Positions 1 through 64,000 of a DNA stretch of 64,000 nucleotides are shown here, piece after piece. Position 1 is the stretch's first letter. Each line of letters starts with the position of its first letter. Position numbers and translations under genes: made by a program. The DNA is from Nakamurella deserti (GTDB lineage: Bacteria; Actinomycetota; Actinomycetes; Mycobacteriales; Nakamurellaceae). The notes beneath the pieces are model-generated. The model saw only the letters and a list, made by a program, of their open reading frames with translations, had not been told where the DNA came from and searched no databases. The stretch is from positions 1,302,001-1,366,000 of the forward strand of contig NZ_QCXS01000002.1 in assembly GCF_003260015.1 (NCBI RefSeq). The letters run 5' to 3'.

Positions 1-147
1 AGCAGGAGGCTCCCGGACCGGTCACACCGGCACATCGACGACAGGGCAGCACAGACCCACAGCGCGTCGACAAGCGTACCCCGCACCACAGTCAGGTCAA
101 AGTCGACCGCCGGGCGGGGACCTGCCGGGGTGTCTTCCGCGGGCCCC

Positions 148-153
148 TAGTGT
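148..153 (+). promoter_or_regulatory. Probable -10 element of a leaderless transcript
   Basis: The hexamer TAGTGT ends 7 nt before the GTG start at 161, and no Shine-Dalgarno is visible. The same TANNNT-N6/7-start layout recurs at several other genes in the window. No clear -35 is seen. Confidence 0.45.
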
Positions 154-160
154 CGGGGAC

Positions 161-991
161 GTGTCCGATCCGCACCGTACCGCCGAAGCCGTCCTCGGCC
201 CGACCCGCCCGGTCAAGCGCCCCGCCGGCCCCGACGACTCACGTCGCGCCAATCGCCGCTGGTGGGACGCCGATGCCGACGACTACCACGCGGAGCACGG
301 GACGTTCCTGGGCGACGCCGACTTCGTCTGGTGTCCGGAACGGGTCCGGGAGGCCGACGTCGGGCTGCTGGGCGACGTCCGGGGCCGGCGGGTGCTGGAG
401 GTGGGCTGCGGCTCCGCGCCGTGCGCCCGTTGGCTGGCCGCCCAGGGTGCGCAGGTCGTCGCGTTCGACCTGTCCGCCGGGATGCTGCGTCACGGGCAGG
501 AGGCGGCCCGCCGCACCGGGATCGACGTCCCGTTGGTGCAGGCCGACGCGGTGGCACTGCCGTTCCGGGATGCGGCGTTCGACGTGGCGTGCTCGGCGTT
601 CGGCGCGGTGCCCTTCGTCGCCGACGCCGGGGCGGTGATGGCCGAAGTGGCGCGGGTGCTGCGCCCGGGCGGCCGCTGGGTGTTCTCGGTGACGCACCCG
701 ATGCGCTGGATCTTCCTCGACGACCCGGGCGAGCGTGGACTGACCGCGGTGCAGTCCTACTTCGACCGCCGGCCCTACGTGGAGGTCGACGCGGACGGCG
801 AGCCCGCGTACGTCGAGCACCACCGGACGCTCGGCGACCGGGTGCGCGACCTCGTCGGCGCCGGGTTCACGCTCACCGAGCTGGTCGAGCCGAGTTGGCC
901 CGAGGACCTGGACGCGACCTGGGGCCAGTGGTCGCGGACGCGCGGCGAGGTGTTCCCGGGGACCGCGATCTTCGTCTGCGAGAAGCGCTGA
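161..991 (+). CDS. Class I SAM-dependent methyltransferase (276 aa)
   Basis: This is a soluble class I methyltransferase of the Methyltransf_11 type. The SAM-binding motif I is VLEVGCGSAPCARWLA (about residues 78-93), followed by the acidic end of strand 2 in VVAFDLSAGML and motif IV-like AFDVACSAFGAVPF. The post-motif LRPGGRWVFSVTHP is typical of the family. The substrate cannot be read from the sequence. The GTG start at 161 is chosen because a -10-like hexamer sits 7 nt upstream, giving a leaderless message. The gene stands alone, with a predicted lipoprotein following in the same direction after about 120 bp. Confidence 0.85.
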   Translation: MSDPHRTAEAVLGPTRPVKRPAGPDDSRRANRRWWDADADDYHAEHGTFLGDADFVWCPERVREADVGLLGDVRGRRVLEVGCGSAPCARWLAAQGAQVVAFDLSAGMLRHGQEAARRTGIDVPLVQADAVALPFRDAAFDVACSAFGAVPFVADAGAVMAEVARVLRPGGRWVFSVTHPMRWIFLDDPGERGLTAVQSYFDRRPYVEVDADGEPAYVEHHRTLGDRVRDLVGAGFTLTELVEPSWPEDLDATWGQWSRTRGEVFPGTAIFVCEKR

Positions 992-1113
992 CCGACGCTC
1001 GGTGACCGGTTCGTAGCTCGGGGCGGCGTGACGGCAGGTCGCGTCCGTTCGTCACCTGACGGAAAAGGACGCCACCGAAGGGGTGCGCGTGCCACGACCG
1101 CGAAGGACCCCCG

Positions 1114-1785
1114 GTGCCCCGAACCGACCAGATCACCGTCCGCGCGATCGGTTTCACGATGCTGGCGGTCACCGCCGTCGTGTTGTCCGGATGCGTCACC
1201 ACCGTCGACGGACGGGCCGCCGCGAGCGCCACCATCGCCCCCCTTGCGACCACGACCACCTTCCCGACGACCACCACGCCGACGACCACCACGCCGACGA
1301 CCACCGACACCGGCACGACCGACGACGCAGCCGTGGGCGCACCGACAACGGGCGCACCGACGACCGACGCCCCGTCCGGCCCGGTGGACGACGCCCCGGT
1401 CGGACTGTCCATCGGCGAGGCGATCACCAGCACCTATGAGGACGGCGAAGCCGACATCTGGGTACGGCGGGCGACCTTCGAGGGCACCGGCGCCGAGACC
1501 GTCCTCCGGGTCACCGTCGACTACGAGTGCTACGAGGGCGAATTCTCCTACGACGTCCGCGACTGGACCGTGCTGGACTCGACGGGCCGTCGTTCCCGGC
1601 CGCTGCTGGAGTCCGGTTTCGGGGCGGCGGACGAGCAGGATTCCGAGGTGGCCGAGTTCGGTGTGATCCCGGAGTGGGAGCAGAAACGGGGTCAACTCAT
1701 CTTCGACGTCGCTCCCGGCGACGCGACCCTGGAGTTCGGCTACGCCTGGGGCGATCCCGCGACCTGGATCGCCCCCGCGTCCTGA
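1114..1785 (+). CDS. Predicted secreted lipoprotein with Thr-rich linker (223 aa)
   Basis: The N-terminus has a hydrophobic signal segment ending in the lipobox LSGC (Cys at about residue 27), so the mature protein should be lipid-anchored on the outer face of the membrane. A low-complexity Thr/Pro linker at about residues 40-90 includes repeats of TTTTPTTTTP. The C-terminal ~130 residues are beta-rich with two Cys-free aromatic stretches and resemble DUF4352-type immunoglobulin-like domains; this assignment is inference. The start is GTG, preceded by GAAGGA about 8 nt upstream. Function unknown. Confidence 0.72.
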   Translation: MPRTDQITVRAIGFTMLAVTAVVLSGCVTTVDGRAAASATIAPLATTTTFPTTTTPTTTTPTTTDTGTTDDAAVGAPTTGAPTTDAPSGPVDDAPVGLSIGEAITSTYEDGEADIWVRRATFEGTGAETVLRVTVDYECYEGEFSYDVRDWTVLDSTGRRSRPLLESGFGAADEQDSEVAEFGVIPEWEQKRGQLIFDVAPGDATLEFGYAWGDPATWIAPAS

Positions 1786-1810
1786 CGTCTCCCGCCGAAA
1801 CTCTCAACCT

Positions 1811-2131
1811 CTACTCGACGGTGAGCTCACCCATCTCGCCCCAACCCTCACCCTCGACCTGACGGCTGACGATCTTCGGCGTCGCCACCAGCGCCTGCGG
1901 CATGTCCTTCATCGCCTGCTGGAAGTGCGCGCTGTTGACGTGCGGTCCGGCACCGTCGTCGGTGAATGCCTCCACCAGCACGAACGTGTCCGGCTCGTCG
2001 ATGCTGCGCGACCACTCGAACCACAGGTTGCCCGGCTCCTGCCGGGTGGAGCGGGTGAAGTCCCCGACCAGATCCATCCAGCGGTCGGTCCACTCCGGCT
2101 TGACCTTGAACTTGACCACGATCAGGTACAT
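1811..2131 (-). CDS. Antibiotic biosynthesis monooxygenase (ABM) family protein (106 aa)
   Basis: This small ferredoxin-like alpha+beta barrel protein begins MYLIVVKFKVKPEWTDRWMD and contains the family signature around LWFEWSRSIDEPDTFVLVEAFTDDGA, followed by HVNSAHFQQAM. Members are dimeric and include quinol monooxygenases, haem-degrading enzymes and YgiN-like proteins; which applies here is not visible. The ATG at 2131 is used instead of an upstream in-frame extension because homologues start at this strand. It is convergent with the lipoprotein gene and diverges from the iclR gene. Confidence 0.82.
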   Translation of the reverse strand: MYLIVVKFKVKPEWTDRWMDLVGDFTRSTRQEPGNLWFEWSRSIDEPDTFVLVEAFTDDGAGPHVNSAHFQQAMKDMPQALVATPKIVSRQVEGEGWGEMGELTVE

Positions 2132-2250
2132 GCGTCGTCTCGCTTCCTGCCCCCGGCGGTCGCGGGCACGGTGATCGTGGGCTGAGCCGACGGCCGCCGT
2201 CAACCCGGGACGGACCGGACGGCGCGGGCAGGGCGCGGCACACTGGTTCC

Positions 2251-3012
2251 GTGACCAACGCTGTTCGATCCGGGCCGGTGGCCCGTGCGCTGCAGATCCT
2301 GGAGGTCGTGGCCGAGCGGGGCGGGGCGACCGCCAGGGACATCGCCGACGCCACCGGGCTGCCGCTGCCCACGGTCTACCGCCTGTGCACCGAGCTCTCC
2401 GACGCCGACTACCTCGTGCACATCCGCAGCGAGGGACGCTACGAGCTGGGCCATCAGGTGCACCAGCTCGGGATGTCGCTGCACCGGCAGCTGGGGCTGT
2501 CCCGGCCGGTCACCCGGGAGATCGCGCTGCTGCACGAGTCGACGGGCTTCGCCGCCTACCTGGCGGTGCTCCGCGGCTCCGAGCTGGTGGTGGTCCACGT
2601 CGTCGACTCCCCCGACTGCCCCCGTCTGCAACCGATGCGGTTCGGCTTCCACGAGGCACCGCACGCCACGGCGTTCGGCAAGATCCTGCTGGCCGACCTG
2701 GACGGCCCCGCGCGCGACACCTACCTCGACCGGCACGGGTTGCGGGCGCTGGCCGCCAACACGATGACCGAGAAGGCCGCGCTGAACGCCCACCTCGACG
2801 AGGTCGCCACGACGGGGGTGGCCTGGGAGAACGAGGAGTTCCTGGCCGGTTGGGCCTGCGCGGCGGTGCCCGTCCGCGGACCGGACGTGGCCCTCGTCGG
2901 CGCGGTGGCGGTCAGCGCCCAGGTCGACCGCTTCCCCCTCAACGACGGCCGGCTGCCGGCCCGGCTGCGCCAGGTGGCGTCCCGGGTCGGCGCCCACCTC
3001 CGGGGTCGCTGA
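2251..3012 (+). CDS. IclR-family transcriptional regulator (253 aa)
   Basis: The N-terminal winged helix-turn-helix covers about residues 5-65, with ARALQILEVVAERGGATARD and the recognition segment LPLPTVYRLCTEL. The C-terminal effector-binding IclR domain follows (about 75-250) with the usual HATAFGKILLA and GVAWENEEF motifs. IclR proteins control adjacent catabolic operons by binding palindromes. Here the next genes on the same strand are a GMC oxidoreductase pair, and two palindromes lie in between, so local regulation is the likely role. The GTG start has no strong SD; CACACT lies 6 nt upstream and may be a leaderless -10. Confidence 0.88.
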   Translation: MTNAVRSGPVARALQILEVVAERGGATARDIADATGLPLPTVYRLCTELSDADYLVHIRSEGRYELGHQVHQLGMSLHRQLGLSRPVTREIALLHESTGFAAYLAVLRGSELVVVHVVDSPDCPRLQPMRFGFHEAPHATAFGKILLADLDGPARDTYLDRHGLRALAANTMTEKAALNAHLDEVATTGVAWENEEFLAGWACAAVPVRGPDVALVGAVAVSAQVDRFPLNDGRLPARLRQVASRVGAHLRGR

Positions 3013-3036
3013 CCGTTCTCAACCGTTGAGAACGGT
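3012..3036. promoter_or_regulatory. Palindromic site downstream of iclR (candidate operator)
   Basis: ACCGTTCTCAA and TTGAGAACGGT form a perfect 11-bp inverted repeat around CCG. It starts on the last base of the iclR stop codon and lies about 75 bp upstream of the GMC operon. It could be the IclR operator. It could also act as a small RNA hairpin at the end of iclR, although no U-run follows. Confidence 0.5.
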
Positions 3037-3062
3037 GCTGGTCCGCTCCGCCCCACGTTCCC

Positions 3063-3087
3063 TACGGTGTGAGCTGCACCTCACACC
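3063..3087. promoter_or_regulatory. Promoter -10 plus second palindrome upstream of the GMC operon
   Basis: TACGGT (3063-3068) is a plausible -10 element. It overlaps a second perfect inverted repeat, GGTGTGAG-N6-CTCACACC (3066-3087), which would cover the transcription start. A repressor bound here would block the operon beginning at 3112. Confidence 0.42.
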
Positions 3088-3111
3088 GACGTGAGGGGAC
3101 GAGGAGGAACG

Positions 3112-3651
3112 ATGCCCGACATCCAAGCCGGTCAGTCTCCGCAGGAGCCGATCGAACTGCAGAGGGACACCGCCGCGACCGCGGACGACGGAACCGGTCT
3201 CACCGGCGCCCGCACCGCGACGCTGGTCCGGCTGATCCGGGTCGCCTACCCGCACCCGACCTTCCCCGACGGGCCCTACGAGCGCACCGCCAGAGCCGTC
3301 CGGGACGCCGACAGCGCCGACCTGATCCCCGCCGGGCTCGACGCCCTCGACGCCGCCGCCGGTGGCGACTTCACCGCCCTCGACGACGACGCGGCCACGG
3401 CCGCGGTGACGGCCATCGCCGACACCCCGTTCTTCAAGCTGGTGCACTCCACCACGATCGTCGCGCTGTACGACGACCACGAGGTGTGGGACCTCCTCGG
3501 CTACGAGGGCGCGTCGTTCGACAAGGGCGGATACCTGCACCGCGGCTTCGACGACCTCGACTGGCTCCCCGACCCCCGGATCGAGGAGTACGCCGGCGAA
3601 CCGCGCACCGAACTCGTCCCCGTCCCCACCGAGCAGGGAGCCCGGTCATGA
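3112..3651 (+). CDS. Gluconate 2-dehydrogenase subunit 3-like small subunit (179 aa)
   Basis: This is a small protein of the kind that accompanies membrane or periplasmic GMC sugar dehydrogenases. The core at about residues 35-150 has LIRVAYPHPTFPDGPYERTA and a conserved C-terminal block FFKLVHSTTIVALYDDHEVW. A strong SD (GAGGAGG) precedes the ATG at 3112. The stop overlaps the next start as ATGA, so it is translationally coupled to the GMC catalytic subunit. No Tat or Sec signal is obvious, although subunit 3 proteins often carry one. The substrate is unknown. Confidence 0.7.
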   Translation: MPDIQAGQSPQEPIELQRDTAATADDGTGLTGARTATLVRLIRVAYPHPTFPDGPYERTARAVRDADSADLIPAGLDALDAAAGGDFTALDDDAATAAVTAIADTPFFKLVHSTTIVALYDDHEVWDLLGYEGASFDKGGYLHRGFDDLDWLPDPRIEEYAGEPRTELVPVPTEQGARS

Positions 3652-5213
3652 CCAGCATCGAGCACAGCGAACCGTCCGTCGTCATCATCGGATCAGGCGC
3701 CGGCGGCGGCACCCTCGCGTACGAGTTGACCGCCAAAGGGATCCCCTGCGTGGTCCTCGAGGCCGGCCCGCACCTCACCGGCGACGACTACGAGAACGAC
3801 GAGTGGCGCGCTTTCAGCCAGATGGCCTGGCTGGACATGCGGACCACCAGCGGATCCTGGCGGGTGGCCGACGACTTCCCGAACCTGCCCGCATGGATCG
3901 TCAAGGCCGTCGGCGGCACCACCACGCACTGGTCGGGGGCGACCCCGCGCTTCATGGCCCACGAGTTCAAGGCGCTGTCCACCTACGGCCCGGTGGCCGG
4001 CGCGAACCTGCTCGACTGGCCGGTGACCCTCGAGGAGATGGCGCCCTGGTACGACCGGGCCGAGATCGCCATGGGGTCGACGCACCGGCACGGCCGGCCG
4101 CCGCTGCCGGCGAACAACAACTACAAGGTGCTGGCCAACGGTGCCGACAAGGTCGGCTACCGCTACTACGCGACCGGCCCGTACGCCACGAACGCGACGC
4201 CGTACGACGGCCGCCCCGCCACCGTCCAGGACGGGTTCAACTTCCAGGGCGACAAGCAGGGTTCGAAGTGGTCCACCCTCGTGCGGGAGATCCCGCGGGC
4301 GCTGGCCACCGGGCTGCTCGACCTGCGCCCGGAGTGCCACGCCACGAAGATCAACCACGACGCGAGCGGGAAGGTCGACGCGGTCGAGTACCTCGACGCC
4401 GCGGGCAACCTGCACCGGCAGTCGGCCCGGGTGGTGTGCGTGGCCGGCAACTCCATCGAGACGCCTCGGTTGTTGCTGATGAGCGCGTCGTCGCTGCACC
4501 CGGACGGACTGGCCAACAGCTCCGGCCAGGTGGGCCGCAACTACATGCGGCACATGACCGGCTCGGCGTACGCCCAGTTCGAGAACCCGGTCCGGATGTA
4601 CCGCGGCGAGACGATGGCCGGGTTGATCGCCGACGAGGCCAAGCACGACCCGTCCCGCGGCTTCGTCGGCGGCTACTACATGGAGACGCTGTCGCTGGGC
4701 CCGGCTTTCCTGGCCAGCTTCGTGGAGCCCGGCGAGTGGGGCCGCAGCTTCACCGCGAAGATGGAGGCCTACGAGCGGACCGCCGGTATGTGGCTCGTCG
4801 GCGAGGACATGCCGCAGGAGAGCAACCGCATCACGCTGGACCCCGAGGTCAAGGACCAGTGGGGGCTGCCGGTACCGCACGTGCACTTCGACGACCACCC
4901 CAACGACGTCGCGATGCGCAACCACGCGTACGCCGCGGCCGATGCGGTCTACGACGCGGTCGGGGCGGTCCATGTGCACCACACCCCGCCGTACCCGTCG
5001 ACGCACAACCTGGGCAGCTGCCGGATGAGCGCGCGGGCCGAGGACGGCGTGGTCGACAGCCACGGCAGGGCCCACGACGTGCCGAACCTCTTCGTCAGTG
5101 ACGGCTCGCAGATGACCACGGGCGCCGCGGCCAACCCGACGCTCACCATCGTCGCGCTGGCCATCCGGCAGGCCGACCATCTCGCCTCGGAACTCGCGGC
5201 CGGTCGGCTTTGA
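3648..5213 (+). CDS. GMC-family oxidoreductase, FAD-dependent catalytic subunit (521 aa)
   Basis: The N-terminal Rossmann dinucleotide motif is VVIIGSGAGGGTLAYELTAKG, with VVLEAG at the end of strand 2. The middle contains GGTTTHWSGATPR, and the C-terminus has the GMC signature region NLGSCRMSARAEDGVVDSHG, then VPNLFVSDGSQMTTGAAANPTLTIVALAIR. Together with the preceding small subunit it resembles gluconate or glucose dehydrogenase-type complexes that oxidise a sugar or polyol alcohol group. The start at 3648 overlaps the upstream stop; the open frame extends further 5' but only antisense to the small subunit frame. IclR control is likely from context. Confidence 0.88.
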   Translation: MTSIEHSEPSVVIIGSGAGGGTLAYELTAKGIPCVVLEAGPHLTGDDYENDEWRAFSQMAWLDMRTTSGSWRVADDFPNLPAWIVKAVGGTTTHWSGATPRFMAHEFKALSTYGPVAGANLLDWPVTLEEMAPWYDRAEIAMGSTHRHGRPPLPANNNYKVLANGADKVGYRYYATGPYATNATPYDGRPATVQDGFNFQGDKQGSKWSTLVREIPRALATGLLDLRPECHATKINHDASGKVDAVEYLDAAGNLHRQSARVVCVAGNSIETPRLLLMSASSLHPDGLANSSGQVGRNYMRHMTGSAYAQFENPVRMYRGETMAGLIADEAKHDPSRGFVGGYYMETLSLGPAFLASFVEPGEWGRSFTAKMEAYERTAGMWLVGEDMPQESNRITLDPEVKDQWGLPVPHVHFDDHPNDVAMRNHAYAAADAVYDAVGAVHVHHTPPYPSTHNLGSCRMSARAEDGVVDSHGRAHDVPNLFVSDGSQMTTGAAANPTLTIVALAIRQADHLASELAAGRL

Positions 5214-5299
5214 CCGACCCGGGCCGGGCCGTTCCGTCGGGGGCGGTCCGGTCCCGGGTCCGCGTGCGCGGGCCCGCGCGGCGGGAGTCGGTCCCGGGT

Positions 5300-5315
5300 C
5301 TGCGCCGCGGCGCAG
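5300..5315. terminator. Possible bidirectional terminator hairpin between convergent genes
   Basis: CTGCGCCGCGGCGCAG is a perfect 16-nt palindrome between the convergent GMC oxidoreductase and DUF1990 genes. It has no U-tract, so termination is an inference from position and strength. Confidence 0.3.
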
Positions 5316-5340
5316 CCCGGCGGCCCACCGGGACGTCGGT

Positions 5341-5856
5341 TCAGCGGTCGAACGTCCGCAGGTAGCGACCGATGATGCGGTGCTGCACGAGTCGCATGAC
5401 CGGAAGGCCGACGATGGTCAGCCAGGTGCCCGGACGGGAGACGGCGGTGATCCGGAACGTGACCTCGCCGCCGGCGCCGAGGTCGAGCTCGAAGGTCTCG
5501 GCACCGTGCTCGGGGTGGCCGGGCAGCGTGTGGTAGCGGAAACCGGCGCCGGTGTCGTCCCGCCACACGTCGGTGACCTCGCACGGGGCCACCAGGGTCA
5601 GCGGGCCGCAGCGGAACTCCTGACGCACCACGCCCTCCGGGCGGACGGTGGGATCGGTGGCCCTGAGGACCAGCCCGGCGCCCGCCTGCACCCCCCACGA
5701 CAGCAGCAGGTCGGTGGCACGCTCGAAGTCCGCCGTTCCGGAGCCGACCACGGCGCTGCGCTGCACCGTCGACGACGTCAGCCGGGGGACGCCCCGTAGG
5801 GGAGGCCGCCGCCGCAGACGGTCGGCCTCGGCTGCGGTCAAGCGTCCGACGGTCAC
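5341..5856 (-). CDS. DUF1990 family protein (171 aa)
   Basis: The protein matches the DUF1990 pattern: a duplicated-looking beta-rich domain with GSGTADFERATDLLLSWGVQ, GLVLRATDPTV, then TDVWRDDTGAGFRYHTLPGHPEHGAETFEL and a C-terminal ITAVSRPG. Members are small cytosolic proteins of unknown function, possibly with a lipocalin or START-like fold. The GTG at 5856 (MTVGRLTAAEAD) is favoured; an open frame continues 5' to 6024 but is arginine-rich and unlike homologues. Confidence 0.75.
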   Translation of the reverse strand: MTVGRLTAAEADRLRRRPPLRGVPRLTSSTVQRSAVVGSGTADFERATDLLLSWGVQAGAGLVLRATDPTVRPEGVVRQEFRCGPLTLVAPCEVTDVWRDDTGAGFRYHTLPGHPEHGAETFELDLGAGGEVTFRITAVSRPGTWLTIVGLPVMRLVQHRIIGRYLRTFDR

Positions 5857-6040
5857 CGTGACGACGGTACCGATCGCCCGTCCGGTTCCGGACGTCGAGC
5901 GGACGGACGGTCGACGCCGCGCCCGGGTGAGTACCTGCTCCGGTTCGGCCGTCCGGAGCGGCAGAGAGTTTCCGACCCGGCGTCGGCGGGTCGGACCGCT
6001 CCCTGCGCCGCCCCGAACCGGCACCGGGCGCGGCGTTGCG

Positions 6041-6340
6041 TCAGTACTGCTGCGCGGGCTGATGGCCGACGCGCGACCGCAGCGCGGCCAGTTCGCGCTG
6101 TACCGGCCACTCCTTGAAGCAGAAGATGAGCAGGAACACGATGTTGGCGATGGGCACCAGCATGATGAGGATCCACACCCGCGAGTAGCCGGCCCGGGCG
6201 ATGACGTTGGTGTAGGCGATCAGCATGATGACGAACACGACGGAGCCGATGATGATCGCGGTCGCAATGGCGCCGCTGCTGAGGTTGCTCAGCTGGTTCG
6301 TGGTGGTGGTGATCTCTTCGGTGGTGATCACTTCGGACAT
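6041..6340 (-). CDS. Small two-helix membrane protein (99 aa)
   Basis: The sequence starts MSEVITTEEITTTTNQLSN, followed by two hydrophobic helices at about residues 23-45 (AIATAIIIGSVVFVIMLIAY) and 52-75 (VWILIMLVPIANIVFLLIFC), then a short basic tail. The composition resembles the small DUF-type integral membrane proteins of actinobacteria; no specific family is recognised. It lies between DUF1990 and polA on the same strand. A start at 6379 is possible but would add an unlikely Arg/His-rich segment. Confidence 0.6.
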   Translation of the reverse strand: MSEVITTEEITTTTNQLSNLSSGAIATAIIIGSVVFVIMLIAYTNVIARAGYSRVWILIMLVPIANIVFLLIFCFKEWPVQRELAALRSRVGHQPAQQY

Positions 6341-6422
6341 GGGTACCCCCCTGGGTCTCGAGCGGTGACACCACGCCACCGCATCGAACAGAGAGTATCC
6401 GATCGCTCACGCAGCGTGAGGG

Positions 6423-9176
6423 CTAATGTGCAGCAGCCTCCCAACTGTGACCGATCCCGATCGAGACGTCGAGCGGCACGTCGAGCTGGTAGGCGGTGCC
6501 CATCTCCTCCCGCAGCACGGTGGCGATCGCTTCCTGCTCCCCCGGGGCCACCTCGGCGACGAGTTCGTCGTGCACCTGCAGCAGCAGCCGCGACTTCAGC
6601 CGCTCGGCCCGGATCCGGGCGTCGACCTTGAGCATCGCCACCTTGATGAGGTCGGCGGCGCTGCCCTGGATCGGCGCGTTGAGTGCGTTGCGCTCGGCGA
6701 GCTCGCGGCGCTGCCGGTTGTCGCTGGTCAGGTCGGGGATGTAGCGCCGGCGTCCCAGCAGCGTCTCGGTGTAGCCCTCGACACGAGCGGTGTCGACCAC
6801 CCGGCGCAGGTACTCGCGGACCCCGCCGAAGCGGGAGAAGTACAGGTCCATCTGCGCCTGCGCCTCTTCGCGGCTGATCTTGAGCTGGTTCGACAGCCCG
6901 AACGCCGAGAGCCCGTAGACCAGGCCGTAGGTCATGGCCTTGATCCGCCGGCGCATCTCACCGTGGACCTGCTCGATGGGGATGTTGAACGCCTGCGCCG
7001 CGACGAACGAGTGCAGGTCCTCGCCCGAGTGGAAGGCCTCGATGAGGCCTTCGTCCTTGGACAGGTGCGCCATGATGCGCATCTCGATCTGCGAGTAGTC
7101 GGCCGTCATGACGCTCTCGTAGCCGTCGGAGGCGACGAACACCCCGCGGATGCGGCGGCCCTCGTCCGTGCGGACCGGGATGTTCTGCAGGTTGGGCTCG
7201 GTCGAGGAGAGCCGGCCGGTGATGGCGATGGTCTGCTGGTAGGTGGTGTGGATCCGGCCGTCGTCGCCGACCGCCTTGATCAGGCCGTCGACGGTGGTGC
7301 GCAGCTTGGACACGTCACGGTGCCGCAGCAGCGACGTCAGGAACGGGTGCGGAGCCTGCTCGTGCAGGGCGGCCAGCGCGTCGGCGTCGGTGGTGTACCC
7401 CGTCTTGGTGCGCTTGGTCTTGGGCATCTGCAGCTCGTCGAACAGCACGACCTGCAGCTGCTTGGGCGACCCGAGGTTCACCTCGTGCCCGATCGCGTCG
7501 TAGGCGGCCTGCGCCGCGGTCGCGGCCTCCGCGGCGAAGTCGCTCTGCAACGCCTGCAGGCCGTCGGTGTCGACCGCGATGCCGGTGCGCTCGACGGCGC
7601 CGAGGACGACGGTCAGCGGCAGCTCCAGCTTGCGCATCAGGTCGAGCTGGCCGGCGGTGGTCAGCTGCGTGGTGAGCGCTGTGTCCAGGTCGAGCACCGC
7701 CAGAGCCCGCAGCATGTCCTCGGCGGCGGCCGCGTCGGCGGCGCCGTCGGACTCGGCGTCGGCGTCCAGCTCGAAGGACAGCTGGGCCTCCGGCGTGGGA
7801 ACCGGCGTCTCCGCGGTGAGCGTCCGGTGCAGGTAGCGCTGGACCAGGTCGGACAGGTCGAAGGTGCGCTGCCCGGGGAGCGCGAGGTAGGCCGCCAGCG
7901 CGGTGTCGCTGACCACGCCCCGCAACTCCCAACCGCGGCCGGCCAGGATGTTGGCGGCGAGCTTGACGTCGTGGCCGACCTTCTCGGAGCTCGCGTCGGC
8001 GAGCCAGGCGCCGAGCGCGGCGTCGTCGTCGGCGTCGACCCGGATCGGGTCGATCGCCGCGGCCACCCCGCCGGGGGCGGCGACGGAGAGCATCCGCGGG
8101 TCGCCGTCACCCCGGATCCAGGTGCCGGTGACCCAGATGCCGACCTTGCGGCCGACGGCGTTCTCGGTCAGCCAGTCGCGCACCGAGCCCGGTTCCAGGA
8201 GTCCGCCGTCGAGCTGGAACTTCTCGTCGCTGGTGACGTCGGTCTGCTGGAAGTACTCCAGCAGCCGCTCCCGCAGGACCCGGAACTGCAGCTGGTCGAA
8301 GATGTCGTGCACGGCGTCCCGGTCGTAGGGCTGCGCCTCGAGGTCGACCAGTGGATCGACGTCCAGCGGCACGTCCCGGACGAGTTCGGTCAACCGCCGG
8401 TTCATCAGCACCTGCGGCAGCGCCGCCCGGAGCAGGCCGCCGGCCTTGCCGGGGACCTCGTCGACCCGGTCGGCGAGGGTGGCCAGCGAGCCGTACTCGG
8501 CGACCCACTTGGCCGCGGTCTTCTCGCCCACCCCGGGGATGTTCGGCAGGTTGTCCGACGGGTCGCCCCGCAGGGCCGCGAAATCCGGATACTGCGCCGG
8601 ACTCAGCGCGTACTTCGCCTGCACCGACTCCGGGGTGAACCGGGTCATGTCCGAGACGCCCTTGACCGGGTACAGCACGGTCACGTCGGGGGTCACCAGC
8701 TGGATGGCGTCGCGGTCGCCGGTACAGATCCGCACCGTCATGCCCTGTGCGGTGGCGTGGGTGGTGAGCGTGGCGATGACGTCGTCGGCCTCGAAGTTGA
8801 CCGCCGTCAGGGACGGGATCCGCAGGGCGTTGAGCACCTCGCGGACCAGCTCGACCTGGCCCTTGAACTCGTTCGGCGCGCTGGACCGGTTGGCCTTGTA
8901 GGCGACGAACTCCTCGCTGCGCCAGGTCTGCCGCGACAGGTCGAAGGCGACGGCGACGTGGGTGGGCCGTTCGTCCCGCAAGAGGTTGAGCAGCATGGAG
9001 GTGAAGCCGTACACGGCGTTGGTGTGCTGGCCGCTGCTGGTGGCGAACTTCTCCGCCGGCAGTGCGTAGAAGGCGCGGTAGGCCAGTGAGTGACCGTCGA
9101 GCAGCAGCAGCGTCGGTTTCCCCGCGGCGCCGCCGTAGGGGCCGACCGGACCGGGTTTCAGGGTGGGAGCACTCAC
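6423..9176 (-). CDS. polA: DNA polymerase I (about 917 aa)
   Basis: This family A polymerase fills gaps and removes primers. The 5'-3' exonuclease domain (about 15-310) begins LLLLDGHSLAYRAFYALP and has FEADDVIATL and GDRDAIQLV. The middle domain (about 330-500) lacks the D-x-E exonuclease I motif (IWVTGTWIRG in its place), so proofreading should be absent, as known for actinobacterial Pol I. The polymerase domain has motif A DYSQIEMRIMAHLS, O-helix RRRIKAMTYGLVYG and motif C LLQVHDELVAEV. The O-helix position equal to E. coli Phe762 is Tyr. GTG at 9176 is preferred because TAGAGT lies 7 nt upstream; GTG at 9185 or 9182 is possible. Confidence 0.96.
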   Translation of the reverse strand: MSAPTLKPGPVGPYGGAAGKPTLLLLDGHSLAYRAFYALPAEKFATSSGQHTNAVYGFTSMLLNLLRDERPTHVAVAFDLSRQTWRSEEFVAYKANRSSAPNEFKGQVELVREVLNALRIPSLTAVNFEADDVIATLTTHATAQGMTVRICTGDRDAIQLVTPDVTVLYPVKGVSDMTRFTPESVQAKYALSPAQYPDFAALRGDPSDNLPNIPGVGEKTAAKWVAEYGSLATLADRVDEVPGKAGGLLRAALPQVLMNRRLTELVRDVPLDVDPLVDLEAQPYDRDAVHDIFDQLQFRVLRERLLEYFQQTDVTSDEKFQLDGGLLEPGSVRDWLTENAVGRKVGIWVTGTWIRGDGDPRMLSVAAPGGVAAAIDPIRVDADDDAALGAWLADASSEKVGHDVKLAANILAGRGWELRGVVSDTALAAYLALPGQRTFDLSDLVQRYLHRTLTAETPVPTPEAQLSFELDADAESDGAADAAAAEDMLRALAVLDLDTALTTQLTTAGQLDLMRKLELPLTVVLGAVERTGIAVDTDGLQALQSDFAAEAATAAQAAYDAIGHEVNLGSPKQLQVVLFDELQMPKTKRTKTGYTTDADALAALHEQAPHPFLTSLLRHRDVSKLRTTVDGLIKAVGDDGRIHTTYQQTIAITGRLSSTEPNLQNIPVRTDEGRRIRGVFVASDGYESVMTADYSQIEMRIMAHLSKDEGLIEAFHSGEDLHSFVAAQAFNIPIEQVHGEMRRRIKAMTYGLVYGLSAFGLSNQLKISREEAQAQMDLYFSRFGGVREYLRRVVDTARVEGYTETLLGRRRYIPDLTSDNRQRRELAERNALNAPIQGSAADLIKVAMLKVDARIRAERLKSRLLLQVHDELVAEVAPGEQEAIATVLREEMGTAYQLDVPLDVSIGIGHSWEAAAH

Positions 9177-9352
9177 GGGCACCACTCTAGGGTCGGGGTC
9201 CGACAGTCACCGCCGTGGCGGCGGAACCCGCCCACCCGGCCCGCCCACCCCGCCCGTACCGGCCGCGGCCGGTGGACCGCGAGTCGGGACGTAGCCTTCC
9301 CTCGTCCGCCCGCCGCGGGCGGACGACGACCTTCCGGACAGCGAGGACGACG

Positions 9353-9778
9353 ATGACCGACTTCACCAGCCTGGGTACCGGCGAGCTCGCCGCGAAGTTG
9401 GGGATCGTCGTCACCGAGCACACGGCGGCGCGGACCTCGGGGACCATGCCCGTGGCCGGGAACCGGCAGCCGTTCGGGCTGCTGCACGGCGGTGCCTCGG
9501 CCGTGCTGGCCGAGACCCTGGGCAGTGTGCACGCAGCCCTTGTCGCCCCGGCCGGCCGGATGGCCGTCGGCACCGACCTGAACTGCACCCACCACCGCGC
9601 GATGAGCACCGGGACCGTGTTCGGCGTGAGCACGCCGGCGCACATCGGCCGGGCGGTGGCCAGCTTCGAGATCGTCATCTCCGACGAGAACCACCGACGG
9701 ATCTGCACCGCCCGGTTGACCTGCGCCTACATCGACGCCGGCCGCGCCCGTCCGGCACCCGCGCCGCCGACCGGCTGA
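9353..9778 (+). CDS. PaaI-like hotdog-fold acyl-CoA thioesterase (141 aa)
   Basis: This is a compact hotdog protein with the 4HBT signature GLLHGGASAVLAETLGSVHA (about residues 42-61), where HGG precedes the long helix. Then come VGTDLNCTHHRAMSTGTV and IVISDENHRRICTARLTCAY. Such proteins hydrolyse aromatic or fatty acyl-CoA esters as homotetramers. The ATG at 9353 has GCGAGGACG upstream as SD. The gene diverges from polA across about 175 bp. Confidence 0.87.
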   Translation: MTDFTSLGTGELAAKLGIVVTEHTAARTSGTMPVAGNRQPFGLLHGGASAVLAETLGSVHAALVAPAGRMAVGTDLNCTHHRAMSTGTVFGVSTPAHIGRAVASFEIVISDENHRRICTARLTCAYIDAGRARPAPAPPTG

Positions 9779-9870
9779 GTCGACGCCACCGGTCTGAGGT
9801 GCTCCGCGGGCGCGGAATTAGGGAGGTCTCCCGATGCCCACCGCTACCTCAGCGGCCGAGGCTCGAGGAC

Positions 9871-10095
9871 ATGTTGATGAGTCCCGAAGCCACCGTCCAC
9901 GCCGAGATCCAACGTCGCCTGGAGCTGGCCGGCGCACACCGCCGGTACCGCCCCGTCCGCGCCCGGCGCCCCCGGTCCCGACTGCGGGCACTGTGGGACC
10001 GCGTGCTCCGCTCCCCACACCCGCCGGCGCCGGCGGTCCTGGCCACCGCCGGTCGACACCACCTGCCGGTGCCGCCGACCGCCGTCCCCCACTGA
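9871..10095 (+). CDS. Small basic hypothetical protein (74 aa)
   Basis: A short frame in a gap between clear genes encodes [20 protein letters not shown], then an Arg-rich segment and a Pro-rich tail. The amphipathic start [17 protein letters not shown] resembles small proteins often found near transcription factors in actinobacteria, but no family is recognised. ATG at 9877 is an alternative start. Codon third positions are GC-rich, giving modest support. Confidence 0.42.
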
Positions 10096-10141
10096 CCGGG
10101 CCGGACGGGCCGCGGCACTGGCCACTGTCGGTGGGCTGCGC

Positions 10142-10147
10142 CATGAT
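10142..10147 (+). promoter_or_regulatory. Probable -10 element of the LuxR-ATPase gene
   Basis: CATGAT ends 6 nt before the ATG at 10154 and no SD is present, the same leaderless layout as at other starts in the window. Confidence 0.35.
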
Positions 10148-10153
10148 CCCGTC

Positions 10154-13054
10154 ATGGCTGAACCGGCATCCGTCCAGCGACCGGCCGCGCGGTCGGCGGT
10201 GACGCCGCTGCTCGGTCGTCGGCCGGAGCTGCGACGACTCCTGGAAGCGAGTGGTGTCGAGCCCGGGGGTGTGCCGGCCGCGGTGCTCCTCAGCGGCGAC
10301 GCCGGGATCGGCAAGACGCGTCTGCTCGAGGAGGCGGTCGTGCGCGCCGCGGGCGCGGGACACCTCGCGCTGGTCGGGCACTGCCTGGATCTCGGTGACG
10401 ACGCCATGCCCTACCAACCCTTCATCGAGGCGTTCGGTTCGCTGGACGCCGCGCAGAGCGACGAGATCGTGCACCGCCTCCCGGCGCTGGACGCCCTGCT
10501 GCCCGCCCGGGCCGGATCGGACGAACGGCGGGGCGGTGTCGACCGGACGGCGCTGTTCGCCGCCATCGCGGCGGCCCTGGACCATCTCGCCGGCACCCAG
10601 CCGCTGCTGCTGGTGGTGGAGGACGCGCACTGGGCCGACGGTTCGACGCGGCAGCTGCTGCGGTTCCTGCTCGCCCAACGATTCGTCGCCCCCGTGCACC
10701 TGGTGATCAGCTACCGATCCGACGATCTGCACCGCCGCCACCCCCTGCGCGAATCGGTCGCCGAGTGGACCCGGATGCCGCACGTCGAGCGGCTGGAACT
10801 CAGTCCGCTCGCCGATGACGACATTGCCGCGCTGGTCCGCGCCCGGGGCGTACCGCCGTCCGGGGAAGAGCTGCGGACGATGGTCCGGCGGGCGGCCGGC
10901 AACGCGTTCTACGCCGAGGAGCTGCGCGACGCCGACGCCGGCGGCGGACTGCCAGCGACGCTGGCGGATCTGCTGCTGGTCCGGGTCGACCGCCTGGACG
11001 AAGCGGCCACCGCGGTGGCGAAGGCGGTCGCCTGCGCCGGTGCCCGGCCCGGGGAGTCACTGCTCGCCGAGGTCACCGGTCTCGTCGACGGGGACCTCGA
11101 CCGTGCCCTGCACGCCGCGATCGACCAGAAGGTGCTGGTGAGCGACCGGCGTGGCGGCTACCGGTTCCGCCATGCCCTGCTCGCGGAAGCCGTCCACGAC
11201 GATCTGCTGCCGGGCGAGCGCCGCCGCCTGCACCGCCGCTACCTCGACGCGCTGCTGCAGGCGGTCCCGCCGGCACCGGCCGCCGAGATCGCACTGCACG
11301 CCCACGCTGCCGACGATCCCGCGGTGGCCTTCTCCGCCGACGTCCGCGCGGGCGACGAGGCCGTCCGGGTCGGCGGACACGACGAGGCCTCCCGGCACTA
11401 CCACCGTGCGCTGACCGTCGCCGCGCACGCGCCGCCGGGCACCGATCTGATCGACGTGGTGGTGGCGGCAGGCGACGCACTGGTGGCGGCGGGGGCGCTG
11501 CGGACCGCCGCCAACTTCTTCCGCGAGCACCTGGACCGGCTGCCCGCCGACGACGTGGCGGGCCGGGGCCGCCTGCTGCTGGGAGCGGGCAACACGGCCT
11601 ACTACGCCGATATGGACGACGCCGCCGACCGTGCCAGCGCCGCGGCGATGCAGATCGTCTCGGCCGAACCGGGCCTGCTCCGGGCCCGGGTCGAGGCGTT
11701 GCGCGCCCGCGTGCTGTCCGGGGTGCGGCGCGACCGGGAAGCCGTCGCGGTCGCCGAGCACGCGTTGGCGATGGCCGAGACGCTGGGCTCCGGCGAGGTG
11801 GTCGCCGACGCGGCCACGACGCTGGCCCGGCTGGCCGCCCGCGGTGGCGGTGACCGCGCGCTCATCCGGCGGCGGTTCGACACGCTGGTCGCCGACTCCC
11901 GCGCCGAGGGTCACGTGCTGGGCGAGTTGCGCGGGCTGCACCAGCTGGCGTTCGTGCACTACGCCGACGGTGACCTCGACGAGGCGGGACGGCTGTTCCG
12001 GGCCGCGATGCACCGGGCCGAGGAGACGGGATGGCGGTGGGGGCCGTACGGCTTCGACGGGCGGGTGTTCGCCGCCGTGGTCGACCACATCCGGGGTCGG
12101 TGGGACGACGTGCTCGCGCTGACCACCGTCGGACCCGACGTACCGCCGCTCGGACGGGCACTGCTGCGCGCGGTGGCGTTGCTGGTCGCCGCCGGTCGCG
12201 GCGACACGGCCGCGCTGGGCGACGGCCGGGAGTTGCAGGCCCTGTGGGATCAGGACGTCACCCTGGCCGTCCACAGTGCCGCCGGGTTGATCGACCTGTT
12301 CGGCGACGCCGGCGATCTCGCGGCCGCCGAACAGGTCCACGACGACCTGGTCACGGTGATGACCGACGTGTGGCACGACGCTTGCTTCCACGCCCGGATC
12401 CGCAACGCGGCGCTGTTGCTCGGCCAGTTCGCCCGGGTCGTCGAGCGCCTCCCCCGGGTCGAGCAGCTCCGTGTCGTCGAGCGTGCCGCCGCTGCCGAGC
12501 AGCAGGTGCAGGCCATGCTGGACGGCGACGCCACCCTCGGGGTCGAGGCGGTCGCGTGGGCCGGTCGGGTGCACGCCGAGGCGGACCGGTTGCGGTGGCT
12601 GGCCAACCGCGGCGCGCCGCCACCAGCGGAGCTCGAACGGCGGTGGCGGTCGTCCGTCGACGACTTCGACCGCTTCGGCAACGTCCACGAACGGGCCCGC
12701 TCGCAGACCCGCCTCGCGGCGGTGCTGCTGGCCGCCGGTCGCACCGCGGAAGCCGGGACCGTCCTGGACGCCGCCCGCCGGACCGCGCAGGCGGTCCGCG
12801 CCCATCCGCTGCTGGCCGAGATCGACCGCCTGACAGGCACTCTCGAACCCGGCACCCGGGCGCTCACCACCCGCGAGCGCGAGGTGCTGGCCCAGGTGGC
12901 GCGGGGCCGCAGCAACGGCGACATCGCCGCCCGGTTGTTCATCTCCACCAAGACCGTGTCGGTGCACGTCTCCAACATCCTGGCGAAGCTGGGTGCCACC
13001 AGCCGTACCGAGGCGGCGGCGATCGCGCGTGACCGGGGCCTGCTGGACCCGTGA
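10154..13054 (+). CDS. LAL-type LuxR-family transcriptional regulator with AAA ATPase domain (966 aa)
   Basis: This large ATPase-regulator has an N-terminal AAA_16 domain (Walker [18 protein letters not shown] at about 43-59, Walker [13 protein letters not shown] at about 150-161). A long helical sensor region of TPR-like repeats covers about 360-880. The C-terminal LuxR-type helix-turn-helix has [20 protein letters not shown] and [17 protein letters not shown]. Proteins of this MalT/LAL class bind ATP and an inducer and activate neighbouring promoters. No operon partner is evident; the following genes are on the other strand. A D-amino-acid oxidase lies downstream, convergent. Confidence 0.92.
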
Positions 13055-13064
13055 CGCGGCTCTG

Positions 13065-13465
13065 CGGGAAACCGGATCCGGCTGGCGGCAACGGATGTCG
13101 TCCGACCGGGGCAGGACGGCCGGCGGCGGGCGGCCGGGGGCAGGACAGGGACGACGAGCGGCGGGCAGCCGGGGCGGAACGGCCGGGGCAGGACGACGGG
13201 CGTCCGGCGGCCGGGTCGGACGGGCCGCGGGCGGCGGGGCGGAGGACGACCGACGGCGGGCGACGGCGGGGCGGCGGGGCAGAGCGGCCGGCGGCGGACC
13301 GACCCCGGCAGAACGGCCGGCGGCGGGCGCCGGCGGCGGCCAGCGGCAGGACGGCCGGCGGCGGACCGACCCCGGCAGGACGGCAGGCGGCGGGCTGCGG
13401 GGCGGCCGGGGCCAGGACGGCCGGCGGCCGGCCGCACGGTCACAGGCGGGCGGCCGCCCGCACGG
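13065..13465. repeat. GC-rich low-complexity tandem repeats, no gene seen
   Basis: This 400-bp gap between two convergent genes is built from degenerate purine-rich repeats of the type GGCAGGACGGCCGGCGGCGG. A longer unit with CGGACCGACCCCGGCAG occurs near 13300 and 13360. All six frames are open over long stretches because of the composition, but none looks like protein. The tract may help end transcription from both sides. Confidence 0.65.
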
Positions 13466-14389
13466 TCACAGGCCGGCGACCAGCGCGGCGACCTCGTCGG
13501 CGCATCCCCAGGACAGCGTCACACCGGCCCCACCGTGGCCGTAGCAGTGCACCACCGGCGACCGGTCGGCGCGCCGCTCCACCTCGAGGCGGACGGCGGG
13601 CCGCGCCGGCCGCAGGCCGGTGCGATGCCCGACGACGCGCGCGCCCCGCAACTCGGGCACCAGCGCGCACGCACGCTCGAGGATCGTGCCGGCGACGGCG
13701 GTGTCGACGGCGAGGTCCCACTCGCCCTCGTCGTCGGTGCCGCCCACGACGATGTCGCGGCTGCGCGGGATGACGTACACCGGCGCGGCGCCGTCCAGCC
13801 ACCACCGGTCCAGACCGACCTGCTCGACGTACACGACCTGTCCTCGGACGGGGAACACCGAGGAGTCCGAGACCGTCCGCCGGGCGCCCAGGCCGGTCGC
13901 GTTGACCACCGTCTCCGGGCCGTCGGGCAGCGCGGTGAGCTCCCGTCGGGTGAGGCTGCCGCCGAGCTCCCCCACCCGCGCGGCCAGCCACGGCAGGTAG
14001 ACGGGCATCTCGATCACCGGGGCCACGAAGCTCCAGCCGTCCTCGTAGGGCGCCGGCGGCGATCCGGTGCGGGCCAACGACGGCACCGCTGAGCGCCACC
14101 ACGGATCCGGTGACGGGATGCGCAGCACCTCGGTGCCGGCGAGCATCCGGACGCCGGTCGCGGGGTCGTCGGCCAGCGTCGCGAACGCGCCGTAGCCGGT
14201 GCGCGACCACCCGGTGACCAGCGCCTCGGGGTGGGCCCGGTACGGATACCAGAGCGCCGCGGCGACCGCGGAGGTGGTCTCCGTCGGCAGCTCCCGGGCC
14301 AGCACCCGGACCTCGTGGCCGGCCTCCAGCAGCCGCACCGCACACGACAGTCCGACCACACCCGCGCCCACCACGACCACCGCTGCCAT
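13466..14389 (-). CDS. D-amino-acid oxidase, FAD-dependent (307 aa)
   Basis: This DAO-family flavoenzyme oxidatively deaminates D-amino acids to keto acids with H2O2 formation. The N-terminal FAD motif is VVVVGAGVVGLSCAVRLLEAG. The body has AAALWYPYRAHP, ATGLGARRTV, FPVRGQVVYVEQ and YVIPRSRDIVVGGTDDEG, and the C-terminal signature is HCYGHGGAGVTLSWGCADEV (about 284-303), typical of the family. ATG at 14389 gives the standard start two residues before the Rossmann strand; an upstream ATG at 14407 adds only a few basic residues. CACACT, a weak -10 candidate, is 6 nt upstream. Confidence 0.93.
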   Translation of the reverse strand: MAAVVVVGAGVVGLSCAVRLLEAGHEVRVLARELPTETTSAVAAALWYPYRAHPEALVTGWSRTGYGAFATLADDPATGVRMLAGTEVLRIPSPDPWWRSAVPSLARTGSPPAPYEDGWSFVAPVIEMPVYLPWLAARVGELGGSLTRRELTALPDGPETVVNATGLGARRTVSDSSVFPVRGQVVYVEQVGLDRWWLDGAAPVYVIPRSRDIVVGGTDDEGEWDLAVDTAVAGTILERACALVPELRGARVVGHRTGLRPARPAVRLEVERRADRSPVVHCYGHGGAGVTLSWGCADEVAALVAGL

Positions 14390-14396
14390 CCGCCGA

Positions 14397-14575
14397 GTGT
14401 GCCGCACCCGGAGCGCGCAGCGTGTGCCGCACCCGGAGCGCGCAGCGTGTGCCGCACCCGGAGCTCAGCGTGTGCCGCACCCGCAGCGCGCAGTGCCCGA
14501 CGGGCCCGCACCCGGAGCGCGCAGCGCCCGACTGGCACGCACCCGGAGCGCGCAGCGCCCGACGGGCCCGGACCC
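14397..14575. repeat. Tandem repeats in a divergent promoter region
   Basis: Four copies of a ~25-nt unit (GTGTGCCGCACCCGGAGCGC...) at 14397-14494 are followed by three copies of a related 31-nt unit beginning GCCCGAC. They share the core CGCACCCGGAGCGCGCAGC. The tract fills most of the 240 bp between divergent dao and the SGNH hydrolase, so copy number could affect either promoter. There are no spacers, so this is not CRISPR. Confidence 0.8.
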
Positions 14576-14617
14576 GGCCGGCGGCCCACCGACCGTCCGT
14601 GGTGACCGGTCGCGCAC

Positions 14618-14623
14618 TACCCT
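14618..14623 (+). promoter_or_regulatory. Probable -10 element of the SGNH hydrolase gene
   Basis: TACCCT ends 6 nt before the GTG at 14630; no SD is visible, so the transcript is probably leaderless. Confidence 0.45.
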
Positions 14624-14629
14624 GTCGGG

Positions 14630-15400
14630 GTGACTTTTCACCGCTTCGTGGCCCTGGGTGACTCCTTCACCGAAGGCGTCGGCGATCCCGACGACACGCG
14701 GCCGAACGGGGTGCGGGGCTGGGCCGACCGGGTCGCCGAGGTCCTGGCGGCGAGGCAGGACGACCTGACCTACGCCAACCTGGCCATCCGCGGCCGCAAG
14801 CTGGGCCAGATCATCGCCGAGCAGGTGGAGCCGGCGGTCGCGTTGGCGCCCGACCTCGTCACGCTCTACGCCGGCGTCAACGACGTCCTGCGTCCCCGGG
14901 TCGACATCGACGCTCTCGTCGCCCTCTACGCCGACGGCATCCGGCGGCTCGCCGCCACCGGTGCGCGTCTGGTCCTGTTCACCGCCTACGACACCGGCGG
15001 GCCGAGCGCGTCCGGGATCTTCGCCGCTCTCCGCGGCCGGTTCGCCATCTACAACGAGCTGGTGCGCGAGGTCGCCGACCGGCACGGTGCCACCCTCGTC
15101 GACTTCTGGCGGATGCGCGCGCTGGACGACCCGCGGATGTGGGACGTCGACCGTCTGCACCTGTCGCCGGCCGGTCATCAGCTGGTGGCCATCGCCGTCC
15201 TCGACGCGCTCGGCGTGGCGCACGACCTGCAGCCGCTGGAACTGGCTCCGGCGCCGGTGTTGTCGGCGCGTGACAAGCGGGCCGCCGACCTCGTCTGGGC
15301 CCGCCGCCATCTCGCCCCCTGGGTGAAGCGCCGACTCACCCGCTCCTCGTCCGGCGACACCCTGCAGCCACGCCGCCCGGTCCCGTCCCGGTTGCGGTGA
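14630..15400 (+). CDS. SGNH/GDSL hydrolase family protein (256 aa)
   Basis: This is a cytosolic SGNH esterase/lipase-like enzyme. Block I is FVALGDSFTEGVGDP (nucleophile Ser12). Block II Gly is in ANLAIRGRKLGQI, block III is LYAGVNDVLRP (GxND), and block V is DVDRLHLSPAGHQLVA with the D-x-x-H catalytic pair. No signal peptide is present, and a basic C-terminal tail follows residue 225. The natural ester substrate is unknown. The GTG start is supported by a -10 hexamer 6 nt upstream. Confidence 0.92.
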   Translation: MTFHRFVALGDSFTEGVGDPDDTRPNGVRGWADRVAEVLAARQDDLTYANLAIRGRKLGQIIAEQVEPAVALAPDLVTLYAGVNDVLRPRVDIDALVALYADGIRRLAATGARLVLFTAYDTGGPSASGIFAALRGRFAIYNELVREVADRHGATLVDFWRMRALDDPRMWDVDRLHLSPAGHQLVAIAVLDALGVAHDLQPLELAPAPVLSARDKRAADLVWARRHLAPWVKRRLTRSSSGDTLQPRRPVPSRLR

Positions 15401-15424
15401 CCCCCGCCGACTCCGCTGCCGGCG

Positions 15425-18259
15425 TCAGCGGCTGACGCGCTCCAGCGTCTCCAGGATGTGCTCGTACGGGTGCCCGGTGGCCCGCGTCATCCCCAGCTCG
15501 CAGGTCCGGTTGCAGGACGCGTAGCCGTCGTACTCCCCCGCGGCGACCTCCGCACCCTGCGCCGCCGTGGCGGCGGCGGTCAGTTCGGGGTGCAGCAGTC
15601 CGCGGTCACCGGCGAAGCCGCAGCAACCCCAGGTCGCGGGCACGGTGACGTGCGCCGCCACCGCGGAGGCCACCGCCAGCAGCTCGCCGTTGAGCCCCAT
15701 CCGGGTCGACGAGCAGGTCGGGTGCACCGCGAGAGAGTCCAGCGGGGCGCTGATCTCGAGCCGCGGCAGCACCTCGGCCTCGACGAACGCCACGCTGTCG
15801 ACGAACATCAGCGGGCCGCCGCCGACCGAGTTCTCCAGCATCTGCCGCAGACCCTCGGTGCACGACGAGGCGTCGCAGACGATCGGGATCTCGCCGTCGT
15901 GACTGGCCCGTCGCAGCGCCGGCAGCACCTTCGCCGTCATCGCCTCGTACCCGCCGGTCATCCCCTTGGACTTCCACGGCGTCCCGCAGCACAGGCCGGG
16001 CAGGCCCTCGGGGTGGCGCAGCGTCAGACCGGCACGCTCGCAAAGGGTCTCGAAGGCCGACCGTACGCCCGGTGACCCGTCGGCGGGCCCGAACATCGTC
16101 CCCACACAGGCGGCGAAGTAGACCGCGTCGACGGTGTCCCGGTCCGACGCCGGCCGGCTCCCCCTCGCGGACACCGGTCGGGGCCGCGGCTCACCGCCGC
16201 CCGGGAGCTCCGGCGACCACAACGGGAGCACGTCATGATCGATCACGGTGCGGGCCAGGCGGTTGGGGCCGAGCACCAGGGGCGACGGCAGCGCGGCCGC
16301 CACGTCCAGCGCCTTCGACGCCGTGCGGGTCGCGCCGTTCCAGTGCCGGGCCGCGGAGGTCCAGCCGCTGCGGGCCACCCGGCCGGCGCCCTCGGCGCGC
16401 AGCCTCTTCATCAGGTCGCCGGTGTTGATCAACACCGGGCAGGCCGTCTGGCACATGCCGTCGACCGCGCAGGTGTCGACCGCGTCGTAGTCGTACTCCC
16501 GCTCCAGCTCGGCGAGCAGCGCGGTGTCGCCGAGCTCGCGGGCGCGCTGCATCTCGCGGCGCAGCACGATCCGCTGTCGCGGCGTGGTGGTGAGATCCCG
16601 GCTGGGGCAGACGGGTTCGCAGTAGCCGCACTCGACGCAGCGGTCCACCTCGGCCTCGACGGTGGGGGTGGTCTTGAGGTTCTTCAGGTGGGCGGACGCG
16701 TCGTCGGTGATGATGACACCCGGGTTGAGGACCCCGCGCGGGTCGCAGAGCCGCTTGATCTCACGCATCACCGCGTACAGCTCGTCGCCGTACTGGCGGC
16801 GCACGTAGGGCGCCATCACCCGCCCGGTGCCGTGTTCCGCCTTCAGCGATCCGCCCTGGTCGAGCACGAGATCGACCATGTCGTCGGTGAACGCGGCGAA
16901 CCGGTCCAGCGAGGCTCCCGCGCCCAGCCGCTCGGTGAGCATGAAGTGGATGTTGCCGTCCTTGGCGTGCCCGAAGATGACGCTGTCGGTGTAGCCGTGC
17001 CGGTCGAACAGCCGGGTCAGCTCCTCGCAGGTGGGCAGCAACGCCGGCACCGGCACCGAGATGTCCTCGAGCATCGCGGTGGTCCCGGACGGCCGGGCCT
17101 CGGCCACCGTCGCGTACAGCCCCTTGCGGATGTGCCAGAGACCGGCCCGGGTGCGCGGGTCGGCCGACAACGCCGCCGGCCCGGCGAGCGGCAGCGACCG
17201 CAGGACCGTGGCCGCGGCCGCCGCCCGGGCCCGGACCTCGCCGACCGACTCCGCCTGGTACTCGACCAGCAGCGCCGCGTGCCGGTCGACGGCCAGCTCC
17301 CGCAGCACCGGATCCGCCTGCAGGTCCCGCTGGCCCACCCGCAGCGACGCCGCGTCCATCAACTCGATGGTGGCCGGCCCCGTCGACACCAGGGCCGGCA
17401 GCGCCGCGGTCGCGCGGCTGAGGTCGTCGAACACCAGCAGCCCGGTGACCGCCTCCGACAGCAGCGGCACGGTCCGGAAGACGACCGAGGCCACGAACGC
17501 CAGGGTGCCCTCGCTGCCGACGACGAGGTGGCTCAGGATGTCGACGGGGAGGTCGTGGTCGAGGAAGGCGTTCAGCCCGTATCCCATGGTGTTCTTCATC
17601 GAGAACTGGTGCCGCAGCAGCGCCACCGACGCCGCGTCGCCCCGGACCCGGTCGCGGAGCCGGTCCAGACCGGCGTGCAGCTCCGGTTCCAGGGCACGCA
17701 GCCGGTCGTCGGCGTCGGTGTCCGCGGTGTCCAGCACCGTGCCGCTGGGCAGCACCACCACCATCGACTCGACCGTGTTGTAGGTGTTCTGGACCGTTCC
17801 GCAGGCCATGCCGCTGGAGTTGTTGGCGACGACCCCGCCGATGGTGCAGGCGCTCTCGCTCGCGGGGTCGGGTCCGAGCTTGCGCCCGAGCCGGGACAGC
17901 CGCTGGTTGACCTGACGCACGGTGGCACCCGGTCCGACCCGCACCCGGGCGCCGCCGTCGAGCACCTCGATCCCCCGGAAGTGCCGCCGGGTGTCGGCCA
18001 GGATGCCGTTCCCGACGGCCTGTCCGGACAGGCTGGTGCCGCCCGACCGGAACGTCAGGGGCAGGCCCTGGGCGGCGCTGACCGCGAACAACCGGGCCAC
18101 CGCGTCGGCGTCGGTGGGGGTGGCCACCGCGGCCGGGGTCAGCAGGAAGTGCGAGGCGTCGTGGGCCATCCCCAGCCGGTCGGTCGCGCGGGTGCGCACA
18201 GCGTCCGGTCCGACGGCGGCGCCCAGAGCCCGTACCACCGTGTCGCTCAGGCCCGCCAT
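15425..18259 (-). CDS. Fused FAD-binding / Fe-S oxidoreductase, D-2-hydroxyacid dehydrogenase type (944 aa)
   Basis: The first half (about 10-520) is a FAD_binding_4 flavoprotein (PLTFRSGGTSLSGQAVGNG, ACTIGGVVANNSSGMACG) with a FAD-oxidase C domain ending GRVMAPYVRRQYG. The second half carries two ferredoxin clusters, CVECGYCEPVCP and CAVDGMCQTACPV, and CCG domains with CCGTPWKSKGM and CCGFAGDRG. This architecture is that of YdiJ-like D-2-hydroxyglutarate/D-lactate dehydrogenases that pass electrons to quinones. The ATG at 18259 is preferred because GGGGAG lies 7 nt upstream; an in-frame ATG at 18292 has no SD. No operon partner is visible. Confidence 0.9.
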   Translation of the reverse strand: MAGLSDTVVRALGAAVGPDAVRTRATDRLGMAHDASHFLLTPAAVATPTDADAVARLFAVSAAQGLPLTFRSGGTSLSGQAVGNGILADTRRHFRGIEVLDGGARVRVGPGATVRQVNQRLSRLGRKLGPDPASESACTIGGVVANNSSGMACGTVQNTYNTVESMVVVLPSGTVLDTADTDADDRLRALEPELHAGLDRLRDRVRGDAASVALLRHQFSMKNTMGYGLNAFLDHDLPVDILSHLVVGSEGTLAFVASVVFRTVPLLSEAVTGLLVFDDLSRATAALPALVSTGPATIELMDAASLRVGQRDLQADPVLRELAVDRHAALLVEYQAESVGEVRARAAAAATVLRSLPLAGPAALSADPRTRAGLWHIRKGLYATVAEARPSGTTAMLEDISVPVPALLPTCEELTRLFDRHGYTDSVIFGHAKDGNIHFMLTERLGAGASLDRFAAFTDDMVDLVLDQGGSLKAEHGTGRVMAPYVRRQYGDELYAVMREIKRLCDPRGVLNPGVIITDDASAHLKNLKTTPTVEAEVDRCVECGYCEPVCPSRDLTTTPRQRIVLRREMQRARELGDTALLAELEREYDYDAVDTCAVDGMCQTACPVLINTGDLMKRLRAEGAGRVARSGWTSAARHWNGATRTASKALDVAAALPSPLVLGPNRLARTVIDHDVLPLWSPELPGGGEPRPRPVSARGSRPASDRDTVDAVYFAACVGTMFGPADGSPGVRSAFETLCERAGLTLRHPEGLPGLCCGTPWKSKGMTGGYEAMTAKVLPALRRASHDGEIPIVCDASSCTEGLRQMLENSVGGGPLMFVDSVAFVEAEVLPRLEISAPLDSLAVHPTCSSTRMGLNGELLAVASAVAAHVTVPATWGCCGFAGDRGLLHPELTAAATAAQGAEVAAGEYDGYASCNRTCELGMTRATGHPYEHILETLERVSR

Positions 18260-18428
18260 CGCGCCGCTCCCCACCTCGTCCGTCCGGTTCATTCTGCGGC
18301 AGCCCGGGCCCCGCCGGGCACCGACGTCGACTGTGGGGAGCGACCATCGCCGGCGCCGGGCCGGTCCTCCGGTCGGCGCCCGCGGCGGTGACGTCCCGCG
18401 GACCGCCGAATCCGGTGGACGCAGGTCC

Positions 18429-18434
18429 TATGCT
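18429..18434 (+). promoter_or_regulatory. Probable -10 element of the exporter leader
   Basis: TATGCT ends 6 nt before a GTG at 18441 that opens a 13-codon ORF, exactly the spacing seen at other leaderless starts in the window. Confidence 0.5.
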
Positions 18435-18440
18435 CGTCCG

Positions 18441-18482
18441 GTGAGCATCCTGTCGCCGGTCCTGCCGCCTCCGCGCTCGTAG
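18441..18482 (+). CDS. Putative leader peptide MSILSPVLPPPRS (13 aa)
   Basis: A GTG-initiated ORF of 13 codons ends in two stops (TAGTAG). It is placed at leaderless distance from a TATGCT hexamer and about 100 nt upstream of the DMT exporter. The peptide has a run of three prolines just before the end, a sequence type known to slow ribosomes. It is followed at once by two mutually exclusive RNA hairpins. Expression is inferred, not shown. Confidence 0.45.
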   Translation: MSILSPVLPPPRS

Positions 18483-18493
18483 TAGCGCGTCCC

Positions 18494-18560
18494 GACGGCG
18501 ACCCACCGGTGACGGTGGCCGCCGTCCGCTGACGTGCCCGCGCGGATCCCGGCCACCGTC
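18494..18560 (+). promoter_or_regulatory. Putative attenuator-like leader with alternative hairpins
   Basis: Hairpin A spans 18494-18526: GACGGCG pairs with CGCCGTC and CCACCG with CGGTGG, closed by a GTGA (GNRA) tetraloop. Hairpin B pairs GACGGTGGCCG (18511-18521) perfectly with CGGCCACCGTC (18550-18560). The 3' arm of A is the 5' arm of B, so only one can form. A ribosome paused at the end of the leader peptide would cover the 5' arm of A and favour B. No U-run follows, so the output may be translational or Rho-linked. Confidence 0.48.
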
Positions 18561-18581
18561 GACCTCACCGAAAGCGCACGC

Positions 18582-19607
18582 ATGTCCGACTCCCCCACCG
18601 TCCCCTCCGTCACGCCCGCCCCCGGCCGCCACCCCGCCCGCGCCCGGATCGGCCTGATCCAGATCACCGCCGCCGCCGTCCTCTGGGGCACCTCCGGCGT
18701 CATCGCGCAGCTCGTCCACCGTTCCACCGGCATGGGGGCGATGGACATCAGCTTCTGGCGGCTGGCGGTGTCCGCGGCGGCGATGCTGCTGATCGCCGTC
18801 CCGGGCTTCCGGCTCGTCGTCCGCGCCGCCCGCCGCGACCCGTGGGCGCTGACCCTCGCCGGAGTCGCCCTCGCCGCCTACCAGGGCCTCTACTTCCTGT
18901 CCGTCACCACGGCGGGCGTCAACATCGCCACCATGGTCAGCCTGGGGACCGCTCCGGTGGTGGCCGCGCTGTGGGAGGCGTTCCGCCGCCGCCGCGTCCC
19001 TGGCCTGCGTCCGACGGCCGTGATCGTCGTCGCGGTGATCGGTCTGGTGCTCGTCGCCGGCGGGCACGGCAGCGAGGCCGCGGGTCCGAACCCGACGCTG
19101 GGGGTTCTCGCCGCGCTCGGTTCGGGGGTCATCTACGGCGGCAGCGCGATCCTCGGGCGCCACCTCGCCCAGCACACCCCGGCCGTGGCCATGACCACCC
19201 TGACCTCAGTGGTGGGCGCCGCCGTCCTCGCCCCGTTCGCCGTGTTCAGCGGTCCGTACGTGGTGCCGGCGGACGCCCCGGTGTCCGTCGGGGTGGCCTG
19301 GGCGGGGATCGCCGCGATGGGCGTTCTGGCGACCGCGCTGGCCTACATCCTGTTCAACCGCGGGCTGCAGGCCACCGAGAGCAGTGTGGCGGCGGTGCTC
19401 ACCCTGATCGAGCCGCTCACCGCGGCGGTGCTCGCGGTGACCGTGCTGTCCGAACCCACGGGACTCACCACGGTCGTCGGCGCCGCGCTGCTACTCGGCT
19501 CGGTGGCGGTGCTGTACCTGGCGCCCGGTCCGGCGGGAACCGTCGAACGGACGACGGCCGGTGGTGTCCCGGCGGGGACGGCACCGGCCCCGCCCACAGC
19601 CGGCTAG
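18582..19607 (+). CDS. EamA/DMT-superfamily transporter, probable exporter (341 aa)
   Basis: This integral membrane protein has about ten helices in two EamA repeats (roughly residues 25-155 and 170-305). The first repeat starts IQITAAAVLWGTSGVIAQL and includes YFLSVTTAGVNIATMVSLGTAPV; the second ends AVLTLIEPLTAAVLAV and LLLGSVAVLYL. DMT members of this type export amino acids, metabolites or drugs. The ATG at 18582 has only a weak SD (GAAAG). The ~140-nt leader contains a short ORF and alternative hairpins, suggesting regulation after transcription starts. Its stop shares CTAG with the stop of the convergent BCCT gene. Confidence 0.85.
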   Translation: MSDSPTVPSVTPAPGRHPARARIGLIQITAAAVLWGTSGVIAQLVHRSTGMGAMDISFWRLAVSAAAMLLIAVPGFRLVVRAARRDPWALTLAGVALAAYQGLYFLSVTTAGVNIATMVSLGTAPVVAALWEAFRRRRVPGLRPTAVIVVAVIGLVLVAGGHGSEAAGPNPTLGVLAALGSGVIYGGSAILGRHLAQHTPAVAMTTLTSVVGAAVLAPFAVFSGPYVVPADAPVSVGVAWAGIAAMGVLATALAYILFNRGLQATESSVAAVLTLIEPLTAAVLAVTVLSEPTGLTTVVGAALLLGSVAVLYLAPGPAGTVERTTAGGVPAGTAPAPPTAG

Positions 19608-21580
19608 GGCACCCGCCCCTCGGCGCGGCTGCCCGCCACGCGGGTGCCCGGGGCGGCGGCGGGGTCGAGGATGTGCTCGGCGGGGTCCGGTCGGCGGCTC
19701 GCGGGTAGCCGCGCGGATCCCTCCGGCACCGCACCCGCCGGTACCACCGCGTCCGGTACCACCGCGTCCGGTACCACCGCGTCCGGCGCCGAGACGTCCG
19801 GCGCCGAGGCGTCCGAGGCGGCGGGCGCCACCGCTGCGGCCATCTCCTCGGCCGGGGCCGCCGACTCCGGTCGGTTCGGCTTCACCGTGAGGTGGAAATC
19901 GTCCTGGAAGTTCTCGGTGCCGAAGGCGACGGCCTGCTCGGTCGCCTCGGTGACCTTGCGGAACCGCTGGATCAGCGGATCGCTGTTGAGGTCCTTCATC
20001 AGGGCCACGCACATCACGATCATCACGACGACGAACGGCGCCGCCATGATGATGGTGATGTTCTGGATGCCGGACAGCGCGTCGCTGCCGCCGACGACGA
20101 GCATCAGCGCCGCGATGGCGCCCATCACGGTGCCCCAGAAGACGACGAGCCGCCGCGACGGGTGGATAGTGCCCCGCTGCGACAGGGTGCCCATCACGAT
20201 GGACGCGGCGTCCGCGCCGGACACGAAGAAGATGGCCACCAGCACCATCGCGAGCACTCCGAGGATGCCGCCCAGCGGCAGCGTGGACAACAGCCCGAAC
20301 AGCTGGCCCTCCACCGGCAGCGACGCCAGGCCGGCGCCGTTCTGCTCGGCGGTGATGGCGGCCCCACCGAAGACGGCGAACCACACCAGGCTGACCGAGC
20401 TCGGGATCAGGATGACCCCCGCCACGAAGCCACGGATGCTGCGACCGCGGCTGATCCGGGCGATGAACATCCCGACGAACGGGGTCCAGGAGATCCACCA
20501 CGCCCAGTAGAAGATCGTCCAGCCCGACAGCCACTCCTCGGTGGCGCTGCCGCCGGTGGCCGCCGTCCGGGAGGCCATCGCGGCCAGGTCACCGAAGTAG
20601 TCGCCGATGGCGGTGGGGATCAGGTTCAGGATGACGATCGTCGGGCCGCCGATGAAGACCACGACGGCGAGCACCGCGGCCAGCACCATGTTGATGTTGG
20701 ACAGCCACTGGATGCCCTTGGAGACACCGGACACCGCCGAGGCGATGAACGCCGTGGTGAGGATGGCGATGACGGCGACCAGCAGGGTGGTGCTGAACGA
20801 GTCGATGAAGCCCCCGGCGACGAGACCGCCGCCGATCTGCAGCGCGCCGAGGCCCAGGGAGGCGGCGGAACCGAACAGCGTCGCGAAGATGGCCAGGATG
20901 TCGATCGTCCGGCCGAAGGCGCCCTCGGTGCCGCGCCTGCCCAGCAGCGGGGCGAAGGTCGAGCTGATCAGCTGCCGGCGCCCGCGGCGGAAGGTGCCGT
21001 AGGCGATGGCCAGCCCGACCACCGCGTAGATCGCCCACGGATGCAGCGTCCAGTGGAACAGCGTGGTCGCCATCGCGGTGTCGAACGCCGCGGGGGTTCC
21101 GACGTCGACGGTGCCGGGCGGCGGTGATGCGAAGTGCGACAGCGGCTCGCCCACCCCGTAGAACATCAGGCCGATGCCCATCCCGGCGCTGAACATCATC
21201 GCGATCCAGGAGACCGTCTTGAACTCCGGTCGTTCGTCGTCGCGGCCGAGCGGGATCCGGCCGTAGCGGCTCAGCGCCAGCCAGATCGCGAAGACCACGA
21301 AGGCGCTCGCGGCGAGCACGAAGCCCCAGCCGCCGCCCTTGATCACCCCGCCCAGCACGCTCGAGGCCACGGCGCTCAGGTTGTCCGAGCTCAGCAGTCC
21401 CCAGGCGAGGAAGGCGACGACCAGACCGGCGGCCACGCCGAAGACGATCTTGTCGGTCGGGGCGCGCTTGCCGGCGTCACCGGCGAGCGACGGCGGCTCG
21501 AAGGGCGCGGCCACGCCGGTGTCGGGGAAGTGCGGCAGGTGCAGGTGGTGCCCGGCGTCGTTCTTGTCCTGTGTCGTCAT
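19604..21580 (-). CDS. BCCT-family betaine/choline/carnitine transporter (658 aa)
   Basis: Sodium- or proton-coupled BCCT carriers import quaternary ammonium compounds, often for osmoprotection. Twelve hydrophobic segments run from about residue 45 to 560. Family motifs include FSAGMGIGLMFYGVGEPLSH, FHWTLHPWAIYAVVGLAIAY and the signature YWAWWISWTPFVGMFIARIS with RGRSIRGF. The last ~100 residues form a hydrophilic Ala/Pro/Asp-rich tail with three copies of DAVVP encoded by a 15-bp tandem repeat near 19740-19790; in relatives such tails sense osmotic state. An SD-like GAAGG lies upstream of ATG 21580. Confidence 0.93.
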   Translation of the reverse strand: MTTQDKNDAGHHLHLPHFPDTGVAAPFEPPSLAGDAGKRAPTDKIVFGVAAGLVVAFLAWGLLSSDNLSAVASSVLGGVIKGGGWGFVLAASAFVVFAIWLALSRYGRIPLGRDDERPEFKTVSWIAMMFSAGMGIGLMFYGVGEPLSHFASPPPGTVDVGTPAAFDTAMATTLFHWTLHPWAIYAVVGLAIAYGTFRRGRRQLISSTFAPLLGRRGTEGAFGRTIDILAIFATLFGSAASLGLGALQIGGGLVAGGFIDSFSTTLLVAVIAILTTAFIASAVSGVSKGIQWLSNINMVLAAVLAVVVFIGGPTIVILNLIPTAIGDYFGDLAAMASRTAATGGSATEEWLSGWTIFYWAWWISWTPFVGMFIARISRGRSIRGFVAGVILIPSSVSLVWFAVFGGAAITAEQNGAGLASLPVEGQLFGLLSTLPLGGILGVLAMVLVAIFFVSGADAASIVMGTLSQRGTIHPSRRLVVFWGTVMGAIAALMLVVGGSDALSGIQNITIIMAAPFVVVMIVMCVALMKDLNSDPLIQRFRKVTEATEQAVAFGTENFQDDFHLTVKPNRPESAAPAEEMAAAVAPAASDASAPDVSAPDAVVPDAVVPDAVVPAGAVPEGSARLPASRRPDPAEHILDPAAAPGTRVAGSRAEGRVP

Positions 21581-22126
21581 TGTCGGCCTTCATGTCGCAG
21601 CGTCGGCTGGATCGGACGGTGGCCTGCAGCGGGCGGGACGGCCCGTGGAACGGATACCTCGGAAAAGGCGCGGACATTCTCACGTGGGAGCCGGAGATCG
21701 TCCGGTCACTGTGACGCCGACGGCGGTGCGGGCGCAATGGCCCGGTCCGTTTCCGTCACCGAAATGAAATGCCGGAGCGCCGGGCGCATGGAGATCCGTC
21801 CGTTGCGCAGAGCGCTCCGTGTTGCGCAGTACGCCTACTGTGCCGCGCGCCAGTGGCGCGGTCAAGCCGACGATCGGAGGAATTGTCGCAGGTTGGGGCG
21901 GTGCCGGCCGAGGCGTGACGGGATCGGCCGGCGATCGTTCGTCACGCGTGGGGCGGCGCCCTCGCCCATCCCGGAAATGGTGTGAACGACGCGTGTCCAT
22001 TTCCTGACGACGCGAGTTCCGGTGCCGCGGAAATGCCGGTGCGGCATTCGCGTGGTCATCCGCCCGATATCCCGCTCACCCCCGGCCGGCCGTCGCGGCC
22101 GCCCCGACCTTCCCCGACAGACGGAA
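21581..22126. other. Intergenic region with candidate operator repeats, no gene seen
   Basis: About 545 bp upstream of the BCCT gene and beyond the end of the liv operon contain no convincing gene. GTTGCGCAG occurs twice, 19 bp apart (21802-21810 and 21821-21829). GGAAATGG and CCATTTCC form an 8-bp inverted repeat with a 16-nt centre (21973-22004), and GAAATG recurs nearby. Regulatory use is inferred only. Confidence 0.45.
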
Positions 22127-22169
22127 GAGCCCCCGGACCGCGCGGTGGCACCGCGCCGTCCGGGGGCTC
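22127..22169 (-). terminator. Terminator hairpin at the end of the liv operon
   Basis: GAGCCCCCGGAC (22127-22138) and GTCCGGGGGCTC (22158-22169) form a perfect 12-bp stem with a 19-nt loop, 21 nt past the livF stop. There is no U-tract, which is common in this GC range. Confidence 0.7.
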
Positions 22170-22189
22170 CCCGGTCGGTCGACTCCTGC

Positions 22190-22906
22190 TCAGGAGGCGA
22201 TCTCCTCGCCCAGGTACGCCGCGCGCACCCGGTCGTCGGCGAGCAGCTCCCGGCCGCTGCCGGACAGCACGATCTCCCCGGTCTCCAGGACGTAGCCGCG
22301 GTTGGCCAGGCCGAGGGCCTGGGCGGCGTTCTGCTCGACGAGCAGCACGGTCACCCCGTCGTCGTTGATCTCCTTGATGATGTCGAAGATCTGCTTGACG
22401 ATCAGCGGCGCCAGGCCCATCGACGGCTCGTCGAGCAGCAGCAGCCGGGGCTTGCCCATCAGGGCGCGCCCGATGGCCAGCATCTGCTGCTCACCGCCTG
22501 AGAGCGTGCCGGCCTGCTGCCGGATCCGCTCCTTGAGCCGCGGGAACAGCTCGAAGACGTGGTCCATGACCGCCTGGTCGGGCTTCTTGAACCGGAACGC
22601 GCCCATCTCCAGGTTCTCGTGGATGGTCATCCGCGGGAACACGTGCCGGCCCTCGGGGACGTGGCAGATGCCGAGGTGGATCAGTTCGTGCGCCGGGATG
22701 CCGTCGATCCGCTGGCCGTCGAAACGGATCTCCCCGGCCGACGGCCGCAGCATCCCGGACACCGTCTTCTGGGTGGTCGTCTTGCCGGCACCGTTGGCCC
22801 CGAGCAGCGCGACGATCTCCCCCTCGTTGACGTCGAAGGAGATGCCCTTGATCGCCTTGATGGCGCCGTAGCGCACCTCGATGTCGTCGACCTCGAGCAG
22901 ACTCAT
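22190..22906 (-). CDS. livF: Branched-chain amino-acid ABC transporter ATP-binding protein LivF (238 aa)
   Basis: This cytoplasmic ATPase belongs to the HAAT family importer. Walker A is LLGANGAGKTTTQKTVSG (about 33-50), the signature is GTLSGGEQQMLAIGRALM, and Walker B is LLLLDEPSMGLAPL, followed by VLLVEQNAAQALG. Length fits LivF, which is shorter than LivG. The start overlaps the livG stop (ATGA), so translation is coupled. It is the last gene of livKHMGF and is followed by a strong hairpin. Confidence 0.95.
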   Translation of the reverse strand: MSLLEVDDIEVRYGAIKAIKGISFDVNEGEIVALLGANGAGKTTTQKTVSGMLRPSAGEIRFDGQRIDGIPAHELIHLGICHVPEGRHVFPRMTIHENLEMGAFRFKKPDQAVMDHVFELFPRLKERIRQQAGTLSGGEQQMLAIGRALMGKPRLLLLDEPSMGLAPLIVKQIFDIIKEINDDGVTVLLVEQNAAQALGLANRGYVLETGEIVLSGSGRELLADDRVRAAYLGEEIAS

Positions 22907-23835
22907 CTCGTCCCACCTTCCGGCTCGTCCAGGTTGCCCGTGGGCGTGGTGTCCATGGGGGTCGGCCCACCCGCAGCGGCGGCCTCGGCCGCGGCCGGGT
23001 CGTCGTCGGAGGTGCCGAGGTAGGCCGCGATGACGGCCGGGTTCTTCTGGATCTCGTCCGGGGTGCCCTCGGCGATCTTCTGGCCGAAGTTGAGCACCAC
23101 CAGCCGGTGCGCGATCGACATGACGAGCTTCATGTCGTGCTCGATGAGCAGGACCGAGACGTTGTCCTTGACGTTGATCCGGACGATGAGCTCGGCCAGG
23201 TCCCGTTTCTCGGCCGGGTTGGTGCCGGCGGCGGGCTCGTCGAGCAGGATGACGCCCGGGTTGGTGCCCAGCGCCCGGGCGATCTCCAGCCGGCGCTGCT
23301 CCCCGTAGGCCAGGGAGCCGGCCAGGTCGTTGGCCCGGCTGGTCAGCCCGACCTCACGGAGCAGCTCGTAGGCGCGTTTGGTGCTCTCGCGCTCCTCCCG
23401 GCGGGCCCGCGGCAGGGTCAGCATCGACGCCAGCGGCCCCGACTTCTGCCGCGTCTCGATGCCGACCTTGACGTTCTCCAGCGCGGTCAACGCCGGGAAC
23501 AGCCGGATGTTCTGGAAGGTGCGGGCCACTCCGAGGTGGTTGATGACGTGTGTCTTCTTGCCCAGCACGCTGGCCGGGCTGTCCCCCACCCGCGCGGCCA
23601 GCTGGATGCTGCCCTCCTGCGGGGTGTAGACGCCGGTCAGCGAGTTGAACAGCGACGTCTTGCCGGCGCCGTTCGGGCCGATGATCGCCAGGATCTCGCC
23701 GCGGAACATCTGCAGCGTGACGTCGTTGAGGCTGGTCACCCCACCGAAGCGCAGGGTCACCCCGGAGACGTCGTAGACGACGTCGCGGGGACCGACCGGC
23801 GATCCGGCCTTCTCGGTGCTCACCGCGTGGCTCAT
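22903..23835 (-). CDS. livG: Branched-chain amino-acid ABC transporter ATP-binding protein LivG (310 aa)
   Basis: This is the second ATPase of the importer. Walker A is IIGPNGAGKTSLFNSLTG, and the LivG-specific segment GVARTFQNIRLFPALTALENV follows. The signature is SLAYGEQRRLEIARAL and Walker B is VILLDEPAAGTNPAE, then VLLIEHDMKLVM. About 40 residues of Ala/Asp/Pro-rich tail extend past the usual C-terminus. The ATG at 23835 overlaps the livM stop by 4 nt. The open frame continues upstream over livM but without homology. Confidence 0.95.
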   Translation of the reverse strand: MSHAVSTEKAGSPVGPRDVVYDVSGVTLRFGGVTSLNDVTLQMFRGEILAIIGPNGAGKTSLFNSLTGVYTPQEGSIQLAARVGDSPASVLGKKTHVINHLGVARTFQNIRLFPALTALENVKVGIETRQKSGPLASMLTLPRARREERESTKRAYELLREVGLTSRANDLAGSLAYGEQRRLEIARALGTNPGVILLDEPAAGTNPAEKRDLAELIVRINVKDNVSVLLIEHDMKLVMSIAHRLVVLNFGQKIAEGTPDEIQKNPAVIAAYLGTSDDDPAAAEAAAAGGPTPMDTTPTGNLDEPEGGTR

Positions 23836-26075
23836 GCCCGGGCCCCCATTCCCTCGCCCGCGGGTACCGCTCGAGGCTCGTTCGGTGTGTCGTCGTCGAA
23901 GCCGTGCAGCTCGGCCGCCCGCCGCTTGGCCGGGATCAGCCCGCCCGGACGGAAGATCATCATCAGCAGCACGACGGCGCCGATCCACATCTGGCGGTCC
24001 TCGGCCGGCACCTGGTCCTTGAGGAACTCCGGCAGCCAGGTCAGCACGGCCGCACCCGCCATCGCGCCGGGCAGCGAGCCCATGCCGCCGAAGACGACGT
24101 AGGCGACCACCAGGATCGAGTTGTTCAGGATGAAGTTGTCGGGGGTGAAGAAGCCGACGTCGCTGGCGAAGAACACACCGGCCAGGCCGGAGGTCGAGGC
24201 GCCGATGGCGAAGGCCAGCAGCTTGACCCGGGTGGTGTTGACGCCGGTGGCCTGCGCGGCGATCTCGTCCTCGCGGATGGCCGCCCACGCGCGGCCGGTG
24301 CGGGACTGCTCCAGGGCGCGGAACAACACCACGACGATGACGATGATGATGAGCAGGAGGTACCAGTACTGCAGCTGGTTCAGGCCGAACTCGAACCGCA
24401 CGAAGCCCAGGTTGATGACCGGGTGCGGCACCTGCGGCGACGGGCCACGGGTGGAGTTGGTGACCTCGTCGGCGTTGATCGCCACGATGCGGACGATCTC
24501 ACCGAAGCCCAGCGTGACGATCGCCAGGTAGTCACCGCGCAGCCGCAGCGTCGGACCACCCAGGATGACGCCGGCGATCAGACAGACCAGGATGGCGAAC
24601 GGTATCGCCCACAGCGGCGACATCTCCAGCCAGCTCGGCGGCTTGATCGGCAGTGAGCCGACCAGGTAGGCGGTGACGTAGGAGCCGATGGCGTAGAACG
24701 CGATGAACCCCAGGTCGAGCAGGCCGGCCCAGCCGACGACGACGTTCAGGCCGACCGCGAGCAGCACGTAGATGCCGATCTGGGTGACCAGCACCGACTG
24801 CCAGAAGCTGGTGGCGGTCGGCGGGTAGAACAGAGCGACCGCGAACACGGCGAGCAGCAGGGTCTTGGTGGCGACCGGGTTGGAGAACAATCCGGCGTCG
24901 GACGACTTCGGCGCGGCGACCTTCATGCCCGCGGCCACGATCGTCTTCGGGGCGCGGCGCCGCGCGGTGGCCACGACGAAGCCGGCACCGGCGAACAGGA
25001 ACAGCGCCGCCGAGGTCATCCAGCCGCCGGTGCCGAGGTTCTGCCACGGACCCGAGACACCCTCGAGCTTCTGCACCGCCGCGGCCGAGGAGAAGAGGTA
25101 CATCGTGTTGAGCGTCAGGTACAGGCCGGCCAGACCGACGACCAGCGCCGCCCAGCCGAGCGCGGTGATGCGCAGGTACGACGCGGCGGCGGCCAGGATC
25201 AGCGCCACCGCGAACACGACGTAGCCCAGCCAGCTGAGGTAGGCCTCGGCCAGCGGTGCCAGTCCGCGGTCGGCGAAGAAGGCCGCGGTGTCCACGAGGG
25301 TGGCGTTGATCCGGTTGGGCGAGTACCAGGTCGCCGCCGCCACGCCGATGATCCCGACGACCGCGCCGATGACGGCCAGCGGCAGGCCCGGCCGCCACGC
25401 CAGCACCCGGGCGAAGAACGCCTTGGTGTCGGCGATCTCGTCCCTGCTCATCGCGATCGTGACCGCGGCGGCGGCCAGCACGAGGTACCCGACGACGGCG
25501 ACGCCGGCGCCCAGCGAGTGGTCGGGCCGGGTGGAGGTGGCCTCGAACGCGGCGCTGGACACCAGCACGATGAAGACACCGAAGACGGCGAGCCCGGCCG
25601 CGACCCAGCCGAGGATCCGGCGGTCCGCGACGATGCCGGCGCCGGCGACGAGCACGGTGACGATCAGCAGGGTCCAGGCGAGCCACCCGAAGAAGACCGT
25701 GGCCAGCGGCGCGAGCCCGGCGATGCCGGCGGCCGCGTCGGCGACGGTGTGGAACTTGCCGTCCCCCGTGGGGTCGTGCCACTTCAGCAGCGTCTGCGCG
25801 GCGACCACGGTGATGCCGCCGACGGCCAGCGGGAAGACGCCCGGCCGCTTGAAGTACGGGGTGATCCGCGGCCAGAAGGTGACCACGAGGAAGACCAGCA
25901 CACCGATGCCCAGGAAGACGAACACCCGCGGCGCGAAGACCGCCTCCCGGAACGCCAGGCCGTAGTCCTGCTGGGTGCCCTGCTGCGGGCCGACCATGAT
26001 GGCCAGCGCCAGACCCAGCGCCAGGCACGCGATGAACCGCTTGACCAGCGGGTTGGAGAACACTCCGGTTTTCAT
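23832..26075 (-). CDS. livM: Branched-chain amino-acid ABC transporter permease LivM, N-terminally extended (747 aa)
   Basis: The C-terminal ~340 residues form the standard LivM permease, from VLLAVGLNVVVGWAGLLDLGFIAFYAIGSYVTAY to the EAA-like block FAIGASTSGLAGVFFA and LPGAMAGAAVLTWLPEFL. The N-terminal ~400 residues are an extra membrane region of about ten hydrophobic segments with no ABC permease motifs. The halves begin with related segments, GVFSNPLVKRF at residue 4 and GLFSNPVATKT near 390, suggesting an ancient duplication of the entry segment. ATG 26075 overlaps the livH stop by 4 nt. Long LivM proteins occur in other actinobacteria. Confidence 0.9.
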   Translation of the reverse strand: MKTGVFSNPLVKRFIACLALGLALAIMVGPQQGTQQDYGLAFREAVFAPRVFVFLGIGVLVFLVVTFWPRITPYFKRPGVFPLAVGGITVVAAQTLLKWHDPTGDGKFHTVADAAAGIAGLAPLATVFFGWLAWTLLIVTVLVAGAGIVADRRILGWVAAGLAVFGVFIVLVSSAAFEATSTRPDHSLGAGVAVVGYLVLAAAAVTIAMSRDEIADTKAFFARVLAWRPGLPLAVIGAVVGIIGVAAATWYSPNRINATLVDTAAFFADRGLAPLAEAYLSWLGYVVFAVALILAAAASYLRITALGWAALVVGLAGLYLTLNTMYLFSSAAAVQKLEGVSGPWQNLGTGGWMTSAALFLFAGAGFVVATARRRAPKTIVAAGMKVAAPKSSDAGLFSNPVATKTLLLAVFAVALFYPPTATSFWQSVLVTQIGIYVLLAVGLNVVVGWAGLLDLGFIAFYAIGSYVTAYLVGSLPIKPPSWLEMSPLWAIPFAILVCLIAGVILGGPTLRLRGDYLAIVTLGFGEIVRIVAINADEVTNSTRGPSPQVPHPVINLGFVRFEFGLNQLQYWYLLLIIIVIVVVLFRALEQSRTGRAWAAIREDEIAAQATGVNTTRVKLLAFAIGASTSGLAGVFFASDVGFFTPDNFILNNSILVVAYVVFGGMGSLPGAMAGAAVLTWLPEFLKDQVPAEDRQMWIGAVVLLMMIFRPGGLIPAKRRAAELHGFDDDTPNEPRAVPAGEGMGARA

Positions 26076-27001
26076 GCCGCCCTCCCGAGCTTCTCGCCGA
26101 GGATGCCGGTGGGCCGGAAGACCAGCACCAGGACCAGCACCACGAACGCCACGACGTCGGTCCACTTCGTGCCGATGAACGGCAGGGCCGGGATCAGCAC
26201 CTCGATGATGCCCAGGAGCAGACCACCGATCATGGCGCCGCGGATGTTGCCGATACCGCCGAGCACGGCGGCGGCGAACGCCTTCACACCGGGCAGGAAG
26301 CCCATGATGTTGCTGAACACGAAGGCGGTGCCGAAGAGGAACCCGGCGGCCCCGCCCAGCGCGCCGCCGATGACGAACGTCTTGCTGATCGTCTTGTCGA
26401 TGTTGATGCCCATCAGGGCCGCGGTGGGCGCGTCCTCGGCGACACCGCGGATGCTGCGGCCGAGCTTGGTGCCCGACACCAGGCGGTCCAGGAACAGCAT
26501 CATCAGCAGCGCCGAGACGATGATGATGAGCTGGATCAACCGGACCTGCGCCCCGAAGACGGTGAAGACCACCGAGTCCTTGTTGAAGTAGTCGGGGAAC
26601 TGGTTGTTGGTGAAGCGGTTGAACAGCTTGCCGGCCAGCGCGGACAGCAGGAACGACATGCCGATCGCACTGATCAGGAACGCGAGTTTGGGCGCGCCGC
26701 GGCGTCGCAGCGGTCGGTAGGCGACGCGCTCCAGACCCCAGGCGATGCAGGCGCCGGTGAGGCCACCGGTGACGAGGCCGAGCACGAAGATCAGCGGGAC
26801 CGCCCAGCCGGGCGTCTGGCCCTCACCGACGACCGCCGACACGACGATGAAGCTGGCGAAGGCGCCGGACATGAACACCTCGCTGTGCGCGAAGTTGATG
26901 AGCTGCAGGACGCCGTAGACGAGGGTGTAACCGAGCGCGATGAGCGCGTACATCGATCCCCGGGTCAGCCCCGAGAAGAGATACAGCATGAAATCCTGCA
27001 T
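26072..27001 (-). CDS. livH: Branched-chain amino-acid ABC transporter permease LivH (309 aa)
   Basis: This integral membrane permease partners LivM. It begins MQDFMLYLFSGLTRGSMYAL and has IALGYTLVYGVLQLINFAHSEVFMSGAF, the EAA-like LGRSIRGVAEDAPTAALMGI and KAFAAAVLGGIGNIRGAMIG near the C-terminus, all typical of BPD_transp_2 LivH. ATG 27001 has GGAAGG 10 nt upstream; ATG 26989 is an alternative. The gene follows livK after 172 bp containing an imperfect hairpin, which may reduce downstream expression relative to the binding protein. Confidence 0.94.
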   Translation of the reverse strand: MQDFMLYLFSGLTRGSMYALIALGYTLVYGVLQLINFAHSEVFMSGAFASFIVVSAVVGEGQTPGWAVPLIFVLGLVTGGLTGACIAWGLERVAYRPLRRRGAPKLAFLISAIGMSFLLSALAGKLFNRFTNNQFPDYFNKDSVVFTVFGAQVRLIQLIIIVSALLMMLFLDRLVSGTKLGRSIRGVAEDAPTAALMGINIDKTISKTFVIGGALGGAAGFLFGTAFVFSNIMGFLPGVKAFAAAVLGGIGNIRGAMIGGLLLGIIEVLIPALPFIGTKWTDVVAFVVLVLVLVFRPTGILGEKLGRAA

Positions 27002-27078
27002 GCAGGATGCCTTCCGTGAACGAGCCGGCGGGGCTGACAGGCGGTGGAGGTGTGGCGGGAACAGGCGCTGAACGCCAG

Positions 27079-27119
27079 AAGGCGCCGCCGATGCCGAGCA
27101 TGCACATCGGCGACGCCTT
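27079..27119 (-). terminator. Intercistronic hairpin between livK and livH
   Basis: A 15-bp stem with one mismatch, 27079-27093 against 27105-27119 (AAGGCG... and ...CGCCTT), lies 55 nt after the livK stop. It is placed to act as a partial terminator or 3' stabiliser, so that livK is made in excess, as is usual for binding-protein genes. Confidence 0.55.
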
Positions 27120-27173
27120 CGTCGCCCGGTCCGCTGCAGGGATTCTGCAGGGTCGTGGCGTGGTGCGGTAGGG

Positions 27174-28397
27174 CTACTTCTGGTCCGCGATCGGCCCGAG
27201 CAGCTTGATGACGCCGTCCTCCTGCTGGTACAGATTGATGACCTGCTGCTCGACCTCACCGGTCTCGGTGAACTTGATGGTCGTGGTGATGCCCTTGTAG
27301 TCCAGTGCCTTCACCCCGGCCAGCACGTCGGCGCGGGTGACCTCGCCCTTGGACGCCAGGTCCTTGATGACCGAGATCATCGCGTTGGCGGCGTCGTAGG
27401 CCTCCGGCGAGTAGGTGGAGGACGGGGTGTTGAACTTCGCCTGGTAGGCCTTCTCGAACTCGGCGGCGGCCGGGGCGACCGTGGCGTCGAGGCAACCGCA
27501 GGAGAAGTACCAGCCGTCGCCCGCGTCGCCGGCACCCTCGGTGAAGACCGAGGACTTGCCGCCGTTGCCGGTGACGGTGATGCCGGCGAAGCCGGCCGAC
27601 TTCAGCGCCTGGGCGAACAGCGACGCCTGGGCGTCGTAGCCGCCGTAGAACAGCGCCTCGACGCCGGAGGAGGCGACGGTCTGGGCGATGGCCGAGTAGT
27701 CGGTGGTCTTGGCGTCGACGCCCTCACGGGTGACCGTGACGCCCTTGGACTCCAGCTCCTTCTGGACGTCGTCGCCGACACCCTTGCCGTAGTCGGACAG
27801 GTCGTCGACCACGTAGACGGTCTTGGCCTTGGTGGACAGCCAGTCGGCGGCCTGCTGGCCCTCGACGGAGTCCGGCGGCACGATGCGGTGGAACGCGGTC
27901 CAGCCGGAGGTGGTCAGCGTGGCGTTGGTCGCCGACGGGCTGATCAGGGCGAGCTGGGCCTCGCTGTAGGTGGCGCCCACGGCCTTGGTCGCACCGGAGA
28001 AGCTCGGGCCGACGACGCCCATGACGGCGGTGTCCTGCAGCAGGGTCTGCGCGGCGGCCGGGGCCTTGTCCGGGAGCCCGACGTCGTCGGACTTGACGAG
28101 CTCGAGGGTGAAGCCGAGGTCACCGGCGGCGTTGGCCTGCTCGACGGCCAGCTCGACCGCGTTGACCTCGTTGATGCCCAGCTGCTGGTTGTCGCCGGAG
28201 AGCGGTCCCTGGAAGCCGATCTTGTAGGTGGCGCCGGAGCCGCCGCCGGCGGGGGTGGCGCCACCGGTGGAGCTGGTCGGCGCGGCGGCGTTGCCGCCGG
28301 TGGTGGGGGCGGGGGTGGTGCTGTTGGAGCAGGCGGTGAGCGCGAGCGCCCCGGCCACTCCGAATGCGGCGAACTTCGCCAGGTAACTGCTCCGCAC
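27174..28397 (-). CDS. livK: Branched-chain amino-acid ABC transporter substrate-binding lipoprotein (407 aa)
   Basis: This extracellular binding protein belongs to the Peripla_BP_6 family. The signal peptide ends in lipobox LTAC (Cys at about residue 23), then a Thr/Ala/Gly-rich linker to residue 55. The domain starts YKIGFQGPLSGDNQQLGINEVNAVELAVEQAN and includes AVMGVVGPSFSGATKAVG, LISPSATNATLTTSGWTAFHRIVP and DGWYFSCGC. The GTG start at 28397 has a strong SD (AAGGAGA). A TAGTCT -10 candidate lies about 110 nt upstream (28505-28510 on the other strand). It is the first gene of livKHMGF. Confidence 0.94.
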   Translation of the reverse strand: MRSSYLAKFAAFGVAGALALTACSNSTTPAPTTGGNAAAPTSSTGGATPAGGGSGATYKIGFQGPLSGDNQQLGINEVNAVELAVEQANAAGDLGFTLELVKSDDVGLPDKAPAAAQTLLQDTAVMGVVGPSFSGATKAVGATYSEAQLALISPSATNATLTTSGWTAFHRIVPPDSVEGQQAADWLSTKAKTVYVVDDLSDYGKGVGDDVQKELESKGVTVTREGVDAKTTDYSAIAQTVASSGVEALFYGGYDAQASLFAQALKSAGFAGITVTGNGGKSSVFTEGAGDAGDGWYFSCGCLDATVAPAAAEFEKAYQAKFNTPSSTYSPEAYDAANAMISVIKDLASKGEVTRADVLAGVKALDYKGITTTIKFTETGEVEQQVINLYQQEDGVIKLLGPIADQK

Positions 28398-28968
28398 TGA
28401 CTCTCCTTAGATTTCTCGGCCCACACGACGGGGACCGAACGGGTTACTGCGGAAGTCTGCCGTGGCGGGCGAATCTCCCGCCGGCCCGGCTGTCGTGATT
28501 GTGGAGACTAGCCCACACGGGCAACCGCACCCAGGAACGTCAAACCCGGCCGAACCGATTGTGACCAAATTGCGTCCATTCGTGCGGAACCTCTCGACGG
28601 TTCGCACTCCGGCGGAGACGAGCCGATGCGCCGCATTCGTCGGCCGGATCTGCCGCGGACGGGCGGAAGTGGGTTCGGGACCCGCCGTGCACCGATGAAA
28701 CCTCAGCCGTGGGGCGACATGTCGCGCAGTGCACAGTTGCGCGGAGCGTGACGTGCCTCATGATGCGCAACAACGACACAGGGCGTGAGAACGGATCCGG
28801 GTCCGGCGTGTCACCGCCCGCACGGTCGCCGGCACGGGCCGCCGACCGCGGCCGTCCGGCGGCGCCGGCCACCCACGCGCCACCGGACCCCGGAAACGAC
28901 GGACCCGCCGGGCGCCGGAGCGCACGACGGGTGTCGACAGGCGGCCGGGTCCCCGACCGCCGGGAGGG
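28398..28968. other. Intergenic region: livK leader and spacer to pdtaR, no gene seen
   Basis: These 570 bp hold the livK promoter and leader on the right side of livK and the 3' flank of pdtaR. An inverted repeat GTTGCGC (28736-28742) / GCGCAAC (28765-28771) with a 22-nt centre is present. GTTGCGCGGAGCG here resembles GTTGCGCAGAGCG upstream of the BCCT gene. Short open frames show no protein-like features. Confidence 0.45.
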
Positions 28969-29544
28969 TCAGCTCAACCCGTCGATGACGGCCTGCGAGA
29001 TCTCCTTCATGGACGTACGCCGGTCCATCGCCGCCCGCTGCAGCCAGCGGAACGCCTCCGGTTCGGTCATCTTCTGCTTCGCCTGCAGCAGACCCTTGGC
29101 GCGGTCGATGATCTTGCGGACCGCGAGCCGCTCGGTGATGTCGGCGACCTCGGCCCGCAGCGAGACCATCTCGCTGTACCGGGCGATGGCCAGCTCGATG
29201 GCCGGCAGCAGGTCGGACTTGGTGAACGGCTTCACCAGGTAGGCCATCGCGCCCGCGTCGGTGGCCCGCTCGATGAGGTCGCGCTGCGAAAAGGCGGTCA
29301 GGATCACCACGGGCGAGATCTGCGCCTCGGTGATCTCACCGGCGGCGTCGATCCCGTCCTTCTTCGGCATCTTGACGTCGAGGATGACGAGGTCGGGCTT
29401 GAGCTCCGTGGCCAGCGCCACCGCCTGCTCACCGTCACCGGCCTCACCGACGACGTCGTAACCCTCTTCGGTCAGCATCTCCTTCAGATCCAAGCGGATG
29501 AGGGCTTCGTCCTCGGCGATCAGGACCCGCCGTTGCGTCGTCAT
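28969..29544 (-). CDS. pdtaR: ANTAR-domain response regulator PdtaR (191 aa)
   Basis: The receiver domain (about 5-120) has acidic residues in LIAEDEALIRLDL, the phospho-acceptor Asp in LVILDVKMPKKDG (about residue 55) and Lys in YLVKPFTKSDL. The C-terminal ANTAR RNA-binding domain (about 135-190) has RKIIDRAKGLLQAKQKMTE and EAFRWLQRAAMDRR. PdtaR works with the histidine kinase PdtaS (not in this window) and binds hairpins in leader RNAs to prevent termination. TACGAT at 29552-29557 lies 7 nt upstream of the ATG, so the message is probably leaderless. Confidence 0.93.
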   Translation of the reverse strand: MTTQRRVLIAEDEALIRLDLKEMLTEEGYDVVGEAGDGEQAVALATELKPDLVILDVKMPKKDGIDAAGEITEAQISPVVILTAFSQRDLIERATDAGAMAYLVKPFTKSDLLPAIELAIARYSEMVSLRAEVADITERLAVRKIIDRAKGLLQAKQKMTEPEAFRWLQRAAMDRRTSMKEISQAVIDGLS

Positions 29545-29664
29545 GCGGAGAATCGTATCGGTCGGCCCGAAGCGTCTGGTCCACGGTGTGGAACATCTTC
29601 GTTAAACTCGGCTCGCGAACACGGTCCACCACCGCCGGCGACGTCGGCACGGTGACCGTTGTGG

Positions 29665-29737
29665 GCCCCTGTATCCCAATGGCAGAGGAAGCGGTCTCAA
29701 AATCCGTACAGTGTCAGTTCGAATCTGACCAGGGGCA
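29665..29737 (+). tRNA. tRNA with CAA anticodon (Leu-like), class I shape
   Basis: A 73-nt cloverleaf folds with acceptor GCCCCTG/CAGGGGC, D-stem TCC/GGA, anticodon loop CTCAAAA (anticodon CAA at 29698-29700), a 5-nt variable loop ACAGT, T-stem GTCAG/CTGAC with loop TTCGAAT, and discriminator A. CCA is not encoded. CAA reads the Leu codon TTG, but the variable loop is short whereas tRNA-Leu normally has a long one. The last anticodon-stem pair is T-T. TAAACT at 29603-29608 may be its -10. The 3' half is the attachment site of the island that follows. Confidence 0.85.
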
Positions 29738-29738
29738 C
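29701..29738 (+). repeat. attL: attL: 38-bp direct repeat within the tRNA 3' half
   Basis: From the anticodon loop to one base past the tRNA end, these 38 bp recur without mismatch at 40686-40723. They mark the left end of the island, with the tRNA kept whole on this side, as is usual for tyrosine-recombinase elements. Confidence 0.93.
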
Positions 29739-29819
29739 TGACCAGGCAAAACAGCCTGTTGGCAACATCGAAGTCGGCACAGGGCACGTCCACAGCACGT
29801 TTTCGGTGCGATGCCGTCC

Positions 29820-30372
29820 ATGGCACGACAAAGAATCGCCCCCGGCACGATGGGCGACATCGCCGTCATCGAGGACAAGACGCAGACCGACCCCGGGAAG
29901 AAGTACCGGGGACTCGTGCGGGTGGTTGACGCCGACACAAGGCGCACATGGTGCGCAGGTGGCGTCCGACCAAGGCCGCAGCGAAGGAGGCCACCCGTCG
30001 AGCCGCCGCCGACAAGCTAGCCGCGCTGGCGCGTGGTCGCGACGAGGCGACCGAAGCGCAGCGGACAGCTGACCAGGGCGATACGACGACAACCAACCGT
30101 GGGCGACCTGATAGACCAGACGATGGCCAGTCGGCAGGTCCAGGACCTTGCGCCGGGCGCCAGAGACAACTACTCCCCCGTCGCCGAGGCAATCCGGGCA
30201 CACGAGATCGCCGCCGTATTGCCGCGTGACCTCGACGTGTAACAGGTACGAAAGTTCCTGGACACCTACACCAACGGTCACGGCCGGACCCGAGGCGACA
30301 TCGCGCTGTCGCTGCTGAACAAGGCCATGGTGCTCGCCGGGGCACCTGCCGCCACCTTGAGCGAAGTCAGAC
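29820..30372 (+). pseudogene. Relic of a tyrosine-recombinase integrase (N-terminal half)
   Basis: The first frame gives MARQRIAPGTMGDIAVIEDK and ends RRTW near 29948. A second frame continues with RRWRPTKAAAKEATRRAAAD, and a third from about 30080 with TVGDLIDQTMASRQVQDLAPGARDNY and, after a TAA at 30240, QVRKFLDTYTNGHGRTRGD. Together they match the arm-binding and core-binding domains of actinobacterial phage-type integrases. The catalytic domain with its R-H-R-Y residues is absent. The first frame change fits loss of one G (ACATGG/GTGCGC). The position next to the tRNA attachment site agrees with the role. Confidence 0.8.
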
Positions 30373-30763
30373 CCTCAGAATGGGCCGGCTGGTCGGCACT
30401 CCTGCTTCGCCGTAAGCAGTGCGCCGTTCGAGGCGGACACTAACCACATGGGCCGCTGCATCACTCTGCCTAATTCTGCCGTCTTGTCTGTGGCAGACCC
30501 CCGCCCCAACCCCAGAATCGGCACACGGGGAGTGCGTAACTACAACGCCCTTGGCCTCTTGGTCTCTTGGTGCCCTTGCTCCTTTGCGCCTAACGCATTG
30601 TGACTCGCGGAGGACAGGATCCAAATGTATTACTCGCCCCGAAGGCCGACGGTGAAGCACTCGAAAGAATAATGGGCCTTTCAGCTTGTCTGCAGCTCGC
30701 CATTCACTGCTCTCCATTGCGGGGCTGTGTTGACCCGAACGGCGCTGTCCTGCCGTAACCCAC
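30373..30763. other. Spacer after the integrase relic, no gene seen
   Basis: About 390 bp of mixed composition separate the integrase relic from the beta-helix gene. Short open frames on both strands lack start signals and protein-like composition. Remains of the integrase 3' half could not be recognised. Confidence 0.4.
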
Positions 30764-30769
30764 TATGAT
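30764..30769 (+). promoter_or_regulatory. Probable -10 of the beta-helix membrane protein gene
   Basis: TATGAT ends 6 nt before the ATG at 30776, with no SD between, so translation is probably leaderless. Confidence 0.5.
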
Positions 30770-30775
30770 GATCAA

Positions 30776-32749
30776 ATGCCCACCTCTAACACTCCAATAC
30801 AATACTCCGATCTGACAGAAATAGAGCATGACATCGTGCGCTCGTCCCAGACGGGCAACTGGTGGTACGCCGACCCGGATGCAAGCTTCGGGCCAGCGCT
30901 CGGAGCAGGTAACGACTCAACGCGCTGGGATGTCCGGGCAAAGGTGCTTGTCCAACTTCTTACCGGACTCGACGAACTGTCGTTCGACGCGAGCGGCGAT
31001 GCCCGTGCGGTGCGCGCCGTGCGCGTCTCGGGCGCGCGGATCGTAGGAGACTTCAACTTGGCGGGGTTCAAGCTGCGCTGTCCGCTTGAATTCGTCAACT
31101 GCTCTTTCATCACCAGTCAGCCATTAGACCTCAGCGGAACAAGCACCAGTGGACTTCGAATCGTTAGCTGCTCAATGCCGCGTGGTCTCAATGCAGCTCA
31201 GGTCGAGGTCAACGGTAACCTGGATCTGAGATTCCTTACAAGTGGCGACGTCGTAGACCTCAGTCAGGCGCAGATCGCCGGTTCACTTTACCTCCAGGGA
31301 TCTTCCCTCCGCAGCTCCGGCGATCAATCGCTACTTCTAGTCAGTGCCAAAGTGGGTGGCGGAATCTTCGCGGATAGAATGCAGTGCCGGGGAACCATGG
31401 ATGCCCTAAATTTGCAGGCCGACTTCCTTAAGCTTGACGGAGCTCATCTAGACAGTGAAGGGTCTACGGCTTTCATAGGCGAAGGCCTCAGGTTGCAGGG
31501 CAACTTTCTGGCTAGACAGGGTGCACGATTCGATGGTCTCGTGTCGCTCCGCAGTGCTGCGATACGGGGGCACCTGCTTTTAGACGGTAGTAGCTTCAAC
31601 AATGTCGGCCAAACGGCCCTCGATCTCAGTAATGCCGAGGTGAGTGGCGATATAGCATGCCGCGCCGGCTTTCTCTGTTACGGACGCTTCCAGATGCATG
31701 ATTCAAAAGTATTTGGATCTTTGCAGATGAACGGCGCGAGTTGCCACAACCCAGGCGATCTGGCTATCGCATTTGACCGACTGCAGGTCAAAGGCAGCTG
31801 GTTGTGCCGCGGCGGATTCTTCGCTGACGGCACAGTCTCTACCATCGACGCGAAGATTGAGGGCGAGGTTGCATTCGACGCCGCTGTACTCACCAATCCC
31901 GGTGGAGATACTGTGCGTGCGGAGAGGATAAGTGTCGGAGCATCCATCTTTTTCCGGGCACGCGCTCGCTCTGTGGGTCGTTTGAACTTCAGCAACGCGC
32001 AAGTAGGTGGTTCCGTATTGCTAGTTGAATGTGACCTGGTTGGTGCGGCGGACCAAGTGACATGCACCTTGAACGGTGCATCTGTCTCGGACTTGATGCA
32101 CGTCGCGCCCGCTGAACACCACGGTGTCATCGATTTGCGCGGAGCAAAGGCATCCCGACACAAGGGTGCTGCAGGTATAGCGGACCGGTATCAGCTACAG
32201 GGATACGTTTACGGAGCAATTATTCCTGAGGTTCCGACGGTGGACCTCCGCAACCGCCTGCAATGGCTGAGGAACGATCCAGAAGGGTACTCTCCAGGAC
32301 CGTACTCAGTGCTCGCCGGCGTCCTAAAACACCACGGGTATCTGGCGGAAGCCAAGAAAACGTCGATCGAATCTCAGCGCATTCGACGTGCTAGAACGCG
32401 CGGCGTGCGTGGTGTTGTATCGCGTTCCTGGAGCTTCCTCTTGCGCAATACAATTGGATACGGCTACAAGCCAGGGTTGGCTTTCGCCTGGCTCGTAATA
32501 ACGGTGGCGGTCGGTAGTACATCGATACAGTTGTTGCGAGACAAAATGGTAGCGGGTTCCGGTGCGCCGCCGTTCAACAGTCTAATATACGTCGTGGATA
32601 ATATGCTGCCGTTCGTTGACTTCGGCTACTCGAAATGGGTGGCTAGTGGTCTCGCTCAAATCGTGACCGTGGCCACTGTACTTTGCGGTTACGTTCTAGT
32701 TGCGGCCATCTTGGCCGCTCTCGCAGGCGTATTACGGCGCGGCGACTAG
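30776..32749 (+). CDS. Beta-helix repeat protein with two C-terminal membrane helices (657 aa)
   Basis: Residues about 75-480 are built of ~20-residue beta-solenoid rungs with recurrent patterns such as VDLSQAQIAGSLYLQGSSL, ALDLSNAEVSGDIACRAGF and LNFSNAQVGGSVLLVECDL, related to pentapeptide-repeat or bactofilin-like solenoids. A charged linker follows (about 490-550). Helix 1 is at about 567-585 (LAFAWLVITVAVGSTSIQL), and helix 2 at about 622-652. Between them lies FNSLIYVVDNMLPFVDFG, a segment typical of this actinobacterial family and possibly re-entrant. Some homologues are labelled oxidoreductases without evidence. A role as membrane effector or sensor in the island is inference. No partner overlaps it. 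Confidence 0.72.
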   Translation: MPTSNTPIQYSDLTEIEHDIVRSSQTGNWWYADPDASFGPALGAGNDSTRWDVRAKVLVQLLTGLDELSFDASGDARAVRAVRVSGARIVGDFNLAGFKLRCPLEFVNCSFITSQPLDLSGTSTSGLRIVSCSMPRGLNAAQVEVNGNLDLRFLTSGDVVDLSQAQIAGSLYLQGSSLRSSGDQSLLLVSAKVGGGIFADRMQCRGTMDALNLQADFLKLDGAHLDSEGSTAFIGEGLRLQGNFLARQGARFDGLVSLRSAAIRGHLLLDGSSFNNVGQTALDLSNAEVSGDIACRAGFLCYGRFQMHDSKVFGSLQMNGASCHNPGDLAIAFDRLQVKGSWLCRGGFFADGTVSTIDAKIEGEVAFDAAVLTNPGGDTVRAERISVGASIFFRARARSVGRLNFSNAQVGGSVLLVECDLVGAADQVTCTLNGASVSDLMHVAPAEHHGVIDLRGAKASRHKGAAGIADRYQLQGYVYGAIIPEVPTVDLRNRLQWLRNDPEGYSPGPYSVLAGVLKHHGYLAEAKKTSIESQRIRRARTRGVRGVVSRSWSFLLRNTIGYGYKPGLAFAWLVITVAVGSTSIQLLRDKMVAGSGAPPFNSLIYVVDNMLPFVDFGYSKWVASGLAQIVTVATVLCGYVLVAAILAALAGVLRRGD

Positions 32750-33396
32750 CGGCGCAGAAATGCGACCTCAAGGGTCCGCGTGGCGGCTTATCAGGCGTGC
32801 CGCGAGACACCACGACTTGGCGGTCGACCTCCCAAGAGCTCGCTTGGTGGACGACTGCGTGTGAACACGGTCCGCGGACACCGACGTGCGCGACCTGGGG
32901 CACTATCCAGGAGAAAGGCGTCGCCGCCTGGGTGGAGAACCCCCCGCGGGCGTCACGACGGGCGCTAGGTCCGATCCTGAGTCACCACCTATTGGTCACC
33001 AGAGTCAGTCGAGCATGAAGGCGCTCATGAACACCGTGAGCCAGGATGTGCCCCACCTGTGGGTCCTCGGTAAACGAAGGAGACTAGCAGCCGTGCCCTG
33101 AGGCTTTCGTCGCGGGCAGTGGCGAACTCAATGTTGTTCCATCCATCACCGACGGGTCTGACAGACAGGGGTCGGGACCGGGCCGGATACGAAATTGACA
33201 GGCGTCTTGGGCGAGTCGCCGAATCTTCACCGCCACGATGAAGCGCTTAATACCAAGTCGCATCCCGTTGACGCTGACCTCCGATCAGACGGAACCCAGC
33301 TACCTAGAGGCGTCCGCAGCGTGCGCTGGTAGCCTACCGCTAGCATGTAGCGAAGAAGGTTAAGGAGTGCATACCACACTGAAGAGGAGTGTCGTG
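32750..33396. other. Intergenic region in the island, no gene seen
   Basis: These 647 bp contain only short open frames without a credible SD or protein-like sequence. The last 60 bp include GCTAGCATG-like -10 candidates and the SD of the next gene. Confidence 0.4.
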
Positions 33397-34128
33397 ATGG
33401 AGAAAATACCGCAAGTGTCTCCGCAAGGGAATACTGTTTATCCAGATGTCCCCCCTATTTTAGCTGCTTCTGCGCATGAATCCATCAAGTTCGCTGTCGG
33501 CCCCGCAGAGAGCAAGCGATCAGAACTATGGTGGATTCATGCAACCGACGACGGGTTTTATGTTGGTACGCCCCTATTCAACTACATGACCTTCTCCTTT
33601 CACAAGTCCGGTCGGTGGTCGCTGGCTTGGACCCATTCAGCTGCTCAGCGGTTCGGCATAAACGGCACGCGAATCATCGAGTCCTTCCGTCCGTCGCCTG
33701 AATCGGCACCCGGCCGAATGCATGCGTTGTCTATTGTGATCCCCATGACGAGTTTAGTCACACCGGGGGTTGGGCGCACAAACGTCGGTGACGAAGTTTC
33801 GTATTGGCCGCCCCTTCGGAGAGACGAAGCCGTCTCGTTTGACATATACGTACATCAACCTAACGCACCTGAAGCCACTCTTGCGGGACCCATACTGGGA
33901 CTAGTAGGAACCTGTCCAACGCTTGACGGAGGCCAGCTGGCGATCGTCGCGATGGCGCTTTGCTCGGTTGAGGCGAAAAATTGGTTGTGGCAAATGCGGA
34001 CACAGGAGATGCAGAAACCGGTCCAACCAAATCCTAAAGGCGGGCAACATTCTTTCGCTACAGCCAAAGTAGGCGGGGTATTGCATATCGTCGATCTGGG
34101 CGATCCCAACAGTCCTAATCTTTTCTAG
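33397..34128 (+). CDS. Hypothetical island protein (243 aa)
   Basis: No family is recognised. The protein is soluble with no signal or membrane segment. The N-terminal part is rich in aromatics (SELWWIHATDDGFYVGTPLF, MTFSFHKSGRWSLAW), and the middle has a hydrophobic strand ALSIVIPMTSLVTPG and SFDIYVHQP, suggesting a beta-sandwich. The ATG at 33397 has AGAGGAG 7 nt upstream; a GTG at 33367 would have its SD too close. It is convergent with the alpha/beta hydrolase, 21 bp apart. Codon use is the AT-richer island type. It could be a substrate or partner of the neighbouring protease, but nothing in the sequence shows it. Confidence 0.72.
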   Translation: MEKIPQVSPQGNTVYPDVPPILAASAHESIKFAVGPAESKRSELWWIHATDDGFYVGTPLFNYMTFSFHKSGRWSLAWTHSAAQRFGINGTRIIESFRPSPESAPGRMHALSIVIPMTSLVTPGVGRTNVGDEVSYWPPLRRDEAVSFDIYVHQPNAPEATLAGPILGLVGTCPTLDGGQLAIVAMALCSVEAKNWLWQMRTQEMQKPVQPNPKGGQHSFATAKVGGVLHIVDLGDPNSPNLF

Positions 34129-34149
34129 CCATTTAGACAGCACAACCAC

Positions 34150-35106
34150 TCAAAGTACAGATGACACGAGCTCACCGACGGACTTATGTGCCAAGTATCT
34201 AAAAGCGTCGTGTGAGCGTCTACCGTTGTTGACTACAAGCGATTCAATGGAGCGGCCGAAGCCGTGGACATCTGGAAACAATTGGGATATGTCCGACTTA
34301 GTCGCTACAAGATCATTTTTATCACTCACGTTCACCCAACGAGGCACGAATTCCGGGAACGCGGGTGGTCGCTTTGAGAGCCTGTCGTAGATTACTGATC
34401 TTAACCCGAGCGGGCTCCCGAGTGTGATTAGCAGAGAAGGTACGGGCATTGAGTCTTCCTGCCGGCAGAGGTAATCGTAAGCAACAACTGATCCAAGGGA
34501 ATGCGCGATAAGGACCTTCGTATCGGAATCGCAAACTGCAACCAGTCGTCCACTCACCTGCTCACGAATTTCTTCGTCTGTCATGTAGCGAACCACCTCA
34601 ACGAGATCTCGGAAGAACAAGCGTTGTGTGAGCCAAAGGCCGCTTGTCGCCAGCCAACGAACTCTGCTCAACGAAGAAACCGCCGTCCGCGCAGCCCTTT
34701 TGCCGATTCCTTGTTGCTCGCGCCCCGCTCCTGTCAAAGCTGATAACTCGCGTTGCGCCTGGGCATTTGCCGAATGGGCAGGATCTTCGGCCAGCTCGTA
34801 CAACCACAGCATCGATAACTCTTCGGCAAGATCACGTTGTTCGGAAGTCAAACCGATAAAAGGGTCTGCAGCTCCCTGCGTATTGGGAGTAGTAAATACA
34901 TCAGCATAATAGGCCAAGTCTACCGATATCAAATTACTGTCTCGCGCGAGCCGTGCAGACGGATTAGGCGTATGGATGCGGCACGCTAAGTCAGCGCGCC
35001 CTGCCTCCAAGAGACAACTCTTTAAGGCCTCACCGAACTCTTGTTGTAGAAGTACCGGTTCCCGGTTCGTCTGCCCGATGCCGTGGACGACAGCTATTCG
35101 TGTCAT
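34150..35106 (-). CDS. Serine alpha/beta hydrolase, lipase-like (318 aa)
   Basis: The oxyanion segment is at the start, IAVVHGIGQTN. The nucleophile elbow is VLIAHSLGSVVAYDYL (Ser203, in AHSLG), followed by LITLGSPLGLR, a likely acid Asp265 in NVSDKNDLVA and His299 in RRSHDAFRYL. This layout matches PGAP1/lipase-like hydrolases that are frequent next to STAND NTPases. Helical segments (about 85-175) may form a lid. No signal peptide is present, so it acts in the cytosol or at the inner membrane face. GAGGA lies 6 nt before the ATG at 35106. It is divergent from the caspase-STAND-TPR gene with only 87 bp between starts. Confidence 0.85.
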   Translation of the reverse strand: MTRIAVVHGIGQTNREPVLLQQEFGEALKSCLLEAGRADLACRIHTPNPSARLARDSNLISVDLAYYADVFTTPNTQGAADPFIGLTSEQRDLAEELSMLWLYELAEDPAHSANAQAQRELSALTGAGREQQGIGKRAARTAVSSLSRVRWLATSGLWLTQRLFFRDLVEVVRYMTDEEIREQVSGRLVAVCDSDTKVLIAHSLGSVVAYDYLCRQEDSMPVPSLLITLGSPLGLRSVIYDRLSKRPPAFPEFVPRWVNVSDKNDLVATKSDISQLFPDVHGFGRSIESLVVNNGRRSHDAFRYLAHKSVGELVSSVL

Positions 35107-35193
35107 TCAGATTCCTCGTTGATTATTACGACGCGCGAGTGCAGTTATACTAGGTTCCCGTAATGGTAGCAGCAGAAAAATCTTGGAGAGCAG
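35107..35193. promoter_or_regulatory. Divergent promoter region, hydrolase / caspase-STAND-TPR
   Basis: These 87 bp must drive both genes. On the + strand TATACT (35146-35151) is a near-consensus -10; a -35 at standard spacing is not clear. GGAGAG lies 4-5 nt before the ATG at 35194, and GAGGA precedes the hydrolase start on the other strand. The close packing suggests joint control. Confidence 0.55.
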
Positions 35194-38169
35194 ATGAGTG
35201 AACGGCATGCCATTGTTGTTGGCTCACAGTGCATCAGCCTGCCGTCGCAACCACTCACCTTCCTCCCAGGTAGAGCATCAGACCTGTTCGACGTACTTGT
35301 GGACCCTGACTTAGGTGCATGCGATCCTGCAGCGTCTACGCTGCTGATTGATCCGACGACATCGGAAATGGTAGCTGCAGTTCAAAGATCTGTAGCCAGT
35401 GCCAGCGAGTCAGACGCGGCCCTACTTGTCGCACTCATCGGGCACGGTCACGTGCCGGAATTCGGTCCAGCAGATCAGCTGTTCTTCCTCACCAAGGATG
35501 CTTCGGTTCCCCCGACCAGCCACGCTGGCTACCACATTGCGCAGAACCTAATCGACAGTTTACGACTTGACGGATCCGCAGGAGTAACAGGTGTACTACT
35601 CATCATCGACACTTGCTACGGCGGTGTCGGTGCTGCGGAGGTAATGAATGGGTTGCAGACCATCGCGGCGTCAGCAGATATCTCGTTGGAGATTGCAGGA
35701 GCCACGTTTGATCAAGTTGCCATTGATGGGTGCTTCTCAAACTCACTGGTTGAACTGTTGCGTAGCGGGCACCAAGCCCCGATTGAGCACTTCAGCGTCC
35801 GCGATACGAGCAATTGGGCGGCTCAGATATGCACGGCTCAAGAGGAACCGGTACATTTGGCTTTCGCCCGGGGACGTCTTCTGCCCATGGGCGACCCCGG
35901 GCTCTGGATTGCAAAAAATAAGAAATACAACCAGCAACCGGGCGGCCTATTGGGCGGCATGCAAGAATTAGCCATTTCCTCGACTTTCTACGCGCCGACA
36001 ACTGCCTTGGAGGATGTTGTGGAAGCTGCCGACAGCGGCGGCTGCGTATTGATAGTCGGTACGTCCGGTAGCGGGAAGACCACGCTGTTCTCTGCCCTCG
36101 CGGCACCGGAAAAGGCCCCCGGGATCATCCCCCAAAGCTTTCTGAATGCGGCCGCTTTCTGCTCGAAGTCGTCCACGGTGGAGACGTTGTGCGACGTTCT
36201 AGTCGCTCAACTTTCGAATAGTCATAGTTTCTTGCTATCAAGCGCAAGCTATCAGGACGCTCGCTCGGAAACCGAATACGCCCTTGAGTCGACCTTCCTG
36301 GCACGTGTTCTGGGTCCCTTACTTGATAGTGTAGAGCAGGACCCCGCAACGCCGCCGGTTCGGATCGCCATAGACGCGGTCAACTTGCTTGCACCTTCCG
36401 ATCTGACCGAAGTTTTGTCGACGGTGATCGATAATCAAGCACGACTTAACGACAGCTCGTTAACTGTGATCCTGTCAACGACCGCTGAGGCAGATCTGGT
36501 GACAAACTTCCCCGCGCTTCGTGTTGTGTACTCTAGAGATCCCACTTCGGACGAGATAGCCGTATATCTTCGTTCTCGGGGACTGCCCTCGAAGCTGGTC
36601 GCTGCGGTGACAGAGGCTATGGGCCAGTGCTCGTGGATGCAGTTAAGCCTATTGGCTGATGAACTCCTGCGTCGAGAAGCTGCGGCTCTAAGAGCCGTAC
36701 GGTCGCTCGACGAGATGTATGAACTCATGCTTGCAGATCTCACATCGAATGATGCACTCGCCAAAGCCGCGGTGGAAGTAATGGCAGTCGGAACGAAAAG
36801 CGCGTCAGTCCCCTCGGACATCGCTCGTCGGGCCGTCGAAGTCGTACTTGAGCAATCCGTTACGCTGGCAGCCTGGCGCTCCGTATTAGCAAAATGCGGT
36901 TCTCTCATAGTGCGCCGGTCCGCAGGAACTGAAGGGGAGCAGATCGGGCTTCTCCACGACTCATTATCGGCATTTCTAATAGCGTCAATGGACGAAGCCA
37001 CCGTGCATTCTGCTTTCCTAGCGACAGCGAGTATAGGGGCCGAGCCTGGACTAGCGCGGGACTATTGGGAAGTTAGTCTTATTGAGCACCTCTGGGGCGC
37101 GGGTGCCTATCACGAAGCTCTGGCAGCTGTTCGCGAGTCTCTAACTCAGCGTCCAGGTGATAATCTGCCCAAACTTCGTAGGTGGATTACTCGCGCCGGG
37201 AGCGTTCTAGGCGAGTTCGATACCGAAATGATTGAGCTTCAAACTGCCGTTGCTAATCAATACGGTATGGCTGGCGCTGTGGACATGGCTGTGACGGAAC
37301 TGAGCGAGTTGCTTGAACGCTTGTCAGCGGAGTATGGCGCACACGACGAGATGACCTTCAGCACTCGCTATAGCATATCTCATTGGCTAATCGAGCTTGG
37401 TCATTTCGAAGAGGCTATGCACTGGCTGAAAGCATTGCTCAGGGACCAAACAGTTTTCTATGACCCCAAATCTGGAGAGGTATTAGTAACCAAGTTTGCG
37501 ATTGCGACTGCACGACTGGGGGTAGGTGATTCGGGTGCTCGCGATGATCTAGTCGAGCTGATCGCGGAATTCCCGGAGGGGAGCGAGGACAACCTCAATG
37601 GCCTTCGATGGTTGTCCGCTGCGAAGAACAACGAAGCATATGCCCGAGCACAATCCGGAGATCTGAAAGGTGCGTTGTCAACGTTCCGCGAGTTATTAGG
37701 TGATCAGCTAGAGCTAGGTTTATCCGCTTCGGACCGAGATGTGATGCTGACGCGAAACAACATTGCGCAGATGTATCAAGATCTTGGTCAGCTAGACCTT
37801 TCGCTGGCGGAGAACAGATTACTGGTCGCGGACAGGACCGATGCGCTTGGTGAACGCGATCCAGACACGCTAGTCTCGCTCAACAACCTAGCCGCGTCCT
37901 ACTTCTTATTGGGCCATTTTGGCACAGCGCGGCAACAATTTTGGACCTTGTATCAGACTAAACTCGAGGTCTTCGGACCGCGTCGTCAGTCTACGCACTA
38001 CACCTTGGAAAATTTGATTTCCTGCATCAACAAGGATCGAACGACTGCGGTGACAGAACTGCGGGCTCTCCGATCGGCGATAAGTGAGCTGCCTCTTAGC
38101 GCATCTTGTTGTTTGGAGTTTGTCGATGCCGCGCAATCTAAGGGGTTGGACTCAGGGATACTTCAATAG
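35194..38169 (+). CDS. Caspase-like protease / STAND NTPase / TPR protein (991 aa)
   Basis: Residues about 1-230 are a C14 caspase-like domain with catalytic His84 in LIGHGHVPEF and Cys141 in LLIIDTCYGGVG. Residues about 265-510 are a NACHT-like STAND NTPase: Walker A IVGTSGSGKTTLF (Lys295), Walker B-like VRIAIDAVNLLAP (Asp394), then a winged-helix region with GLLHDSLSAFLIAS (about 586-599). Residues about 620-960 are TPR repeats, clearest in TRNNIAQMYQDLGQLDLSLA and VSLNNLAASYFLLGHFGTAR. In this fold class TPRs sense a trigger, the NTPase oligomerises, and the protease is released; that is family knowledge. An anti-phage or cell-suicide role is inference from the island context. All key residues are present, and the frame is intact. 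Confidence 0.9.
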   Translation: MSERHAIVVGSQCISLPSQPLTFLPGRASDLFDVLVDPDLGACDPAASTLLIDPTTSEMVAAVQRSVASASESDAALLVALIGHGHVPEFGPADQLFFLTKDASVPPTSHAGYHIAQNLIDSLRLDGSAGVTGVLLIIDTCYGGVGAAEVMNGLQTIAASADISLEIAGATFDQVAIDGCFSNSLVELLRSGHQAPIEHFSVRDTSNWAAQICTAQEEPVHLAFARGRLLPMGDPGLWIAKNKKYNQQPGGLLGGMQELAISSTFYAPTTALEDVVEAADSGGCVLIVGTSGSGKTTLFSALAAPEKAPGIIPQSFLNAAAFCSKSSTVETLCDVLVAQLSNSHSFLLSSASYQDARSETEYALESTFLARVLGPLLDSVEQDPATPPVRIAIDAVNLLAPSDLTEVLSTVIDNQARLNDSSLTVILSTTAEADLVTNFPALRVVYSRDPTSDEIAVYLRSRGLPSKLVAAVTEAMGQCSWMQLSLLADELLRREAAALRAVRSLDEMYELMLADLTSNDALAKAAVEVMAVGTKSASVPSDIARRAVEVVLEQSVTLAAWRSVLAKCGSLIVRRSAGTEGEQIGLLHDSLSAFLIASMDEATVHSAFLATASIGAEPGLARDYWEVSLIEHLWGAGAYHEALAAVRESLTQRPGDNLPKLRRWITRAGSVLGEFDTEMIELQTAVANQYGMAGAVDMAVTELSELLERLSAEYGAHDEMTFSTRYSISHWLIELGHFEEAMHWLKALLRDQTVFYDPKSGEVLVTKFAIATARLGVGDSGARDDLVELIAEFPEGSEDNLNGLRWLSAAKNNEAYARAQSGDLKGALSTFRELLGDQLELGLSASDRDVMLTRNNIAQMYQDLGQLDLSLAENRLLVADRTDALGERDPDTLVSLNNLAASYFLLGHFGTARQQFWTLYQTKLEVFGPRRQSTHYTLENLISCINKDRTTAVTELRALRSAISELPLSASCCLEFVDAAQSKGLDSGILQ

Positions 38170-38546
38170 AACATCCGTCGAGGGAATCGTCCTGCTGCGC
38201 CAGATTCGGTCAATGCGGTATGTGCCGTGTCAGGTCCCTCGTCCAGACCGGGGTCAATCAGAACCTTTCGTGGCCTCCAAGTTCATCCTTCAGATAACCA
38301 GGTGGAGTCCTGGTCCGACTCCATGTGCGGGGACATCTGGGTCAACGGCCCCTCGGCCGATCTGTCGCAGCGAGCCAAGGCGTGGGTCACCGGCGGCGGC
38401 CGATCCCGCTAAGCGACCAGCAAGCAAACAGATTGTCTCCGCCATCACGAACGTCTACTGTCAGCAATGACCCCTGAAGGGGAGCAGTGACCTAAGCCCC
38501 TGCTCCGAACAACACCCATCGCTTCGATACCTCAGCTTGATGTCAG
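38170..38546. other. Intergenic region between convergent island genes, no gene seen
   Basis: These 377 bp separate the 3' ends of the caspase-STAND-TPR gene and the broken nuclease-like gene. A 128-aa open frame crosses the region but has no SD, is partly antisense in character and is not protein-like. Confidence 0.4.
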
Positions 38547-39822
38547 TTAATGAGTAGCTTTCAAGGTGCTTGGCAATAGACGCATAGGTTTCTCCGAGAA
38601 ACGCAATGTCTGTATCGTCGTCCTGTCCGCAGTGAAGACATCGAACCCGTCAGCATCCGCGTTAGGCCGTCGTGATGGAAGTCGAGCGAGCCGTTGGGGC
38701 TCGACGCACCTCAAGGTCCCCCAGTCCCGCAGCATCCATGGGTCTAGTACCTGCAACGCGGCTTCCGTATCTAAACCCAAGAGGCTCGCTCGGAACTGCG
38801 TCGGGACCAGGGATACGAACCTGCTCAATGGTCCGGCGAGTCTGTAAAACTTGGCAGTCTCTGTGGACGCATCGAAATGATACACCCGGACAAGTTCGAA
38901 ACTATCGGGGTGTGTTTCGCTGAAGGCGAGCTCGTTAGGACTAACGAAGAACGACGCAGATGCGGCATTCCTCGTTGTCTTCACCTCGATGTGCCGTGCG
39001 CGTCCGTCTTCACTAAATGAGCGGATGTCATAGCCTGCACCATCTCCTTCGACTACTAACACGTGGACGATCCGTTCTGCGAGTTCGGGCCGCCCAAGTT
39101 GCACAAGCCGGCGTTGCTCCGCAAGCAGAATAAGCCGTTCGCCAGCCAAGCCGAGGACCTTGTTTCGTGCGTCTTGATCCGGGTGCAGCGCCATCTTGAC
39201 TGCCTTGAATTGCGCTGTTCTAGTGGGTCCAGGAGTGCGGCCGCCTGGTGCTTCCTGTTCCACCAGGTGGTATCGGTCCAGGGTCTCGTCCTCCGCGCTC
39301 ATCAACTCGACCGAAGCCGGATTGATCGACGGTTCTTGCACTGCGGGGTTGTCTACTGGGACGAGGGGTAACCCCATGCCGCGACGGACATGAGCGGGCA
39401 CTGGCCAGTCCATGAGCTGCCATTGAAAGTGCACTGGCTGCTCCCGTTCTTGATCATGACTCAAGTACCCCAGGGTTCCATGTATGTGTACGGATCACGC
39501 GCGCGGGTCCGCAAGAATAGAAAGATTGACTCCGCGAGGTCGTTGTGACTTATCAAATCCTTCACCGTTGCATGTTGCAAGCGTTGTTGCGGCTGAGACT
39601 GCCAGGACAACACACCGTCCGCAGTAATGGACTCGTCGAAGGCGTGTTTACCTTCGATGCGACCGAAGGTCACGAAGAAGACGAATGACGTGGGCCGCTC
39701 CGGTAGGCGAACTATCCCCGAGATGCCCAGCTGCCTGCCTGTGGAGTGAAGTGAGTGTCCGGAGAGAAAATGGCGTGGACATCTTCTCGGGTGTAGCTGT
39801 GCCAGAGCTCTAGTGTCTTCAT
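38547..39822 (-). pseudogene. DUF3427-DUF3883 nuclease-like protein, broken by two 1-nt deletions
   Basis: Joining three frame segments from the ATG at 39822 restores one 425-aa protein. Segment 1 is MKTLELWHSYTREDVHAIFS ending GSW near 39727. Segment 2 has FVFFVTFGRIEGKHAFDE, VLSWQSQPQQ and SIFLFLRTRARDPYTYM. Segment 3 starts LGYLSHDQEREQPVHFQWQL near 39477. Segments 1-3 N-terminal match DUF3427, found in restriction-type proteins. The C-terminal DUF3883 has GDGAGYDIRSFSEDGRARHI then EVKTT, a PD-(D/E)xK-like pattern. Both frame changes are explained by loss of one G, in TGGGC (39726-39728) and ATGGA (39478-39479). It may be a true pseudogene or two sequence errors. Confidence 0.8.
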
Positions 39823-40685
39823 CCTGCCTGCATGCTCCTTGGTGACCCGCCAGGAGGCGGTTCACGTTGAGTTGGGCGGCTCACGACGGCCGCCGGGCGG
39901 GTCTACCTACCTCCGGCGGTCACCACCTGCCTGGCGTGGCGAGGAGAAGCCGCCGCGGTGGTCGCGGACTCAGCCGCGGAGGCACGATGCCCCGCGCAGG
40001 CCACCTGAGGTACCGCGGACGATTCTGTGCCGTCTGTAAATCGGAGTCGCTACCCCGATGCCCGCGTTGCCGTTACGTAGGAGGCTCCTGGAGGAGCGAA
40101 GGGAAGCCGGGGGTAAGTAGACCCGCCCCCGGCGACTCCCGACCACTCTGGCGTACTAGGAGAAGTCCCCATGAGGGTGGTGGTGGGCGTGGACTTCGAC
40201 TTGGGCAGGGATGTTCCGAAACGAACAAAGGACCTACAGTCAGGGCCGGAGGCCGCCAGTTGAAGCTGGCGACCCCGACCCGGGTGCTCAACCTCGGACG
40301 ATTACAACCCGACGTTGTCGAACGGGTCCGAAGGCATGTGCGTGTTCAGAAAATGCTGGGCTCAGGCCGAGAGCGCGTTATTCAAGCTCCGCCTCGACTG
40401 CCCGGAGCCTGGGCGACGCGGCACCGCAGCTCATGGCCGTCGCGCTCCACGACGAAGACTGGAGCGAGGGGATGAAAGACTTCGCGCAGGCTGCACGCGC
40501 CAGCGCCAGCACGGTGACGCCGCCCGCTGAACGTTCACTGAACGAATTAGAAGGGAAAATCCGCGTACTGAAGCGCGGCTCTGCGTAGGGACAGGGTCTG
40601 CGACGCGTGGTCTCATCAGCTATTACTCGTCACGGCCACTCACGAATGACCCCCACGCTGCCCCATCTGACCCCCGCCTGAAACG
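39823..40685. other. Right end of the island, unassigned relic DNA
   Basis: These 860 bp hold no supported gene. GC content rises again. One frame contains FCAVCKSESLPRCPRCRYVG, with a C-x2-C/C-x2-C pattern that could be a zinc finger or chance. Another has LATPTRVLNLGRLQPDVVERV, and near 40431 MAVALHDEDWSEGMKDFAQA leads to a stop at 40588. They look like fragments of former genes, but no family could be named. Confidence 0.4.
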
Positions 40686-40723
40686 AATCCGTACAGTGTC
40701 AGTTCGAATCTGACCAGGGGCAC
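40686..40723 (+). repeat. attR: attR: second copy of the 38-bp repeat
   Basis: The copy is identical to 29701-29738 and comprises the tRNA 3' half from the anticodon loop on. The 5' half is missing, so it is not a tRNA gene. It marks the right end of the island, 26 bp from the stop of the SRPBCC gene. Confidence 0.93.
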
Positions 40724-40749
40724 CCACTCCGCGCCGTCCTTCCCGGCGG

Positions 40750-41190
40750 TCATTCCCTGTCGCGCCCGACGGTCGCGATGTCCGCGGCGATGGCCGAGAT
40801 GACGCCCCGCCAGTGCTCACGGCGGTGCTCGCGGGCCCGGGCGTCGGGCAGTCGCTCCTCGTGGAAGCCCAACCGTGCCCGGCCGCGGGAGGCCGCCCGG
40901 ACGGACACCTGCACGACCGTCATGCCCGCGCCTCCGGCGGGCTCCCACCGCAACCGGATCTTCTCGCCGTCCCGCACGGAGCGGATCTCGAAGCGGCCCC
41001 CGGTCGCGGTGCGCCCGGTGGCGCCGGCGTCGTGGGGCAGTGGGCCGCCGGTCTCCCCCAGCCAGTGGGCCAGGCCGGAGCCGGTCAGCCACCCCCACAG
41101 CGCGTCGGGGGCGATGTCCAGGACAGCACTGACGCCGACCTCCCAGCCGGCGTCGCGGGTGTGCCCGACCGCGCGCGGCTCAACTGACAC
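40750..41190 (-). CDS. SRPBCC/AHSA1-like domain protein (146 aa)
   Basis: This is a START-like helix-grip protein: VGVSAVLDIAPDALWGWLTG, then GGRFEIRSVRDGEKIRLRWE and ARLGFHEERLPDARAREHRREHW, which is the C-terminal helix common to AHSA1/SRPBCC. Such proteins bind small hydrophobic ligands or act on stress proteins. The GTG start at 41190 overlaps the VOC stop by 11 nt, so the two are translationally coupled. The stop is only 26 bp from attR; thus the ancestral tRNA end lay just beyond this gene. Confidence 0.8.
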   Translation of the reverse strand: MSVEPRAVGHTRDAGWEVGVSAVLDIAPDALWGWLTGSGLAHWLGETGGPLPHDAGATGRTATGGRFEIRSVRDGEKIRLRWEPAGGAGMTVVQVSVRAASRGRARLGFHEERLPDARAREHRREHWRGVISAIAADIATVGRDRE

Positions 41191-41596
41191 AGAATTCGTT
41201 GCCCTCCGGATCGCGCAGCGTCGTCGTCGCGACCCCGCGGTCGGCACTGGTCCACGCGACGGTGGCGCCGAGCGCGACGAGGCGCGCGACCTCGTGGTCG
41301 GCGCGCTCCGCGCCGACCTGCAGGTCCAGGTGCTGCCGCAGCTTCCCCGGCGGGCGACCCGGTTCCCGCTGCAGCAGCATCCGGGGTCGACGGCCCTCCG
41401 GGTCGCGGCAGGCCGCGAGGTCGGCGAACCCGGTGCCGTGGTCGGTGTGCACCACCGCCTGCTCCGGGAGCCGCCCCGTGGCGACCAGCCCTTCCACGAC
41501 CGCCGTGTGGTCCTCGATCTCGTAGCCCAGCGCCGTTGACCAGAACGCGACCAGCTCGTGGGGCTCGTCGCAGTCCAAGGTGATCTGGATCTCCAT
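41180..41596 (-). CDS. VOC/glyoxalase-like protein (138 aa)
   Basis: This is a vicinal-oxygen-chelate protein starting MEIQITLDCDEPHELVAFWS. It has ALGYEIEDH, PRMLLQREPG and LDLQVGAERADHEVARLVALG, and ends with the common VOC closing motif TTTLRDPEGNEFCVS. One betaalphabetabetabeta module pair is present; metal ligands may be partly lost. It often pairs with SRPBCC genes in actinobacteria. The ATG at 41596 lies on the edge of a palindrome shared with the CGNR gene, indicating control by that regulator. Confidence 0.82.
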   Translation of the reverse strand: MEIQITLDCDEPHELVAFWSTALGYEIEDHTAVVEGLVATGRLPEQAVVHTDHGTGFADLAACRDPEGRRPRMLLQREPGRPPGKLRQHLDLQVGAERADHEVARLVALGATVAWTSADRGVATTTLRDPEGNEFCVS

Positions 41597-41617
41597 GTAA
41601 CCATTACAGTGGTTACA
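41596..41617. promoter_or_regulatory. 22-bp palindromic operator spanning both divergent starts
   Basis: TGTAACCA-N6-TGGTTACA is a perfect 8-bp inverted repeat. The outer base of each arm is the first base of the start codon of VOC (41596, - strand) and CGNR (41617, + strand). TACAGT (41605-41610) lies 6 nt before the CGNR ATG and TGTAAT in the mirror position before the VOC ATG, as expected for -10 elements of leaderless messages. A bound repressor would block both. Confidence 0.72.
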
Positions 41618-42234
41618 TGCTGGGTCGTCAAGAGCGGGAACGGTGGCTGGTCGACCCTCGCGGCGGACGGTTCGCCTTCGACTCCGGGTCGGTGGCGCTG
41701 GACCTCGCCTACACCGGCGGGCCGGGCCGCTACGCGGTGTTCGAGGTCCTGCACTCCCCCGTCGATCTGGTCCACTGGCTGGCCGACAGCGATCTGGGCG
41801 TCACCGTGCCGACGCCGGACAGCGCCACGTTCGACCGCATCCGCGATCTCCGGCCGGCGATCCTGGGGCTCGCCACCAGTGCCGCGACCGGCGGGGTGCC
41901 TCCCGACGACGACGTCCGGATCGTCAACGACTGGGCCGCCCGGCCGGCGCTGGTGCCGCAGCTCGTCGACGGAGCCGTGCACTGGGCCGCGCCGAGCGCC
42001 GCGGCGGCCGCCGCCACCGTGGCCCGGGAGACCATCACCCTGGTGACCACCGCCGACGGCCGGCTCCGGCGGTGCGCCGCCGACGACTGTCCCCTGGTCT
42101 TCCACGACCGCTCCCGCGCGGGAGTACGCCGGTGGTGCTCCATGCAGCGCTGCGGCAACCGACACAAGGTGCGCCGGCACCGGGCCCGGTCCGTGCCCCC
42201 GGCCCCCGACGCGCCCGGGCCCGCCGCGCGCTAG
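41617..42234 (+). CDS. CGNR zinc-finger transcriptional regulator (205 aa)
   Basis: The N-terminal ABATE-like domain starts FAFDSGSVALDLAYTGG and runs to about residue 140. The C-terminal CGNR zinc finger has CAADDCPLVFHDRSRAG and WCSMQRCGNRHKVRRHR, i.e. C-x4-C ... C-x4-C with the name-giving CGNR. The finger binds DNA, and the N-terminal domain is thought to sense a stress ligand. It probably binds the palindrome at its own start and controls the VOC-SRPBCC pair as well as itself. The stop is 1 bp from the next GTG. Confidence 0.9.
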   Translation: MLGRQERERWLVDPRGGRFAFDSGSVALDLAYTGGPGRYAVFEVLHSPVDLVHWLADSDLGVTVPTPDSATFDRIRDLRPAILGLATSAATGGVPPDDDVRIVNDWAARPALVPQLVDGAVHWAAPSAAAAAATVARETITLVTTADGRLRRCAADDCPLVFHDRSRAGVRRWCSMQRCGNRHKVRRHRARSVPPAPDAPGPAAR

Positions 42235-42235
42235 C

Positions 42236-43669
42236 GTGCAGCGCGTGCCTGCTCCCCACTGGACCCCCGACGAGTTCCGCCGTCAGGGCCACGCCGCCAT
42301 CGACTGGATCGCCTCCTACCAGGAACGGGTCGCCGATCTCCCGGTGCGTTCGTCGGTGCGACCGGGCGAGATCGCCGCGATGCTGCCGGTGTCGCCGCCG
42401 GCCGGCGGCGAACCGTTCGCCGCGCTGCTCGCCGATCTCGACCGGTTGATGCCGGGCATCAGCCACTGGCAGCACCCGTCCTTCTTCGCCTACTTCCCGG
42501 CCAACGCCTCCGGACCGGCGATCCTGGGTGATCTGCTCGCGTCCGGGCTCGGGGTGCAGGGCATGGTGTGGGCGACGAGCCCGGCGGCCACCGAGGTCGA
42601 GACCCGCACGATGGACTGGCTGGCCGAGCTGCTCGGCCTGCCGGACCGCTTCCGGTCGAGCGGGGCCGGCGGTGGGGTCATCCAGGACACCGCCTCGAGT
42701 GCGGTGCTCACGGCGCTGGTCGCGGCGCTGCACCGGGCCAGCGACGGGATGCTGCGGCGGCGCGGCTTCGACCGCCCCTACACCGTCTACTGCTCGGCCG
42801 AGGCCCACTCGTCCGTGGCCAAGGCCGTGACCGTGGCCGGGGTCGGGTCCGACCAGCTGCGCAGGATCGCCACCGTCTCGCCGGGCGGTCCGCTCGACGT
42901 GGCCGCACTGGAGCAGGCGCTGACCGACGACGTGACCGCCGGCCGGCGGCCGGCGCTCATCGTGTCGGCCGTCGGCACGACCGGCACCGGCGCCGTGGAC
43001 GACACCGTCGCACTCGGCGCGCTCGCCCGCCGCTTCGGCGCCTGGCTGCACGTCGACGCCGCCTGGGCCGGGGTCGCCGCCGTGGCGCCGGAGTTCCGGC
43101 CGCTGCTCAACGCCGGGCTGGAGTCCGCGGACTCCTACGCCACCAACCCGCACAAGTGGCTGCTGACCAACTTCGACTGCGACGCCTTCTACGTGGCCGA
43201 CCGGGTGGCGCTGACGTCCGCGCTGGCCGAGAACCCGGAGTACCTCAGGACGGCCGAGTCCGACGCCGGGGCGGTCATCGACTACCGGGACTGGCACATC
43301 CAGCTCGGCCGGCGGTTCCGGGCGCTCAAACTGTGGGCGGTGCTGCGCCACTACGGCCCGGACGGCCTCGCCGCCCACATCCGGGACGGGGTCGCCCTGG
43401 CCGAGCGGTTCGCGGCGGGCCTGCGGGGCGACGACCGCTTCTCGATCACCCACGAGAACCTGTCGCTGGTCTGCTTCCGGCTCACCGACGACGACGCGAC
43501 GGGGAGCGCCACCCTCGATCTCATGCGGCGGGTGAACGAGAGCGGGCGGGCGTACCTGTCGCACACCACCACCGGCGGCCGGGCGGTCATCCGGATGGCG
43601 GTGGGGACACCGGCGACCGCGGAACGGCACATCGACGACCTGCTCGCGCTGCTGGCCGAGCTGCGCTGA
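42236..43669 (+). CDS. PLP-dependent aromatic-L-amino-acid decarboxylase family (477 aa)
   Basis: This group II decarboxylase should turn an aromatic amino acid such as Trp, Tyr or Phe into the amine. N-terminal signatures are WTPDEFRRQGHAAIDWIASY and HWQHPSFFAYFPANASGPAI. The PLP pocket has WLHVDAAWAGVAAVAPEFR and the Schiff-base Lys in YATNPHKWLLTNFDCDAFYV (about residue 305). The C-terminal RFRALKLWAVLRHYG is conserved. The start is GTG at 42236 or 42245. It begins 1 bp after the CGNR stop, so the two may be co-transcribed. Confidence 0.9.
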   Translation: MQRVPAPHWTPDEFRRQGHAAIDWIASYQERVADLPVRSSVRPGEIAAMLPVSPPAGGEPFAALLADLDRLMPGISHWQHPSFFAYFPANASGPAILGDLLASGLGVQGMVWATSPAATEVETRTMDWLAELLGLPDRFRSSGAGGGVIQDTASSAVLTALVAALHRASDGMLRRRGFDRPYTVYCSAEAHSSVAKAVTVAGVGSDQLRRIATVSPGGPLDVAALEQALTDDVTAGRRPALIVSAVGTTGTGAVDDTVALGALARRFGAWLHVDAAWAGVAAVAPEFRPLLNAGLESADSYATNPHKWLLTNFDCDAFYVADRVALTSALAENPEYLRTAESDAGAVIDYRDWHIQLGRRFRALKLWAVLRHYGPDGLAAHIRDGVALAERFAAGLRGDDRFSITHENLSLVCFRLTDDDATGSATLDLMRRVNESGRAYLSHTTTGGRAVIRMAVGTPATAERHIDDLLALLAELR

Positions 43670-43670
43670 C

Positions 43671-44603
43671 TCAGCGCAGCCGCATCAGACCCTCCTGCAC
43701 GACGGTCGCGACCAGTTGCCCCGCGCGGTCGTAGAACTTGCCGATGCCCAGTCCCCGCCCGCCGGACGTGCTCGGTGAGCTGACGTCGTAGAGCAGCCAC
43801 TCGTCGGCGCGCAACGGTCGGTGGAACCACATGGCGTGGTCCAGCGACGCCAGCTGTACGTCGTCCCCGCCGTAGGCGAGACCGTGCTGCGTCAGCACCC
43901 CTTCGAGCAACGTGACGTCGGACAGGTAGGCCAGCAGACAGACGTGCAGCACCGGGTCGTCCGGCAGGACGCCGTCGGCCTTGAACCAGATCCGGCTGTG
44001 CGCCTCCTCCCCGGGGGCGGCGGGCTGGACCACCCACGGCGGCTCGCTCACGTAGCGGACGTCGAAGGCACGGGGCGCCCGACGCCAGCCGGCGATCTCC
44101 CGGGAGACACCCGCGACCCGTTCGGCCAGCGTCGGCAACGACTCCGGCGCAGGCACGTCCGGCATCGTCTCGGTGTGGTCGAGGCCGGCCTCGTCGATCT
44201 GGAACGACGCGGACATCGCGAAGGTCGTCTGGCCGTTCTGCTGGGCCAGCACGCGGCGGGTGGTGAAGGAGGTGCCGTCCCGCAAGCGGTCCACCTCGTA
44301 CTCGATCGGGATCGAGGACATGCCGGGCCGCAGGAAGTAGGCGTGCAGTGAGTGGACCTGGCGGTCCGCCGGCACGGTGCGGGCCGCGGCGACCAGCGCC
44401 TGGCTCGCGACCTGCCCGCCGAACACCCGGGCACGCCCGGATCCGGGCGGCGAATAGCCGCGGAACGACGCCGGCCCGGTCTGTTCGAGCGTCAGCAGCC
44501 GCACCAACGCATCGAGCACGACCTGGCCGCGCAGCACCCCGTCGGTGTCGCGCTCGGGTGCGGCGGCCGGGCCGGCCGACGACCGGTCCGACCCGTCCGT
44601 CAT
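43671..44603 (-). CDS. tesB: Acyl-CoA thioesterase II (310 aa)
   Basis: This TesB-type enzyme has a double hotdog fold and hydrolyses acyl-CoA to free acid and CoA. Features are GYSPPGSGRARVFGGQVASQ (first hotdog), VHSLHAYFLRPGMSSIPIEYEV with SFTTRRVLAQQNGQTTFAMSASF, and in the second hotdog SLDHAMWFHRPLRADEWLLY. The expected catalytic Asp is in SLDHAMWFH. The ATG at 44603 shares ATGA with the pyk stop, so it is translated in coupling with pyruvate kinase. It converges with the decarboxylase gene, with 1 bp between stops. Confidence 0.92.
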   Translation of the reverse strand: MTDGSDRSSAGPAAAPERDTDGVLRGQVVLDALVRLLTLEQTGPASFRGYSPPGSGRARVFGGQVASQALVAAARTVPADRQVHSLHAYFLRPGMSSIPIEYEVDRLRDGTSFTTRRVLAQQNGQTTFAMSASFQIDEAGLDHTETMPDVPAPESLPTLAERVAGVSREIAGWRRAPRAFDVRYVSEPPWVVQPAAPGEEAHSRIWFKADGVLPDDPVLHVCLLAYLSDVTLLEGVLTQHGLAYGGDDVQLASLDHAMWFHRPLRADEWLLYDVSSPSTSGGRGLGIGKFYDRAGQLVATVVQEGLMRLR

Positions 44604-46027
44604 CAGTCGAAGTCCGCCTCGCCGATCCGGTGCACCCGGATCAGGTTGGTCGAGCCGGAGGTGTTGGGCGGCGAGCCCGCCACGACGACCACCAGGTCAC
44701 CCTTGCTGAACGCGGGCATCTTGCTCAGCTCGGCGTCGACCAGGTCGATCATCTCGTCCGTGGTCTCGACCGGGGGGACCAGGAAGGTCTCCACACCCCA
44801 CGTCAGCGCGAGCTGGGAGCGGGTCGACGCGTCGGCGGTGAACGCCAGCAGCGGCAGCTCGGTGTGCAACCGGGCGAGGCGCTTGATGGTGTCGCCGGAC
44901 TTGGTGAAGGCGACCAGGGCCTTGGCCTCCAGGCGCTCGCCGATGTCGCGCGCGGCGTAGGAGATGACGCCACGGCGGGTCTTCGGAACGTGCTTGAGCT
45001 CGGGCGCCTCGACCGACTCGGCCTCGACGGCCTGGATGATGCGGGCCATCGTCTTGACCGTGATGAACGGGTACTTGCCCACCGACGTCTCGCCGGACAG
45101 CATCACCGCGTCGGTGCCGTCGAGGACGGCGTTGGCGACGTCGGACGCCTCGGCGCGGGTCGGCCGGGAGTGGTCGATCATCGAGTCGAGCATCTGGGTG
45201 GCCACGATGACCGGCTTGGCGTTCTCCCGCGCGATGGTCACGATGCGCTTCTGCACCAGCGGCACCTGCTCCAGCGGCAGCTCGACGCCGAGATCGCCGC
45301 GGGCGACCATGACGCCGTCGAACGCGAGCACGATGGCCTCGAGGTTGGCGACCGCCTCGGGCTTCTCGAGCTTGGCGATGACCGGGATGCGCGGCGCGCC
45401 GACCTCGTCCATGACGGCGTGCACCAGCTCGATGTCGCTCGCGGAGCGGACGAAGGACAGCGCGATGAAGTCCACGCCCAGGCTCAGCGCGAACTTGAGG
45501 TCGGCGACGTCCTTCTCCGACATCGCGGGGACCGAGACGTTCATGCCGGGGAGCGAGATGCCCTTGTTGTTGGAGACCTCGCCACCTTCGACGACGGTGC
45601 AGACGACGTCGTTGCCCTGCACGTCGTGGACGACGAGCCCGACCTTGCCGTCGTCGATGAGCAGGCGGTCACCCGGGCGGGCGTCGGTGGCCAGGCCCTT
45701 GTAGGTGGTGGAGACGCGGTCGTGGTCGCCGACGAGGTCGTCGACGGTGATCGTCACCTGCTCCCCGTTGGCCCACATGACCGGACCGTCGGCGAACCGG
45801 CCGAGGCGGATCTTGGGGCCCTGGAGGTCGGCGAGGACGCCGACGGCGCGGCCGCTGGCGTTGGAGGCCTCGCGGACGCGGTGGTAGACGACCTCGTGGT
45901 CGGCGTGGTCACCGTGACTGAAGTTCATCCGGGCGACGTCCATCCCGGACTCGACCAGATTGGCGATGGCCTCCGCGGAGTACGTGGCGGGGCCCAGTGT
46001 GCAGACGATCTTGGCTCGACGATCCAT
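44603..46027 (-). CDS. pyk: Pyruvate kinase (474 aa)
   Basis: This glycolytic enzyme converts phosphoenolpyruvate and ADP into pyruvate and ATP. It begins MDRRAKIVCTLGPATYSAEA and has ARMNFSHGDHADH, IPVIAKLEKPEAVANLE with the catalytic Lys, MVARGDLGVELPLEQVP, and TDAVMLSGETSVGKYP. The B domain inserts at about 70-170, and the C-terminal allosteric domain ends VVAGSPPNTSGSTNLIRVH. ATG 46027 is supported by TATGGT (46034-46039) 6 nt upstream. The only gene downstream in the operon is tesB. Confidence 0.96.
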   Translation of the reverse strand: MDRRAKIVCTLGPATYSAEAIANLVESGMDVARMNFSHGDHADHEVVYHRVREASNASGRAVGVLADLQGPKIRLGRFADGPVMWANGEQVTITVDDLVGDHDRVSTTYKGLATDARPGDRLLIDDGKVGLVVHDVQGNDVVCTVVEGGEVSNNKGISLPGMNVSVPAMSEKDVADLKFALSLGVDFIALSFVRSASDIELVHAVMDEVGAPRIPVIAKLEKPEAVANLEAIVLAFDGVMVARGDLGVELPLEQVPLVQKRIVTIARENAKPVIVATQMLDSMIDHSRPTRAEASDVANAVLDGTDAVMLSGETSVGKYPFITVKTMARIIQAVEAESVEAPELKHVPKTRRGVISYAARDIGERLEAKALVAFTKSGDTIKRLARLHTELPLLAFTADASTRSQLALTWGVETFLVPPVETTDEMIDLVDAELSKMPAFSKGDLVVVVAGSPPNTSGSTNLIRVHRIGEADFD

Positions 46028-46452
46028 GCGAGCACCATAACGCCTTCTTGACCGATTCACCTCCCTCGACGTGCGGAATCATCCGATGGCCGGTCAGTGT
46101 TCGCCCCCCGGTCCGCTCCGCGACGCCTGACACCGTCCTGGTGGCCGCCCCCGGCGACTCGCGGACACGCTGATCCGGAGGCCGACCGTGGGTGCACCCG
46201 GACGCACCCCCGCGCCGATCAGCGGCCGGGCTGTCCGCCCTCCGGACGCCCGGCGCGACCGCGGCTACGTCCCGGTCGCGATGCCCGGCGGCGCTGCGAC
46301 GGCGCGTCGACGTCGTCGGCTCCCGGCCACCGGCGAGGTGCGGTTCCGCCCGGCGGCTGCGGCGGCCCGGATGTCAACGGCCTCAGCCGTCAGCCTCCCC
46401 TGATGTCGACGACCGAGAACGTCACCGGCCGCGATCGTCACTGTCGCTGACG
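46028..46452. other. Intergenic region upstream of pyk, no gene seen beyond the promoter
   Basis: The pyk -10 (46034-46039, - strand) is at the left edge. The rest is GC-rich; several short frames on the + strand are Arg/Pro/Ala-rich and not protein-like. Confidence 0.4.
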
Positions 46453-46650
46453 TCAGCGGCCGCGGTGCCGCGGCAGGACGTGGAAGTCGGGGTGGTCGTC
46501 GTCGGTCACCAGCTCGGGAGTTCCGGCGACCCGCAACCGCGGGGTCCGCACCGAGGGGGCGTCCGTCCGACCGAGGCTCTCGAGCACCTCGAACTCGGCG
46601 GTCCGGTCCGATCGCACGGCACGGCCGGGGCGACGCAGCGGGGAGGCCAT
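46453..46650 (-). CDS. Small conserved-looking hypothetical protein (65 aa)
   Basis: This short frame reads MASPLRRPGRAVRSDRTAEF and continues with FEVLESLGRTDAP and a C-terminal DDDHPDFHVLPRHRGR. It is supported by almost exclusively G/C third positions and by TACGGT at 46658-46663, 7 nt before the ATG, the leaderless layout used elsewhere here. No known domain is recognised. It lies alone between gltD and pyk. Confidence 0.5.
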   Translation of the reverse strand: MASPLRRPGRAVRSDRTAEFEVLESLGRTDAPSVRTPRLRVAGTPELVTDDDHPDFHVLPRHRGR

Positions 46651-46768
46651 CAGAGGGACCGTAGAGCGCGAGTGATCATGCTCTGACTATCGGGGATCAC
46701 AGCGCTGTAGTTACACAAAGTCGACAACCGTTAGCTGAGTGTGACCTAGTCGCGGCGCCGCAACCACG

Positions 46769-46800
46769 ACGGCCCGACCTCCGTGGGAAGGCCGGGCCGT
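46769..46800 (-). terminator. Terminator hairpin after gltD
   Basis: ACGGCCCG-A-CCT pairs with AGG-C-CGGGCCGT, an 11-bp stem with one mismatch and an 8-nt loop, 24 nt past the gltD stop. No U-run follows. Confidence 0.6.
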
Positions 46801-46823
46801 CGGTCGGACCAGGAGAAACCGGA

Positions 46824-48287
46824 TCAGCGCAACGCGACCGCGGTCGGGTGCACAGGGTCCGGCAGCATCGACGAGCCCATCAGGTAGGCGTCGACGCCGG
46901 CGGCGGCCGACCGTCCTTCGGCGATCGCCCAGACGATCAACGACTGGCCGCGGCCCGCGTCGCCCGCCACGAACACGCCGTCCACGGTGGTCATGTAGGC
47001 GTCGTCGCGCTGGACGTTGCCCCGCTGGGTGATCCCCACGCCGAGGCCCTCGAGCAGACCCGGCGTCTCGGGCCCGGTGAAGCCGAGCGCGATGAAGACG
47101 AGGTCGGCCTTGACGAACGTGTCGGTGCCCTCGGTGGGGATGAACCCGCCGGGGACGCGCGTGCCCTCGACGAGGTGGATACCGGTGACGGCGCCGTTCT
47201 CGTCGGCGGCGAAGGTGGTGGAGTTGACCCCGAAGATGCGCTCGCCACCCTCTTCGTGCGCGGCGGAGGTCCGCAGCATCAGGGGGTAGACCGGCCACGG
47301 CGTCGAGGGATCCCGGGTGGCGGGCGGCGCCACGTGGATGTCGAGCTGGCGGACCGACCTCGCACCCTGGCGCAGCGCGGTGCCGTAGCAGTCGGCGCCG
47401 GTGTCACCGCCGCCGATGATGACGACGTCCTTGTCCTTCGCGTCGATCGACAGGGTGTCCAGGGTGCCCTCGAGCACCTTGTTCGCCTGGACCAGGTAGT
47501 CCATGGCCAGGTGGATCCCGGCGAGATGACGTCCCTCGACGTCGATCTCGCGCGGCACGGTCGAGCCGGTGGCGAGGATGACGGCGTCGAACCGGTCGCG
47601 GAGCGCGGCGACGGTCACGTCCGAGCCCTCGGCGCCGACGTTGACCCCGGCGACGAACTCGACCCCTTCGGCCCGGAGCTGGTCCAGCCGCGCGTCGAGC
47701 ACGGCGCGGTCCATCTTGAACCACGGGATGCCGTACCGCATCAACCCGCCGATACGGATGTCGCGCTCGAAGACGACGACGTCGTGACCGGCACGGGCCA
47801 ACTGCTGGGCCGCCGCGAGGCCGGCCGGACCGGAGCCGACCACGGCGACCTTCTTGCCGGTGCGGACCTCCGCCGGGCGCGGCACGAGCGCCTGGCCGGA
47901 GGCGATCGAGCGGTCGGCGATCTCCTGCTCGACCAGCTTGATGGCCACCGGATCGTCGCCGATACCGAGGACGCAGGAGCCCTCACACGGGGCCGGGCAC
48001 AGCCGTCCGGTGAACTCCGGGAAGTTGTTCGTCGCGTGCAGCCGTTCGGACGCGTCCTCCCAGCTGTCCAACCGGGTCAGCTCGTTCCACTCCGGGATGA
48101 GGTTGCCCAGCGGGCAGCCCTGGTGGCAGAACGGGATGCCGCAGTCCATGCAGCGGGCGGCCTGCGCACGGGTCGCGTCCTTGTCGAACGGCTCGTACAC
48201 CTCGTTCCAGTCCCGCAGCCGCAGCGGCACGGGACGCCGGTGCGGGGTCTGCCGCTGGTACTTCAGAAATCCGCTGGGGTCAGCCAC
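46824..48287 (-). CDS. gltD: Glutamate synthase small subunit (487 aa)
   Basis: The NADPH-oxidising beta subunit of glutamate synthase has N-terminal cysteines for two Fe-S clusters, in [17 protein letters not shown] and [12 protein letters not shown] binding follows in [20 protein letters not shown], then NADPH binding in [20 protein letters not shown], and a closing FAD motif [20 protein letters not shown]. It feeds electrons to GltB. The GTG at 48287 overlaps the gltB stop by 8 nt. A hairpin ends the operon. Confidence 0.96.
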
Positions 48288-51200
48288 GCGACGCCTCCAT
48301 GATCATCTGGTCGGCGTCCACGCCCAGCGACGCCGCCTCGGCCCGCAGGTCGAGCACCCGCTTGTAGTCGCGCGGCATGATGCGCACGAAGCGCAGCGCC
48401 GACCGCGGGAAGTCGTCGAGCAGGTCGGCCGCCACGCGGGAGCCGGTGAGGGCCACGTGGGTGGTGAGAACCTGCTCCAGCCAGTCGATCTCGCTCTCGA
48501 CGAGGTCCTCGATCTCGACCAGCTCCGGGTTGACCTTGGCCGCCACGTGGTCGAGCAGGTAGGCGATGCCGCCGCTCATGCCCGCGGCGACGTTGCGCCC
48601 GGTCTTGCCCAGGATGACCGCCCGGCCACCCGTCATGTACTCGCAGGCGTGGTCGCCGGTGCCCTCGACGACGAGCAACGCCCCGGAGTTGCGCACCCCG
48701 AACCGCTCCCCCACCCGACCGCGGATGAAGATCTCGCCCGAGGTCGCGCCGTAGGCCACCGTGTTGCCACCGATGACCTGACGGATCCCCGGCTGCGTGC
48801 GCGGCGCGTGCGGCGACGGCCGCAGCACGATCCGCCCGCCGGACAGCCCCTTGCCGATGTAGTCGTTGGCGTCGCCGACCATCGTGATCGTGATGCCCGG
48901 CGGCAGGAACGCCCCCAGCGACTGCCCGGCGGTGCCGGTCAGCTTGACGTCCAGGGTGCGGTCCGGCAGGCCCTCGGGACCGAACCGCTTGGTCACCTCG
49001 TAGCCGAGCATGGTGCCGGCGGTGCGGTCGACGTTGCGCACCGGCAGGTCGATCCGGGTCCGCCCGCCCTCCAGCAGGGTCGGCGCGGCCAGCTCGATGA
49101 GCTTGGCGTCCAGCGTGCGGGACAGGTCGTGCCGGGCCGGCCGGGTGCAGTACAGCGCACTGTCCACCTCCGGCACGTGCAGCAGCGGACGCAGGTCGAG
49201 ACCACCGGCGCGGAAGTGCGCGACCGCCTTCTCGATGTCGATCAGCTCCGCGTGTCCGACGGCCTCGTCGACGCTGCGGAAGCCGAGCTCGGCCAGGTAC
49301 TCCCGGATCTGCTGGGCGAGGAACAGGAAGAACGTCTCGACGAACTCCGGCGTCCCCGTGTAGCGCGCCCTCAGCACCGGGTTCTGGGTGGCGACCCCCA
49401 CCGGGCAGGTGTCCAGGTGGCAGACGCGCATCATCACGCAGCCGGCGACCACCAGGGGGGCGGTCGAGAAGCCGAACTCCTCCGCACCGAGCAGCATCGC
49501 GATGATGACGTCGCGGCCGGTCTTGAGACCGCCGTCGACCTGCAGCCGGACCTGGGCGCGCAGCTGGTTGAGCCGCAGCGTCTGCTGCGCCTCGGCCAGA
49601 CCGAGCTCCCACGGCTGGCCGGTGTGCTTGAGCGAGGTGAGCGGCGCGGCACCGGTGCCGCCGTCGTAGCCGGCCACGATGACCGCGTCGGCGTGCGCCT
49701 TGGTCACCCCGGCCGCGACCGTGCCGACCCCCGGCTCGGACACCAGCTTGACCGAGACCCGCGCCGCCGGGTTGGCGTTGCGGACGTCGTGGATGAGTTG
49801 CTTGAGGTCCTCGATCGAATAGATGTCGTGGTGCGGCGGCGGCGAGATGAGCCCGACCCCGGTGGTGGCGTGCCGGGTCTTGGCGATCCAGGGGTAGACC
49901 TTCTGGCCGGGCAGCTGGCCACCCTCGCCGGGCTTGGCCCCCTGCGCCATCTTGAGCTGGATCTCGCCCGCGTTGACCAGGTAGGCGCTGGTCACGCCGA
50001 ACCGGCCGGACGCCACCTGCTTGATGAACGAGCGCCGCGACGGGTCGAGCAGCCGCTCCACGTCCTCGCCGCCCTCGCCGGTGTTGGACTTGCCGCCGAG
50101 GCGGTTCATCGCCACGGCCAGGGTCTCGTGCGCCTCGGCCGAGATCGAGCCGTAGCTCATCGCCCCGGTGACGAAGCGCTTGACGATCTCGGTCGCCGGC
50201 TCCACCTCGTCCAGCGGGACGGACGGCCGGACGTCGGTCCTGAGGGTGAACAACCCGCGCAGCGTGCCGCCCTTGGTGGACAGCCCGTCGACGGTGTCGG
50301 TGTACCGGCGGAAGATGCTCTCCTGCTTGGAGCGGGTCGCGTGCTGCAGCAGGTACACAGTCTCCGGGTTGAACAGGTGCAGCTCGCCCTCACGACGCCA
50401 CTGGTAGTCGCCGCCGGTGGGCAGCTTGCGGTGCTCCAGCACGGCGTCGTTGGCCGGGAAGGCCAGTGCGTGCCGGGCGGCGACGTCGGCGGCGATGATG
50501 TCCAGTCCGGAGCCGCCCGTCGGCGAGAACGTCCCGGTGAAGTACTCGTCGAGCACCGACTGCTCGAGGCCGAACGCGGCGAACACCTGCGCACCGGTGT
50601 AGGACGCGACGGTCGAGATGCCCATCTTGCTCATCACCTTCAGCACGCCCTTGCTCAGCGCGTACACGGTGTTCTTGACGGCCTTCGACGGCGAGATCTT
50701 CGGACCCAGGGCCCCGTGGGCGGCCAGGTCGGCGGCGGTCTCCAGCGCGAGGTACGGGTTCACCGCGGCGGCGCCGTAGCCCAGCAGCAGAGCCACGTGG
50801 TGCACCTCGCGGGCGTCACCGGCCTCCACCACGAGGCCGACCTTGGTGCGGGTCTTCTGCCGGACGAGGTGCTGGTGGATCGCCGACGTGATGAGCAGCG
50901 ACGGGATCGGGGCGTAGGTCTCGTCGGAGTCACGGTCGGAGACGACGATGATCCGCGCACCCGCGGCGACGGCGGCGTCGGTGTCCCGGCGGGCCTGCTC
51001 GATCGCGGCGGCCAGCGCCTCACCGCCGCCGGCGACCTCGTACAGGCCGGGGACGACGGCCGCGGCCAGCCCGGGCAGGTCACCGTCGGAGTTCACGCCG
51101 ACGAGCCGGGCCAGGTCCTGGTTGTCGATGACCGGGAGCGGCAGCAGGATCGTGCGACACGACGCCGGTGTGGGCTGCAGCAGGTTGCCCTCCGGGCCGA

Positions 51201-52854
51201 GCACCGAGGCGAGCGAGGTGACGACCTGCTCCCGGACGGCGTCCAGCGGCGGGTTCGTGACCTGCGCGAAGAGTTGGCTGAAGTAGTCGAACAGCAGCCG
51301 CGCGCGGCTGGACAGCACCGCCTCGGGGGTGTCGGTGCCCATCGAGCCGATGCCCTCGGCGGCGGTGCCGGCCATCGGGGTCAGCAGGACCCGCAGGTCC
51401 TCCTCGGTGTAGCCGAAGACCTGCTGCCGCTGCAGCACGTCCTCCGGATCCGGGTGGTTCTGCGGGCGCGGCGGCAGGTCGGCCAGCGCGATGGTGCCGG
51501 CGTGCACCCACTCGGTGTAGGGCTGCTCGGCGGCCAGCGAGTACTTGACCTCGGTGTCGTCGAGGACGCGGCCGGCCACCGTGTCGACGAGGAACATCCG
51601 GCCGGGCTGCAGCCGGCCGCGCTCGATGACGTGCTCCGGCGGGATCGGCAGCACGCCGGACTCCGAGGCCAGCACCACGGTGCCGTAGTCGGTCAGCCAC
51701 CAGCGGCCGGGACGCAGGCCGTTGCGGTCGAGCACCGCGCCGAGCATCCGGCCGTCGGTGAAGGTGACGCAGGCCGGGCCGTCCCACGGCTCCATCAGGC
51801 AGGCGTGGAACTCGGCGAAGCCCCGGACCTTCTCGTCCAGCGTCGGGTTGTTCTCCCACGCCTCCGGGATCATCATCATCACCGCGTGCGGCAGCGACCG
51901 GCCCGCCAGGTGCAGCAGCTCCAGGACCTCGTCGAACGACGCGGAGTCCGACGCCGCGTCCGAGCAGATCGGGTAGACCCGCGACAGGTCGCCGGGGATC
52001 AGGTCCGTGGCCAGCAGCGCCTCACGGGCGCGCATCCAGTTGCGGTTGCCGCGGACGGTGTTGATCTCGCCGTTGTGGGCGATGAAGCGGAACGGGTGCG
52101 CCAACGGCCACGCCGGGAAGGTGTTCGTGGAGAACCGCGAGTGCACGATGGCGATCGCACTCTCCATCCGGACGTCGGTCAGGTCCGGGTAGAAGGCCGG
52201 CAGCTGCTCGGTGGTCAGCATCCCCTTGTAGGTGATGGTGCGGCTCGACAGCGACGGGAAATAGACCTCGCAGCCCTCCGCCGCGGTCTGGTGCTCGATG
52301 CGCTTGCGGGCGGGGAACACCAGCCGGTCCAGGGCCAGCCCGGCCGGGCGGACGCCGTCGGCCCCGGCCTCGGCGGCCAGGAACAGCTGCTCGAAGACGG
52401 GCATCACGTCCAACGCCATCTGCCCGACGCCGGCGTGCACGGGCACCGTCGGCACGGTCCGCCACCCCAGCAACTCCAGGCCCTCCTGGGCGACGATCAT
52501 CGCGATGATGTCCTTGGCCGCGGCGCGCTGCGCGGCGTCGCGGGGCAGGAAGGCGATGCCGGCCGCGAACGCGCAGCCGTCGGCGCCCGCCGGGGTCTTC
52601 GGCAGGTCGAATTCGCAGACCGCGCGGAACAGCTCCTCCGGGACCTGCACCAGGATGCCGGCGCCGTCACCGACGGCGGGGTCGGCGCCGGCGGCGCCGC
52701 GGTGGTCGAGGTTGATCAGGGCCGTGATGCCGTCGGCGACGATGCGGTGCGAGCGGCGACCTCTCAGGTCGGCGATGGCGGCGACCCCGCACGAATCCTT
52801 CTCGTAGCGGGGGTCGTAGAGCCCTTGCGGGGCGGGGATTGCCGAGAAGCTCAC
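48280..52854 (-). CDS. gltB: Glutamate synthase large subunit (1524 aa)
   Basis: The alpha subunit makes two glutamates from glutamine and 2-oxoglutarate. The type II amidotransferase domain has its nucleophile at Cys22 in [13 protein letters not shown]; the 21 residues before it should be removed as a propeptide. The FMN synthase domain (about 790-1200) contains SNTGEGGED and the 3Fe-4S cysteines [19 protein letters not shown] (C-x5-C-x4-C). The C-terminal beta-helix has [14 protein letters not shown] and [17 protein letters not shown]. The GTG at 52854 is chosen because GGGAGGAG lies just upstream; the longer open frame adds sequence not found in homologues. Confidence 0.97.
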
Positions 52855-53067
52855 GGCACTCCTCCCGTCGTCTGCGGTGTCAACACGGCGGCCAGTAAGG
52901 CGTAAAAGCGGTGCACTGATCCACAGGGGTGATCGGGATTCAGCGGCGGCGGATCGATGGCGCTGCGTCCAGCCTGTTTGACGGGAGCGTCGGCGCGAGT
53001 ACGGGAGCATGTGCAGGTATCGCACCAGGACGGCGATGGCCCAGTTGGTGCTGAGATTACCAGCAGT

Positions 53068-54132
53068 TCATTCCTGGTTCGGCACTCGCGGACGTGCTCC
53101 GGAGGTGTCGGTGGTCCCATCCGGGGAGCCGGACCCGACCCTGTCCGCGGGCTCGTCGGCCCCGGCGTCGGCCCCGGTCCGGTCGGTGGTGCCGGCGGCG
53201 TCGTCGCTGGTGGCGTCGTCCGCCCGGCCCTGCAACAGGGCCGGGTCCTCGCGCATGTCCGTCCCCGGCTCCGGGCGCCGGACGACCAGGAACACGACGG
53301 CGGCCAGGAAGACCACGATGGAGGTCAGCACGTTGATGCGCAGCCCCAGCACGTGGTTGGCCGGGTCGATCCGCAGCATCTCGATCCAGCCACGACCGAG
53401 GGTGTAACCGGCGACGTACAGCGCGAAGACGCGACCGCCGCCCAGCCGCCACCGGCGGTCGGCCCAGACGATGAGCGCCGCGACGCCGAGGTTCCACAGC
53501 AGCTCGTACAGGAACGTCGGATGGTAGGTGCCGCAGAGGATCTCGGGGGTGGCCTTGACCCAGGAGGTGTCGTACTCGCAGACCGCGCCGGCGCCGGGCG
53601 CGACCCCGGCGGCCCCGCCGGGGGTGCGGACGAAGACCTCCAGCGCCCACGGCACCGTGGTGGGCGAGCCGAACAGCTCCTGGTTCCAGTAGTTGCCCAG
53701 GCGTCCGATGGCCTGGGCGACGACGAGACCGGGCGCGATGCTGTCGGCGTAGGCGCCCAGCGGCACCCCGTAGCGCCGGCAGCCGATGTAGGCGCCCAGC
53801 GCACCGAAGGCCACGGCACCCCAGATACCGAGGCCGCCCTCCCAGATGGCGAACGCGCGCCAGGGGTTGCGGCCCTCGCGGAAGTACAGCTGGTTGTCGG
53901 TGACGACGTGGTAGATCCGGCCGCCGACGATGCCGAACGGCACGGCCCATACCGAGATGTCGGTGACGAGTCCGGGCCGTCCACCCCGGGCGACGAAGCG
54001 CTTGTCGCCCCACCAGATCGCCACCACGATGCCGGCGATGATGCACACCGCGTAGGCCCGCAGGGGCAGCGGACCGAGGTGCCAGACCCCCTGGGCGGGG
54101 CTGGGGATGAACGCGAGGTCGGTGGTCGTCAC
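53068..54132 (-). CDS. lgt: Prolipoprotein diacylglyceryl transferase (354 aa)
   Basis: This integral membrane enzyme moves diacylglycerol from phosphatidylglycerol to the lipobox Cys of prolipoproteins, the first lipoprotein maturation step (as for the LivK-like and 1114-1785 lipoproteins here). It has about seven helices. Signatures are VVGGRIYHVVTD-like GGRIYHVVTD, AIWEGGLGIWG and the Lgt motif GRLGNYWNQELFGSPT, then HPTFLYELLWN. A ~70-residue hydrophilic Asp/Gly/Thr-rich tail ends the protein, common in actinobacteria. The GTG at 54132 has GGGAG 6 nt upstream. It follows trpA by 25 bp. Confidence 0.95.
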   Translation of the reverse strand: MTTTDLAFIPSPAQGVWHLGPLPLRAYAVCIIAGIVVAIWWGDKRFVARGGRPGLVTDISVWAVPFGIVGGRIYHVVTDNQLYFREGRNPWRAFAIWEGGLGIWGAVAFGALGAYIGCRRYGVPLGAYADSIAPGLVVAQAIGRLGNYWNQELFGSPTTVPWALEVFVRTPGGAAGVAPGAGAVCEYDTSWVKATPEILCGTYHPTFLYELLWNLGVAALIVWADRRWRLGGGRVFALYVAGYTLGRGWIEMLRIDPANHVLGLRINVLTSIVVFLAAVVFLVVRRPEPGTDMREDPALLQGRADDATSDDAAGTTDRTGADAGADEPADRVGSGSPDGTTDTSGARPRVPNQE

Positions 54133-54157
54133 GGACGGCTCCCGGCGGCCCGACGGC

Positions 54158-54990
54158 TCATCGCGCGGTGCCGGTGGCGAGCTCCGCGGTGAGGGCCCGG
54201 ACCGCCTCGGTCGCAGCGGCCGGATCGGTGCTCGAACCGGCGGCACTGACCAGCGCCGAGCCGACGATGACCGCATCGGCGTAGGCACCGATCTCGCGCA
54301 CCTGGGCCGCGGTGCGGACCCCGAGCCCGACGCCGATGGGGGTGTCGGTGACGGTGCGGCACCGCTCGACCAGGGCGGGAGCCGCCGAGCCGACGGAGTC
54401 CCGGGCGCCGGTGACGCCCATCGTGGAGGCCGCGTAGATGAACCCGGTGGCCGAGGCCGCCGTGATGGCGATGCGCTCCAGCGGCGACGACGGTGCGACC
54501 AGGAAGATCGAGTCGATGCCGTGCGTGCGGCTCGCGGCCAGCCATTCGGCCGCCTCGTCGACGATGACGTCCGGCGTGATGACGCCGAGTCCACCGGCGT
54601 TGGCGAGGTCGCGTGCGAACCGGTCCTGGCCGTACGCCAGCACCGGGTTGAAGTAGGTCATGACGACGGCGCGGCCGCCGCGGTCGGCGATCGACTGGAC
54701 GATCTCGAACAGGTGCGTGATCCGGAAACCGCCCCGGCGGGCGGTCTCGGCGGCGTTCTGGATGACCGGACCGTCCATCACCGGATCCGAGTACGGGAAC
54801 CCGACCTCGACGAGATCGCAACCACCGTCGATCATCGCCCCGAACAGCGCCTTGGACTGCTCGATGTCCGGGTAACCGCCGGGCAGGTACCCCACCAGGG
54901 CCGCGCGGTCGGCCGCGCGGGTGTCGTCGAACATCGGCTGCAGCCGCGAGGTCGCGGCGGGGGCGGTCGATCCGGGCACGTGGGGTGCGG

Positions 54991-54994
<4 letters not shown>
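54158..54994 (-). CDS. trpA: Tryptophan synthase alpha subunit (278 aa)
   Basis: This TIM-barrel enzyme cleaves indole-3-glycerol phosphate to indole and glyceraldehyde-3-phosphate. The catalytic Glu is in [20 protein letters not shown] and the Asp in [16 protein letters not shown] and the phosphate-binding [15 protein letters not shown] complete the site. The GTG at 54994 overlaps the trpB stop, so the two subunits are made in a fixed ratio. Confidence 0.95.
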
Positions 54995-56346
<1,352 letters not shown>

Positions 56347-56360
56347 CGTCAGTTTCGGTT

Positions 56361-57179
56361 TCAGCGGTTGCGGCTGGGCCGCGGACACGACGGGTGGGAA
56401 CCGGCGGTCACCAGGTCGGCGACCGCGGCGCGGGGATCGGGTGCGGTGACCAGACCCTCGCCGACGAGGATGGCGTCCGCGCCGGCCCCGGCGTAGGACA
56501 TCAGGTCGGCGGGACCGCGGACGCCGGACTCGGCGATCTTGAGGACGTCGCTGGGCAGGCCCGGGGCGATCCGGGCGAAGACGTCGCGGTCGACCTCGAG
56601 GGTCTTGAGGTTCCGGGCGTTGACGCCGATGACCTTGGCGCCGGCCTCCAGCGCCCGGTCGGCCTCCTCCTCGGTGTGCACCTCGACGAGCGCGGTCATC
56701 CCGAGGCTCTCGATGCGGTCCAGCAGGCCGTGGAGCACGTTCTGCTCCAGCGCCGCCACGATCAGCAGGACGAGGTCGGCGCCGTGGGCGCGGGCCTCGT
56801 GCACCTGGTACGGGCCGACGATGAAGTCCTTGCGCAGGACGGGGATGTCAACGGTGGCCCGGACGGCGTCCAGGTCGGCCAGCGAACCGCCGAAGCGGCG
56901 TCCCTCGGTGAGCACGGAGATGACGCGTGCCCCGGCGGACTCGTACAGACCGGCCAGTGCCGCCGGGTCGGGGATGTCCGCCAACGCGCCCTTGGACGGG
57001 CTGGACCGCTTGACCTCGGCGATGACGCCGACGCCCGGTTGACGGAGCGCGGCGAGCACGTCGACGGCCGGAGCTGTCCGCGCACTGCGCGCCTTGACCT
57101 CGTCGATCGGGCAGGCGGCCTGGCGTTGCGCGAGGTCCTGCCGTACTCCGTCGAGGATCGAGTCGAGCACGGTTGACAA
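56361..57179 (-). CDS. trpC: Indole-3-glycerol phosphate synthase (272 aa)
   Basis: This TIM-barrel enzyme closes the indole ring of 1-(2-carboxyphenylamino)-1-deoxyribulose phosphate. The catalytic Lys/Glu are in [18 protein letters not shown] and [46 protein letters not shown] and [12 protein letters not shown] follow. A TTG start at 57179 ([12 protein letters not shown]) is preferred because AGGAGG lies 5 nt upstream and homologues begin there; ATG at 57212 is an alternative. Confidence 0.93.
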
Positions 57180-57223
57180 CTCCGCCTCCTTCGGTCGCAC
57201 CTTCGGACCCATGCTAGCCGCCC

Positions 57224-57910
57224 TCACGGCGCGGTCTCGCCACGTGGGGTGCCCTGCTCCGGCGCCCGATCGGCGCGTCGCGGGTCGGTCGCGGTGATCG
57301 GATCGCGGGCCGGGTCGAGGGTGGGGTCGCGGTCCGCGTCCAGGTCCTTCCACATGTCCAGCGACGGGTCCTCGCTGCCCGTGGCGCCGCCGGCGGGCGC
57401 CCCGGACCGTTCGTACCGCGCCCCGAGGGCCTTCGCCCGGACGCGGCCGGTGAGGACGGCGAACCCGGCGACGACCAGCACGACGCCGCCGAGCGTGGCG
57501 ACGAACGGGCCCAGCGGCCGGATCGTGACGTCGACGAACTGCACCGAGGAGGTGTCCGGGAACAGCACGTCGGCCGGCTCCCGCAGCAGACCCCGGACGC
57601 CGAACCAGCCGACACCGAGACCCAGGAGCGTCGTCACCGCGCCGACGGCGCGGCGCAGCGCTCCGCGGGCGGCCAGCAGCGCTCCCAGTGCGGCGAGCGA
57701 CGCGGCCGCCAGCGGGACCAGTGCCGGTGCGACCCGGGCGCCGGTGGCCGTGACGTCCAGCGGTCCGCGGAGATCGTCGGTGCCGGTGGCCGCCGCCCAG
57801 GTGATCGCGGCCGAACCGGCGGTCAGGGCCGCCCCCAGCGCGATCAGACCCAGGACGGTCCCGGAGCGCAGTGGCCTGCGGACCTTGACGTAGCCCCTGT
57901 GGGTCCTCAC
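57224..57910 (-). CDS. Trp biosynthesis-associated membrane protein, TIGR02234/Trp_oprn_chp type (228 aa)
   Basis: Four hydrophobic helices (about 14-34, 62-82, 88-108 and 132-155) contain the family pattern [40 protein letters not shown] and [20 protein letters not shown]. The ~60-residue C-terminal tail is hydrophilic ([14 protein letters not shown]). The family occurs only between trpE and trpC in actinobacteria, with unknown role. The GTG at 57910 overlaps the trpE stop as GTGA. Confidence 0.88.
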
Positions 57911-59481
57911 CGGGCGGCTCCGGACACCCCGACCGGTCGCATGGTGCCGGCGGCGGCGACCGCGTTGATCACGGCGGCGGCCTTGTTGCGGCACTCCGCG
58001 TCCTCGCTGGCCGGCACCGAGTCGGCGACGACCCCGGCCCCGGCCTGTACGTGCACCCGCTCGCCGCGGACCAGCGCGGTCCGGATGGTGATCGCCGTGT
58101 CGGCGTCGCCGTGGAAGTCGAGATACCCGACGATGCCGCCGTACACGCCGCGGCGGGCCGGCTCGAGGTCGTCGATGATCTGCATGGCCCTGGGTTTGGG
58201 TGCGCCCGACAGGGTCCCGGCCGGGAAACAGGCGGTCAGCGCGTCGAACGCGGTGCGGTCGGCGTCCAGGAGACCGGTGACCGTGGAGACGATGTGCATG
58301 ACGTGGCTGTACCGCTCGATGGTGAAGAAGTCGACGACCCTGACGGTCCCCGGGCGGCACACCCGGCCGAGGTCGTTACGGCCGAGATCGACCAGCATCA
58401 CGTGTTCGCTGCGTTCCTTCTCGTCGGCCAACAGGTCCTTGGCCAGCAGGACGTCGTCCTCCTCGGTGGCGCCGCGGGGGCGGGTGCCGGCGATGGGGTG
58501 CATGGTGACGTGGCCGTCCCGCACGGTCACCAGCGCCTCCGGCGACGACCCGACGATCGCGGTGGGGACGCCCGCGTGGGGGCCGTCCTCGGCCGCGGGG
58601 AGCTGCAGCAGGTACATGTACGGGCTCGGGTTGGTCGCCCGCAGGGTCCGGTAGATGTCGAGCGGGCCCGCCGTGGTGTCCATGTCGAAGCGCTGCGAGA
58701 CCACGATCTGGAAGGCGTCACCGGCCCGGATGTGTTCCTGCGCGATCTCCACCGATCGCTGGTACTCCGCCGAGCTGGTGCGGCGGGTGACGTCACCCGC
58801 CACCCGCTCGAACACCACCACCGGCGGCGGCGACACCGTGCCCAGGGCCTCGGTCATCGCGTCCAGCCGCGCGACGGCGTCGTCGTAGGCCAGCTCGACC
58901 CGTTCGGGTGAGTCGTCCCAGTTCAGCGCGTTGGCGATGAGCGTGACGGTGCCCTCGTGGTGGTCGAGGGCGGCGATGTCGGTGGCCAGCAGCATCGCCA
59001 GTTCCGGGATGCCGAGCTCGTCGGGGGTGTCGCCGGTGATCTTCTCCAACCGCCGGACGATGTCGTAGCCGAGGTAGCCGACCATCCCACCGGTGAGGGG
59101 CGGCAACCCGGCCCAGGGTTCGGTGTGCAGGAACTTCAGCGTGTGGTCGAGCACCGCGAGCGGGTCACCGCTGGTGCGGACCCCCTGCGGCGGAGTGCCC
59201 AGCCAGCGCGCCTCGCCGCCGCTCTCGGTCAGCACGGCGGCCGAGTTGACCCCGACGAACGACCAGCGCGACCACGATTTGCCGGTCTCGGCGGACTCGA
59301 ACAGGAACGTCCCCGGACGTCCGGCGGCCAGCGTCGCGTACAGACCGACGGGGGTGAGGGAGTCGGCGAGGAGCACCCGGGTGACCGGGATGACCCGCCG
59401 GTGGGCCAGTGCGACGAAGTCCTCGCGGCTCGGCAGCGTCGCTCCGAGTGCGGTCGCCGGGGGCCGTTGCTGGTCGGACAT
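57907..59481 (-). CDS. trpE: Anthranilate synthase component I (524 aa)
   Basis: The enzyme makes anthranilate from chorismate using ammonia from a TrpG partner, which is not in this window. The feedback-site region is [20 protein letters not shown]. The chorismate-binding domain has [54 protein letters not shown] and [20 protein letters not shown]. The ATG at 59481 has CACAAT 7 nt upstream; no leader peptide or attenuator is visible in the 97 bp to the divergent GNAT gene. Confidence 0.95.
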
Positions 59482-59565
59482 GGCCCTCATTGTGCCGGTT
59501 CGGACACGGTGCGTTGACCGTCGCGGGGCGCGCCCGGAGCGGCGGGACGCGGCCGGGTCACGCGA

Positions 59566-59571
59566 TAGGGT
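59566..59571 (+). promoter_or_regulatory. Probable -10 element of the GNAT gene
   Basis: TAGGGT ends 7 nt before the GTG at 59579; no SD is present, so the message is probably leaderless. Confidence 0.42.
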
Positions 59572-59578
59572 CGCCCGC

Positions 59579-60355
59579 GTGATCAGCATGCTGGACCTGG
59601 AACGCATCGCCGCGCGGGGCTGGCGGGGTACCGGCACCGCCACCCTCGGCGACTGGTTGCTGCGCGCCGGCGGCGGGTTCACCGGCCGGGCGAACTCGGT
59701 CCTGGTGCTCGGCTCGCCCGGCGTCGCGCTGCCGGCGGCGATGGCCCGGGTCGAGGCCTTCTACGGCGAACACGGGCTGCCGCCGATGTTCCAGATCCCG
59801 TTCGTGCCGGAGCGCACCGACGACGAGCCCATCCGCACCAGCCGGGCGCTGCAGAGCGCCGGCTGGCGCGCGTTCAACGAGACCACCGTGCTCGTGGCGT
59901 CCCTCAAGGCCGCCCAGAGGTCCTTCCCGGGCAGTGATCTCGGCGAGTTCCGGCACGCGGCGGAACCGTCCGCGGAATGGCTGGCGGGCTACCTGTACCG
60001 GGGCCGTCTCCGTCCGCCGGGCCGGCCGCTGCCGGCGGCGGCGGTGGCGGTGCTGACCAACGCCGACGGACCGGATTTCGTCAGCCTGCACGCCGACGGC
60101 GAGCAGCTCGGGGTGGCCCGCGGCGTCCTGGTGGACGACTGGCTCGGTGTGACCGCGGTGACCGTCGCCGAGCGGCACCGGCGCCGTGGCGTGGGGACCG
60201 CGCTGATGGCCGAGCTGGTCCGCTGGGCGGCCGACCGGGGCGCGACCCATGCCTACCTGCAGGCTGACGCGGCCAACACCGCGGCGCTGAAGATGTACCG
60301 GCGGGGCGGGTTCAAGGAGCACCACCGCTACCACTACCTCTCCTACGCCGACTGA
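59579..60355 (+). CDS. GNAT-family N-acetyltransferase (258 aa)
   Basis: The C-terminal GNAT domain (about 140-255) has the acetyl-CoA motif [20 protein letters not shown] (R-R-x-x-G-x-G) and motif [21 protein letters not shown]. The N-terminal part, starting [20 protein letters not shown], resembles a second, degenerate GNAT module, as in tandem actinobacterial members. The acceptor substrate is unknown. It is divergent from trpE. GTG at 59579 is used; ATG at 59588 is possible. Confidence 0.88.
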
Positions 60356-60449
60356 CGGGCACCACCGCGGGCCACGCTCACCGCGACGCGGTGGACGCCG
60401 ACGGACGCACACCGGGCAGGCGACGCGCCGCGGCGTCAGCGCGGTCGGC

Positions 60450-60636
60450 GGTCAGCAAACGTCCGCGGTCGGCAGTCGTCCGCGACCAGCAGTCGTCCGC
60501 GGTCGGCAGTCGTCCGCGACCAGCAGTCGTCCGCGACCAGCAGTCGTCCGCGGTCAGCAGTCGTCCCCGGTCGGCAGTCGTCCCCGGTCGGCAGTCGTCC
60601 GCGGTCGGCAGTCGTCCGCGGTCAGCAGTCGCAGGA
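60450..60636. repeat. 17-nt tandem repeat, about 11 units
   Basis: Units of the type GGTCGGCAGTCGTCCGC, with variants GACCAGCAG and GGTCAGCAG, run head to tail without spacers between the convergent GNAT and DUF5685 genes. The DUF5685 stop codon lies inside the last unit. The unit length is not a multiple of three, so changes in copy number would shift frame beyond that stop. Confidence 0.85.
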
Positions 60637-61863
60637 GCAGCAGCCGTCCCCACCACAGCAGTCACAGCAGTCACAGCACCCGCCGCAGTCGGTCCCGGAG
60701 CCACAGTTGCCACAGCCGGCCGGGTGCTGCCGTCCGGTGCAGGGGTTCTCGTGGTCGGCGCAGCAGGCGTACCCCGTGCAGTACACGCCGATCCACGGCA
60801 GCAGCGCCGACCGGACGGACCGTCGCTGTGCGGCCTCGGCGAACTCCGGCGGTGGAGGCGGGGGCGCCGGGTCCGCTGACGGCGGCCGCAGGTCGGGGTC
60901 CTCCGGCGGGTTCTCCCCCGGTGCCGCCGGCGGCGGGCCGGGTGCGGCGGTGTGGGCGGCGGCCGTCCGTGCGGGGTGGGCGGCGAACGCCGTGTGCAGC
61001 GCACGGTGCGTCCCGTCCACGAGCAACGCCCGGACCAGCCGCGGGTCGTGCAGGGTCAGCCCGTCGACGCCGTGCCGGACGAGCCGGACCAGGTCGGCGC
61101 ACCGCCGGCGGACCTCGTCCAGACCGGTTCCGGTGGCCGTCACCGGGTTGAAGGCGCCGGCGCGCCGATCGTCCTCGAGGTCACGCACCGCGTCGAGCAG
61201 GTGCGCCAGTGTACCGAACGCCTCGCCGATCGCCCGCAGCGGTTTCGCGTTCGCCGGACGTCCGGCCAGCACGGCCGACGCGGCGAACACCCGTCCGCAG
61301 GCGCGGGCGGTGGGCGCGGTCACGGCGTCCAGCGGGTCACCGGAGCGCACCCGGGCTTCGATGGCGGGCTGGGCCGCGAGGTCGGTGAGCAGGTCGACAG
61401 CGCCGAGGGCGGCCGCCATCTCGCCGTCGCCGAGCGCCCGTCGGCGCAGCGGCCGCTGCAGCCGCCCGGCGGCGTACGTCCGGAGCCCGACGCCGCCCCG
61501 TCCGTGCCCGCCCAGTCCGAACCGGACCTCCCCGACCACGTCCGCGGCCTTCGCCGCAGCCAGGGTGAGTGACGCGGTGGCGGCCAGCCGGACGCTCGCG
61601 TCGGTGGCCGGCACCACCGCCGCGGAGCGCATGCCCCGGAGCGGGCACGGACCCGCCACCGACCGCGCCGCGGGGCCGGGGTACTGCGCCTCGGTCAGTA
61701 CCGACACCAGCACGGCATCGGTGTTGTTCAGCACCCGGGACAACTGACCGGAGCCGTCCCGCAGCGTCAGGCAGACACCGCACAGATGCGCCTGCCACCG
61801 GGCGAACAGGTCCGCGTCGAGCGTGCCCGGACACGCGTGGACGATCCCCAACATGGCCGACAT
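60622..61863 (-). CDS. DUF5685 family protein with Cys-rich C-terminus (413 aa)
   Basis: The N-terminus MSAMLGIVHACPGTLDADLF and LFARWQAHLCGVCLTLRDGS match the DUF5685 start, where C-x2-C-type cysteines are conserved. The helical middle has AFGTLAHLLDAVRDLEDDRR, reminiscent of squalene/phytoene synthase-like all-alpha proteins. A Pro-rich linker (about 315-345) leads to a C-terminal segment with 17 cysteines in the last ~55 residues (GCGNCGSGTDCGGCCDCC), a possible metal or cluster site. ATG at 61854 is an alternative start. Function unknown. Confidence 0.82.
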   Translation of the reverse strand: MSAMLGIVHACPGTLDADLFARWQAHLCGVCLTLRDGSGQLSRVLNNTDAVLVSVLTEAQYPGPAARSVAGPCPLRGMRSAAVVPATDASVRLAATASLTLAAAKAADVVGEVRFGLGGHGRGGVGLRTYAAGRLQRPLRRRALGDGEMAAALGAVDLLTDLAAQPAIEARVRSGDPLDAVTAPTARACGRVFAASAVLAGRPANAKPLRAIGEAFGTLAHLLDAVRDLEDDRRAGAFNPVTATGTGLDEVRRRCADLVRLVRHGVDGLTLHDPRLVRALLVDGTHRALHTAFAAHPARTAAAHTAAPGPPPAAPGENPPEDPDLRPPSADPAPPPPPPEFAEAAQRRSVRSALLPWIGVYCTGYACCADHENPCTGRQHPAGCGNCGSGTDCGGCCDCCDCCGGDGCCSCDC

Positions 61864-61914
61864 CCCACCACGACCGGCCCGGCGGCGCCCGGGGAACGGC
61901 GCCGTGACGACGGC

Positions 61915-62076
61915 ACCGTGACGACGGCGCTGTGCGACGACGCCGTGACGACGGCGCTGTGCGACGACGCCGTGACGACGGCGCTGTGCGACGACGCCGT
62001 GACGACGGCACTGTGCGACGACGCCGTGACGACGGCACCGTGCGACGACGCCGTGACGACGGCACTGTGACGACCG
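61915..62076. repeat. 27-nt tandem repeat, six units
   Basis: Units of GCCGTGACGACGGCGCTGTG plus CGACGAC run without spacers just upstream of the DUF5685 gene. Because 27 is a multiple of three, every frame stays open and yields artificial repeat proteins, which are not taken as genes. No gene is seen between 62080 and the hisI stop at 62246. Confidence 0.85.
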
Positions 62077-62245
62077 GGGCGCCGTGACGACGACGCCGTG
62101 ACGACGTCATCACGACGGACCCTGACGGCGACACCACTAGCGGCCGGGCTCCCGACGGCGGCCTGTGCCACCGGGACGACGGCGACCCGTCCGGGGCGGT
62201 CGGTGCACGGTCCGGGCGGACGGCGGGCCGGGACCCGCCGCGCGC

Positions 62246-62572
62246 TCAGTCCAGCGTGAGGACCCGGTCGTCGAAGCAGGTGCGCGAGCCGGTGTGGCAG
62301 GCCGCACCGGTCTGATCGACCGAGACCAGCAGGGTGTCGCCGTCGCAGTCGTAGCGGACCTCGACGACACGCTGGGTGTGCCCGGAGGTCTCACCCTTGA
62401 CCCACTGCCGTTGCCGGGACCGCGAGAAGTACGTCGCCGTGCCCGTCGTCAGCGTCGCGCGGACGGCCGCGGCGTCCATCCACGCCACCATCAGCACCTC
62501 GAGGGTGTCGTACTGCTGCGCCACCGCGCAGACCAGGCCGTCTTCGTTGAACGCGATCTCGTCGAGCTTCAT
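62246..62572 (-). CDS. hisI: Phosphoribosyl-AMP cyclohydrolase (108 aa)
   Basis: This enzyme opens the adenine ring in the third step of histidine synthesis. It is monofunctional, with no HisE domain. Signatures are [48 protein letters not shown] and [12 protein letters not shown], giving the Zn/Mg-binding cysteines. ATG 62572 overlaps the hisF stop by 4 nt. Confidence 0.96.
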
Positions 62573-63333
62573 CGGACGCTCACCCCCGCCGCCGCCAGGT
62601 CGGACTTGACCTCGGAGATCCGGAAGGTGCCGAAGTGGAACACCGATGCGGCCAGCACCGCGTCGGCGCCCGCGGCCACCGCCTCCGGGAAGTGGTGCAG
62701 CTGCCCGGCTCCGCCGGAGGCGATCAGTGGCACCGACACCGCCCGCCGCACCGCGGCGAGCATGTCCACGTCGAACCCGGCCTTGGTGCCGTCGGCGTCC
62801 ATGGAGGTCAGCAGGATCTCGCCGGCGCCGGCCCGTTCGGCCTGCCGGGCCCAGTCGACGGCGTCGATGCCGGTGCCCTGCCGGCCGCCGTGGGTGGTGA
62901 CCTCGTAACCGGACGGGACGTCGAGGGTGCTGCGCCGCGCATCGATGGCGATCACCACGCACTGGGAGCCGAAGCGGCGCGCGGCCTCAGCGAGGAACTC
63001 CGGCCGGGCCACCGCGGCCGAGTTGATGCTGACCTTGTCCGCGCCGGCGCGCAGCAGCGCGTCGATGTCGCCGACCTCGCGGACGCCACCCCCGACGGTC
63101 AGCGGGATGAACACCTGCTCCGCGGTCCGCCGGATCATCTCGTAGGCCGACGCCCGGTTGGAGCTGGTCGCGGTGATGTCGAGGAAGGTCAGCTCGTCGG
63201 CACCCTCCGCGTCGTAGAGCCGGGCCATCTCCACCGGGTCGCCCGCGTCCACGAGATCGACGAAGTTGACCCCCTTGACCACCCGGCCGTTGTCGACGTC
63301 CAGGCAGGGGATGACGCGCGTCGCGACCGCCAC
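62569..63333 (-). CDS. hisF: Imidazole glycerol phosphate synthase cyclase subunit HisF (254 aa)
   Basis: This TIM-barrel makes imidazole glycerol phosphate and AICAR with ammonia from HisH, which is not in the window. The catalytic Asp residues are in [19 protein letters not shown] and [15 protein letters not shown]. Phosphate-binding strands are [14 protein letters not shown] and [14 protein letters not shown]. It lies 10 bp from the hisA stop and overlaps hisI. Confidence 0.96.
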
Positions 63334-63343
63334 GGCGGGCGGC

Positions 63344-64000
63344 TCAGCCGGCGACCGCGGCGACCGCGGTCAGCGCGTCGGGAAGGGTGAACGCCCCGGC
63401 GTACAGCGCCTTGCCGACGATGGCGCCCTCGACGCCGTCGCCGAACAGACCGGCCAGGGCCCGGAGGTCGTCGAGGCTGGACACGCCGCCGGAGGCGACC
63501 ACCGGGGCCGACGCCGCTTCGCAGACCTGGCGCAGCAGGTCGACGTTGGGACCCTGGAGGGTGCCGTCCTTGGTGACGTCGGTGACCACGTAGCGCGAGC
63601 AACCCTGCGACTCCAGGCGCTCCAGCACCTCCCAGAGGTCACCGCCGTCCTCGGTCCAGCCACGGGCGGCCAGCGTCGACCCGCGGACGTCGAGTCCGAT
63701 GGCGATCCGGTCGCCGTGCTCGGCGATGATCCGCGCGCACCAGTCGGGGTTCTCCAGCGCCGCGGTGCCGATGTTGACGCGGGTGCAGCCGGTGGCCAGC
63801 GCCGCGGCCAGCGAGGCGTCGTCGCGGATGCCGCCACTCATCTCGACCTTGATGTCGAGGGTGCCGACGACCTGGGCCAGTAGTTCCGCGTTGCTGCCGC
63901 GCCCGAAGGCGGCGTCCAGGTCGACCAGGTGGACCCATTCGGCGCCGTCCCGCTGCCACGCGAGGGCGGCGTCCAGCGGTGAGCCGTAGTCGGTCTCGGT
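63344..64000 (-). CDS. priA: HisA/PriA phosphoribosyl isomerase, 5' end beyond the window
   Basis: The frame is open to the window edge and gives 218 residues of the C-terminal part. [17 protein letters not shown] is characteristic of the actinobacterial PriA type, and [30 protein letters not shown] and [16 protein letters not shown] follow. PriA isomerises ProFAR for histidine and phosphoribosylanthranilate for tryptophan. No trpF is seen in the nearby trp cluster, which fits the double role. The N-terminus and the first catalytic Asp are outside the window. Confidence 0.93.

What the first reader, a model, noticed from the sequence alone, without database searches (positions are those of the whole stretch)
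34150..38169. Divergent caspase-STAND-TPR protein and serine hydrolase in a tRNA island
A 991-aa protein joins a C14 caspase-like domain (His84, Cys141), a NACHT-like NTPase (Lys295, Asp394) and TPRs, and shares an 87-bp promoter region with a serine hydrolase (Ser203, Asp265, His299). The sequence shows intact frames and all key residues, while the integrase and the nuclease-like gene in the same island have decayed. Family knowledge says STAND proteins with TPR sensors act in phage defence. The inference is a two-enzyme system in which triggering releases a protease and a lipase/esterase. The caspase-plus-hydrolase pairing is not one I can match to a named system.
Basis: partly seen in the sequence, partly recalled or inferred. 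Interest (0 to 1): 0.78.

Follow-up and report, generated by a model that had tools for sequence, protein, structure and literature searches.

The report
Two-gene bacterial caspase–lipase immune pair
Two intact genes that start 88 bases apart encode an NLR-like protein with a caspase domain and a lipase-like enzyme, and this pair is kept together across many bacteria, which points to a small self-contained cell-suicide (probably anti-virus) system that, as far as I could find, nobody has yet tested.

Summary
The 991-aa ORF (35194-38169, +) is a caspase–STAND ATPase–TPR protein. The 318-aa ORF (34150-35106, –) is an alpha/beta hydrolase. The pairing is not chance. Of 80 homologous hydrolase loci, 68 have a caspase gene directly adjacent. 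In 299 genomes of the order, all 10 members of this caspase subfamily have the hydrolase within 150 bp, against 5 of 56 other caspases. The island is real: an exact 38-bp tRNA-Leu repeat bounds an 11-kb low-GC stretch. The pairing is not unprecedented: Kaur et al. 2020 (eLife) described 'alpha/beta hydrolase–caspase' pairings in vWA–MoxR–VMAP systems. New here is a free-standing subtype with no MoxR, vWA, VMAP or EACC1: a caspase fused to an APAF1-like STAND–TPR, paired on the opposite strand with one clade of a phospholipase-like hydrolase, in Actinomycetota and in Burkholderiaceae and Acidobacteriota MAGs. Likely mechanism: TPR sensing, STAND oligomerisation, caspase cutting after Arg/Lys, hydrolase switched on, membrane damage, abortive infection. 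The activation step and phage defence are inferred, not shown. New variant of a known kind.

The parts
35194..38169 (+). 991-aa caspase–STAND ATPase–TPR protein (whole gene)
   Evidence: Intact ORF; Pfam C14, AAA_16/AAA_22 and TPR_12/TPR_10; AlphaFold2 model, mean pLDDT 82; Foldseek hits 6mfv STAND-TPR and APAF-1
35194..35928 (+). Caspase (C14-like) domain, residues 1-245; His84 codon 35443-35445, Asp139 codon 35608-35610, Cys141 codon 35614-35616
   Evidence: H84, D139 and C141 invariant in 96/96 homologues and in subfamily alignments A3, A5 and A6
35959..36753 (+). STAND/AP-ATPase-like NTPase region, residues about 256-520; Walker A Lys295 codon 36076-36078, Walker B Asp394 codon 36373-36375
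   Evidence: Pfam AAA_16/AAA_22; K295 nearly invariant and D394 invariant in 16-17 aligned sequences; structural match to 6mfv and 1z6t
37051..38148 (+). TPR/kinesin-light-chain-like alpha-solenoid, putative sensor, residues about 620-985
   Evidence: TPR_12/TPR_10; helical hairpins with pLDDT mostly above 80; kinesin light chain TPR matches by profile
34150..35106 (-). 318-aa alpha/beta hydrolase, lipase/phospholipase-like; Ser203 codon 34498-34500, Asp265 codon 34312-34314, His299 codon 34210-34212
   Evidence: Triad conserved; AlphaFold2 pLDDT 88; VIA-align best matches lysosomal PLA2, Z 14.8, LCAT and Nir2 DDHD; PGAP1-like Pfam hits in 39/64 homologues
35107..35193 (.). 87-bp intergenic region between the two divergent starts, with a Shine-Dalgarno-like sequence on each side; candidate -10 elements by eye only
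   Evidence: Sequence read; the promoter scan found no consensus site here; divergent homologues also have short gaps
34675..34731 (-). Hydrolase insert region, residues about 126-144, basic and low-confidence: candidate but unproven protease-gating loop, followed by a hydrophobic helix segment
   Evidence: pLDDT block means 59-74 over residues 131-160; variable, no strictly conserved Arg
29665..29738 (+). tRNA-Leu(CAA); its 3' part 29701-29738 is the left attachment repeat
   Evidence: ARAGORN; exact repeat
40686..40723 (+). Right attachment repeat, exact 38-bp copy of the tRNA-Leu 3' end
   Evidence: G000:C2:1342686-1342723, 100% identity

Best explanation
A free-standing two-gene programmed-cell-death (probably anti-phage) system. 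Protein 1 is an NLR-like receptor: its TPR solenoid senses an infection cue, its AP-ATPase-like STAND module oligomerises, and the caspase domains are thereby clustered and activated to cut after basic residues. Protein 2 is a lipase/phospholipase-like alpha/beta hydrolase held inactive in the resting cell. The activated caspase complex switches it on, most likely by cutting its basic inserted loop or by recruiting it, and it then damages membrane lipids and kills or arrests the infected cell. Shown here: the anatomy, conservation of every catalytic residue, genomic pairing of this caspase subfamily with the hydrolase, and a single hydrolase clade with opposite-strand arrangement. Inferred: basic P1 specificity (from the invariant Asp two residues before the catalytic Cys), lipid substrate, direction of activation, and phage as trigger.
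For: 68/80 homologous hydrolase loci have an adjacent caspase; all 68 caspase homologues detected in 1.25 Mb of flanking DNA are the adjacent gene. In 299 genomes of the order, 10/10 caspases of this subfamily have the hydrolase within 150 bp, against 5/56 other caspases, Fisher p 1.4e-8, not corrected for relatedness. The pair persists in all four gene orientations, so linkage is not inherited operon order alone. Caspase H84/D139/C141 invariant 96/96; hydrolase triad at least 91/92. The 22 hydrolases of the STAND-TPR subtype form one clade in the pair tree. STAND fold matches 6mfv and APAF-1; hydrolase matches PLA2, LCAT and DDHD, Z 13-15. Precedents: caspase-alpha/beta hydrolase pairing (PMC7159879), caspase-activated pro-nuclease canu (PMC12799240), CARD-NLR variants with phospholipase effectors (as stated in PMC13236601). 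The pair lies in a tRNA-bounded island, and relatives occur on plasmids and predicted viral contigs.
Against: No strictly conserved Arg/Lys cleavage site in the hydrolase loop. Ten Nocardia species keep an intact same-clade hydrolase with no caspase beside it, and its loop looks like that of paired ones, so the hydrolase is not obligatorily tied to a neighbouring caspase. In Amycolatopsis the pair sits in shared chromosomal flanks, so it is not always mobile. No PADLOC model covers either protein. Substrate and phage activity are untested.
Confidence: 0.45

Rival explanations
1. The two enzymes are parallel effectors: the STAND oligomer recruits the hydrolase non-proteolytically, the caspase degrades cell proteins and the hydrolase attacks lipids at the same time.
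For: Both active sites are equally conserved; no conserved cleavage site found in the hydrolase; structure of the hydrolase is well ordered except around one loop.
Against: The caspase- and trypsin-containing defence pairs tested in PMC12799240 are sequential; the invariant DxC of the caspase suggests a basic-specific processing protease rather than a general degrader (plus family knowledge).
Confidence: 0.25
2. The hydrolase acts upstream as a regulator: it removes an acyl group or makes/destroys a lipid signal that sets the membrane location or threshold of the caspase–STAND protein.
For: Hydrolase conserved with many differently built caspase proteins (STAND-TPR, STAND-WD40, VMAP) while being the constant partner; orphan hydrolases persist in Nocardia; structural matches include acyl-protein thioesterases.
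Against: No direct support; acylation signals in the caspase protein were not looked for.
Confidence: 0.15
3. The pair is a stress- or development-linked cell-death switch of multicellular actinobacteria rather than an anti-phage system.
For: Pairs concentrated in filamentous Actinomycetota (the search was seeded from an actinobacterial alignment, so partly biased); shared flanks in several Amycolatopsis; a CARD-NLR-like system has been co-opted for lysis in Caulobacter (PMC13236601).
Against: In this genome it sits in a tRNA-bounded island, and the 16 genus relatives searched have no close homologue of either gene; relatives are on plasmids and predicted viral contigs.
Confidence: 0.12
4. Chance neighbours or unrelated cargo genes.
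For: None found; opposite strands alone would have allowed it.
Against:: adjacency across families and phyla in four orientations.
Confidence: 0.02

Closest known systems
Alpha/beta hydrolase–caspase pairings of vWA–MoxR–VMAP ternary systems (Kaur et al. 2020, PMC7159879)
   Same: Same two enzyme classes as neighbours; the hydrolase alignment also recovers VMAP loci (e.g. L064 with VMAP-M2 E 9e-48), so the hydrolase family is shared.
   Different: No MoxR, vWA or VMAP gene found among the island's intact genes; caspase fused to its own STAND ATPase and TPRs; opposite-strand gene order.
EACC1–caspase two-gene systems (Kaur et al. 2020; NCBIfam caspase_w_EACC1)
   Same: N-terminal caspase with a variable C-terminal part; two genes; weak match E 6e-10, 39 bits.
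   Different: Far below the 140-bit cutoff; no EACC1 domain in neighbouring genes; partner is a hydrolase, not a membrane sensor.
Canu caspase–nuclease defence loci and trypsin–MBL pairs of Hachiman/AVAST (PMC12799240)
   Same: Works like: protease paired with a second enzyme that is a pro-enzyme; canu loci often carry TPRs.
   Different: Effector is an alpha/beta hydrolase, not an MBL nuclease; STAND ATPase fused to the caspase; activation by cleavage not demonstrated here.
CARD-NLR / gasdermin systems, including variants with phospholipase effectors (Wein et al. 2025, as cited in PMC13236601)
   Same: NLR-like ATPase plus protease plus membrane-damaging effector logic.
   Different: No CARD or gasdermin was found by the family scans; protease is a caspase fused to the ATPase; the hydrolase belongs to an unnamed family whose relation to those phospholipases was not tested.
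Bacterial NLR-like STAND defence (bNACHT, Avs)
   Same: N-terminal effector–STAND–repeat sensor layout; TPR sensor.
   Different: ATPase is AP-ATPase/APAF1-like by structure and only weakly NACHT-like; no PADLOC Avs model matches.

Membership tests
Alpha/beta hydrolase–caspase pair (pairing of Kaur et al. 2020) | Caspase-domain gene with a neighbouring alpha/beta-hydrolase gene of the shared family | tested here: met
   Adjacent genes in the window; shared hydrolase family with VMAP-type loci L064, L035, L039, L042
vWA–MoxR–VMAP ternary system | MoxR AAA+ and vWA genes plus VMAP domains | tested here: not met
   Pfam scan of the five intact island genes shows none of these
EACC1–caspase two-gene system | EACC1 single-TM partner gene and caspase above the NCBIfam cutoff | tested here: not met
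   No EACC1 in the neighbouring genes scanned; caspase_w_EACC1 39 bits against cutoff 140
Canu caspase–nuclease | MBL-fold nuclease partner | tested here: not met
   Partner is an alpha/beta hydrolase by sequence and predicted structure
Canu caspase–nuclease | Partner enzyme proteolytically activated by the caspase | not testable with these tools
   Loop conservation inconclusive
CARD-NLR system | CARD domain and NLR-like ATPase with trypsin-like protease | tested here: inconclusive
   No CARD or trypsin match among the scanned island genes by sequence profile; a remote CARD fold was not searched
STAND NTPase (AP-ATPase/NACHT-like) | Walker A Lys and Walker B Asp within a STAND fold plus C-terminal superstructure-forming repeats | tested here: met
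   K295 nearly invariant and D394 invariant; 6mfv E 4e-11 and APAF-1 E 4e-6; TPRs
Caspase/metacaspase clan (C14-like) | His–Cys dyad with DxC motif (Asp expected for basic P1) | tested here: met
   H84, D139 and C141 in 96/96; Pfam C14 22.7 bits, just above the 21.4 cutoff
Lipase/phospholipase-like alpha/beta hydrolase | Nucleophile elbow (HSLGS), Ser–Asp–His triad, alpha/beta-hydrolase fold | tested here: met
   Pfam only weak (Abhydrolase_6 E 0.0023, below cutoff)
Lipase/phospholipase-like alpha/beta hydrolase | Activity on phospholipids | not testable with these tools
   Only fold similarity to LPLA2, LCAT and DDHD
Anti-phage defence system | Protection against phage requiring both genes | not testable with these tools
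   No PADLOC model covers either gene; island context only

The most novel reading that the evidence does not exclude
A self-contained 'caspase apoptosome-phospholipase' immune module in which an APAF1-like STAND-caspase fusion proteolytically activates a pro-lipase to lyse the membrane: a bacterial two-protein counterpart of pyroptosis that uses a lipase instead of a gasdermin, with the same hydrolase serving as constant effector for several different caspase sensors (STAND-TPR, STAND-WD40, VMAP).
Probability: 0.35. Interest if true: 0.8.

Novelty: new variant of a known kind. Interest (0 to 1): 0.55.

Why it matters
The caspase–alpha/beta hydrolase pairing was noticed computationally in 2020, but I found no experimental test of it. 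This locus is the smallest version found here: two genes, with sensor, switch and protease in one protein and the hydrolase in the other. That makes the open question of what the hydrolase does directly testable. If the caspase activates a lipase, bacteria would have another class of protease-gated killer besides gasdermins and pro-nucleases.

Tried and rejected
Chance adjacency: rejected. Membership of EACC1, VMAP or canu: defining partners absent. A conserved protease-gating Arg in the hydrolase loop: position 134 is Arg in 34/92 and position 140 in 41/92, and orphan Nocardia hydrolases keep the same segment, so inconclusive, not supported. Phage relatives of the hydrolase: none in the phage collection; viral-contig relatives found only with the alignment query. 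Solved-structure homologues of the hydrolase by sequence: none. Foldseek gave no hit below 0.001 for the hydrolase. Whole-genome PF00656 search missed this divergent caspase. The mirror-tree correlation (r 0.50) is not corrected for the species tree, so it is weak evidence. The Wein et al. 2025 paper was not held.
Full report
Observation. Both open reading frames are intact at the stated positions. The 991-aa protein carries a divergent caspase domain (Pfam C14 22.7 bits, just above its cutoff), a P-loop ATPase and TPRs. The 318-aa protein on the other strand is a weakly recognised alpha/beta hydrolase (Abhydrolase_6 E 0.0023). The two ATGs are separated by 87 bp. A simple sigma-70 scan found no consensus promoter in that interval, so 'shared promoter region' is positional, not demonstrated.

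Island. tRNA-Leu(CAA) lies at 29665-29738. Its last 38 bp recur exactly at 40686-40723. GC is about 55-57% for most of the stretch between, against about 70-77% to the right. No Phage_integrase match (E up to 0.1) lies within the island. Its intact part matches PADLOC PDC-S36 at E 3e-49. The caspase and hydrolase genes are therefore intact cargo in an otherwise partly decayed island.

Is the pair real? I searched outward from the hydrolase. In 200 relatives the best six foreign hits, all in one genus, have a divergent caspase–STAND gene in the neighbouring position. Matching contig lengths identify several of them as Amycolatopsis (e.g. contigs of 398361 and 353162 bp). A genome-collection scan with the hydrolase alignment gave 80 loci. 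With an iterated caspase profile, 68 of them have a caspase directly adjacent, and no other caspase was detected in 1.25 Mb of their flanks. The reciprocal test used 299 genomes of the order. All ten hits of this caspase subfamily (over 130 bits) have the hydrolase within 150 bp, against 5 of 56 weaker caspase hits; Fisher p 1.4e-8. Several of the ten are congeneric Amycolatopsis, so they are not ten independent events and the p-value is optimistic. The breadth comes from Kibdelosporangium, Nocardia, Rhodococcus and Streptomyces, and from Burkholderiaceae and Bryobacterales MAGs. The MAG assignments are those of the records.

Subtypes. The hydrolase is the constant partner. The caspase proteins vary: caspase–STAND–TPR, caspase with an extra FHA domain (6 of 17 members of the aligned subfamily), caspase–STAND–WD40, and caspase–VMAP. 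Pairs occur hydrolase-first, caspase-first, divergent and convergent. In every member of the window's caspase–STAND–TPR subfamily found next to a hydrolase, the two genes lie on opposite strands. The 22 corresponding hydrolases form one clade in the pair tree. Ten Nocardia species have a hydrolase of the same clade with no caspase beside it (in that larger tree one opposite-strand member, L145, falls outside the clade, support 0.65).

Active sites. His84, Asp139 and Cys141 of the caspase are invariant in 96 of 96 aligned homologues. From family knowledge, Asp two residues before the catalytic Cys is typical of metacaspases and paracaspases that cut after Arg/Lys; Asp-specific animal caspases have Gln there. 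Walker A Lys295 is nearly invariant and Walker B Asp394 invariant, though one Amycolatopsis partner has lost the P-loop (L092). In the hydrolase Ser203, Asp265 and His299 are conserved in 91, 92 and 91 of 92 paired sequences.

Structure. The hydrolase model (mean pLDDT 88) is an alpha/beta hydrolase. Foldseek gives no confident hit. The second-look aligner ranks lysosomal phospholipase A2 (Z 14.8, 184 residues, 3.3 A), LCAT and Nir2 DDHD among the highest, with many esterases and thioesterases close behind, so 'lipase/phospholipase-like' is a reasonable but unproven call. Pfam matches to homologues are led by PGAP1-like. The 991-aa model (pLDDT 82) matches the STAND–TPR protein 6mfv (E 4e-11) and APAF-1. 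The least well ordered stretch of the hydrolase is about residues 131-160, near a basic loop. It was considered as a protease gate, but no Arg/Lys is strictly conserved and orphan hydrolases keep the same segment.

What is known. Kaur et al. 2020 (PMC7159879) state that in VMAP systems every caspase domain has a neighbouring alpha/beta-hydrolase gene, and that a related hydrolase occurs in GAP1-N1 systems. The 2025 canu work (PMC12799240) shows a caspase activating a pro-nuclease, and suggests that other proteolytically activated enzymes exist. CARD-NLR variants with phospholipase effectors are mentioned in PMC13236601. I found no experimental study of the caspase–hydrolase pair in the held library. 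PADLOC has no model for it. The present locus is therefore a free-standing variant of a known predicted pairing.

Mechanism and confidence. That the two genes work together: about 0.9. That the caspase is an active basic-specific protease: about 0.75. That the role is anti-phage or programmed death: about 0.65. That the caspase proteolytically activates the hydrolase: about 0.45. That the hydrolase attacks membrane lipids: about 0.55. These are judgements, not computed values.

Noticed in passing
L088, L091, L094-L098, L100, L102, L103 (hydrolase at about 8000-8920): Ten Nocardia species keep an intact same-clade hydrolase with no caspase beside it, in similar chromosomal surroundings; its role without a protease is unexplained.
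   Followed up: partly
window 38547-39865 (-): DUF3427-like/NOV_C gene (PADLOC PDC-S36, E 3e-49) split by a frameshift near 39464; a decayed candidate defence gene in the same island.
   Followed up: partly
window 30776-32749 (+): 657-aa pentapeptide-like protein with hydrophobic C-terminal segments; a 27%-identical relative lies upstream of a caspase–hydrolase pair in Streptomyces (L130:1234-2463).
   Followed up: no
window 33367-34128 (+): 253-aa protein with no family match, convergent with the hydrolase and ending about 20 bp from it; no relative found near other pairs.
   Followed up: partly
L045 residues 512-575 of the caspase protein, and other Amycolatopsis: An FHA phosphopeptide-binding domain is present after the STAND module in 6 of 17 subfamily members, and L092 has lost its P-loop.
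   Followed up: partly
L040 (Sinorhizobium fredii plasmid) 5998-8003: A member of the same hydrolase family is followed by a CHAT-domain gene instead of a classical caspase, suggesting the hydrolase can pair with other caspase-clan proteases.
   Followed up: no
L161, L162 (IMG/VR contigs): Caspase–hydrolase pairs on contigs classified as viral, possibly prophage-borne.
   Followed up: no
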